This document shows positions 1-38,224 of a stretch of DNA of 38,224 nt, piece after piece. The first letter of the stretch is position 1; each line of letters opens with the position of its first letter. The translations under genes and the position numbers were made by a program. Origin of the DNA: Nitrospinota bacterium (GTDB lineage: Bacteria > JADFOP01); contig JADFOP010000016.1 of NCBI GenBank assembly GCA_022562795.1, positions 1 through 38,224 of the forward strand. Direction: 5' to 3'. The notes beneath the pieces are model-generated. The model worked only from the letters and a program-made list of their open reading frames with translations, was not told where the DNA came from and made no database searches.

Positions 1-9
1 GTCCGCCTG

Positions 10-66
10 AAAAGGAGTCGGGGTCAGGGGGTCGCAAGCGACCTTTGGTCGGCCCGACTACCCGGA
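10..66 (+). repeat. REP-like palindromic repeat, long variant
   Basis: This element starts with the AAAAGGAGTCGGGGTC head and ends in CGACTACCC like the short REPs at 241-277 and 873-908. Its centre is replaced by a longer segment containing GGTCGCAAGCGACC, itself a small hairpin. The same long centre recurs at 989-1025. It lies at the left edge of the RAYT locus. Confidence 0.7.
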
Positions 67-196
67 TATGGTTTTTTTCTCAAAATTTCCTCCTCTAAGG
101 GAAGAAACGGTTAGGTGTGTTCGTCTCTTGTGCTAGGTCAACCAATGCCTCTTCATTGAAGCTAGGCGATATGAAGCGCCCCTTTCACTTTTATTT

Positions 197-230
197 GGGT
201 AGTCGGGAATCCGCCTTGGGCGGAACTACC
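197..230. repeat. REP-like hairpin, ccgcc variant
   Basis: The element opens with GGGTAGTCGGG and closes with ACTACC, so its ends pair. Inside is TCCGCC-TTG-GGCGGA, a perfect 6-bp stem. It joins the REP ends to the CCGCC/GGCGG hairpin seen at 966-978, 1140-1152 and 27656-27674. Confidence 0.6.
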
Positions 231-240
231 AGGATAGTTC

Positions 241-277
241 AAAAAGGAGTCGGGGTCCGGGGCGACCCCGACTACCC
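241..277 (+). repeat. REP-like palindromic repeat, short type, plus orientation
   Basis: A perfect 10-bp inverted repeat, AGTCGGGGTC (248-257) and GACCCCGACT (264-273), is separated by CGGGGC. A purine-rich AAAAAGG precedes it and ACCC follows. It is the same element as 873-908 and lies in opposite orientation to the copy at 367-395, so the pair 241-277/367-395 has the form of a REPIN (two inverted REPs around a short spacer). Confidence 0.8.
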
Positions 278-366
278 GGATAGGGGAGGCCCGTCGGTTG
301 CGGTTCTTTCCCGGGTTAGGACAGCGTAGAATACAATGCCTAAGCGCAACGACATTGAGAAAATTT

Positions 367-395
367 GGGTAGTCGGGGTCGCCCCTGACCCCGAC
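367..395 (-). repeat. REP, left inverted end of the RAYT unit
   Basis: These 29 bases are the exact reverse complement of 880-908. The core is GTCGGGGTC and GACCCCGAC around GCCCCT. The element ends 14 bases before the RAYT start codon, so it lies in the leader of that gene. Confidence 0.85.
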
Positions 396-409
396 ACCAC
401 TCGAACGTA

Positions 410-874
410 ATGGGACGACTAACGCATCCACGCGAAGATGGGGCTTGCTACCACGTAACGAGCACGACCGATAAGTGGCACCCGTTCTTCCGTGACCATG
501 GCTGTGCCCAAGACCTTTGGGATGTCATCAACGCTCAACGGCAAAGGGGGCGATTTAACCTGCTGGCGTTTGCGATAATGCCGGACCACCTTCACTTGTT
601 GCTGATGCCGTCAGAGGGCGCGACCCTTGGGCTCATCATGCGGGAGATTAAGAAGGGAAGTGCGAGGATGATTAACCGCCGCCTGGGTAGACGGGGCAAG
701 GTCTGGATGGATCGGTATTACGACCACGGAGTCCGGGGCGTGCGGGAGTTATGTGAGAAGGTCGCTTACATTCACGGGAATCCCGTTAGGGAAGGGATTG
801 TGGAGGAGGCGAGCGCGTATCGTTTCAGCTCGGCCAACCCGGTCTTTGACGGAGCGTTGTGGAAGGACTGGTAA
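410..874 (+). CDS. REP-associated tyrosine transposase (RAYT, Y1/IS200-like family)
   Basis: The 154-residue protein looks like a single-domain Y1 transposase of the TnpA-REP type. The metal-binding HUH motif is MPDHLHLLL (His60 and His62). The likely nucleophile is Tyr120 in YIHGNPVR, the typical RAYT context for the catalytic tyrosine. Such enzymes nick single-stranded REP hairpins by forming a 5'-phosphotyrosine link, and RAYTs are thought to spread REPs while usually staying single-copy. The gene is exactly framed by REPs: one ends 14 bases upstream of the ATG, and the other begins at the stop codon. I see no good Shine-Dalgarno sequence, so expression may be low. The catalytic residues are intact and the frame is open, so it could be active. 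The family call is firm; activity is inferred. Confidence 0.88.
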   Translation: MGRLTHPREDGACYHVTSTTDKWHPFFRDHGCAQDLWDVINAQRQRGRFNLLAFAIMPDHLHLLLMPSEGATLGLIMREIKKGSARMINRRLGRRGKVWMDRYYDHGVRGVRELCEKVAYIHGNPVREGIVEEASAYRFSSANPVFDGALWKDW

Positions 875-908
875 AAGGAGTCGGGGTCAGGGGCGACCCC
901 GACTACCC
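873..908 (+). repeat. REP, right inverted end of the RAYT unit
   Basis: AAAAGGAGTCGGGGTC followed by AGGGGC, GACCCCGACT and ACCC. The 10-bp arms at 879-888 and 895-904 pair perfectly. The element starts on the last bases of the RAYT stop codon. Positions 880-908 are the perfect inverted partner of 367-395. As a stable hairpin it could also end transcription or stabilise the message. Confidence 0.85.
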
Positions 909-1139
909 TTAATTGGGGTTGTCGAGGTTTCCCCCGACTAGCCGTGGTTTGGGGGTGTCAGGGTTCCGCCTGAGGCGGGCTGATGGTATCGGGGTCCGGG
1001 GGTCGCAAGCGACCTTTGGTCGGCCCTGTCCCTACAAAAAGCGAAAAAAATCGCCCCCCATTCGGGAAGTACGGGAAGTACGTGACGACAAGCCCGCCTG
1101 TTTTTTGGTAATACTCATTTAGGATAAGGTGTCGGGGTT
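909..1139. other. REP-rich intergenic stretch
   Basis: No gene is supported here. The stretch holds the CCGCC-TGA-GGCGG hairpin (966-978), a partial long-type REP (989-1025), and a short tandem of CGGGAAGTA around 1063-1082. It separates the RAYT from the convergent pta gene. Confidence 0.5.
989..1025 (+). repeat. REP-like repeat, long variant, partial
   Basis: The run TCGGGGTC, then GGGGGTCGCAAGCGACC and TTTGGTCGGCCC, matches the centre of the element at 10-66 almost base for base. The usual AAAAGGAG head and CGACTACCC tail are missing, so this looks like a decayed or truncated copy. Confidence 0.6.
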
Positions 1140-1152
1140 CCGCCTAAGGCGG
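1140..1152. repeat. CCGCC/GGCGG hairpin straddling the pta stop codon
   Basis: CCGCC-TAA-GGCGG forms a perfect 5-bp stem. The pta stop codon (TAG read on the minus strand, 1146-1144) falls in and beside the loop, so the last codons of pta are made from repeat sequence. It could serve as a weak terminator or stability element for the gckA-pta message. Confidence 0.55.
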
Positions 1153-2145
1153 ACCTGAGGCCTGCAGGGCGCTGATGGCGACGGTGTTGACGATGTCTTC
1201 GGCCGTGCAGCCCCTGGATAAGTCGTTCACCGGTTTTCTGAGCCCCTGGATGATGGGCCCCACGGCCTCGGCGCGCCCCAGGCGCTGGACGAGCTTGTAG
1301 GCGATGTTTCCGGCGTCGAGGTCGGGGAATATGAGAACGTTGGCCCGGCCCTCGAGCGGGCTCTCCGGGGCTTTGGAGGCGGCGACGTCGGCCACAAGGG
1401 CGGCGTCGGCCTGGAGCTCGCCGTCGATAAGCATCCCAGGGGCCCTCCGGCGGGCGAGGTCGGTGGCCCTTCGGACTTTCTCCACCCGCGGGCCCTCCGC
1501 GCTCCCCTTGGTCGAATAAGAGAGCATGGCCACTCTCGGCTCCACCCCCAGGAGCGAGCGGGCCGAGCCGGCCGTCGCGACGGCGATCTCGGCGAGCTGC
1601 TCCGCCGTGGGGTCGGGCACCACGGCGCAGTCGGCGAAGAGCAATGCCCCCTCCTCGCCGTACAGGGAGTCTGGGAGCACCATGAGAAAGAAGCTGGATA
1701 CGACCGAGAAGCCGGGAGCGGGCTTCAGGACCTGGAGCGCAGGGCGGAGGACGTCGCTCGTCGGGTGGGCGGCTCCGGCGACCATGGCGTCGCACTCTCC
1801 CGCCTCAACCAGGAGGACCCCGAAGTATAGAGGGTCGGCGGCCATCCGGGCTGCCTCGCTCCTCGCGAGGCCCTTGGGCTCCATCAGGCCGAAGAGGCGC
1901 TCCTCGAAGGCCAGGCGCCTGGGGGATGTGGAGGGGTCCACGATCTCGACGCCGTGGAGTGTTACTCCAAGTTGGACGGCCATAGCGACGATCTCCACCT
2001 CCGCACCCAGCAGGAGCGGCCGGGCGATACCCTGGGAGGCGATCCGCGCCGCCGCTTCGACCGTTCGCTCTTCGCCCCCCTCGGGGAGGACGACCCGGCG
2101 GGAGAGGGGGCTCGCGCGGGCTCGAATCTTTTCTAAGATGGTCAT
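1144..2145 (-). CDS. pta: Phosphate acetyltransferase (phosphotransacetylase)
   Basis: The enzyme interconverts acetyl-CoA plus phosphate and acetyl phosphate plus CoA in the cytoplasm. The 333-residue length is that of the short Pta form, which lacks the N-terminal DRTGG regulatory half. Family signatures are [13 protein letters not shown] around residue 205, the [10 protein letters not shown] stretch around 241, and the C-terminal block with [17 protein letters not shown] and [17 protein letters not shown], which carries the CoA/phosphate site residues. The ATG overlaps the stop of the upstream glycerate kinase as ATGA, so the two are translationally coupled. No acetate kinase gene lies in the window. 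A phosphate butyryltransferase is the closest alternative, but the C-terminal block favours Pta. The gene ends inside a REP-type hairpin. Confidence 0.92.
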
Positions 2146-3521
2146 GGGCTCCGCCCCGGGGGGCCTTGGAGGATGCAGATGATGTCCATCACGTTCGTTA
2201 GGGTAGGGCCTGTGATTACAAGGTCTTCCAGGGCCTGGAAAAAGGGGTAGGCGTCGTTGGCGTCGAGGTGGCGTTGGGCGTCTAAGCCCGCGTTGTAGCC
2301 TCGGGCGACCGTTTTGCCGTCGGCTATGGCGCCGGCGGCGTCCGTAGGGCCGTCGGAGCCGTCGGTTCCCGCGGCGAGGAGCACGATGTTTTCACACCCG
2401 GTAATGGCGATGGCGCCGGCGAGGGCGAGCTCCTGGCAGCGCCCGCCCCTGCCCGACCCGGCGAGGGTGACCGTCGGCTCCCCTCCGGCGAGCAGGCAGG
2501 CCGGGGCAGAGGTGGGGTGGGCCGAGCTCTGGGCTTCGCGGGCGACGGCCGCCAGGTCCCTGGCGACCTCGCGGGCCTCGCCCTGGATGGAGGCCGAGAG
2601 GATTGTGGGCGTGTACCCCAGCCCGCGGGCTTTCTCGGAGGCGGCCTCGAGGGATTTTAGATTATTGGCGACAATATAATGTTTGATATTGGCAAAGGCA
2701 GGGTCGTCCGCCTTGGGATTTTCCGCGATTTTCCGGGATTTTCCGAATAGGGGCTCTTTTAGGTGGTTGGCGACCGCAGCCGGGATGCGCTCGCTCAGGC
2801 GGTATCGCTCGAGAATGGAGTGGCAATCGGCGAGGGTCGTCTCGTCGGGCGCGAGCGGGCCGGAGGCGATCGTGTCGGCCCGGTCGCCGACGACGTCCGA
2901 GAGCATGAGGCTTACGACTTTAGCCGGTGCGGCCCGGCGGGCGAGCTGGCCCCCCTTGATTCGGGAGCAGTGTTTTCGGATGGCGTTGATTTCTTCAATC
3001 GCGGCCCCACTCTCCAATAGGCGCTCGGTCAGGGCCTGCTTGTCGTTCAGGGTGATGCGGCCCGCGGGTGCGGGAAGGAGGGCCGAGCCCCCGCCGGAGA
3101 GGCAGCAGATGACGAGGTCGTCCCGCCCTAAGCCGTCCACGAGGGAGATTATCGCCTCGGCCCCCTCCACGCCGGCCTTGTCGGGCACGGGGTGGCCGGC
3201 TTCGATGACGCGGGTCTTGCTCAAAGCCTCCCCGTGGCCGTACTTGACGACGATGACGCCCTCGTCCAGCCGGTCGCCGAGGATCTCCTCCACCGCCCGT
3301 GCCATGGGCGCGGTGGCCTTGCCCGCCCCAATCAGGACGACCCGACGGCAGGCCGTAAGGTCCACCCGACAGACCTCCTCCTCGGGGCGGCCCGCCGACA
3401 GAGTGTCGCCGTCGACCCGGAAGGCCGCCCTCACCGCCTCCGCCGGGTCTGCCGCTGCCACGCCCGCGTCGAAAATGGCCCGCGCGTGCTCTCGCATCCT
3501 CTCCTCGTCGCCCATCGTCAT
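2142..3521 (-). CDS. gckA: Glycerate 2-kinase, MOFRL/DUF4147 family
   Basis: The predicted reaction is D-glycerate plus ATP to 2-phosphoglycerate, feeding the lower Embden-Meyerhof pathway (serine-cycle, glyoxylate or hydroxypyruvate carbon). The N-terminal domain carries [14 protein letters not shown] near residue 65 and the glycine- and serine-rich [14 protein letters not shown] near residue 140. The C-terminal MOFRL domain carries [19 protein letters not shown] and [18 protein letters not shown], which is typical of the family. I chose the ATG at 3521 (459 residues) because GGGAGG at 3533-3528 is spaced 6 bases from it; a TTG two codons upstream is less likely. It is co-transcribed with pta. 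A three-copy 10-bp tandem repeat lies inside the frame at 2715-2744. Confidence 0.9.
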
Positions 3522-3569
3522 TCTCAACCTCCCGACCCCGGTCTATTACGCATGGGTGGCGCTCAGCCG

Positions 3570-3599
3570 AATATATGGGAAACAGCTAATGGACTTCAA
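3570..3599 (-). promoter_or_regulatory. Candidate promoter of gckA-pta
   Basis: On the minus strand TTGAAG (3599-3594) and TATATT (3575-3570) are 18 bp apart. This would start transcription about 40 bases before the gckA ATG. The intergenic region is shared with the divergent priA. Confidence 0.45.
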
Positions 3600-3627
3600 G
3601 GGGAATGTTGCCCCCCGCCTCTTCGCC

Positions 3628-3656
3628 TTGCGCCTTAAGCCCCTCCGCGCTAGACT
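3628..3656 (+). promoter_or_regulatory. Possible promoter of priA
   Basis: TTGCGC and TAGACT are 17 bp apart, about 40 bases ahead of the priA ATG. The -35 is poor (3 of 6). The same -10 hexamer, TAGACT, occurs in the better rplS promoter. Confidence 0.3.
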
Positions 3657-3694
3657 GGGCCAGACGGCCCGCCTGAGCAGAGGCTTCCGCGCCC

Positions 3695-5941
3695 ATGGCC
3701 CAAGAGAAGTTCGTCCAGGTCGCTTTTCCCCTTCCCGTTGAAAAGACATTCACCTACGTTCTACCCCCCTCCCTGCTGGGCCTTGTTTCGGTCGGGACGA
3801 GGGTCACCGCCCCCCTTGGGCGCCGTCACCTAACAGGGGTTGTGACGGAGGTCCGCGAAGCGCCTCCGGCTGAGCTCGGCGACGAGATCAAGGCCATCGA
3901 ATCCTGCTTGGACGGGGAGCCGCTGGTGGGGCCCGACATGCTGGGACTCACCCGCTGGGTGGCCGGGTATTACTTGGCCGGGCATGGCGAGGTGCTCAAG
4001 GCCGCTCTCCCGGCGGGAATGGATAGGGTGGCGCCACGGACTCGCCGTCTCGTCCGGCTCGCTGGCGGGCTCGACCTGGAGGGCGCTCTTAAGGGGCTGC
4101 GCGCTAAAGCCCCCGTCCAGGCGCGGATCGTCGAGGCGTTGGCCGAGGAGGGCGAGATGCCCCTGGCCGAGATCCGCCGCATCGCCCCGGGGGCCGACGG
4201 GGCCGTCAGGGCTCTCAGAAGCAAGGGCATAGTGGAGGAGGTTGTTCAAGAGATCTGGCGGCGGCCGGCCGAGCTCGCCTCCGCTCGCTCGACAGCGCCC
4301 CCGGCACTCACGGCCCCTCAGGAGAAAGCCCTGGCCACGATAACACAGGCCATGGGAGAGGGAGCCTACCGTGGCTTTCTCCTCCACGGGGTTACGAGCA
4401 GCGGCAAGACTGAGATTTACCTTAGAACCATTGGTCTCGCTTTGGAGCGGGGCCGGTCGGCCTGCGTCCTGGTGCCCGAAATCTCCCTCACCCCGCAGCT
4501 TATCCAGCGTTTTCAAGACCGCTTTCCCGGCCGCGTGGGGGTGCTCCACAGCGGCCTAAGCGCGGGCGAGCGCCACGACCAGTGGCGCGAGCTTAAAGCA
4601 GGCCGGGCTTCCATTTGCATAGGGGCCCGAAGCGCCGTCTTCGCCCCCCTGGACGATGTCGGCGTGGTGGTCGTCGATGAGGAGCACGACGCCTCCTACA
4701 AGCAGGAGGAGAGCCCGCGCTACCACGCCCGGGAGGTGGCCCTCGTCCGGGCCCGCGAGGCGGGGGCCGTGGCGATCCTGGGCTCCGCCACGCCATCTCT
4801 GGAGAGCCGCTACAACGTGGAGCGGGACAAGCTGACCCTTTTGGAGCTTCCTCATCGTATAGAGGACCGTCCCTTGCCGAAGGTGGAGGTGGTGGATCTT
4901 AGGGGAAACCGCCCCGCCTGGGGGGAGGGCCCCGCCGTCTGGGGCGCCCGGTTGGCCGATGCCCTTCGGGACCGCGTCGCCCGCCGAGAGCAGGCCCTCC
5001 TGCTGCTCAATCGGCGTGGGTTCGCCAACATCATTCAGTGCGTAGACTGCGGGCACGTCTCCTCCTGCTCGAATTGTTCGGTGAGCCTGACCTACCACGC
5101 CTCCCTCCGTGCTGCCCGGTGCCACTGGTGCGATGCCACGGTCCGCACCATCCGTGAGTGCCCCGATTGCGGGGGGGGCCTATTCCACTACGGGGGCCTT
5201 GGGACCCAGCGGGTGGAAGAGGAGATAAAGAAGCTCGTGCCTGAAGCCGTCGTCGCGCGAATGGACCGGGACACGATGGCTCGTCGGGGAGCCTACCTCT
5301 CCCTGCTCACGGCGCTTGGGGCCGGGGAGATCGACATCCTCGTCGGGACCCAGATGATCGCCAAGGGTCATCATTACCCGAACATCACGCTGGTTGGGGT
5401 CATCTCGGCCGACACAATCCTCCACGTTCCCGATTTCCGGGCCCCCGAGCGGACGTTCCAGCTTCTGACCCAGGTGGCCGGACGGACGGGCAGGGGCGAG
5501 AAGGGCGGGGAGGTTATCGTCCAGACCTACATGCCGGACCACTACGCTATCACCCACGCCGTCCGCCACGACTACGCTGGGTTTTACGCCGAAGAGACCG
5601 CCCGGCGGGAGGCGATCGGCTGGCCCCCTTTCACCCGATTGGCTCTGCTGCGCCTCGAAGGGCCCCGGAAGGAGGCGTTGGAGGAGGCCGCCGGGGCCCT
5701 GGCCGATGCCTGCCGGGAGGAAGCTGGAGGAGTATCAGGGGGGGAGGTGCTGGGGCCGGCCTGGGCCGCCGTCGCCCGGGTGAAGAATCGCTATCGGCGC
5801 CAGATTATCCTCAAGCACCCCTCGGCCCGAAGCTTAAACACGTGGGTGCGTTCAGCCGTCGCCGCCTATCGCACCAAGGAGAGGAGCGCCCGCTCGGCCG
5901 TGGCCCTGAAAATTGACATAGACCCCGTCTCGGCCCTTTGA
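3695..5941 (+). CDS. priA: Primosomal protein N' (replication restart helicase PriA)
   Basis: PriA is a 3'-to-5' superfamily 2 helicase that recognises stalled or recombined forks and reloads the replicative helicase. The 748-residue protein shows the family order: an N-terminal 3'-DNA-end binding domain (EKFVQVAFPLPVEKTFTYVLP), Walker A GVTSSGKTE near residue 232, Walker B DEEH near 328, and GSATPSLES. A zinc-binding insertion carries four CxxC pairs (CVDC, CSNC, CHWC, CPDC) between about residues 449 and 492. The helicase motif VGTQMIAKGHHYPNITLVGV and QVAGRTGRG follow. All expected residues are present and the length is close to the usual 730-750. It starts with ATG and stands at the head of the plus-strand block, 124 bases before def. 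Confidence 0.97.
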   Translation: MAQEKFVQVAFPLPVEKTFTYVLPPSLLGLVSVGTRVTAPLGRRHLTGVVTEVREAPPAELGDEIKAIESCLDGEPLVGPDMLGLTRWVAGYYLAGHGEVLKAALPAGMDRVAPRTRRLVRLAGGLDLEGALKGLRAKAPVQARIVEALAEEGEMPLAEIRRIAPGADGAVRALRSKGIVEEVVQEIWRRPAELASARSTAPPALTAPQEKALATITQAMGEGAYRGFLLHGVTSSGKTEIYLRTIGLALERGRSACVLVPEISLTPQLIQRFQDRFPGRVGVLHSGLSAGERHDQWRELKAGRASICIGARSAVFAPLDDVGVVVVDEEHDASYKQEESPRYHAREVALVRAREAGAVAILGSATPSLESRYNVERDKLTLLELPHRIEDRPLPKVEVVDLRGNRPAWGEGPAVWGARLADALRDRVARREQALLLLNRRGFANIIQCVDCGHVSSCSNCSVSLTYHASLRAARCHWCDATVRTIRECPDCGGGLFHYGGLGTQRVEEEIKKLVPEAVVARMDRDTMARRGAYLSLLTALGAGEIDILVGTQMIAKGHHYPNITLVGVISADTILHVPDFRAPERTFQLLTQVAGRTGRGEKGGEVIVQTYMPDHYAITHAVRHDYAGFYAEETARREAIGWPPFTRLALLRLEGPRKEALEEAAGALADACREEAGGVSGGEVLGPAWAAVARVKNRYRRQIILKHPSARSLNTWVRSAVAAYRTKERSARSAVALKIDIDPVSAL

Positions 5942-5967
5942 GCCGCCTTCTTCGGCGCTTTTCCCTG

Positions 5968-5996
5968 TTGATTTATCCCTCTCTTGCCTTTATACA
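5968..5996 (+). promoter_or_regulatory. Sigma70-type promoter of the def-fmt-rsmB operon
   Basis: TTGATT and TATACA are exactly 17 bp apart in an AT-rich pocket between priA and def. A weak GCCG/CGGC hairpin followed by TTTT just upstream (5942-5962) could end priA transcription. Confidence 0.6.
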
Positions 5997-6064
5997 AAGG
6001 GGGTTAAGACCTTTCCTGTATTGGGGGTTGCTTAGAGGGGGGGCCTCCGCCGAGGGAATGCTTC

Positions 6065-6577
6065 GTGGCTCGTGAGGTAGTCATTTTCCCGCACCCCGCC
6101 CTGCGCAAGGTATGCGACCCGGTCCACACCTTCGACGCCGAGCTTCGCCAGCTCGTCGAGGAGATGTTCGAGGCGATGCACCGGGCCCCGGGCGTTGGCC
6201 TCGCAGCTCCGCAGGTCGATGTGCCCCGGCGCGTCCTGGTGGTGGACATCAGCATCGGCCAAGACCCGGGGTCCACGCGAACCCTGATAAACCCGGAGAT
6301 TCTAGCCACCAATGGCTCCACGGTCGCGATGGACGAAGGGTGCCTATCTTTCCCAGGGATGAACATCGAGATAGACAGGCCCGAGGGGGTGACGGTCCGC
6401 TTTCAGACCGTTGAGGGGGAGCCTGTGGAGGAGGAGGCGTCGGGCCTCCTTGCACGGGTTTACCAGCATGAGATTGACCACCTTGATGGGGTGCTCTATT
6501 TCGACCATCTCAGCGTCATCAAGCGGGAGCTTTTCAAGAAGGAATATAAGCGTATCCTCAACCAGCGCGAGCGCTAG
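6065..6577 (+). CDS. def: Peptide deformylase
   Basis: A metalloenzyme that removes the N-formyl group from nascent proteins at the ribosome exit. All three family motifs are present in 170 residues: GVGLAAPQ near residue 44, EGCLSFPG near 90 (the Cys is a metal ligand), and HEIDHLDG near 136 (two His ligands and the catalytic Glu). The start is GTG at 6065, preceded at 7 bases by GAGGGA (6052-6057). The ATG at 6058 is out of frame and closes at once. It pairs functionally with the next gene, fmt, which adds the formyl group that Def later removes. The C-terminal FKKEYKRI helix is typical. Confidence 0.97.
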   Translation: MAREVVIFPHPALRKVCDPVHTFDAELRQLVEEMFEAMHRAPGVGLAAPQVDVPRRVLVVDISIGQDPGSTRTLINPEILATNGSTVAMDEGCLSFPGMNIEIDRPEGVTVRFQTVEGEPVEEEASGLLARVYQHEIDHLDGVLYFDHLSVIKRELFKKEYKRILNQRER

Positions 6578-6615
6578 CCGTCTCCCTTCCTACTTCCGCC
6601 GAGGCTGCAGAGCTT

Positions 6616-7554
6616 ATGGACGTGCTCTTCATGGGGACTCCGGAGTTCGCCGTACCGACCCTCCAGGCTCTCCTGGGCTCCAGACACGACCTTCGGGCTG
6701 TTGTGACCCAGCCCGACAAGCCCGCAGGCCGGGGACGGCGGCTCAGCGCTCCTAAAGTCAAACAGCTTGCACTCGCTCACGAAATCCCCTGCCTGCAGCC
6801 GGCGGCTTTGAACGACCCCACGGTTGAAGATGCGTTGTCAGCTCTCGAGCCGGAGGTGATTGTGGTTGCGGCGTACGGCAAAATCCTTCCGCCCAGCATC
6901 CTTAACATTCCGCCCATGGGGTGCATCAACGTCCACGCATCGTTGCTGCCGAAGTACCGTGGGGCCGCGCCGATCCAATGGGCCATTATCAATGGGGAGA
7001 CCGAGACGGGCATCACCATCATGCTCATGGACGAGGAGATGGACCACGGCCCCATCCTCTTGCAGCGGCCCGTGCCCATCTTGCCTGATGAGACGGCCGG
7101 GGAGCTCCACGACCGGCTCGCCGCCCTGGGGCCCCCCTGCCTCCTGGAGGCCCTGGAGGGCCTAGAGGCTGGCTCCCTTACGCCTCGTACGCAGGACCAC
7201 GCTGAGGCCACCTACGCCCCGATGCTTTCCAAGGAGGACGGCCGCCTCGACTGGAGCGAGCCTTCCGAGACGGTGGTCAACCGTGTGAGGGGCGTTACCC
7301 CGTGGCCTGGCGCGACGACAACGTTGGGTGGCGAGCCCATCAAGGTCTGGCAGGCGTCCGTGGGTCCTGCAGAGGCTTCCGGACGGCCGGGAGAGGTTGT
7401 GGCCGTGGGAGAGGACGGCCTGACGGTGGCCTGCGGGCGTGGCGCCGTGCGCATAGAAGAGCTCCAGGTTGCCGGAAGACGGCGCATGGCCGTAGCGAGC
7501 TTTCTTAGGGGCTATCCGGTGGCGCCGGGAACGATTCTGGGAGGGCAGGGGTGA
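6616..7554 (+). CDS. fmt: Methionyl-tRNA formyltransferase
   Basis: Transfers the formyl group from 10-formyl-tetrahydrofolate to Met-tRNA(fMet) for translation initiation. The N-terminal Rossmann-like formyltransferase domain starts MDVLFMGTPEFAVP. It contains the folate-binding and catalytic stretch HASLLPKYRGAAPIQWAI (near residues 109-126), with the catalytic Asn, His and Asp of the family (INVHASLLP, MDHGPIL). The C-terminal OB-like tRNA-binding domain begins around residue 205 (NRVRGVTPWPGA). 312 residues is the usual size. It starts 38 bases after def and overlaps rsmB by GTGA, so def-fmt-rsmB form one translationally coupled unit. Confidence 0.97.
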   Translation: MDVLFMGTPEFAVPTLQALLGSRHDLRAVVTQPDKPAGRGRRLSAPKVKQLALAHEIPCLQPAALNDPTVEDALSALEPEVIVVAAYGKILPPSILNIPPMGCINVHASLLPKYRGAAPIQWAIINGETETGITIMLMDEEMDHGPILLQRPVPILPDETAGELHDRLAALGPPCLLEALEGLEAGSLTPRTQDHAEATYAPMLSKEDGRLDWSEPSETVVNRVRGVTPWPGATTTLGGEPIKVWQASVGPAEASGRPGEVVAVGEDGLTVACGRGAVRIEELQVAGRRRMAVASFLRGYPVAPGTILGGQG

Positions 7555-8921
7555 ACGAGCCCAGCGTGAGCCGACGGGTTGCTGCCCGGGTCTTGGAGAG
7601 CTTGGAGAGCAAGGGCGGTTTCGCCAACGAACTGCTTCGGGTTCTGTTGGACTCGGCGGCCGAGGGGAGCGCGAAGTCGATCCTGCCCGCCGACCGAGCC
7701 CTCGCCCGCGAGCTGGTCTACGGGGTCTGCCGGTGGCGGAGCCGTCTGGATTGGGCGTTGAGCCAGGTTTCCGACCAGCCAGTAGGGGACCTTGACGAGC
7801 GAATTAAGACCATCCTTAGGCTCGGCGCCTACCAAATTCTGGAGTTGGATCGGATTCCCCCGTGGGCAGCGGTTAATGAATCTGTTAACCTCGCCAAGGC
7901 GACAGGCAGGCGACAGGCGGCGAGCTTCGTTAATGCGGTCCTTCGACATCTGGTCCGCAGGCAGGCCGAGCTCGCCGAGCCTACCTTCGACGACCCCATG
8001 GAAGCACTGGTCGTAGGGCAGTCTCATCCCCGCTGGCTCGTGGAGCGGTGGGTGGCGCGTTTCGGCCGCGAGGCTACGGCGTCCATCCTGGAGGCCAACA
8101 ATGAGCGGGCGCCCCTTACGCTGCGAATCAACCCGCTGAAGGCCTCCCTGAAGGAGGTGGCGACCTCTCTGGAGAAAGAGGGTTTCGGAGTGCGGGAGTC
8201 GTCCGTCGTCCCTGGGGCGTTGCGGGTGGAATCGGGCCCCGTTGAGGTTACGACCACGGAGGTCTTTCAGTCGGGCGCCTGCACCATACAGGATGAGGGG
8301 GCGGCCTTGGTGGGGTATCTCTCGGCCCCCGAGGCGGGCCAGACGGTGCTCGATGCCTGCGCCGCTCCAGGCGGGAAGGCGACCCACATGGCCGAACAGA
8401 TGGCTGATGGAGGCGTCATCCTTGCCATGGACCGCCATGAGGGGAGGATGCGACGCCTAGTTGCCAATGGCCGTCGCTTGGGTCTGCGCTCCATTCTTCC
8501 TTTTATTGGCGATGGCCTCTCTCCACCCCTGAGAGAACCCGTCCCTCTTGTCCTCGCCGATGCACCATGTTCCGGATTAGGCATCCTGAGGCGCCATCCC
8601 GAGGGCAAGTGGCTCAAGGGGCCCGAGATAATCGAGCGTCACGCCGCCCTTCAGGCCGCGTTGCTTGAAGCCCTGGCGCCGTGCGTTGCCGAGGGAGGCG
8701 TGCTAATATACAGTGTCTGCGCATTCGAGCCGGAGGAGACGAACGAGTTGGTGGCCCGGTGGATGGCCCAAAGGCCGGGTTGGACGGTGGAGGACCCAAG
8801 GCCCCACCTGCCTGATGCCGCCCACCGGTGGGTGACCGCCGAAGGGGCATTGTCTATCGTGCCCGAGTCTGGGGGCCCGGACGGATTTTACGCCGTCCGA
8901 CTGAGGCGCGCTCGCCTATAG
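7551..8921 (+). CDS. rsmB: 16S rRNA (cytosine-967-C5) methyltransferase
   Basis: Uses S-adenosylmethionine to methylate C967 of 16S rRNA. The N-terminal NusB-like RNA-binding domain covers roughly residues 1-150 (ARELVYGVCRWRSRLDW; LGAYQILELDRIPPWAAVNE). The C-terminal Rossmann methyltransferase shows motif I VLDACAAPGGKATHMAE near residue 265, motif IV DAPCSGLGILRRHPEGKW near 337, and motif VI YSVCAFEPEETNE near 388. Both motif cysteines, the nucleophile and the release cysteine, are present. The GTG start overlaps the fmt stop. Its place after def-fmt is conserved in many bacteria. Confidence 0.95.
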   Translation: MNEPSVSRRVAARVLESLESKGGFANELLRVLLDSAAEGSAKSILPADRALARELVYGVCRWRSRLDWALSQVSDQPVGDLDERIKTILRLGAYQILELDRIPPWAAVNESVNLAKATGRRQAASFVNAVLRHLVRRQAELAEPTFDDPMEALVVGQSHPRWLVERWVARFGREATASILEANNERAPLTLRINPLKASLKEVATSLEKEGFGVRESSVVPGALRVESGPVEVTTTEVFQSGACTIQDEGAALVGYLSAPEAGQTVLDACAAPGGKATHMAEQMADGGVILAMDRHEGRMRRLVANGRRLGLRSILPFIGDGLSPPLREPVPLVLADAPCSGLGILRRHPEGKWLKGPEIIERHAALQAALLEALAPCVAEGGVLIYSVCAFEPEETNELVARWMAQRPGWTVEDPRPHLPDAAHRWVTAEGALSIVPESGGPDGFYAVRLRRARL

Positions 8922-8934
8922 GGGAGACGAAGGG

Positions 8935-9882
8935 ATGAAGGGCTTCCTCCGATGGGTTGCTTTCACCCTGCTCTGCATCGTCGTGGGGATTGCGAGCGGC
9001 CTGGTCCTGCTGAACTTCACCCTCTCGGGCGGGGAGGTGGTCGTGCCCGACCTCGAAAGCAAGGACATCCTGGTGGCCCTGACCGTCCTCAACCAGCGAG
9101 AGGTGAACCTGCGGATTGTGCGGCGCGAGTACTCTACAGCAGTGCCGAAAAACGTCATAATCTCGCAGCGTCCAGGGGCGGGCACGAGGATCAAGAAAGA
9201 CAGCGACGTCTCGGTGGTCATCAGCCGAGGGCCGAAGGAGGTGGTGGTGCCGACTCTGACCGGGGAGACCGTCCGACGAGCCACCATAGTTCTTCGGCGA
9301 AATGGCCTAATGCCGGGACTACTTACAAGAACCCCCTCGGAGACACATCCGGCCCAGATCATTCTCGCCCAGGACCCATTGGCCGGGGTTGTCGTCGAGC
9401 GGGGAGGCGCCATCAACTTGCTGATCTCCACGGGCAAGGAGCCAGTCTATTTCCATCTGCCCTCATTCGCGGGCCAAAAGCTCAAATCAGCTGCCAAGGC
9501 TGTCGAAGATATGGGCCTCAAGGTTGGCGCCATTACCTACGAGCCGGCCAACGGGGCCCGGCCGAGCACGGTTGTCTCCCAATCTCCTCCGCCGGGAAGC
9601 CGCGTGGCAGCCGGCGAGGCCGTCCGTCTCGCCCTGGCCAAGGCCGGACCCCATCAAGAAGCCCCCGGTGAGGGGACTTTCACTGTATTCACCTACACTG
9701 TTCCAAAAGGTGTATTGGAGCGCCATGTCAAAGTGGAGGTGGTCTATGATGTCTTGAGCGAGACGGTCTTCGATCGTATGACTAGGCCGGGCATGGAGAT
9801 CCGCCTGCTTCTTCGGATTCACGGAGATCCAAGCGCCCGCATCTATCTCGATGGGGAGCTTGTCGAAGAGCGCCCCCTGTGA
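8935..9882 (+). CDS. Membrane-anchored PASTA-domain protein
   Basis: A short cytoplasmic N-terminus is followed by one membrane segment (about residues 8-28) and three consecutive PASTA repeats (about 33-99, 100-168 and 169-236). Each repeat has the opening VPxL or LPxF strand, the helix, and the PGxG- or PLAG-like turn (SQRPGAG, AQDPLAG, SQSPPPGS). A C-terminal region of about 75 residues, predicted beta-rich, is of unknown type. PASTA domains bind peptidoglycan fragments or beta-lactams and usually hang from Ser/Thr kinases or penicillin-binding proteins, but no kinase or transpeptidase domain is present here. The gene follows rsmB by 13 bases and precedes rpe, a position where similar kinase-less PASTA proteins occur in other deep-branching Gram-negatives. 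An envelope sensor or scaffold role is inferred. Confidence 0.85.
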   Translation: MKGFLRWVAFTLLCIVVGIASGLVLLNFTLSGGEVVVPDLESKDILVALTVLNQREVNLRIVRREYSTAVPKNVIISQRPGAGTRIKKDSDVSVVISRGPKEVVVPTLTGETVRRATIVLRRNGLMPGLLTRTPSETHPAQIILAQDPLAGVVVERGGAINLLISTGKEPVYFHLPSFAGQKLKSAAKAVEDMGLKVGAITYEPANGARPSTVVSQSPPPGSRVAAGEAVRLALAKAGPHQEAPGEGTFTVFTYTVPKGVLERHVKVEVVYDVLSETVFDRMTRPGMEIRLLLRIHGDPSARIYLDGELVEERPL

Positions 9883-9890
9883 AGCCCCGC

Positions 9891-9919
9891 TTGAGCCGGG
9901 AGACATTCTGACATATAAT
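9891..9919 (+). promoter_or_regulatory. Sigma70-type promoter of rpe
   Basis: TTGAGC and a consensus TATAAT lie 17 bp apart just after the PASTA gene stop codon. The predicted start is near 9926, giving a short leader before rpe. Confidence 0.65.
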
Positions 9920-9957
9920 TTTGTTCTTACCGCGTTTGTTTGACTGGGACGATGCCA

Positions 9958-10608
9958 ATGGTTCAAGTTGCCCCATCTATACTCGCCTGCGATTTCTCCC
10001 GCATGGGTGAGGAGGTGGCCGCCGTGGCCGCTGCCGGCGCCGACCTCCTCCACGTGGACGTCATGGATGGCCGATTTGTGCCCAACATCTCCATCGGCGT
10101 CCCCGTGGTCACGAGCCTCCGGCGGGTCACCGACCTGCCCCTAGACGTCCACCTCATGGTGATGGAGCCTGAGCGCTACATTGAGGCCTTCGCCGAAGCC
10201 GGGGCCGATTACATCTCCGTTCATGTCGAGGTCTGCGGCCACCTCCAGGGGACTCTCATGCTCATTAAAGAGATGGAGGTGAAGGCCGGCGTCGTCCTCA
10301 ACCCATCCACGCCCTTAAACACCCTCGATGAAGTTCTGCCCGAGGCCGACTATGTCCTGCTGATGGGCGTCAACCCCGGTTTCGGTGGCCAGAAGTTCAT
10401 CGACAGCGTGGAGGGAAAAGTCGCTAGGCTTCGGAGCAGAATCGACGAGGCGGGACTTCCCACCCTCATCGAGGTGGACGGAGGGGTCACATTAGACAAT
10501 GCCGGGCGCCTTCGCAAAGCCGGGGTAGATATTCTGGTGGCGGGCACTACCATCTTCAGCGCCGAGGAATACTCCATAATAATCAAGGCGCTCCGCACCG
10601 GGCCCTGA
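9958..10608 (+). CDS. rpe: Ribulose-phosphate 3-epimerase
   Basis: Interconverts ribulose 5-phosphate and xylulose 5-phosphate in the pentose phosphate pathway. The TIM-barrel signatures are all present: VAPSILACDFSRM at the N-terminus, LHVDVMDGRFVPNISIG (metal His and Asp) near residue 33, PLDVHLMV (metal His) near 62, LLMGVNPGFGGQKF near 135, and EVDGGVTLDN (metal Asp) near 172. I prefer the ATG at 9958 (216 residues, MVQVAPS), which matches the usual family start and has GGGA 8 bases upstream. ATG at 9952 or TTG at 9940 would add a few residues. It has its own promoter. Confidence 0.96.
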   Translation: MVQVAPSILACDFSRMGEEVAAVAAAGADLLHVDVMDGRFVPNISIGVPVVTSLRRVTDLPLDVHLMVMEPERYIEAFAEAGADYISVHVEVCGHLQGTLMLIKEMEVKAGVVLNPSTPLNTLDEVLPEADYVLLMGVNPGFGGQKFIDSVEGKVARLRSRIDEAGLPTLIEVDGGVTLDNAGRLRKAGVDILVAGTTIFSAEEYSIIIKALRTGP

Positions 10609-10621
10609 TAGTCAATTTTCC

Positions 10622-10649
10622 TTGACACTAGTGGTATTTAGTTTAAAAT
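10622..10649 (+). promoter_or_regulatory. Strong sigma70-type promoter of the rpsP operon
   Basis: A consensus TTGACA and TAAAAT are 16 bp apart, just after rpe. It should drive rpsP-khpA-rimM-trmD. Confidence 0.75.
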
Positions 10650-10680
10650 TAAACAGTTACGCTTGCTTCCAGCTTGAACG

Positions 10681-10695
10681 CCCCGCGAGGCGGGG
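10681..10695 (+). promoter_or_regulatory. Leader hairpin upstream of rpsP
   Basis: CCCCGC-GAG-GCGGGG is a perfect 6-bp stem in the roughly 95-base leader. No uridine run follows, so it is not a plain terminator. It could be an mRNA-stability element or part of ribosomal-protein autoregulation; that role is speculative. Confidence 0.4.
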
Positions 10696-10750
10696 TTGCT
10701 TTGCAGGTGGTAATAGACGAAAAACAGTGTGAAAAAGAGGAGGTGAGTGC

Positions 10751-11029
10751 GTGGCGGTCAAAATCCGTCTGAAGCGGATGGGCGCAAAGAAAAATCCCAA
10801 GTACCGAGTAGTGGTGGCTGATGTCCGCTCGCCCCGCGACGGGCGGGTCATCGAGGAGCTGGGGACGTATGACCCGATACCCACCCCGCCGGTGGTCAGT
10901 ATCAATGAGCCTCGAGCCCTCTATTGGTTGGGCCAGGGGGCGCGGCCCACGGATAAGGTGGCCAGCCTGCTTAGAGGCGTCGGGCTGCTGAAGAAGTTCC
11001 GTGAAGCCGCCGCCCCGTCGATCGAGTAG
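10751..11029 (+). CDS. rpsP: 30S ribosomal protein S16
   Basis: A small-subunit assembly protein. The family start [30 protein letters not shown] is complete, followed by IEELGTYDP and the [12 protein letters not shown] segment. 92 residues is a normal length. The start is GTG at 10751, with a strong AGGAGGTGA ribosome site about 6 bases upstream. It is first gene of the conserved rpsP-khpA-rimM-trmD-rplS cluster. About 130 bases without a recognisable gene separate it from khpA. Confidence 0.97.
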
Positions 11030-11161
11030 ACTGCGAATCGAGCAAACTGCGAAAGGGAGTAATACGGCACGCGAGACATCCCGCACGTAAGGGTACGCTG
11101 GGAACGAGATGGACGCAGCGTATGACTGACGGCATGGACGGACGTGGCTGTGGAGGGGTCC

Positions 11162-11395
11162 ATGCTCAAAGAGCTCATATACGGCATCGCCAAGGCTTTG
11201 GTGGATCACCCCGAGCTGGTGCAAGTCAATGTGGTCGAAGGAGAGAAGACCACCGTAATTGAGTTGCGCGTGGCTCGAGAGGACCTCGGCAAGGTAATAG
11301 GCCGAGAGGGGCGTACGGCCAGGGCCATTCGGACCATCCTCAATGCAGTTGCGACCAAACTGCGGAGACGGGCCGTCCTAGAGATTCTTGAATGA
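11162..11395 (+). CDS. khpA: KH-domain RNA-binding protein KhpA
   Basis: A 77-residue single type-II KH domain with the GxxG loop in [15 protein letters not shown] near residue 45. KhpA homologues bind RNA, often with KhpB/Jag, and affect cell division and small-RNA stability. I chose the ATG at 11162 because GGAGG (11152-11156) lies 5 bases upstream and the family starts MLKELI. An in-frame GTG at 11144 would add six residues. Its position between rpsP and rimM is widely conserved. Confidence 0.92.
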
Positions 11396-11411
11396 TGAAG
11401 CTCTTCGGCGC

Positions 11412-11948
11412 ATGCGTGCGATGAGTAATTCCTTAATCCTCATTGGCGGAGTGACCCGCGCCCAGGGACTGAAGGGCGCCCTACGGGTGGTGCCGTATCT
11501 AGGGGCGAGTGAGGACTACGGGGCCTTAAGCAGCGTCATACTCATGGCCGAGGACCGGGAGGAGGAGCGCACTGTTCGGGCCTGCCGTGCCCACGGAAAG
11601 GTTCTGATTATGGAGCTGGATGGGGTGGACGACCGCACGGCCGCCGAGTCCTACGTCGGGGCTGGTCTCTACGCCGACCGACGCCAGCTTCGCGACCTTG
11701 AGGCTGGGGAGTTTTACAAGGAGGACCTCATCGAGGCGACCGTCGTGACCGAGGCTGGCAAGCCCATTGGGGCCGTGACCAATTTTATCGCGACGGGCAG
11801 CAACGACGTCCTGGTAGTAAAGGGCGACGGCGAGGAACACCTCATTCCACTTATTCACTCGGTCGTCCGATCGGTCGACCTCGAGTCCCGGACCATAACA
11901 GTCGTCGCGCTTGAGGAGCTCTACGAGGAGCCCACCGAAGTTTCTTAA
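11412..11948 (+). CDS. rimM: 16S rRNA processing protein RimM
   Basis: Assists 30S head maturation by binding S19. The N-terminal domain begins ILIGGVTRAQGLKGALRVVPY, the standard RimM opening. The C-terminal PRC-barrel begins around GEFYKEDLIEATVVTEAGKPIG and ends in the HLIPLIHSVVRSVDLESRTI block. The start is uncertain: ATG at 11412 or 11421, or a TTG at 11388 that would overlap khpA. None has a clear Shine-Dalgarno sequence, so translation may be coupled to khpA, which ends at 11395. It is about 178 residues from 11412. Confidence 0.93.
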   Translation: MRAMSNSLILIGGVTRAQGLKGALRVVPYLGASEDYGALSSVILMAEDREEERTVRACRAHGKVLIMELDGVDDRTAAESYVGAGLYADRRQLRDLEAGEFYKEDLIEATVVTEAGKPIGAVTNFIATGSNDVLVVKGDGEEHLIPLIHSVVRSVDLESRTITVVALEELYEEPTEVS

Positions 11949-11951
11949 TCC

Positions 11952-12695
11952 ATGGAAGTCCACATCGTCACACTTTTCCCGGATCTCTTCGCCTCGCCGC
12001 TTAAGGAGAGCATTCTCGGCAAGGCGATCGATCGGGGCGTTGTGGACGTGGTCGTCCACGATCTTCGCGACCACGCCCAGGACAAGCATCGGACGGCCGA
12101 CGATGCCCCGTACGGCGGCGGGGCCGGAATGGTTCTCAAGCCAGAGCCCATCATTCGGGCTCTCAGGGCCATTGAGGCTGAGGCCGGCCCGGCGACGGTA
12201 GTCCTGCTCACCCCCCAGGGTATTCCCTTCTCCCAGGCGCTGGCCCAGCGATTGAGCAAGGAGGAGCGCCTCGTTTTGCTCTGCGGCCGCTACGAAGGGG
12301 TGGACGAGCGGGTCCGGCTCCATTTTACTGACCTCGAGATCTCCATCGGCGATTACGTGCTCATGGGTGGGGAGATTCCGGCCCTGGTGGTCCTCGATGC
12401 GACAGTGCGTCTGCTGCCGGGTGTCGTTGGCGAGGAGCGATCCATCCAGGAGGACTCCTTCCAGACGGGCCTGCTCGACCATCCCCACTACACGCGCCCG
12501 GCTGAGGCCGAGGGCCATAAGGTGCCCGAGGTGCTCCTTTCCGGCAACCACGAGGCCATCCGACGCTGGAGGCGCAAAGAGAGCCTCCGGCGGACGCGCG
12601 CCCGCCGCCCCGACCTGCTGGAGACGGCCACGCTCACCGACGAAGACGTAGAGCTCCTCGCTGAGATCGAGGCCGAAGAGGCTAGCCCAGAATAA
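11952..12695 (+). CDS. trmD: tRNA (guanine-37-N1) methyltransferase
   Basis: Methylates G37 next to the anticodon, using S-adenosylmethionine, to prevent +1 frameshifting. It is a SPOUT-class trefoil-knot enzyme. The knot sequences LLCGRYEGVDERV and IGDYVLMGGEIPALVVLDATVRLLPGVVG lie near residues 108-160, after the N-terminal VHIVTLFPDLFASPL. The conserved SFQTGLLDHPHYTRP follows, and the C-terminal half carries VLLSGNHEAIRRWR. 247 residues is typical. The ATG is three bases after the rimM stop. Confidence 0.97.
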   Translation: MEVHIVTLFPDLFASPLKESILGKAIDRGVVDVVVHDLRDHAQDKHRTADDAPYGGGAGMVLKPEPIIRALRAIEAEAGPATVVLLTPQGIPFSQALAQRLSKEERLVLLCGRYEGVDERVRLHFTDLEISIGDYVLMGGEIPALVVLDATVRLLPGVVGEERSIQEDSFQTGLLDHPHYTRPAEAEGHKVPEVLLSGNHEAIRRWRRKESLRRTRARRPDLLETATLTDEDVELLAEIEAEEASPE

Positions 12696-12705
12696 AGACC
12701 GGCTG

Positions 12706-12737
12706 AAGGGGAATTTCTGTTGATAATTTTCCCTTTT
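12706..12737 (+). terminator. Weak terminator after trmD
   Basis: AAGGGGAA (12706-12713) can pair with TTTCCCTT (12728-12735, one G-U) around a 14-base loop, and the run of four T ends at 12737. The next gene has its own promoter, which fits partial termination here. Confidence 0.35.
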
Positions 12738-12833
12738 AGGTATCAAATAAGCCCTAAAAATCTCAGATTCCATGACCTGGGAAGTCCTTACTTCAAAAAC
12801 GTTGACTAGTACGGTATCCGGCGGCGGTTATCC

Positions 12834-12862
12834 TTGACAGGCTCGGGGTGGTTGTGTAGACT
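12834..12862 (+). promoter_or_regulatory. Sigma70-type promoter of rplS
   Basis: A consensus TTGACA and TAGACT are 17 bp apart, about 48 bases ahead of the rplS start. This makes rplS separately expressible from the rpsP-trmD unit. Confidence 0.6.
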
Positions 12863-12909
12863 GCGGCGAATTAATTAGAGGCGGGCTACGCCGAGGAAGT
12901 GGAGAAGCC

Positions 12910-13260
12910 GTGTCCTATACCCTGGAATTCCTCGAAAAAGAGCAGATCCGCACCGATCTGCCTCAATTCGCCCCAGGCGACACCGTCCGGGTTCACATGC
13001 GTATCGTTGAGGGGGAGAAGGAGCGGATCCAGATATTCGAGGGCCCTGTCATCGCCCGCCGCGGCGGGGGTGTGCGCGAGAGCTTCACCGTCCGAAAAAT
13101 CTCCTACGGGATTGGGGTGGAGCGCACATTTCCCCTCCACTCTCCAAGGATCGATAAGATCGAGGTGGTCCGCCGGGGGAAGGTCCGCCGTGCGAAACTT
13201 TACTACCTCCGTCAACTGCGGGGCAGGAAGGCCCGGATCAAGGAAAAGGGCCGTCGCTGA
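12910..13260 (+). CDS. rplS: 50S ribosomal protein L19
   Basis: A large-subunit protein at the subunit interface. The 116 residues match the family throughout: [35 protein letters not shown], then [45 protein letters not shown] and a basic C-terminal tail ([12 protein letters not shown]). The start is GTG at 12910; GGAAGTGGAGAAG upstream gives a modest ribosome site. Confidence 0.97.
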
Positions 13261-13292
13261 AAGCCTCGTTGCCTCTCCTTTCAGAATCCTAG

Positions 13293-13928
13293 ATGGACCG
13301 GTTTGAGCGCCAGGCCGCCGAGCGGGGCTTCTCGCTTGTGGCGGGCATAGATGAGGCCGGCCGAGGCCCACTCGCCGGCCCCGTGGTGGCGGCCGCCGTC
13401 ATCCTTCCACCGAAGACGAACCATCCCCTGCTGGTCGATTCCAAGCAGCTTGCTCCCGCCCGGCGCCTCGAGGCCTACGAGTTTATCCTCGCCTACGCCG
13501 TGAGCCTGGGGGTGGGGCTGGTGGATGCGGCCGCTATAGACGATCTCAACATCCTCCGGGCTACGAAGCTCGCAATGGCCCGCGCGCTGGAGGCGATTAC
13601 CGTCTCGCCCGACTATCTTCTGGTCGATGCCATATCCCTGCCCCAAGTTGACCTGCCTCAGGTGCCCCTGGTCAAGGGCGACCGCCGGAGCCTCTCGGTC
13701 GCCGCAGCAAGCATAGTCGCCAAGGTGAGCCGGGATTGGCTCATGGAGACCTACGCGTCGCAATACCCCGGATATGCCTTCGAGAGACATAAAGGCTACC
13801 CCACCAAAGAGCACCGGGCGGCCCTTGCCCGGCACGGGCCGTGCCCAATCCACCGAAAGAGCTTTCGGGGGGTGCGGGAGTTTTTCGAGGAGGGGGCCAG
13901 GCCGCTGAGGCTTTTCAACCCGTCTTGA
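13293..13928 (+). CDS. rnhB: Ribonuclease HII
   Basis: Cleaves the RNA strand in RNA-DNA hybrids and at single ribonucleotides in DNA. The four acidic catalytic residues are present: Asp and Glu in AGIDEAGRGPLAGPV (near residue 20), Asp in LLVDAI (near 112), and Asp in AKVSRDWLM (near 149). The KGYPTKEH and CPIHRKSF stretches near the C-terminus are typical. 211 residues is a normal length. Its place directly after rplS is conserved in many lineages. Confidence 0.96.
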   Translation: MDRFERQAAERGFSLVAGIDEAGRGPLAGPVVAAAVILPPKTNHPLLVDSKQLAPARRLEAYEFILAYAVSLGVGLVDAAAIDDLNILRATKLAMARALEAITVSPDYLLVDAISLPQVDLPQVPLVKGDRRSLSVAAASIVAKVSRDWLMETYASQYPGYAFERHKGYPTKEHRAALARHGPCPIHRKSFRGVREFFEEGARPLRLFNPS

Positions 13929-14021
13929 CGCGGGCGGGCTCTTCTCCATACAGTGCGATAAGATGGTAAGTAACGGGGCGGCTCGCTCGTCTTTCCTTAC
14001 AGATGGCAGGAGGCCCAGCTT

Positions 14022-14783
14022 GTGCGGATGAAGCCCAGCTTCGGCCTGGCGCTTTTGGCGGCCTTGTGGCTCGCAGTGCCGGCCTGGGCGGCAGAGCAGA
14101 CCACGGCGGAGCCCTCTGGGCATATGCTGCTCCTCGATGGGGGTCGCTACCACCTGGGCGACGGCATCTTCAATCGCTACGCCGCCGACGGGTCGCTCTT
14201 GAGCCATGAGGTGGCGGGGTGGAAGTACTCCTTCCCCTTCCGAGTGGGGCGCGATGGCGTGGTCTCAATCATCATCGGAAATGTCATCGGGGTGGACAGC
14301 GGCTCAACCCTCCAGCGCTACTTTAACCGGAAGGCCGGTGGGACCGTCTACCTGGAACGGGTTGAGGATGCCGCCGTGGCCGAGCGGACGAAGGTCGGCC
14401 TCCTGGAGCCCCGCCACAACCACACGAGCTTCCAGTCAGACCCTATCCGCCTGAAGGAAGGCACTTACATGGTGACAGTCGAGAGCAACCCCTACACTCT
14501 CTTCGACCGAGATGACATTCAAATAGAGAGCATCGCCGTTCGAACCGACGATCCGGAGCTCGCCATCGAACCGCTCTGGGCAAGGGGCAAGGTCTACTCC
14601 GGGGGCCTCGATCTCTCCCTCGTTCCCAAGTCCTGGAGGGGGGAGGAGGGCCTCAGCTTGGAGCTCGCCGGACCGACCCGGACCGTTGAGGAGCCGTCCA
14701 TGCCCGCCCCGTCGGAGCGCCGTCGCGGCGCGGAGCTACTGGAGCTCGAGCTTGGGGTCAAAGGGCGGGAGGGCGTTCGATGA
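14022..14783 (+). CDS. Secreted protein of unknown function
   Basis: The 253-residue protein starts with a Sec signal peptide: basic MRMKPSF, hydrophobic GLALLAALWLAV, and likely cleavage after PAWA near residue 23. The mature part has many short beta-strand-like stretches and includes SFPFRVGRDGVVSIIIGNVIGVDSGSTLQRYFN in two separate predicted strands (residues about 68-108). It has no cysteine and no motif I recognise. The GTG at 14022 is preferred to the ATG at 14028 because AGGAGG (14008-14013) is 8 bases upstream of it. Its stop overlaps the yraN start as ATGA, so it is coupled to a nuclease-fold gene, though that alone says nothing of function. A periplasmic or outer-surface location is inferred. 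Confidence 0.75.
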   Translation: MRMKPSFGLALLAALWLAVPAWAAEQTTAEPSGHMLLLDGGRYHLGDGIFNRYAADGSLLSHEVAGWKYSFPFRVGRDGVVSIIIGNVIGVDSGSTLQRYFNRKAGGTVYLERVEDAAVAERTKVGLLEPRHNHTSFQSDPIRLKEGTYMVTVESNPYTLFDRDDIQIESIAVRTDDPELAIEPLWARGKVYSGGLDLSLVPKSWRGEEGLSLELAGPTRTVEEPSMPAPSERRRGAELLELELGVKGREGVR

Positions 14784-15139
14784 CCACCCTGCGGGCCTCC
14801 CTCGGCCGGAGGGGAGAGCGGGTGGCGGCGAGGTTCCTGAGGCGGCGGGGCTACCGCATCCTCCACCGTAACTGGCGCTGCCCTTCCGGGGAGATCGATC
14901 TCGTCTGCGCCGATGGAGCCACGCTCGTCTTCGTCGAGGTCAAAAGCCGCTCGGGCGGCGGCCTCGTCCCGCCCGAGGCCGGGGTGGGCCGCCTCAAGCG
15001 CAGGAAACTCGAACGCCTGGCACTACACTACTTGGCCGCCCGCGCCCTGGTGGAGGTGGACTGGCGCTTCGACGTGGTTTCCGTGACCCTGGGGCGGTGG
15101 CGACGGCCCGCCGTCCGCATTTTTCAGGGAGCCTTCTAG
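14780..15139 (+). CDS. yraN: YraN/UPF0102 family endonuclease-like protein
   Basis: A small protein (119 residues) with the restriction-endonuclease-like fold core. RRGYRILHRNWRCPSGEIDLVCADG and LVFVEVKSRSGG give the E-x(n)-D-x(n)-ExK metal-site pattern of the PD-(D/E)XK superfamily. Its biological role is not well established; association with DNA uptake and recombination genes has been suggested for the family. The rnhB-yraN neighbourhood is common. Translation is coupled to the upstream secreted protein. Confidence 0.9.
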   Translation: MTTLRASLGRRGERVAARFLRRRGYRILHRNWRCPSGEIDLVCADGATLVFVEVKSRSGGGLVPPEAGVGRLKRRKLERLALHYLAARALVEVDWRFDVVSVTLGRWRRPAVRIFQGAF

Positions 15140-15151
15140 TCTCTTTTTCCC

Positions 15152-15180
15152 TTGACAACTAACCGGCCTTCCCGTATACA
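15152..15180 (+). promoter_or_regulatory. Strong sigma70-type promoter of rplM-rpsI
   Basis: A consensus TTGACA and TATACA are exactly 17 bp apart. The predicted start near 15187 gives a leader of about 30 bases before rplM. Confidence 0.75.
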
Positions 15181-15217
15181 ACACTTTCATATTTAGCCGC
15201 CTTTATAGGGGTTTTTC

Positions 15218-15652
15218 ATGCGGACCGTTTCGGCAAGGAAAGAGGATATAGAGCGGAAGTGGCACCTGGTGGATGCCGAGGGGAAAGTCCTTGGGCGGAT
15301 GGCTAGCCAGGTGGCCACCATCCTCAGGGGCAAGCACAAGCCAATCTACACTCCTCACGTGGACTGCGGCGACTTCGTCGTCATTGTCAACGCCGGGAAG
15401 GTGCGCCTTACGGGCAAAAAACTCCTCAATAAGACTTACTACTTTCATTCCAACTATCCTGGGGGCTTAAAGAGCGTTCAGGCAGGTAAGTTGCGGAAAG
15501 AGAAACCCGTGCGGATGGTCGAGCTCGCGGTAAGGCGGATGCTGCCAAAGACGAAGCTGGGCAGGGCGATGTTCAAAAAACTCAAGGTCTACGCATCGGC
15601 TCATCATCCCCACGAGGCTCAAGGCCCCGAGCCCCTCGAGGTCGAGGCCTGA
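15218..15652 (+). CDS. rplM: 50S ribosomal protein L13
   Basis: An early large-subunit assembly protein. The 144 residues show [45 protein letters not shown], the family core, and then the [22 protein letters not shown] block. The C-terminus ends [14 protein letters not shown], slightly extended and acidic. It forms a two-gene operon with rpsI, which begins 13 bases later. Confidence 0.97.
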
Positions 15653-15664
15653 GAGGAGGTCGTA

Positions 15665-16057
15665 ATGGAGCGGCCCAGGTACTACGCTACCGGCAAGCGC
15701 AAGACCTCGATTGCCAGGGTGTGGCTCACACCAGGCGAAGGCGCCATTACAGTCAACCGGATGCCCATTGATGAGTATTTCGACCGGGAGACGAGCAAGA
15801 TGGTCGTGCGTCAGCCATTCGAGGTGACCGGCACCCTTGGGGACTACGATGCTGTCGTCACAGTCCGCGGGGGTGGCAAAAACGGGCAGGCGGGGGCCAT
15901 CAAGCACGGGATCACCAAAGCGCTGGTCGAGGCGAACGCCGATCTGCGCGGGAAGCTTAAGCAGGCGGGCTTTCTGACTCGGGATGCCAGGATAAAAGAG
16001 CGAAAGAAGTACGGTCAGCCGGGGGCCAGGAAGAAGTTCCAGTACTCCAAGCGTTAA
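15665..16057 (+). CDS. rpsI: 30S ribosomal protein S9
   Basis: A small-subunit protein whose C-terminal tail reaches the P-site tRNA. The 130 residues include [21 protein letters not shown] near the start, [19 protein letters not shown] in the middle, and the invariant C-terminal [19 protein letters not shown] upstream is a strong ribosome site. It is followed at once by a strong terminator. Confidence 0.97.
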
Positions 16058-16070
16058 TGATCCTCCGTCC

Positions 16071-16102
16071 GACCGAAGGCCCGTAACCTTCGGTCTTTTT
16101 TT
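16071..16102 (+). terminator. Rho-independent terminator of rplM-rpsI
   Basis: A perfect 9-bp stem, GACCGAAGG (16071-16079) and CCTTCGGTC (16087-16095), with a 7-base loop, is followed by seven T. It lies 13 bases after the rpsI stop and only 25 bases before argC. I see no promoter between it and argC, so argC may depend on read-through or on a start signal I cannot recognise. Confidence 0.9.
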
Positions 16103-16127
16103 GTATCCTGGCGGTGAGAGGTGAGCG

Positions 16128-17168
16128 ATGATTCCTTGTGGCGTAGCCGGTGCCAGTGGCTACACAGGTTCGGAGTTGCTGCGCCTGTTGAGCCGACACC
16201 CACGGCTCGAAGCGGTGCGGGTCACGGCCGACCGCCATGCTGGCAAGTCCCTGGAGGAGGTTTTTCCCTTCCTCAGGGGCCAGGTGGACCTGACCCTCGA
16301 GAAGCTCGACCCACGCTCCATGGCCGAGGACTGTCGAGTGGTCTTTTGCGCTCTTCCCCATACGACCTCCATGGGCGTGGTCCCCTCCTTGGTGGAAGCC
16401 GGGTGTCTGGTGGTGGACCTTTCGGCCGATTTCCGCTTCCGGGACCCTGCCGTCTATCAAGCCTGGTACGGAGTAAGCCACACTGCGCCGGAGCTCTGTC
16501 AACAGGCCGTCTACGGCCTGCCGGAGCTTCACCGCGACTCCATCAGGGGCTCGAGCCTCGTAGCCAATCCGGGCTGTTATCCAACTAGCGTGGTGCTGGC
16601 CGTCGCCCCGCTGATGAGCGCGGGCCTCATCGAGCCGGGCAGCGTGATTGCCGACAGCAAATCAGGCGCCTCGGGGGCCGGACGGCGAGAGGAGCTGGCC
16701 TTGAGCTTCTCCGAGCTCAGCGAGGATTTTAGGGCCTATCAGGTCGCGACCCACCGCCATACCCCGGAGATGGAGCAGGAGCTCTCGGCCCTGGCCGGCC
16801 AGCCCATCACATGCTCATTCACCCCTCATCTCGTCCCCATGACCCGGGGCATTCTCTCGACAGTCTATGCCAGCCTGGTGGGGGAGCCGACCGAAGAGGC
16901 TCTCCAAGCTGTAATGGAAGAGGCCTACTCTGGTGAGCCCTTTATCCGCATCTTGCCGCCGGGGGAGCTTCCGGCCACCGGGAGACTACGGGGGACCAAC
17001 ATGTGCGAGCTGGCCCTTAGGCTTGATAAGCGGACCGGTCGGGTCATTGTTATTTCGGCCCTCGACAATCTGGGCAAGGGAGCAAGCGGCCTGGCCATTC
17101 AGAACTCCAACATCATGCTAGAGCTAGATGAGACCGCCGGCCTAACAGGGCCTGGCCTCTACCCGTAA
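16128..17168 (+). CDS. argC: N-acetyl-gamma-glutamyl-phosphate reductase
   Basis: Third step of arginine synthesis: NADPH reduces N-acetylglutamyl phosphate to the semialdehyde. The N-terminal nucleotide fold is GVAGASGYTGSELLRLL. The catalytic cysteine is in NPGCYPTS near residue 148, and HTPEMEQEL and TPHLVPMTRGILSTVYA follow, as in the ArgC family. The protein has 346 residues. It is paired with argJ 15 bases downstream. The rpsI-argC-argJ-rpsB order occurs in several deep-branching Gram-negative groups. Confidence 0.96.
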   Translation: MIPCGVAGASGYTGSELLRLLSRHPRLEAVRVTADRHAGKSLEEVFPFLRGQVDLTLEKLDPRSMAEDCRVVFCALPHTTSMGVVPSLVEAGCLVVDLSADFRFRDPAVYQAWYGVSHTAPELCQQAVYGLPELHRDSIRGSSLVANPGCYPTSVVLAVAPLMSAGLIEPGSVIADSKSGASGAGRREELALSFSELSEDFRAYQVATHRHTPEMEQELSALAGQPITCSFTPHLVPMTRGILSTVYASLVGEPTEEALQAVMEEAYSGEPFIRILPPGELPATGRLRGTNMCELALRLDKRTGRVIVISALDNLGKGASGLAIQNSNIMLELDETAGLTGPGLYP

Positions 17169-17182
17169 AGGTTGGCAGCGAT

Positions 17183-18388
17183 ATGGTGCGCCACGTCTAT
17201 GGGGGACTGTCGGGGGTTCATGGCATCAGGGCCGCCGCCTGCCGTGTCGGTATAAAGGCCGAAGGGCTTGACCTGGCCTTGATTCTCTGCGACCCACCAG
17301 CCGTGGCGGCGGGCGTCTTTACATCCAACCGGCTACAGGCCGCACCCGTTCGCGTGAGCAGGGAGCACTTGGAACGGGGCCGCTGCCGGGCGCTTCTCAT
17401 CAATAGCGGGAACGCAAACGCCGGCACGGGAGCCGTCGGGCTGGAGGACGCCCATGCCTGCGCCTCCGCCGTAGCGGCGGAGGTCGGGTGCCCTAGAGAG
17501 GAGGTTCTCCTCATGTCAACCGGCCTCATCGGCGTGCGCCTGCCTCTTCAGCCCATTGTTGAGGCCGTTCCAGGCCTTGTAGCATCGGTGTCACCGGCCG
17601 GATGCGAGGCGGCCGCCGAAGCCATCTTAACTACCGACACCCGAACCAAGGCGGCTGCCGTGGAATGGCTCCACGACGGCCAGACCGTCCGGCTGGGCGG
17701 GATGGCTAAAGGCGCCGGAATGATTGCTCCCCACATGGCAACCATGTTGGCCGTCGTTGCCACCGATATCGCGGCCGAGGCCGAGGTGCTCCAGGCGGCC
17801 CTAAGAGGAGCAGTGGATAGGACCTTCAACCGGATTACCGTCGACGGGGACATGTCAACCAACGATTCGGTCTTGCTGCTGGCTACGGGCCGAGCGCCCG
17901 CGGCTTCGCTTGCCGCCACAGGGTCTCAAGCCGGAAAGTTCCAGGTAGCCCTGGAGACAGTTTGCGGAGAGCTGGCCCGCCAAATTGTCCTCGACGGCGA
18001 GGGGGCCACGCGGCTTGCGGCCATTACCGTGGCGGGGGCCGCCAGCGAGCAACAGGCTGCTCGCGTAGCCCAGGCGGTCTCTCGTTCTCTGTTGGTCAAG
18101 ACTGCCCTCTTTGGAGGCGACCCCAATTGGGGCCGCGTGCTTGCCGCTGTGGGGGCCGCTGGGGAGGAGATTGTGCCCGAGCGGCTCGATATCACCTATG
18201 GGGGGGTGGCAGTATTTCAAGCAGGCCGCCCGGTGGAGCCCATTCCGGTGGAGGCTTTGAACAAGGCTGCCGCCGAAAGGGAGATATCCATAGCGGTGGA
18301 CCTCCACCTCGGCTCCTTCGAGGCCACCGTTTTGACCACCGACCTCTCCCTCGACTACGTCCGTCTCAACGCCGAGTATACGACGTAG
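17183..18388 (+). CDS. argJ: Bifunctional ornithine acetyltransferase / N-acetylglutamate synthase
   Basis: Recycles the acetyl group from N-acetylornithine to glutamate and, in bifunctional forms, also uses acetyl-CoA. The precursor cleaves itself before the nucleophilic threonine in GMIAPHMATMLAVVATD (Thr near residue 189, cleavage between Ala and Thr). The usual Asn before MATML is His here, a modest variant. C-terminal signatures include VKTALFGGDPNWGRVLAAVG and LGSFEATVLTTDLSLDYVRLNAEYTT. Length is 401 residues. ArgJ completes a cyclic acetyl route, so a separate ArgE/ArgA is not needed. Confidence 0.96.
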   Translation: MVRHVYGGLSGVHGIRAAACRVGIKAEGLDLALILCDPPAVAAGVFTSNRLQAAPVRVSREHLERGRCRALLINSGNANAGTGAVGLEDAHACASAVAAEVGCPREEVLLMSTGLIGVRLPLQPIVEAVPGLVASVSPAGCEAAAEAILTTDTRTKAAAVEWLHDGQTVRLGGMAKGAGMIAPHMATMLAVVATDIAAEAEVLQAALRGAVDRTFNRITVDGDMSTNDSVLLLATGRAPAASLAATGSQAGKFQVALETVCGELARQIVLDGEGATRLAAITVAGAASEQQAARVAQAVSRSLLVKTALFGGDPNWGRVLAAVGAAGEEIVPERLDITYGGVAVFQAGRPVEPIPVEALNKAAAEREISIAVDLHLGSFEATVLTTDLSLDYVRLNAEYTT

Positions 18389-18414
18389 GCTCAACGAGCA
18401 TATCCCCTCGCCTA

Positions 18415-18447
18415 TTGCGCCGGTCCCATCTCCTATGGTAATAATAT
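18415..18447 (+). promoter_or_regulatory. Possible promoter of rpsB
   Basis: An AT-rich -10 region (TAATAATATAC, from 18439) stands out in the 202-base gap between argJ and rpsB. The best -35 is only TTGCGC (18415-18420), 18 bp upstream of TAATAA. If used, the rpsB leader would be about 140 bases long. Confidence 0.35.
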
Positions 18448-18463
18448 ACAATTGACCTGCGGA

Positions 18464-18477
18464 AGGGCCTAGGCCCT
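18464..18477. promoter_or_regulatory. Perfect 14-bp palindrome in the rpsB leader
   Basis: AGGGCCTAGGCCCT is self-complementary and lies between the candidate promoter and rpsB. The long leader of an S2-EF-Ts operon is a known place for autoregulation by S2. I cannot match it to a described leader motif. Confidence 0.35.
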
Positions 18478-18590
18478 CTCCAGGCTGAATGACACACGCT
18501 CTCCAGATGACGCCGAGGGGTGCCCCGTGGGGTATCGGCGCCAGGTGAAGGGAGCGGAGGAACGAACCCCAACTGTAAGGAGGCCCACCT

Positions 18591-19490
18591 GTGTCAGTCG
18601 TCACCATCAAGCAGTTGCTAGAGGCTGGCTGCCACTTCGGCCACCAGACGAATAGGTGGAACCCGAAGATGCGCCGATTCATTTACGGATCCCGGAACGG
18701 CATCTACATAATCGATTTGCAACAGACGCTGAAGCACTTCCAGGTGGCGTACGACTTCGCCCGTGACCTGGCTGCCCAGGGTGGCCGGATCCTCTTCGTC
18801 GGAACAAAGAGGCAGGCAGAGGATGCCATCCAGGAGGAAGCCGTCCGCTGTGGACAGTTCTTTGTTACCTCCCGCTGGCTTGGAGGCACGCTTACGAACT
18901 TTAAGACTATTAAGAAGCGGATTCGGCGGCTGCGGGAATTAGAAGATCTGAAGGCCGCCGGCCACTTTGAGCTTCTGACAAAAAAAGATGCGGCAGGCTT
19001 GGATCGCGAACGTCAGCGGCTGGAGAAATTTCTGGGTGGCATCAAGGAAATGGAGGAGGTGCCAGAGGCGGTATTCATCGTAGACCCACGCCGAGAGAAG
19101 ATCGCCGTCAACGAGGCCAGGAGGCTTGGAATTCCTACCATCGCCATGGTGGATACAAACTGCGACCCAGACGATATATCCCACCTCATCCCATGCAATG
19201 ACGACGCAATTCGAGCCATCCGGCTGGTCACGAGCAAGATTGCCGACGCGGCCTTGGAGGGGCTCGACCATAGGGCGGCTGTCGCCGCAAAGGAGGCAGA
19301 GGAGGCTAAGGCGACGGCGGAGGTTGAGGCTGAGCCCGAGGCTGTTGTGGCCGCGCCTGAGGAGACCGTTTCCGAGGAGCCTGCCCCATCGGATGAGGAG
19401 CCCGTCGAGCCGCCAAGCGAAGTCGCCGTCGCGGAGGCCGCCGAAGCGGCCCTGGAGCCTGAACCCACCGCGGAACCTGATTCGAAGTAG
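18591..19490 (+). CDS. rpsB: 30S ribosomal protein S2, with extended acidic tail
   Basis: The core (residues about 1-230) is standard S2: [105 protein letters not shown]. The remaining roughly 65 residues are almost only Ala, Glu, Pro, Val and Ser, and are likely disordered. Total length is 299 residues against about 240 in E. coli. The start is GTG with TAAGGAGG 7 bases upstream. It heads the rpsB-tsf-pyrH-frr-uppS-cdsA-dxr run. Confidence 0.97.
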
Positions 19491-19529
19491 ACCGAGCTTG
19501 AGTAGAAGCGGAAAAAGGAGAGAGCGAGC

Positions 19530-20126
19530 ATGAGCATCAATGTCGTGCAGGTCAAGGAATTACGTGAAAAATCGGGCGCAGGCATCATGGATTGCAAGGA
19601 AGCCCTCCAGGAGACCGGCGGGCAGGTTGAGGCCGCCTTGGAGGTGCTTAGGAAGAAGGGGCTTTCGAAGGCCGCCAGGCGGGCGGGTCGGGCCACAGGC
19701 GAGGGGCTGGTCGGTAGTTACATCCACGCAGGTGGGAAGATCGGCGTCCTCATCGAGGTCAACTGCGAGACGGACTTCGTCGCCAAAACGGATGTATTCC
19801 AGAGCCTCGTTAAAGACCTGGCCATGCACGTGGCGGCGGCCAACCCCATGCACGTATCGCGCGACCAGATTCCAGAAGAGGTTGTCGAGAAAGAACGGGA
19901 GATTTTCGAATCCCAGGCCCGGGAAGAGGGCAAGCCCGAGAAAGTTCTCGACCGCATCGTGGAGGGTCGGGTGGGAAAGTACTTCGAGGAAATTTGTTTG
20001 TTGGAGCAGCCCTTCGTCAAGAACACCGATCAGAACGTTCAGGAGCGCATTTCGGAGACCATCGCTCAGCTGGGCGAGAATGTCGTCGTCAGCCGCTTTG
20101 CGCGCTATCATGTAGGCGGGGGCTAG
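19530..20126 (+). CDS. tsf: Elongation factor Ts
   Basis: Nucleotide exchange factor for EF-Tu. The UBA-like N-terminal domain is VKELREKSGAGIMDCKEALQETGG, and the EF-Tu contact motif is NCETDFVAKTD near residue 80. The 198 residues correspond to the short form with one core repeat (as in Thermus), not the long E. coli form. It starts 39 bases after rpsB with GGAGAGAG upstream. Confidence 0.97.
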   Translation: MSINVVQVKELREKSGAGIMDCKEALQETGGQVEAALEVLRKKGLSKAARRAGRATGEGLVGSYIHAGGKIGVLIEVNCETDFVAKTDVFQSLVKDLAMHVAAANPMHVSRDQIPEEVVEKEREIFESQAREEGKPEKVLDRIVEGRVGKYFEEICLLEQPFVKNTDQNVQERISETIAQLGENVVVSRFARYHVGGG

Positions 20127-21427
<1,301 letters not shown>

Positions 21428-21517
21428 GGGCGCCTCGCCCCACGGCCCTCGCCCTCCCATTGGGCACGAGAGGCATGGGGCGTTGCCCATGGCCGACCTC
21501 TTCTTGGGAGAGCGACG

Positions 21518-22294
21518 GTGATACTCGATCCTGAACGGATGGCCCAGATTCAGCTGGATAAGCTCCCCCGCCACATCGCCATCATTATGGACGGAAACGG
21601 GCGGTGGGCGAGTCAGCGCAAGCTGCCGCGCATTGCTGGCCACCGGGAAGGAGTTAATTCCGTCGTCCAAGTGGTTACGGCGGCCCGCCTTCTGAATATC
21701 CAGGCCCTCACCCTCTACTCCTTCTCCCTGGAGAACTGGAAGCGGCCGCGGATGGAGATCGAAGCCCTGATGGCGATCCTGGACAAGTTCGTGCGAAAAG
21801 AGGTTGATCGAATGAACCGGGAGAACATCCGATTCAACACCATTGGGCAGCTCGGGGATCTTCCATACAAAATCCAGGAAATCGTCAACGATGCTGTGAA
21901 AGCAACGAGGGATAACGGCGGAATGGTTTTTACCCTAGCTCTGTCGTACGGTTCCCGCCAGGAAATTCTTCAAGCCGTCCAGAACTGCCTCCGCGATATG
22001 CAGGCGGGCCGTCTGTCCAGCGAGGAGCTCTCTACTGACCGCTTTTCCCAATATCTATGGACGGCCGACCTTCCCGAACCCGATCTGCTTATCCGAACCA
22101 GCGGCGAGCTTCGCATCTCGAACTTTTTGCTCTGGCAAATTGCTTATACGGAGCTCTACTTCACCGACGTCCTGTGGCCCGATTTTGGGAGCGACAATTT
22201 GCTCGATGCCATCCTCGCGTTCCAGAAGCGTCAGCGGCGGTTCGGCTATACTGGCGAGCAGGTTCAGGACGTCCCTCCCAGGGGCGCGGAGTGA
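21518..22294 (+). CDS. uppS: Undecaprenyl diphosphate synthase (cis-prenyltransferase)
   Basis: Builds the C55 lipid carrier for peptidoglycan and O-antigen from farnesyl diphosphate and isopentenyl diphosphate. Motifs are [12 protein letters not shown] (catalytic Asp) near residue 21, HREG near 43, [14 protein letters not shown] near 65, and the C-terminal [35 protein letters not shown]. 258 residues. The start is GTG at 21518 with GGGAGAG upstream. Its stop overlaps the cdsA start as GTGA. Confidence 0.96.
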
Positions 22295-23088
22295 AGCGGG
22301 TCCTTTCGGCCGCCGTCTTTATCCCGGTCTTCGTGCTAATCGTGGCCTGGGGCCCACCGGTGGCGTTTTTCGCCCTCGTGGCCGTGGCCGCGGGTTTGGG
22401 TTTATGGGAATTTTACAATTTGGTGGAGGCGTGGGGCACGCCGGTGGCCAGGGGGGCGGGCCTCGTCGGCGGCCTAAGCCTCATTGCGGGCCTCCACTTA
22501 GGCCGGCCGGGTCTCGTTCTGGCAGCTGTATCCATCTTGGTGATCTTGCCTTTGTGCCTCTTCCTCCTGAGCGAGGGCGCCAACGGCCAGGCCGTGGCGG
22601 GGAGCGCGGCCACCTGCTTCGGGGCGATATACGTGGCCGGGCTTCTCGGCTACACCCTGCTGCTTAGGGGCCTCCCCTACGGGAGGCAGGCCGTCTTCTT
22701 GTTGGTCCTGATTGTCTGGTTCCACGACACTCTTGCATTCTACGGAGGCCGGGCATGGGGCCGAAGACCCCTGGCGCCGGGCCTCAGCGCGGGTAAAACG
22801 GTGGAGGGGACTTACTGCGGCCTGGCGGGAGGCCTTCTGGGAGCCCTCGTGGCGCGGCTCACGTTCCTGCCCGCCCTGGGAGCGGGGGGCGTGGTCGTCC
22901 TGGGCCTCGTCGGCGCCGCCGCTGCTGAGTTCGGAGACTTGGCCGAAAGCATGGTGAAGCGCTCAGCGGGGCTCAAGGACTCTGGCTGGATCATTCCGGG
23001 CCACGGCGGAATCTTAGACCGCCTCGACAGCCTGCTGTTCGCTGCCCCGTGCATTTATTACGGCCTGCTGTTTACGGTGGGAGGCTAA
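22291..23088 (+). CDS. cdsA: Phosphatidate cytidylyltransferase (CDP-diacylglycerol synthase)
   Basis: An integral membrane enzyme that makes CDP-diacylglycerol, the branch point for phospholipids. The true start is the GTG at 22291 ([15 protein letters not shown]), overlapping the uppS stop; a longer open frame from 22057 runs inside uppS and is not used. The 265 residues contain about eight hydrophobic segments. The family signature near the C-terminus ([37 protein letters not shown]) is complete, and [13 protein letters not shown] replaces the more common SPKKTxEG. Confidence 0.95.
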
Positions 23089-23091
23089 ACG

Positions 23092-24258
23092 GTGCCGAGA
23101 CCACTTGCCATACTGGGCTCGACCGGCTCCATCGGGGTCAGTACCCTCGATGTGGTGGCAGCCCATCCCCGTGAGTTTCCCGTGGCCGGACTTGCCGCCG
23201 GCGGCAACGTGGAGCTCATGGTAGGACAGATTGCCGAGCATCAGCCCAAGCTTGTGGCGCTCTCCGACGAGGAGGCCGCCGATCGGCTCCGGGAGCAGGT
23301 GCGGGGCACGAATGTGGCGGTCCGAGGCGGGCCGGAAGGGGTTCTGGAGGTGGCGACCATGGAGGGGGCTGAGACGGTCGTGGCGGCCATCGTGGGGGCC
23401 CAGGGGCTTCTCCCGACCCTGGAGGCGATCCGAGCGGGCAAGACAGTTGCCTTGGCCAACAAGGAGAGTCTGGTCTGCGCAGGAGCGCTGGTGGTCCGCG
23501 AGGCTGCCGGACGGGGTAATCTCATACCGATTGATAGCGAGCATTCGGCAATATTTCAATGCCTTGCGGGCCAAGACCGCTCGGCAGTCCGACGCATCAT
23601 CCTCACAGGCAGCGGAGGACCATTTCACGGCCGCAGCCCAGAAGAGATGGCGGGGGTGAAAGCCCAGGAGGCCCTCAACCACCCTACCTGGGAGATGGGG
23701 CCCAAGGTGACGATCGACAGCGCGACCCTCATGAATAAGGGGCTGGAGGTCATCGAGGCCCACTGGCTGTTCGGCCTCCCGCCGGAGCGGATCGAGGTCG
23801 TGATCCACCGCCAAAGCATCGTCCATTCCCTTGTCGAATTTACGGACGGCTCGATGTTGGCCCAGCTCGGCCCGACGGACATGCGACTGCCAATCGCCTA
23901 CGCCTTGAGCTACCCCCGGCGCATGGCCTTGAACCAGCCGAGCCTATCGCTCGTCGAGGTCGGCCAGCTCTCCTTCGAGCAACCTGATGAGGAGGCTTTT
24001 CCCTGCCTGAAGTATGCCTACGAGGCCCTGGAAAGGGGTGGGACGCTCCCTGCGGTCCTGAACGCCGCCAACGAGGTCGCGGTCCAGGCCTTCTTGGAGG
24101 ATGCCATAGGGTTCCTCGACATTCCCCGCCTCATCCGGGCGGCGATGGATGGCCACCAGCCCAAGCCGGTCACCAGCCTCGATGTCGTCATGGAGGCCGA
24201 CCGCTGGGCGCGTAGGCTCACCCACGAGGCCGTCGCCGTGGCGGCGGACGGAGGCTGA
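23092..24258 (+). CDS. dxr: 1-deoxy-D-xylulose 5-phosphate reductoisomerase
   Basis: First committed step of the MEP isoprenoid pathway; it forms MEP with NADPH. Motifs are LAILGSTGSIGVSTLDVV (NADPH fold), ALANKESLVCAG near residue 122, PIDSEHSAIFQCL near 148 (metal Asp and Glu), LTGSGGPF near 177, and MGPKVTIDSATLMNKGLEVIEAHWLF near 203. 388 residues. The start is GTG, three bases after cdsA. In many genomes the next gene is the site-2 protease rseP; that gene is absent here. Confidence 0.97.
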   Translation: MPRPLAILGSTGSIGVSTLDVVAAHPREFPVAGLAAGGNVELMVGQIAEHQPKLVALSDEEAADRLREQVRGTNVAVRGGPEGVLEVATMEGAETVVAAIVGAQGLLPTLEAIRAGKTVALANKESLVCAGALVVREAAGRGNLIPIDSEHSAIFQCLAGQDRSAVRRIILTGSGGPFHGRSPEEMAGVKAQEALNHPTWEMGPKVTIDSATLMNKGLEVIEAHWLFGLPPERIEVVIHRQSIVHSLVEFTDGSMLAQLGPTDMRLPIAYALSYPRRMALNQPSLSLVEVGQLSFEQPDEEAFPCLKYAYEALERGGTLPAVLNAANEVAVQAFLEDAIGFLDIPRLIRAAMDGHQPKPVTSLDVVMEADRWARRLTHEAVAVAADGG

Positions 24259-24260
24259 CG

Positions 24261-24335
24261 ATGGCCCGGCCCTTGAGGGGGGAGTTCCTGCGCGAGGCGG
24301 GCTGCTACCTCATGGCGGAGCCCTCGTCCGGCTAG
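24261..24335 (+). CDS. Possible 24-residue micro-ORF between dxr and pgpA
   Basis: An ATG two bases after the dxr stop opens a 24-codon frame (MARPLRGEFLREAGCYLMAE, then PSSG) that closes five bases before the pgpA GTG. It sits where rseP would normally lie. It may be a coupling peptide, the stub of a deleted gene, or chance. I see no homology. It is reported for completeness only. Confidence 0.2.
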   Translation: MARPLRGEFLREAGCYLMAEPSSG

Positions 24336-24339
24336 AGCA

Positions 24340-24786
24340 GTGGGCTACCTCATCTATTTTCTCGCCTCAGGCGCCTTTGTTGGCTTCACCCCCGTGGCTC
24401 CTGGGACCGCAGGCAGCCTCTTAGGGGTCGCCCTGTTTCTTCTCATCTTCCCCGAGGGGACGGTTGGGACTTTGACATTCCTCGCCCTCGCCGTTCCTGC
24501 GGCCGTTTGGCTGGCCGGCCAGGCCGAGGTGGCGTTCGGCGAGACCGACCCCAAACCCGTCGTAGTAGATGAAGTCGTGGGCCAGTGGATCGCCTTGGCG
24601 CTTCTGCCCAGGACTGCCTTGTACGTAGGGGCGGCTTTCGTCCTCTTTAGGATATTTGACATCTGGAAACCCTGGCGGGGGCTGGAGGAGCTGCGTGGCG
24701 GCGTCGGGGTCGTGGCTGACGACTTGGCGGCCGGCTTAGCGGCCAACCTCTGCCTTCAGGCGCTCCGGCTGGCAACGGGCGCGTAG
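24340..24786 (+). CDS. pgpA: Phosphatidylglycerophosphatase A
   Basis: Removes the phosphate from phosphatidylglycerophosphate to give phosphatidylglycerol. The 148 residues show the PgpA motifs GFTPVAPGTAGSL near residue 15, DPKPVVVDEVVGQWIAL near 68, FRIFDIWKPW near 105, and GGVGVVADDLAAG near 120. The acidic residues match the Mg-dependent active site. It has about three membrane segments. The GTG at 24340 starts the family sequence. Being near cdsA, it extends the phospholipid theme of this block. Confidence 0.94.
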   Translation: MGYLIYFLASGAFVGFTPVAPGTAGSLLGVALFLLIFPEGTVGTLTFLALAVPAAVWLAGQAEVAFGETDPKPVVVDEVVGQWIALALLPRTALYVGAAFVLFRIFDIWKPWRGLEELRGGVGVVADDLAAGLAANLCLQALRLATGA

Positions 24787-24801
24787 GGCGTTAGAGAGCC
24801 G

Positions 24802-25290
24802 ATGGCGGATCGGCCTGAAGAGACCGTAGGACGACTTTTGAGCGGACGGGGATGGTCCCTGGCGGTGGCGGAGTCGTGCACCGGCGGGCTCATCGCCCAT
24901 ACCGTGACCAACGTCCCAGGCAGCTCGGCATACTTCGACCGGGGCTTTGTGACCTACTCCAACGAGGCCAAGACGGCGCTCCTCGGTGTGCCGGCCGGGC
25001 TTCTCGAGCAGGCGGGAGCTGTCACGGACGAGGTGGCCCGGGCCATGGCCGAGGGGGCTCGGAGCCGGGCGGGAACGGCCGTGGCGCTGTCCGCGACGGG
25101 CATCGCTGGGCCGACAGGAGGGACGCCCGAAAAACCCGTCGGGCTCGTCTACGTAGCGCTGGCCTGCCAGGGCGGCGAGACCCTCAGCGAGGAGCACCGC
25201 TTCTCGGGAGACCGCCTGAGCGTGAAGGAGGCGACCTGCCGGGCGGCCCTCGACCTGCTTCGGCGGTACCTGGAGGAGGCGAGATCATGA
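24802..25290 (+). CDS. pncC: Nicotinamide-nucleotide amidohydrolase PncC (CinA C-terminal domain)
   Basis: Predicted to deamidate nicotinamide mononucleotide in NAD recycling. The 162-residue protein is the stand-alone CinA C-terminal domain: AVAESCTGGLIAHTVTNVPGSS near residue 22, FVTYSNEAKTALLGV near 48, and LSATGIAGPTGGTPEKPVGLVYVAL near 95. The N-terminal MoCF-like half of full CinA is absent, which is a common natural form. It lies upstream of thpR and recA as in many bacteria and overlaps thpR by ATGA. Confidence 0.93.
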   Translation: MADRPEETVGRLLSGRGWSLAVAESCTGGLIAHTVTNVPGSSAYFDRGFVTYSNEAKTALLGVPAGLLEQAGAVTDEVARAMAEGARSRAGTAVALSATGIAGPTGGTPEKPVGLVYVALACQGGETLSEEHRFSGDRLSVKEATCRAALDLLRRYLEEARS

Positions 25291-25877
25291 CCCGCCCGTC
25301 AGGGAAGGGCGCCATACGGGCCTTCATCGCCGTCAACCTCCCTGCCTCCGTCAAGGAGGCCCTGGGCGAGCTCCAGAAATCCATGAGCCAGGCAGGCCTC
25401 AAGGCCCGGTGGGCTCAGCACATGGGCATCCATGTGACGCTCAAGTTTCTAGGCGTAGTCTCCGATGACCGGGTCCCAGCCATTCGGGCCGCCATGGAGG
25501 AGGCGGCCGGCGGCTTTCGGCCTATGGAGGCTCGCGTCGCCGGTGTCGGGGCCTTTCCCAACGAGCGCTGGCCCCGTGTCGTCTGGGTCGGACTGGATGA
25601 GCCCACGGGAGACCTGGCCGCCCTGCACGCCCGCCTGGAGGCGGCCCTAGAGCCGCTGGGCTTCGAGCCGGAGGGGCGTCCCTTCCGGTCGCACCTCACC
25701 CTGGCCCGCATCAAAGTGCCCGCCCGCGCCGGGCCCGTCGCCCAAGCCCTCGAGGAACATAGAGGGGTCGATTTAGGTAAGATAACCGTGGACCGGATCG
25801 TCCTATACCAGAGCACCCTTAAGCCTTCCGGCGCCCTCTACACCGCCCTGGAGGAGGTTTTTCTGGAAGAGGCTTGA
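25287..25877 (+). CDS. thpR: RNA 2',3'-cyclic phosphodiesterase (2H family, LigT-like)
   Basis: A two-histidine phosphoesterase acting on cyclic phosphate ends of RNA. The two HxT motifs are HVTLKFLG near residue 50 and HLTLARIK near 136; each supplies a catalytic His and Thr. The N-terminal AIRAFIAVNLP is the family start. 196 residues from the ATG at 25287, which overlaps the pncC stop; a longer open frame runs upstream inside pncC and is spurious. The recA promoter begins over its stop codon. Confidence 0.93.
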   Translation: MTRPSGKGAIRAFIAVNLPASVKEALGELQKSMSQAGLKARWAQHMGIHVTLKFLGVVSDDRVPAIRAAMEEAAGGFRPMEARVAGVGAFPNERWPRVVWVGLDEPTGDLAALHARLEAALEPLGFEPEGRPFRSHLTLARIKVPARAGPVAQALEEHRGVDLGKITVDRIVLYQSTLKPSGALYTALEEVFLEEA

Positions 25878-25902
25878 ATGGGAAGTTATATTATGTTATA
25901 GT
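25874..25902 (+). promoter_or_regulatory. Sigma70-type promoter of recA
   Basis: TTGAAT and TATAGT are 17 bp apart, with the -35 overlapping the thpR stop. I see no LexA box of the E. coli (CTG-N10-CAG) or Gram-positive (GAAC-N4-GTTC) type near it, so SOS control is not evident. Confidence 0.65.
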
Positions 25903-25927
25903 GCATCATCCGGCCACGTAGGAGCGG

Positions 25928-25942
25928 TGCCCCTGAGGGGCA
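25928..25942 (+). promoter_or_regulatory. Hairpin in the recA leader
   Basis: TGCCCC-TGA-GGGGCA is a perfect 6-bp stem with a TGA loop, about 40 bases before the recA ATG. It may stabilise the message. Its layout resembles the CCGCC-TGA-GGCGG hairpins elsewhere in the window, but the stem sequence differs. Confidence 0.4.
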
Positions 25943-25982
25943 TCAGCCCATTGATCAGCATTCATGGGGGGAGAGCGGCACC

Positions 25983-27095
25983 ATGGCAACCAAAGCGACA
26001 GGCAAGGAGAAGGCCCTCGAGCTGGCCTTCGCCCAGATAGAGAAACAGTTCGGCAAGGGCGCGGTGATGCGCCTCGGGGACCAGGAGATCATGGACGTGC
26101 CCGCGATTCCGACGGGCTCGATATCCCTCGATGCGGCCATCGGCGTGGGAGGTCTCCCGAGGGGTCGCGTGGTGGAGATATTCGGGCCGGAGGCGAGCGG
26201 CAAGACCACCTTGGCCCTCCACATCATAGCCGAGGCCCAGAAGAGGGGCGGCATCGCCGCCTTCATCGACGCCGAGCACGCCCTCGACCCGGGCTACGCC
26301 AAGGCCCTAGGGGTCAAGATGGACGAGCTTATCGTCAGCCAGCCCGACACGGGCGAGCAGGCCCTCGAGATCGTAGAGACCCTGGTCAGGAGCGGCGCCC
26401 TCGACGTCGCCGTAATCGATTCGGTGGCGGCCCTCGTCCCCAAGGCGGAGATCGACGGCGAGATGGGCGACGCCCACATGGGCCTCCAGGCCCGCCTCAT
26501 GAGCCAGGCGCTCCGCAAGCTCGCCGGCGTCATCTCCAAGAGCAAGACGTGCGTCGTCTTCATCAACCAGATCCGCCATAAGATCGGGGTGGTGTTCGGA
26601 AACCCTGAGACGACCTCCGGCGGAAACGCGCTCAAGTTCTACTCCTCGGTCCGCCTCGACATCCGGCGGCTCGCCCCCATCAAGGAGGGAAGCGAGGTTT
26701 TGGGCAACCGCTGCCGCGTGCGGGTGGTGAAGAACAAGGTCGCCCCGCCCTTCCGGGAAGCGGAGTTCGACATCATGTACGGCAAGGGCATCTCGAAGGA
26801 GGGCGACCTGCTCGACCTCGCCGTGGCGGCCGACCTGATCAACCGGAGCGGCTCCTGGTTCACCTACGGTGAGGAGAGGATCGGCCAGGGCCGTGAGAAC
26901 GTCAAGCGCTTCCTCGCCGAGCACCCCGATGTGGCCGGCGACCTGATGGGCAAGGTCCGGGACTCCCTGGGGCTCCCCGCCGTCGCCGCGGAGGTCCAGG
27001 AGACCCACGAGGTCCAGGAGACCCACGAGGTCCAGGAGACCCACGAGGTCCAGGAGATCCACGAGGTCCAGGAGACTCAGGAGGCCGAGGCTTAA
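25983..27095 (+). CDS. recA: Recombinase RecA, with a tandem-repeat C-terminal tail
   Basis: ATP-dependent strand-exchange protein and SOS co-protease. Walker [14 protein letters not shown] lies near residue 69, Walker [11 protein letters not shown] near 141, DNA-binding loop 1 [22 protein letters not shown] near 160, and [29 protein letters not shown] near 197. The core is complete. After [12 protein letters not shown] the protein ends in about 34 residues made of five EVQETH-like hexapeptides and EAEA, giving 370 residues. The normal RecA tail is also acidic and lowers DNA binding, so the repeats keep the charge while changing the length. The ATG at 25983 follows GGGGGGAGAG. Confidence 0.98.
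26991..27080 (+). repeat. 18-bp tandem repeat in the 3' end of recA
   Basis: Five head-to-tail units of GAGGTCCAGGAGACCCAC: the first three are identical (26991-27044), the fourth differs at one base, and the fifth at two. Each unit is six codons, so gain or loss of units keeps the reading frame. Confidence 0.9.
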
Positions 27096-27132
27096 GGGCC
27101 CGTCTCCCCCATCCGCCCAGAGCCAGCGCGGT

Positions 27133-27615
27133 ATGATGGCCGAGCCCGGCTTAGAGGAGCTTCGGAAAGCCCGCGAGGCCGCCCACCGCCTTCTGGCCCG
27201 CCGGGCCCGCTCGGTGGCCGAGATAAAATCCAAACTCGCCGAGCGGAGATTTTCTCCCGCCGTCATCCGCCGGACCGTCGAGCGCCTCGCCTCAGTAGGC
27301 TACCTAGACGACACCGCCTTCGCCCGCTCCCACGCCCGCTACCTGATGGAGGCCCGTCCCATGGGCCGCCGCCGCCTGAGCTGGGAGTTATCCCGGAAGG
27401 GGATCGAGAAAGGCCTCGTCGAAGAAGCGGTAGAGGAGGTCTGGGCCGGACGATCCGAGCGGGAGGTCGCAAGAGAGGTGGCGATGCGCCGCCTCGAGGC
27501 CTACCGCGGGCTCGACGAGACGACCGTCCGGCGCCGCCTCAAGGGCTACCTCGAGCGCCGCGGCTTTCCCCACGGCGACATCGTCACCATCCTCCGCGAG
27601 ATTTCGTCCCTGTAA
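27133..27615 (+). CDS. recX: Regulatory protein RecX
   Basis: Binds RecA filaments and modulates recombination. The 160 residues form the three-helix repeats of RecX: RLLARRARSVAEIKSKLAERRFS, LASVGYLDDTAFARSHARYLM, GRRRLSWELSRKGIEKGLVEEA, and a final arginine-rich block. It starts with ATG (27133 or 27136), 37 bases after recA. Its last 61 codons are present again, slightly diverged, at 28595-28779. In relatives alaS often follows recX; here an inserted toxin-antitoxin module follows. Confidence 0.94.
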   Translation: MMAEPGLEELRKAREAAHRLLARRARSVAEIKSKLAERRFSPAVIRRTVERLASVGYLDDTAFARSHARYLMEARPMGRRRLSWELSRKGIEKGLVEEAVEEVWAGRSEREVAREVAMRRLEAYRGLDETTVRRRLKGYLERRGFPHGDIVTILREISSL

Positions 27616-27637
27616 GGTCCCGCCAGCCTTAAATAGC

Positions 27638-27690
27638 GGACAAGCCCTTGTGGGGGATCCGCCTGAGGCGGATCTCAGGCGGGCTGTCCA
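27638..27690. terminator. Hairpin between convergent recX and the antitoxin gene
   Basis: Nested inverted repeats: GATCCGCC-TGA-GGCGGATC (27656-27674), an outer GGACA/TGTCC pair, and GCCC/GGGC (27638-27647 with 27681-27689). No long T run is present. It lies between two converging genes, so a two-way terminator is likely. The inner CCGCC-TGA-GGCGG is identical to 966-978 in the REP region. Confidence 0.5.
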
Positions 27691-27693
27691 CAT

Positions 27694-28158
27694 TTAGATG
27701 AGTTCCTCCACCTCGCACCCAAGGGCCTCGGCGACCTTCTCAAGCGTCGAGGCCCAGGGCCGATAGTCTTGCTTCTCGATCTTCGAGATATAGGACGGTT
27801 GGCACTCAAGCGCCTCGGCGAGTTCTTTCTGCTTCATCCCCTTCGCCATCCTGACCTTTTTGATGTTGTTCTTCCAGAGCCGCCGCTTGACCTCGGCATA
27901 GGGGATGAATGCCTCGGGCGGCTCGCGCCGTGCCTCCTCGAACCGCTCGGCCGAGCGCAGATCTTCCATCCAGTCCATGAGGGCCTCCCAATCATCAGCC
28001 TGGATGATAACGACCTGGGTGTCCTGAAGCGTCGCCTCTCCATAGACTGACACTTTGGGGATCGGGGCCATAGGCTCCGGTGCCGTGGCGGCCCTAGGCC
28101 TCGGTCGCGCTGCGCTTTTGCGTTCTTTCGATTCTCGTCTCGCTCCCTTGACCATCAT
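27694..28158 (-). CDS. XRE-family antitoxin with N-terminal extension
   Basis: The 154-residue protein has a C-terminal helix-turn-helix of the Cro/CI type (about residues 97-152: IKKVRMAKGMKQKELAEALECQ and PSYISKIEKQ, then ATLEKVAEALGCEVEELI). The N-terminal half holds a basic stretch and an acidic, helical DWEALMDWMEDLRSAERFEEARRE segment, which may be the toxin-neutralising part. GGAGGAG lies directly upstream (28167-28161); the second ATG at 28155 is better spaced. The partner gene upstream at 28192-28461 is a broken RelE-like toxin, so the order is toxin then antitoxin as in HigBA-type modules. The antitoxin frame is intact. Confidence 0.8.
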   Translation of the reverse strand: MMVKGARRESKERKSAARPRPRAATAPEPMAPIPKVSVYGEATLQDTQVVIIQADDWEALMDWMEDLRSAERFEEARREPPEAFIPYAEVKRRLWKNNIKKVRMAKGMKQKELAEALECQPSYISKIEKQDYRPWASTLEKVAEALGCEVEELI

Positions 28159-28191
28159 TTCTCCTCCAGAGGTAATGCCCCGACTTTTTCG

Positions 28192-28461
28192 CTACATCCC
28201 CTCCCTTGAACCGACGGCGACGATGGTGACGGCTCGCGCCTCGTCATCCACCATCCACTCGACACGATGATGAAGCCCCACCCAGCATCGATACTCGTTA
28301 GTGCCGGGAAGGTGCTTGAAGCCCTTTGTCCTCGTTCTGGGATTCGTCACCCATCGCTAGGCGATTCGGTCGAGCTTGAGCTGGACCGCTTTCGGGAGCT
28401 TCTGATACCTCTTGTGGGCCTTTCTCGTAAATCCGATTTCGTAACGTCTTTCGCTTCCCAT
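28192..28461 (-). pseudogene. RelE/ParE-superfamily toxin, interrupted by an in-frame amber codon
   Basis: From the ATG at 28461 the frame reads MGSERRYEIGFTRKAHKRYQ, KLPKAVQLKLDRIA, then TAG at 28359-28357 (codon 35). It continues in the same frame with RWVTNPRTRTKGFKHLPGTN, EYRCWVGLHHRVEWMVDD, EARAVTIVAVGSREGM and a stop at 28194-28192. Both halves fit the RelE-like fold: the N-terminal helices, then the KGFKHLPG turn, the YRCWVG strand and the final VGSREGM. One base change would restore an 89-residue toxin. It is therefore a nonsense mutant or a sequencing error. AGGA lies about 10 bases upstream of the ATG. A silenced toxin with a kept antitoxin is a common decay state. Confidence 0.75.
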
Positions 28462-28509
28462 CTGTTGTTTGTCCTGATCCCAGGCAGGGGACGCTTGAAC
28501 CGTATATTT

Positions 28510-28538
28510 AACATAACCTTTATAGGTGAACTTATCAA
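28510..28538 (-). promoter_or_regulatory. Candidate promoter of the toxin-antitoxin module
   Basis: On the minus strand TTGATA (28538-28533) and TATGTT (28515-28510) are 17 bp apart in a markedly AT-rich stretch. Transcription would begin about 40 bases before the toxin ATG. Confidence 0.5.
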
Positions 28539-28594
28539 GGAAGAGGGGTGAAATTGGTGAATTTTTAAGTAATAATCCGACCTCCCAGGCCGTC

Positions 28595-28779
28595 GAGGAG
28601 GTCTGGGCCGGACGATCCGATCGGGAGGTCGCAAGGGAGGTTGCGCTCCGCCGCCTTGAGGCCTACCGCGGGCTCGACGAGACGACCGTCCGGCGCCGTC
28701 TGAAGGGCTACCTCGACCGCCGCGGCTTTCCCCACGGCGACATCGTCACCATCTTCCGCTAAATCTCGTCCTTTTAAGG
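28595..28779 (+). pseudogene. Detached copy of the recX 3' end
   Basis: These 185 bases align with 27433-27617 without gaps at a constant offset of 1162 bases. I count about 15 differences (roughly 92 percent identity). The protein reading of the fragment (VEEVWAGRSDREVAREVALR, RLEAYRGLDETTVRRRLKGY, LDRRGFPHGDIVTIFR) is in frame and still RecX-like. The last codons differ, and a stop comes earlier. It has no recX 5' part or start of its own. The toxin-antitoxin module lies between the two copies. Confidence 0.9.
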
Positions 28780-28906
28780 AGAGGGTGTGAAGCTGGTCGG
28801 AGTGGAAAAATCCTGGTAGGGATAGAGGTTATTCCCTTCCCTGCAGGTGAATTTGCAACAGCGTGCTGATAGGCCGTTCAGGTGGCTTGTGCCCGGCTTA
28901 GAGGCG

Positions 28907-29317
28907 TTACGGAACCTGCAGGCGGTGTTCCAGTAGCTGTTCCAGTTCCACCTCCCAGTCTCCGGCTTCCTGCCATTTGGCGAACTTCGAGTCGAGAAAA
29001 TAAAACCAGTAGGGCTTGGTATTTTGCACAAGCCAGGCGGGGGAGGCGAGACCCGCCGTCACGGTGGCGGTAATTTTCTTGAAGGACTCCTCATCGGGGT
29101 CATCGGGCAGGGCCAGGTTATACTCCCAGACCTCGATGGTTTGGCCATGGCGATTCCTGATTATGGCCTTGACGACGGTCGGCTGCCCAAAGCTCTCTGT
29201 CACAGCCTCCTTGGTCATTCCGGGTTTGACCGAATGGAGCTTGTCGACAGAGGGCGCGCAGGCGGTGGTTGCCACGACGGTTAGAGCGAGCGTAAGCCCA
29301 AGGTAGAACGAGCGCAT
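28907..29317 (-). CDS. Putative lipoprotein with SmpA/BamE-like domain
   Basis: A signal peptide (MRSFYLGLTLALTVVATTAC) ends in a lipobox-like TTAC, so Cys20 is the probable lipidated residue. The mature part begins APSVDKLHSVKPGMTKEAVTESFGQPTVVKA. The pattern 'L..vkpGMTkeeV...fGqP' is typical of small SmpA/OmlA (BamE-like) outer-membrane lipoproteins. The rest is beta-rich (QTIEVWEYNLALP, WLVQNTKPYWFYFLDSKFAKW). 136 residues. It could equally be a stand-alone member of that superfamily with no role in outer-membrane assembly. AAGGAAG precedes the ATG. Confidence 0.75.
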   Translation of the reverse strand: MRSFYLGLTLALTVVATTACAPSVDKLHSVKPGMTKEAVTESFGQPTVVKAIIRNRHGQTIEVWEYNLALPDDPDEESFKKITATVTAGLASPAWLVQNTKPYWFYFLDSKFAKWQEAGDWEVELEQLLEHRLQVP

Positions 29318-29466
29318 CTTCCTTGACCTCCTTTACGGGGTGACCCATTCCCACGCTCCCTCCAAAGCCCGCGCCATCCACCACGCCTCATGCAGCTCTC
29401 ACTTAGCTCATGAGGACGGCTTCGAGCGTGCGCCGTCTTCTCCCCTCCCGAGGAGAAATCATAGCT

Positions 29467-29475
29467 ATTATACCA
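29467..29475 (-). promoter_or_regulatory. Extended -10 promoter of the lipoprotein gene
   Basis: On the minus strand TGG-TATAAT reads as a consensus extended -10 (TATAAT at 29472-29467). No good -35 is visible, as is usual for extended -10 promoters. The leader would be about 145 bases. Confidence 0.5.
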
Positions 29476-29613
29476 TGTTTTAATGGGCAGAAAAGGGTTT
29501 TTTTGGGGCCGGGTGGGCGCCTAGGCTGGGTTTCGTTTTCCTACGGGATTTGATAGCCTGAGAGGGAAGATTCTGCTGATCTCTCCCATCACCCCTAATT
29601 TGTGAGGAGACCC

Positions 29614-30603
29614 ATGCGCGCTCTATACTTCGACCGGTTCGGCGATCTGGATGTCCTCAAGGTCGGAGAGCAGCCGACACCGTCGCCGGGGCCCGGCGAG
29701 GCGGTCGTGCGGGTTGCCTACTCCGGGATCAACTTCGTCGACACCCTTCTTTTTCGGGGGCGTTTCGACCCCAATCTTCCGCTGCCGCACATAAACGGGG
29801 TCGAGAGCGTAGGCACCGTCGAGGAGGTGGGGCCCGGCGGGGATGAGGCCCTGGTCGGCCGACGCGTGGCGGTCAACCCGCTTCTCGGCCCAGGCCGCAT
29901 CATCGGCGAGCACGCCAAGGGCGGACACGCGGAGCTTCTCGCGGCGCCTGAGGCCAATTGCGTCCCCCTTCCCGAAGGGCTTGACGGGGCGGCTGCGACC
30001 GCGGCCATCGTCTCGTTGGGCTCGCCCTACGACGCCATCATCCGCGACGGTCAGCTAAAGCCCGGAGAGACGCTGCTGGTCTGGGCCGCCGGGAGCGGCA
30101 CGGGGGTGGGCGCCGTCCAGGTGGGCCGTCTCGTGGGCGCGCGAGTCATCGCCACCGCCGGAAGTCCCGAGAAGATGGAGCGCGCCAGGGCGATGGGGGC
30201 CGAGGTGGTTATCAACCACAGGGAGGACGACGTGGCGGCGGCGGTGCTGGAGGCCACGGGGGGCCGAGGGGCCGACGTGATATTCGAGTCCACCGGGGCG
30301 GCGACCCTCCCTAAAAGTGTCGCCGCAGCGGCCGAAGAGGGGCGGATTCTAATCTACGGGGTGGTCACAGGGTACAAGGGCAAGCTGGAGCTGGGCCGCG
30401 TAATCATGCGGCGGCTCAAGCTCATTGGCTCCTTCTACGGCCCTTCGCCAGCCCAGTTCCGGCAGGTGCTGGAGCTGGTGGCCAATGGGATGCTGAAGCC
30501 CGTCATCGCAGACGTCGTGGGCCTGGAGGAGGCTGTCGAGGCCTATCGCAGGATCGAGGCAGGGGAGATCTTCGGAAAGGTCCTCATCCGCCTAGAGGGC
30601 TAG
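29614..30603 (+). CDS. qor: Zinc-independent quinone oxidoreductase (MDR family)
   Basis: A medium-chain dehydrogenase/reductase that probably reduces quinones or alpha,beta-unsaturated carbonyls with NADPH. The N-terminal GroES-like domain reads MRALYFDRFGDLDVLKVGE and GPGEAVVRVAYSGINFVDTL. The nucleotide fold is WAAGSGTGVGAVQVGRLVGA near residue 150, followed by VIATAGSPEKMERARAMGAEVVINHRE. The zinc-ligand cysteines of alcohol dehydrogenases are absent, as in the quinone-reductase branch. I chose the ATG at 29614 (329 residues), with GAGGAGA just upstream, over the GTG at 29602. No clear -35/-10 pair was found in the gap upstream. Confidence 0.9.
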   Translation: MRALYFDRFGDLDVLKVGEQPTPSPGPGEAVVRVAYSGINFVDTLLFRGRFDPNLPLPHINGVESVGTVEEVGPGGDEALVGRRVAVNPLLGPGRIIGEHAKGGHAELLAAPEANCVPLPEGLDGAAATAAIVSLGSPYDAIIRDGQLKPGETLLVWAAGSGTGVGAVQVGRLVGARVIATAGSPEKMERARAMGAEVVINHREDDVAAAVLEATGGRGADVIFESTGAATLPKSVAAAAEEGRILIYGVVTGYKGKLELGRVIMRRLKLIGSFYGPSPAQFRQVLELVANGMLKPVIADVVGLEEAVEAYRRIEAGEIFGKVLIRLEG

Positions 30604-30664
30604 GACTCTCGCACAGAGCCCTTAATGGTCTGGACAATCGACGTTCTGTTTCAGTCGCCATTAA

Positions 30665-30973
30665 CTAGTGCACCGCCTCGCTGTGGACCCTCCCCGCAAG
30701 AGGAATTCCCGCAGTCATCTCCCTGTAATGAGCTCTGATCGGGACCAGGAGTTGAATATTTGCGATCTCGGCGGAGTGGATGAACGGACCCTTATCCTCT
30801 CTCAGTTGGGTGGCGAGGGGCTTGCAAACAAGCGAAGCGAAGACGACCTCGGCATTCTCAAAGCCTATCTCCACGTAGTGGATGAGGAAGTGATCCTCCC
30901 ACTCCATGCCCTCAAGCGAGGCAATGCAAAAGGGACAGACCTTGAGATGTGGTTGATAGCTAACAGTTTTCAC
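30665..30973 (-). CDS. Small protein with a C2H2-type zinc-finger pattern
   Basis: A 102-residue protein that I do not recognise. Its N-terminus has C13-x2-C16-x11-H28-x3-H32 (VCPFCIASLEGMEWEDHF, then LIHY), the spacing of a C2H2 finger, which is uncommon in bacteria outside the Ros/MucR family. The rest has one further Cys (near residue 50) and no known motif. The GTG start (30973) overlaps the stop of the upstream cysteine-rich gene as GTGA, and the pattern of paired Cys and His supports a real gene. A frame on the opposite strand covers the same bases but lacks such features. It is third gene of a minus-strand set of three. Confidence 0.6.
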   Translation of the reverse strand: MKTVSYQPHLKVCPFCIASLEGMEWEDHFLIHYVEIGFENAEVVFASLVCKPLATQLREDKGPFIHSAEIANIQLLVPIRAHYREMTAGIPLAGRVHSEAVH

Positions 30974-31587
30974 TTTTTCAAAAACCCATACCTAGGCTGT
31001 CCGGTCCTACCGCTTGTCCTGGGACCGCTGGAGGACTCATCCCTGACGGGGGGGTCGGGCTGGTTCTCTCGGGCCTTTTCGGCCGGCCGGACCGTCATTT
31101 CGTACGGAATGCCGCAGTATACGTATCGGCCAGCTTCCATGACCAGCTCGCCTCGGTGCCATCGGCAACCCTTGCAGGTTGTCTCAAGAGGCACGAAGCG
31201 GTTCTCCTGCGCCAGGGTTGATTCCAACGGGCAGTGGACGAGCTCCACCTCCCAGCGCTTGACTATATCGACGGCGATGGGGTGGTTGCAGATGGGCCCC
31301 AGGTCCTCCGTCCAGCCGCTTCGGAAGGAGCAGCTGTAGCAGAGCTCGATCGGCACCCGCCCGTCGGGCACGTTCGGGTCTTGGACCTCAAACAGGTAAA
31401 AGGGGCAGGTGACGACCGCCCGGCCCGCCATTCGCAGAGCCCAGCAGTCCTCGCAGACGTCGTCCTGCTCGGGGATGGGCTTGGTCAGCTCGCAGAGGCG
31501 GCAGAGCTTGTCGGCGAGGTAGCGGATCTCTTCGCCTTCCTCCTCCAGGACCGGCAGCGGGATTGTGGCTGACTCAGCGCGACCCAT
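30970..31587 (-). CDS. Cysteine-rich protein with two tandem Cys4 modules
   Basis: A 205-residue protein that I do not recognise. An N-terminal C29xxC32-x12-C45xxC48 knuckle is followed by two similar modules. Module A is C61-P-x20-24-C83xxC86-x13-C100; module B is C119-P-x18-C138xxC141-x16-C158. Both share C-P-[FL] at the start and P-[IL]-E just before the CxxC pair, so they look like an internal duplication. Twelve cysteines in all suggest three metal sites (zinc or iron-sulphur). The last 40 residues are polar and Pro/Arg-rich, probably disordered. There is no signal peptide. The ATG at 31587 shares its A with the stop of the upstream gene (TGATG), so I reject the longer frame that starts at 31752. 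Confidence 0.72.
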   Translation of the reverse strand: MGRAESATIPLPVLEEEGEEIRYLADKLCRLCELTKPIPEQDDVCEDCWALRMAGRAVVTCPFYLFEVQDPNVPDGRVPIELCYSCSFRSGWTEDLGPICNHPIAVDIVKRWEVELVHCPLESTLAQENRFVPLETTCKGCRWHRGELVMEAGRYVYCGIPYEMTVRPAEKARENQPDPPVRDESSSGPRTSGRTGQPRYGFLKK

Positions 31588-31805
31588 CAGGCGGTTCCTA
31601 CCACTTCGCACTTTGGGCACTCTACGCACGGCATGGCTCGTTCCTCGGCCCTGGTGATGCCGCAGAATGAGCACCATACGGAGAGGCGGCGCATGGAGGC
31701 GAAGTGGTCCTCGTCGATCGAGGCCCACTCGCGGTGGATGGGCTCGCTGCATGCCGAGCAGCGGGTCACGCCCGCGATGTCGTCGTAGATGATAGGCGTT
31801 GCCAC
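31587..31805 (-). CDS. Small zinc-ribbon-like protein
   Basis: A 72-residue protein with C16xxC19, C45xxC48 and C60xxC63xxC66 (RCSACSEPIHREW; VWCSFCGITRAEE; MPCVECPKCEVVG). The first two pairs, about 25 residues apart, fit a zinc ribbon or treble-clef fold; the last three Cys could add a second site. I prefer the GTG at 31805 because GGAGG (31815-31811) is 5 bases upstream; a GTG at 31817 would add four residues. Its stop overlaps the start of the next gene. No function can be assigned, though DNA, RNA or protein binding is the usual role of such folds. Confidence 0.68.
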   Translation of the reverse strand: MATPIIYDDIAGVTRCSACSEPIHREWASIDEDHFASMRRLSVWCSFCGITRAEERAMPCVECPKCEVVGTA

Positions 31806-32107
31806 GACGTCCTCCACTGGGCGTCGGGAGCGACCAGCCGGTCGGCCCCGTTTAACTTCAATTGATTATTATGCAAAATTCGTGCCTCTAGTTTGGTTCT
31901 GCGAAACATGATGTTGGAGAATGTTATAAAATCGGTGTAAGCGATTGATTAAGCTAGGATAGCGGGGATGGTCGGCCTCGTTGAGGGTGTCAATATATTG
32001 ACGATAAGATGCACCCTTTGTTCATGTTATGGCGCATAATGTAACATCCGTGATGCATGGGTCATTTTCCGGAAATTTCCGAATGTGGAACAGAATCCCT
32101 CGCCGGC
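31806..32107. other. Intergenic region upstream of the cysteine-rich operon
   Basis: No gene is supported. The stretch is AT-rich compared with its surroundings, with possible minus-strand -10 boxes (CATAAT, 31873-31868) but no matching -35. It holds the palindrome at 31989-32002. Confidence 0.5.
31989..32002. promoter_or_regulatory. Perfect 14-bp palindrome, candidate operator
   Basis: GTCAATATATTGAC is self-complementary and contains TTGAC on each strand. It lies upstream of the cysteine-rich operon by about 185 bases. The size suits a dimeric helix-turn-helix regulator, but no regulator gene of that kind is adjacent. Confidence 0.3.
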
Positions 32108-32165
32108 GCCGCCTCCTGACCTTTGTACTGAAGCTGGTAGAGGGTATGGGAGCGGCCCCGGCGGG
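32108..32165 (-). pseudogene. Detached copy of the 3' end of an ABC exporter gene
   Basis: These 58 bases match 32769-32826, the 3' end of the intact exporter gene, with six differences and no gaps (constant offset 661). On the minus strand it still reads HTLYQLQYKGQEA, the exporter C-terminus. No upstream part of a second exporter gene is present. The small secreted-protein gene lies between the two copies. Confidence 0.75.
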
Positions 32166-32230
32166 GCCGGGCAGACGGAGTCAGCCCGGCCGGGGATGAG
32201 GTAGGCTAAGGAATGATGACGAGGGTGTTC

Positions 32231-32575
32231 CTACCACCTGCCCTTGCCCTGGCCCTTGCCGGGATGGGAGCTCGGACCATGACCGGAGGATGAGCCTAGG
32301 CCGGTGGGACTCGAGCCCCAGGAGCGCTCCACGGTGGCGCCCGAGTGGGGCTCTTTCTCGAGGATCATGGTCTTCTCGCCGTGGCCGATAGTCTTATCCA
32401 TAAGCATACCCGTCTCTGGATCGTAGGTCTTCGTCATCGTGCCGCCCTCGCCCAGGGTTTTTTCCGTCACCTCGGCCTTAGGGGGCTTTTTCCCCATGGC
32501 CCAGGCCGAGCCGGCCAGGAACACGACCGAAATCCCCACGACCAGTACGCCTCGCCTTAACCGTTGGCGCTTCAT
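32231..32575 (-). CDS. Small secreted protein of unknown function
   Basis: The 114-residue protein has a clear Sec signal peptide: MKRQRLRRG, hydrophobic VLVVGISVVFLAGS, and cleavage after AWA near residue 26. The mature part contains TMTKTYDPETGMLMDKTIGHGEKTMILE (as two short related stretches) and ends in a Gly/Ser/His-rich tail with GKGQGKGRW. No family was recognised. AAGGAGGGA is 7 bases upstream of the ATG. It is bracketed by the duplicated exporter ends. Confidence 0.7.
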   Translation of the reverse strand: MKRQRLRRGVLVVGISVVFLAGSAWAMGKKPPKAEVTEKTLGEGGTMTKTYDPETGMLMDKTIGHGEKTMILEKEPHSGATVERSWGSSPTGLGSSSGHGPSSHPGKGQGKGRW

Positions 32576-32616
32576 CGTTAGATCCCTCCTTACCTTCGGG
32601 TTTCTTCTCTCACCGT

Positions 32617-32645
32617 ATAATAGCAGACGAGAGTTTCCCTGTCCC
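32617..32645 (-). promoter_or_regulatory. Possible promoter of the small secreted-protein gene
   Basis: On the minus strand GGGACA (32645-32640) and TATTAT (32622-32617) are 17 bp apart, about 40 bases upstream of the ATG. Confidence 0.35.
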
Positions 32646-32743
32646 TCGGACTTTACCCTCTAGACCCGCCCGCGCCCCCCCGGATTGGATCGATCGGCGG
32701 GTGTTTGGCTCCTCTTCGGACTCCCATTGCGCCCGCCTCCTCC

Positions 32744-34567
32744 TCACCGAGCAACCTCCCGGCCTGATGCCGCCTCCTGACCTTTGTACTGGAGCTGGTA
32801 GAGGGTGTGGTATAAGCCCCGGCGGGCGAGGAGCTCCTGGTGGGTTCCCTCCTCCCTCAGGCGGCCCTTGTGGAGCACGAGAATGCGGTCGGCCCCCTGG
32901 ATGGTCGAGAGCCGATGGGCGATGACGATGGCGGTCCGGCCTTCGAGCAGCACCTGGAGTGCCTCCTGGATGAGGCCCTCTGTCTCGGTATCTACGCTCG
33001 AGGTGGCCTCGTCGAGCACCAGGATGGGGCGGTCGAAGGCCAGGGCCCGGGCGAAGGCGATGAGCTGGCGCTGGCCCGCAGAGAGGTTGCGGCCCCGCTC
33101 GGCAACGGGCATTCTCAACCCGGAGGGGTGGGCGTGGACGAAGCGGCCCGCCCTGGAGGCCTCCACGGCGCGGGCGACCGCCTCGGTGTTAAGGCCCTCG
33201 CCGAGCCGGACATTTTCCTCCACAGTCCCGGCGAAGAGGAAGACGTCTTGGAGGACCAGGGCGATGCGGCGGCGCAGCTGCTCGATCTCAAGGGAGCGGA
33301 TGTCCACGCCGTCGAGGAGGATGCGGCCCCGCCCGACCTCGTAGAAGCGCTCCAGCAGCTTGATGATCGTGGTCTTGCCCGCCCCCGTGGCTCCGACGAT
33401 TGCGACCGTCTCTCCCGGCTCGGCCCGGAAGGATAGGTCGCGCAAGACCCACTCATCCTCGCCGTCGTAGCTGAACCAGACACCCTCGAAAGCCACTGCT
33501 CCGCCGCGCTCGGGCGCGCGGGCGGGCAGACGGGCCGGCTCGGTCGGTGAAGCCACTGTGGGGGTGGCGTCCAGGAGGGTGAAGGTCCGCTCAAGGGAGG
33601 CCATTGCCTGCTGCATGATGGTGAACTTGGCCGAAAGGTCCCGGATGGGCAGGAAAAACCGCTGTACGTACTCGAAAAAGGCCACCAGCACGCCGAAGGT
33701 AAGGGCCCCTCGGAGAATCTCGCCGCCGCCGTACCAGACGAGCATGGCCAGGGTGACCGAGGCGAGGGTATCGACGACGGTGTAGAAGGAAGCGTCGTAT
33801 ATGTTGGAGCGATGGTTGGCCCGGAAGTGCTCGTCGTTGATGGCTCGGAAGGCCTCGAAATTGCGCCCCTCTCGGCCGAAGAGCTGAACCACCTTCATGC
33901 CGATAATGTTCTCCTGGAGGTATGCGTTGAGTCGCGCCACGAGCAGCCGGATGGCGCGGAAGGCATCCCTGATGCGGGCCCGGAAGAAGAGGGCGATGAG
34001 GGCCAGCGGGGGCAGCACCGTGTAGGTCACCAGGGCGAGCTTGGGCGCGATGAGCCACAGCACCACTACGATTCCCAAGAGCATCGCAACGTCGGCCACG
34101 ATGGCCACTATGCCGGAGGCGAACATATCGCTCACCGCCTCGGTATCGCTGGTCAGACGCGTGACCAGCCTTCCGACCGGGTTTCGGTCGAAGAAGCGGC
34201 CGTCCTGGCGCTGGAGGTGGGCGAAGAGCTCCCGTCTTAGGTCGAGGACCACCCGCTGGCCAGCCAGGTTCATCCAGTAGAGCTGGCCGAAGCGGGCGGC
34301 GAACTCCAATACGATGGCGGCGAGGAAGGCCGCCAGCACGAGGCCGATCCCGGAAAGGGCGCCAGGTACGATGTGATTATCGATGACGACCTTGATGAGG
34401 TAGGGCTGGGCCAGCCCGGCCAGGGTCGAAACGGGCATGAGGAGTAGCGAGAAGAGCAGCCACCGGCGGTGGGGACGAACGAAGGGCCAGAGCCTTCGGA
34501 CGAGCCTGGCGTCGTAGGCCCTTCCGAGGATTGCCTCCTCCCGGAATGGATCTGGTCGCATGGTCAT
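32744..34567 (-). CDS. ABC exporter half-transporter, second subunit (consensus ATP site)
   Basis: A 607-residue type I exporter half: six membrane helices (about residues 30-320) and an ATPase domain. Walker A is VGATGAGKTTIIKL near residue 390. The signature is the unusual LSAGQRQ near 493. Walker B is LVLDEATSS near 515 with the catalytic Glu, and the switch His is in IAHRLST. Start ATG at 34567 (MTMRPDP), 55 bases after the first subunit's stop; an open frame continuing upstream overlaps that gene and is rejected. With the upstream gene it should form a heterodimer of the BmrCD/TM287-288 kind that exports lipids, drugs or peptides. The substrate is unknown. Part of its 3' end recurs at 32108-32165. 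Confidence 0.92.
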   Translation of the reverse strand: MTMRPDPFREEAILGRAYDARLVRRLWPFVRPHRRWLLFSLLLMPVSTLAGLAQPYLIKVVIDNHIVPGALSGIGLVLAAFLAAIVLEFAARFGQLYWMNLAGQRVVLDLRRELFAHLQRQDGRFFDRNPVGRLVTRLTSDTEAVSDMFASGIVAIVADVAMLLGIVVVLWLIAPKLALVTYTVLPPLALIALFFRARIRDAFRAIRLLVARLNAYLQENIIGMKVVQLFGREGRNFEAFRAINDEHFRANHRSNIYDASFYTVVDTLASVTLAMLVWYGGGEILRGALTFGVLVAFFEYVQRFFLPIRDLSAKFTIMQQAMASLERTFTLLDATPTVASPTEPARLPARAPERGGAVAFEGVWFSYDGEDEWVLRDLSFRAEPGETVAIVGATGAGKTTIIKLLERFYEVGRGRILLDGVDIRSLEIEQLRRRIALVLQDVFLFAGTVEENVRLGEGLNTEAVARAVEASRAGRFVHAHPSGLRMPVAERGRNLSAGQRQLIAFARALAFDRPILVLDEATSSVDTETEGLIQEALQVLLEGRTAIVIAHRLSTIQGADRILVLHKGRLREEGTHQELLARRGLYHTLYQLQYKGQEAASGREVAR

Positions 34568-34622
34568 GCTTGGGGACCTCTCATATCCGAAACAGATAGA
34601 CGGGCCCGCCTCCTCTGCACGG

Positions 34623-36452
34623 TTACCCTTCCACCGCCTCGAGGGCCTCCTCGAGCCGCTGGCGCTCGACCAGATCGGCATAGAGGCCCCCAGCCCGCAT
34701 GAGCTCGGCGTGGCTGCCCCGCTCGACGATACGGCCGTCGTCGAGGACGATAATCTGGTCTGCTCCCCGGACGGTCGAAACCCGATGGCTGATGACAATC
34801 TTCGTCATCCCACGGGTTGTCTCCTCGAGGGAGCGGAGAATCGCCTCCTCCGTCTCGGTATCCACGGCGCTCAAGGCGTCGTCGAGAATGAGAATCGTCG
34901 GCTCCAGGCATAGCGCCCGGGCGAGGGCCACCCGCTGGCGCTGCCCGCCGCTTAAGGTGATCCCCCGCTCGCCCACGACGCTCTCCAGCCCCGCCGGGAA
35001 GGCGGCGACCTCTTCAGCGAGGCTCGCCACCCGGCTCAGCCGCTCGATCTCGTGGGCGGGCGCATCCGGGCGGCCGAAGGCGATATTCTCAGCGATGGTC
35101 GCAGAGAAGAGGAAGCTCTCCTGAGGGACGAAGCCCGTGCGGGCCCTAAGGTCGGCGAGCCGGAGGCGGTTGACGTCCACGCCGTCGGTGAAGACGGTAT
35201 CGTCCGGAGGCCGGTAGAGGCGGGCCATTAGCCGCACCAGGGTGGACTTGCCGCTTCCCGTCCGACCCACTATGGCTAAGGTGGTGCCGGGCTCGACCGT
35301 GAAGGAGACCCCCTTGAGGACGGGCTCCGAGGTAGCGGGCTGGCCGTCGTCTTCCGGCCGCCCGAAGCCGTTGTAGCCGAAGGTAAGGTTGCGGACCTCG
35401 ATCCGTCCTGCCAGAGCCGTCATGGCTACGGCGTCAGGTCGGTCGGCGGCCTCGCTAGGGGTCGCCAAAACAGCCTGGATGCGGGTGAGAGCCGACAGGC
35501 CCCTTTGGATTACGGTTAGAATCCACCCCATTGCGATCGTCGGCCAAAGCAGGAGGCCGAGATAGGCGTGGAAGGCGACGAAGTCGCCCAGGGTCAGGCG
35601 TCCGAGAATCACCTCACGGCCGCCCACCCCGATGACGATGAGGGTCGCGAGCGACGCAATGGCGCCGAGCAGCGGGTAGACCACCCCCCGGGCTCGGACC
35701 ATTTCCATGCTCCGCCGGTAGTAGGCGTCGCACTCGGCTTCGAATGCCGCCTGGGTTGAGCTCTCCTGGACGTAGGCCTGCACCACCGCGATGCCTGCGA
35801 CCGTCTCCTGGACCCGGGTCGAGATGGCGGAGAGTGCCTCCTGGATACGGGTCGAGAGGTCGTAGAGACGGCGGGTGTAGCGTTTGGCGAAGAGGAACAT
35901 TAATGGGTATGGGGCCAGGGCGCAGAGGGTGAGGAAGGGGCTCAGCAGCATCATCATGGTGATGGCCGCGGCGTAGGCTATCGCCGTGTTGGCGACCTGG
36001 AGGATTCCGGGGCCGATGAGCATCCGGATGTCGGAGGTGTCGTTGATGGCCCGCGAGAGGATGTCGCCCACCCGGGTGCGGTCGTAGAAGGCGGGCGGCA
36101 GGTGGAGGAGGTGGCCGAACAGGTCGTTTCGGATGTCGTACTCCACCCGGCGGCCAGCCCAGTAGATGACCACCCGACTGGCAACGCGGAAGGCCCCGCC
36201 GAGCAGAGCCGCCGCGACAATCGCCCAAGCCAGTGGGCCCACGACAGCACGGCCCCCTCCGGCTCTTATCGCCTCGATGGCCCACTTCAGCAGCCATGGG
36301 ATGGCCATTACGCAGGCGTTGGTGGCCAGAAGCGCCGCCAGGCCCACCGAGACGGCGAGGCTGTACCGGCGGTAGTAGGCGACGATGGCCTGGAGGTTGG
36401 TCCTGTTGATGTGCCGGGCCTGGTGGGACCAGGCCTTCGGGTCGTGTGTCAT
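34623..36452 (-). CDS. ABC exporter half-transporter, first subunit (degenerate Walker B)
   Basis: A 609-residue exporter half with six membrane helices and an ATPase domain. Walker A is VGRTGSGKSTLVRL near residue 394 and the signature is the normal LSGGQRQRVALARAL near 499. Walker B is ILILDDALSAVDTET near 521, with Asp in place of the catalytic Glu. Combined with the partner's LSAGQ, this gives one degenerate and one consensus ATP site, the hallmark of heterodimeric exporters. I prefer the ATG at 36452 (MTHDPKAWSHQARHINR); a longer frame from 36605 has an un-family-like arginine- and proline-rich start. The ribosome site is weak. It is divergent from the YciI-like gene. Confidence 0.92.
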   Translation of the reverse strand: MTHDPKAWSHQARHINRTNLQAIVAYYRRYSLAVSVGLAALLATNACVMAIPWLLKWAIEAIRAGGGRAVVGPLAWAIVAAALLGGAFRVASRVVIYWAGRRVEYDIRNDLFGHLLHLPPAFYDRTRVGDILSRAINDTSDIRMLIGPGILQVANTAIAYAAAITMMMLLSPFLTLCALAPYPLMFLFAKRYTRRLYDLSTRIQEALSAISTRVQETVAGIAVVQAYVQESSTQAAFEAECDAYYRRSMEMVRARGVVYPLLGAIASLATLIVIGVGGREVILGRLTLGDFVAFHAYLGLLLWPTIAMGWILTVIQRGLSALTRIQAVLATPSEAADRPDAVAMTALAGRIEVRNLTFGYNGFGRPEDDGQPATSEPVLKGVSFTVEPGTTLAIVGRTGSGKSTLVRLMARLYRPPDDTVFTDGVDVNRLRLADLRARTGFVPQESFLFSATIAENIAFGRPDAPAHEIERLSRVASLAEEVAAFPAGLESVVGERGITLSGGQRQRVALARALCLEPTILILDDALSAVDTETEEAILRSLEETTRGMTKIVISHRVSTVRGADQIIVLDDGRIVERGSHAELMRAGGLYADLVERQRLEEALEAVEG

Positions 36453-36644
36453 GGGGCCGTCCGTGGTAAGGTTGCTCTGGAGGGCGGCCCTGGAGCCCGC
36501 CCTCGGCCTTTGACTACCGGGATCGCGGTGTTTCCCCTCGTATCCGTCCAAGATAGCCGACGGGCGGGGAGCTGTCCAGAGGGCCCCGGAGGGGCGCCGG
36601 ATCAATCAAACGAAATCTTCGCCATAAATAAGGAGGTTCAACAG

Positions 36645-36914
36645 ATGCCGAAATACGTCGTCATCGGTACCTACGCGGAGGATGCCGTAACGAAGAGGGA
36701 GCCATACCGGGCCGAGCACCTGGCCCGCCTGCAGGCTCTCAAAGACGAAGGGAAGGTGGTGACCATCGGGCCGACGAAGGATGTAACGAAGCTCTTCGCC
36801 ATCCTGGAGGTCGAGGGCGAGGACGAGGCCCGCCGCCTCATCGAGGAAGACCCCTACTGGACCGGAGGCATCTGGACCGGCTACGAGCTACACGAGTGGA
36901 TACAGGCCTTTTGA
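36645..36914 (+). CDS. YciI-like (YCII-related) protein
   Basis: An 89-residue protein of the YciI/ferredoxin-like fold group: YVVIGTYAEDAVTKREPYRAEHLARLQALKDEGKV and then TIGPTKDVTKLFAILEVEGEDEARRLIEEDPY. The His in AEHLARL and the GP turn are family hallmarks. Function is unclear for most members; some act as small hydrolases or dehalogenase-like enzymes. The AGGAGG ribosome site lies 9 bases before the ATG. A longer upstream frame overlaps the divergent ABC gene and is rejected. No promoter was clear in the gap from 36453. Confidence 0.85.
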   Translation: MPKYVVIGTYAEDAVTKREPYRAEHLARLQALKDEGKVVTIGPTKDVTKLFAILEVEGEDEARRLIEEDPYWTGGIWTGYELHEWIQAF

Positions 36915-36940
36915 GGAAAGTCTAGGGGGCGGGGAAAAGG

Positions 36941-36967
36941 AGAGGGCGCCGCCTGGCCCCGCCCTCT
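36941..36967. terminator. Hairpin between convergent genes
   Basis: AGAGGGCG (36941-36948) pairs perfectly with CGCCCTCT (36960-36967) around an 11-base loop, between the YciI-like gene and the convergent secreted-protein gene. On the minus strand it is followed by CCTTTTCCCC, a weak pyrimidine tract. A two-way terminator is likely. Confidence 0.5.
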
Positions 36968-37013
36968 GCACAAAGTCACCTGCCGTCACATATTTCTTTT
37001 CATTGTCGTCCGC

Positions 37014-37805
37014 CTACTTCAAAATCAAAATGGTGATGTGGGCGTCGAGGAGAGTGTGGGGCTCGTCGGTGTCGTAGGTGAAGGAGAGCACGCCATCGCC
37101 GCTTGCGCCGGCGAATTTCTTTGTGCCGCCCGTGATCTTAAACACGGTGGTGACGGTGTTGTGCGTATCGGTGTGGGTGAAATCGAACACGCCCGCCGGC
37201 GGATGGCCGCCTACCGTGGTGAATACCTTCACCTCACAGTTGTAGCCGCCGAGGATTATGCCGTTGATGGTCGCGCCGTTTTTCTTGGTGATCTTGATGA
37301 TTCCGGTGAAGGTGCGAGTGCCGACATCAAGACCACTGGAACTAAAGTTGTCTCCCTTCCCGTCGGCGGCAAACGGGAACTCATCGCCTGGTATTAGGGT
37401 TAGCGGAGCGGTTACATTTTCTGTGCTCACGCCGGCGTGGGTGTGGATTCGGACCAGGGTTCTGGGGTTATAGCTGGTGTATGCGAGGGCGCATGGTCCT
37501 GCTGGGTCAACTCCGCCGTCCAGCGCGTAGGAGTTAAAAGTCCACGCGGCGCTCTGCTCGACGGTGGCCCTACCGATGCCCCCGATCCGCCCCCTGAATT
37601 TGGTTTCGCCGCTATCCTCGAACACAGGGGCACCGGAGAAGTCGCCAGTGCGGTTATCGTAATGATGGATCAGCCAGATTTCATTTTTAGGGGCCTTGAG
37701 CCGGCCGAACTTGCGCTTCGGCTTGGCACTGGCTGGGGTGGTGGTAACAACACCAAAGGCCACCACAAGGACCGCTACGGCTAATAAAGTTGCCAGTCTT
37801 CTCAT
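37014..37805 (-). CDS. Secreted protein with a C-terminal FAGAxGxG motif
   Basis: The 263-residue protein has a Sec signal peptide: MRRLATLLAVAVLVVAFGVV, with cleavage after PASA near residue 27. The mature part is threonine- and glycine-rich and predicted beta-rich. Near the C-terminus ITGGTKKFAGASGDGVLSF resembles the 'GTGxFxGAxGxG' motif of small secreted beta-barrel proteins (allene-oxide-cyclase-like or DUF3224-like). No catalytic residues can be named. The ATG at 37805 has AAAGGAGGAAGG just upstream; the GTG nine codons earlier is unlikely. Its leader is very long and structured (see 37806-38209), suggesting regulated expression. Confidence 0.78.
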   Translation of the reverse strand: MRRLATLLAVAVLVVAFGVVTTTPASAKPKRKFGRLKAPKNEIWLIHHYDNRTGDFSGAPVFEDSGETKFRGRIGGIGRATVEQSAAWTFNSYALDGGVDPAGPCALAYTSYNPRTLVRIHTHAGVSTENVTAPLTLIPGDEFPFAADGKGDNFSSSGLDVGTRTFTGIIKITKKNGATINGIILGGYNCEVKVFTTVGGHPPAGVFDFTHTDTHNTVTTVFKITGGTKKFAGASGDGVLSFTYDTDEPHTLLDAHITILILK

Positions 37806-37831
37806 AACCTTCCTCCTTTCTGTCCGCGCCA

Positions 37832-37855
37832 AGCCGTATGCGCGTTCCTACGGCT
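37832..37855. promoter_or_regulatory. Hairpin just upstream of the secreted-protein gene
   Basis: AGCCGTA (37832-37838) and TACGGCT (37849-37855) pair perfectly. A second imperfect hairpin around GGTCCTAC-CCTCC/GGAGG-ACTAGGTCC lies at about 37867-37893. Both would fold in the leader RNA near the ribosome site. Confidence 0.4.
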
Positions 37856-37940
37856 CGGAGACCACGGTCCTACCCTCCTTGGGAGGACTAGGTCCAACCA
37901 CGTACAATGCACTTCGTTGGTTTTGATAAGGTGCGTAGGC

Positions 37941-37971
37941 TATGTATAGATATATTATATATCGATACATA
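37941..37971. promoter_or_regulatory. AT-rich inverted repeat, candidate operator or promoter
   Basis: TATGTATAGATATA (37941-37954) and TATATCGATACATA (37958-37971) are inverted partners with one mismatch around TTA. On the minus strand a TATAAT (37959-37954) lies in its centre, so a regulator binding here could control a second promoter for the secreted-protein gene. Confidence 0.4.
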
Positions 37972-38062
37972 TAGAGTTATTCCTCATTTGTTCAGCTTCG
38001 CGCGGGAATGTTCTCTGAGAGAGAAGGGGTGCGTCCAGGCCGCCTGACGGCTACCTTTACCA

Positions 38063-38103
38063 CAAAAAAAGCCCTCCACCAAGATTCCTCCTGACGGAAG
38101 GCT
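38063..38103 (-). terminator. Intrinsic terminator inside the leader
   Basis: An 8-bp stem with one G-U pair (38103-38096 with 38077-38070 on the minus strand) and an 18-base loop is followed by TTTTTTT (38070-38064). Confidence 0.6.
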
Positions 38104-38174
38104 TCATCACCTTCCCCACTAGCGTTCATCCTCAAACGCTAAGTGAAGAGACTATTGAAATTTTTTATTTTTCG
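38063..38174 (-). ncRNA. Candidate small RNA or attenuated leader
   Basis: From the promoter at 38209-38181, transcription on the minus strand would start near 38174. It would first meet a hairpin (38117-38145: CACTAGCGTT with AACGCT-A-AGTG), then GGAAGG/CCTTCC pairing (38096-38101 with 38110-38115). Last is a terminator in which AGCCTTCC (minus strand, 38103-38096) pairs with GGAGGGCT (38077-38070) and seven T follow. The middle hairpin and the terminator compete for the same CCTTCC, the layout of a riboswitch or attenuator. I cannot match it to a known riboswitch class. The product would be an RNA of about 110 bases unless read-through reaches the gene at 37805. Confidence 0.5.
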
Positions 38175-38180
38175 AAACCT

Positions 38181-38209
38181 ATCATACTATAAAACAAAAA
38201 TCATGTCAA
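38181..38209 (-). promoter_or_regulatory. Strong sigma70-type promoter reading left
   Basis: On the minus strand a consensus TTGACA (38209-38204) and TATGAT (38186-38181) are exactly 17 bp apart with an AT-rich spacer. It is among the strongest promoters in the window and faces the structured leader. Confidence 0.75.
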
Positions 38210-38224
38210 GAAAACTTTTTCCGT

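Follow-up and report, generated by a model that had tools for sequence, protein, structure and literature searches.

What are the three tightly packed genes for small cysteine-rich proteins at positions 30665 to 31805 of this DNA, and where do they come from? The window, i.e., the whole stretch that was analyzed, is contig C16 (38,224 nt) of a 2.15-Mb assembly, and only three genomes of its phylum are present in the searched set. We compared it with a genome of the same genus, Nitrospinae bacterium AH_259_B05_G02_I21 (85% complete), referred to below as the congener. The comparison leads us to favor, with some reservation, the reading that the cluster is a chromosomal three-gene cassette whose relatives include an accessory cassette carried by Mu-like phages of the same genus.

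Layout and coding evidence of the cluster

All three genes lie on the minus strand and encode proteins of 72, 205 and 102 aa. Gene 1 (31587..31805; 7 Cys) has a GTG start with GGAGG 5-6 nt ahead of it. Gene 2 (30970..31587; 12 Cys) starts with ATG and shares 1 nt with gene 1 in a TGATG overlap, and gene 3 (30665..30973) starts with GTG in a 4-nt GTGA overlap with gene 2. The intergenic stretch upstream of gene 1 (31806..32230) is the presumed site of the operon promoter; no consensus promoter was found there.

Codon scores were trained on the clear genes of the window. In each of the three regions the named frame was the best of six, with 0.159, 0.195 and 0.158 bits/codon for genes 1, 2 and 3, respectively, and GC3 values of 0.82, 0.81 and 0.67. 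The three overlapping minus-strand ORFs of the original prediction were confirmed at their coordinates. The scores fall at the low end of the range of the training genes. A long antisense ORF overlapping the cluster (30668-31339) scored -0.03, and a short antisense ORF within gene 2 (31234-31572) reached 0.175. Given this last value and the low-end scores, genes 2 and 3 cannot be established from codon scores by themselves. Since composition alone is insufficient, the coding case rests on conservation and on the overlaps between the genes. For gene 1, conservation in the congener settles that it is a genuine gene.

We compared the three proteins with the family libraries. Nothing in Pfam or NCBIfam exceeded the curated cut-off, and nothing in PHROGs or PADLOC was convincing. 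The best PHROGs match of gene 1 was phrog_37054 (E 0.005, part of the protein only) and its best PADLOC match was PDC-M14A (E 0.0069, 14.8 bits, partial); genes 2 and 3 had no PADLOC match. As both candidates cover only part of gene 1, they were rejected as its family and regarded as generic matches to zinc ribbons. As judged by the PADLOC models, none of the three genes belongs to a known anti-phage defence system. The proposal that this is an operon of small cysteine-rich proteins unrecognized by the family libraries held, as Pfam, PHROGs, NCBIfam and PADLOC gave no above-cut-off or full-length match.

Gene 1 on the chromosome and in a Mu-like phage

From position 31590 onward, the window is matched by a contig of the congener, C488 (JALLOF010000053.1), across the gene of a small exported protein and both ABC transporter genes. 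C488 carries an ortholog of gene 1 that is 69% identical and occupies the same chromosomal place. The two orthologs differ at 13, 13 and 23 first, second and third codon positions, respectively, i.e., most often at third positions. The dN was 0.22 and the dS 0.52, giving a dN/dS of 0.43 by NG86; the YN00 estimate was 0.10. These data show that gene 1 has been on the chromosome since before the split of the two species and that it is under constraint. C488 breaks off immediately ahead of the stop codon of gene 1, at the junction where the start of gene 2 would be expected. We found no continuation of C488 by its end sequence, and genes 2 and 3 were not found elsewhere in the 85% complete congener genome.

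Gene 1 had been read as a zinc ribbon with seven cysteines. Across the three proteins compared, C16, C19, C45, C48 and C60 were invariant, and Cys63 and Cys66 were not conserved in all of them. The conserved pattern is CxxC-x25-CxxC plus C60, together with W27, E54 and R56. The two CxxC pairs and one further cysteine of the earlier motif therefore stand, and C63 and C66 were wrongly counted in it. From this pattern, gene 1 probably binds zinc as a zinc ribbon. An AlphaFold model from three sequences consisted mostly of beta strands and was of moderate confidence (pLDDT 69). Compared with the PDB, the model had no significant fold match; the zinc domains of NrdR and ZPR1 appeared at an E of about 1, among unrelated ones. 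A gene 1 profile found no match among PDB sequences. An IMG/VR locus (L044) was rejected as a relative because no sensible gene is present at that site.

A second relative of gene 1 was found in the congener on a 25-kb contig, C177 (JALLOF010000025.1). It is 39-41% identical to the chromosomal copies and was detected from a single sequence at an E of 3.1e-9. C177 carries the genes of a Mu-like phage: Portal_Mu (3.8e-114), the Mu gpT capsid protein (6.5e-67), a protease, Gp27, a terminase, GemA and an M15 endolysin. Gene 1 is significantly similar to both its chromosomal and its Mu-like phage relatives, and the conserved residues are kept in them. The title coverage is 259x for C177 and 26x for C488; a replicating phage would account for this, as might amplification bias.

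The phage relative of gene 1 is the first gene of an undescribed three-gene cassette. It ends in GCCTGATGG, which overlaps the start of the middle gene; GCCTGATGG is also found at the gene 1/gene 2 junction of the window. The PF18780 repeat occurs four times in the middle protein, and a CxxC-x13-CxxC finger lies at its C terminus. The middle gene ends in ATGA and overlaps the gene of a protein of 118 aa in which GEQLINCPFC occurs close to the N terminus. We call this a CPF protein; it has a CPFC...H...C pattern like that of gene 3. The gene order and the overlap types (TGATG, then RTGA, with GTGA in the window) match between the phage cassette and the cluster. On sequence grounds, gene 1 and the gene that opens the phage cassette are homologs, and the two cassettes have the same architecture. 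This link to phages had been overlooked in the original prediction. The cassettes differ in the middle gene, which in the phage encodes the homing-endonuclease-associated repeat PF18780 and is unrelated to gene 2, and in that the phage cassette is embedded in a phage. The cluster of the window is not located among phage genes. No phage structural gene was found near it, and its neighbors are a quinone-oxidoreductase-like gene, the small exported protein gene and the ABC transporter genes.

The CPF family, gene 3 and the orphan gene 2

The CPF family has the pattern CPFC-x11-H-x21-C, with CCHC ligands. C177 holds two CPF proteins, the second further along the contig. A profile (A3) built from these two proteins and gene 3 found two members that had not been used to build it. 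One is at 13478-13777 of contig C41 of the window's own genome (1.7e-29), in a Mu-like prophage; the other is at 7173-7508 of contig C88 of the congener (3.1e-21), in a seemingly ordinary chromosomal stretch. Of the four clear CPF copies, three are thus carried by Mu-like phage contigs, and two lie directly behind a PF18780 gene.

The left part of the prophage on C41 covers 11023-19304 (locus L140). Its genes encode an S24 repressor, a CII-like protein, a PF18780/zinc-finger protein, the CPF protein, Gp27 and a terminase, and the PF18780/zinc-finger gene directly precedes the CPF gene, as on C177. This prophage is without gene 1. We also scanned viral sequences by phage terminase, and none of the 80 loci had relatives of gene 1, 2 or 3. 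The gene 1 and CPF families were found neither in any genome searched beyond this genus nor in phage records, and tblastn against phages and plasmids gave nothing significant.

The likeness of gene 3 to the CPF proteins was first noticed by eye and then tested. Gene 3 having been part of A3, the CPF profile was rebuilt without it. Against this profile gene 3 scored 13.4 bits and ranked first of about 23,000 ORF segments from outside the CPF family, although its E of 0.064 is not significant for a search of this size. In 20,000 plain shuffles this score was never reached. It was reached by 0.015% of the shuffles when Cys and His were fixed, and by 0.56% (P = 0.0056) when CPFC and all Cys and His were fixed. 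With a CPF profile of three members the score of gene 3 fell to 5.8 bits, and hhalign of gene 3 with CPF gave a P of 1.2e-4 and a probability of 56%. C13, C16, H28 and C50 of gene 3 align with the CPF ligands, and His32 has no counterpart. Gene 3 probably belongs to the CPF family as a divergent member, by a match that is partly driven by the CPFC/His/Cys pattern; its position in the conserved CPF slot raises this assignment.

This relationship bears on the C2H2-type finger that had been seen in gene 3. The C-x2-C-x11-H-x3-H of gene 3 resembles a classical C2H2 zinc finger, but the second His is absent from the probable relatives, whose ligands are C, C, H and C. No zf-C2H2 match was obtained. 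If gene 3 is related to CPF, the C2H2 reading is wrong, and the finger was probably misread. The original prediction had also looked to homologues that preserve the Cys/His pattern; those of gene 1 keep the Cys pattern, and those of gene 3 probably do likewise.

Gene 2 is an orphan. We found no homologue in 386 genomes across the domain or among viral contigs, genome contigs, phages and plasmids, no match in a sequence search of the PDB, and no match to PF18780. A hit in one genome (G182; E 2e-4) was rejected, as the frame contains a stop and overlaps a kinase/regulator region. The cysteines are laid out as CxxC-x12-CxxC (29, 32, 45 and 48), C61...C83xxC86...C100 and C119...C138xxC141...C158. 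The twelve cysteines of the proposed knuckle and two tandem modules are therefore present. The two later modules are alike in Cys spacing only; their sequence similarity was not above that of shuffles (P = 0.13), so an internal tandem duplication is unsupported. Kinship of gene 2 with the middle protein of the phage was likewise rejected, since the two have only CxxC pairs in common (P 0.7-0.9 in Cys-fixed shuffles). A single-sequence structure model was uninformative (pLDDT 37).

Could the common gene order be a coincidence among packed small Cys-containing genes, with only gene 1 related to phages and genes 2 and 3 being local orphans? The failure of every search to find a homologue of gene 2 is consistent with this, as is the similarity of gene 3, which is weak and largely pattern-driven. 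Against it, gene 3 beats shuffles in which CPFC and every Cys and His are kept, and it lies in exactly the slot of the phage CPF gene. We regard a coincidence as somewhat unlikely. Gene 1, and probably gene 3, represent unnamed families common to the genus and its Mu-like phages. The cluster is a genuine set of genes from undescribed families, restricted to its lineage, and not a sequence artefact. On present evidence, it is not a categorically new system.

Origin and putative role of the cassette

We infer that the transfer went from a phage to the chromosome and not the reverse. The reverse would make genes 1 and 3 host genes captured by Mu-like phages, and the chromosomal operon the original, with a host function in regulation or related to RNA. 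The constraint on gene 1 and its shared chromosomal position in the two species agree with a host origin, and so do the identities, 39-41% between chromosomal and phage copies vs. 69% between the two chromosomal ones, and the CPF copy on the non-phage stretch of the congener. Both families are absent from the searched genomes outside the genus, however, so that there is no older host lineage, and Mu-like phage contigs account for three of the four clear CPF copies, with a PF18780 gene immediately before two of them. Taken together, a host origin appears rather unlikely.

A decaying prophage remnant without present function would be lineage-restricted, as the cluster is, and the duplicated gene ends flanking the region show past rearrangement. 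The three frames are intact, however, and the dN/dS of gene 1 between the species (0.43 by NG86, 0.10 by YN00) argues against decay, which makes this explanation quite improbable. A metallothionein-like or metallochaperone operon, as suggested by the high Cys content and by the earlier proposal of metal handling, is highly improbable and unsupported, since the cysteines form paired CxxC structural zinc sites rather than clusters, two of the seven in gene 1 are not conserved, and the neighboring genes include none with an evident role in metal transport or metal regulation.

In the favored reading, a cassette related to that of the Mu-like phages, the three genes would be co-translated, and the phage counterpart would be an accessory cassette of the early region. 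Each protein may fold round one or more zinc ions. Together, the products might work on nucleic acid; by binding DNA or RNA they would tune phage or host gene expression, much as small zinc proteins of phages, e.g., Mu Com, act on mRNA. The best hint that makes such a role plausible is the DNA-binding-repeat protein in the middle slot of the phage cassette; taken by itself, the nucleic-acid mechanism is a tentative proposal. The middle gene would be an exchangeable slot, holding a Cys-rich orphan here and a DNA-binding-repeat/zinc-finger protein in phages.

Com of phage Mu is a zinc-finger translational activator of mom that acts on mRNA. It is also a small phage zinc protein with four cysteines, similar in size to gene 1 (62 aa, CCCC; PMC6483171). 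The two differ in that the zinc module of Com is N-terminal and its C-terminal tail is disordered. A profile search of gene 1 against the Com family gave no Com match among hits up to an E of 10, and no mom gene was noticed beside any copy.

An extension of the favored reading is a small modular system that Mu-like phages have in common with their hosts, in which the zinc-ribbon first gene and the CCHC third gene are fixed and the middle gene, which gives specificity, can be exchanged. The chromosomal version would block or control superinfecting Mu-like phages by competing for the same nucleic-acid targets. We consider this proposal improbable.

A cluster without a database match became explainable through the phage contigs of a congener, the gene order and the style of overlap. 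These nameless genes are now placed in a testable setting: in a lineage that is uncultured and poorly sampled, they are host-chromosome relatives of accessory genes that Mu-like phages carry. A comparison of cassettes could reveal the role of the conserved outer genes, provided that the middle slot is exchangeable. The families are small, so the wider interest is moderate.

Several minor observations were made in the window. A 58-bp, 90% identical copy of the 3' end of an ABC transporter gene (32108-32165 vs. 32769-32826) lies downstream of the small exported protein gene, within the intergenic stretch ahead of gene 1; none was seen in the intergenic region of the congener. The 3' end of recX is duplicated (27427-27617 and 28589-28779; 91% over 191 bp), the second copy being about 1.16 kb downstream. 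An HTH gene between the two copies matches another contig of the congener (C444), and the stretch between them looks inserted or rearranged. ARAGORN called a 90-nt tRNA-Ala(tgc) at 37067-37156 on the plus strand, inside an opposite-strand ORF of an exported protein (37014-37832), and the call is probably false. At the contig end (10-1026), a gene like those of REP-associated transposases (410-874) is flanked by several short repeats of about 32-38 bp, some direct and some inverted.
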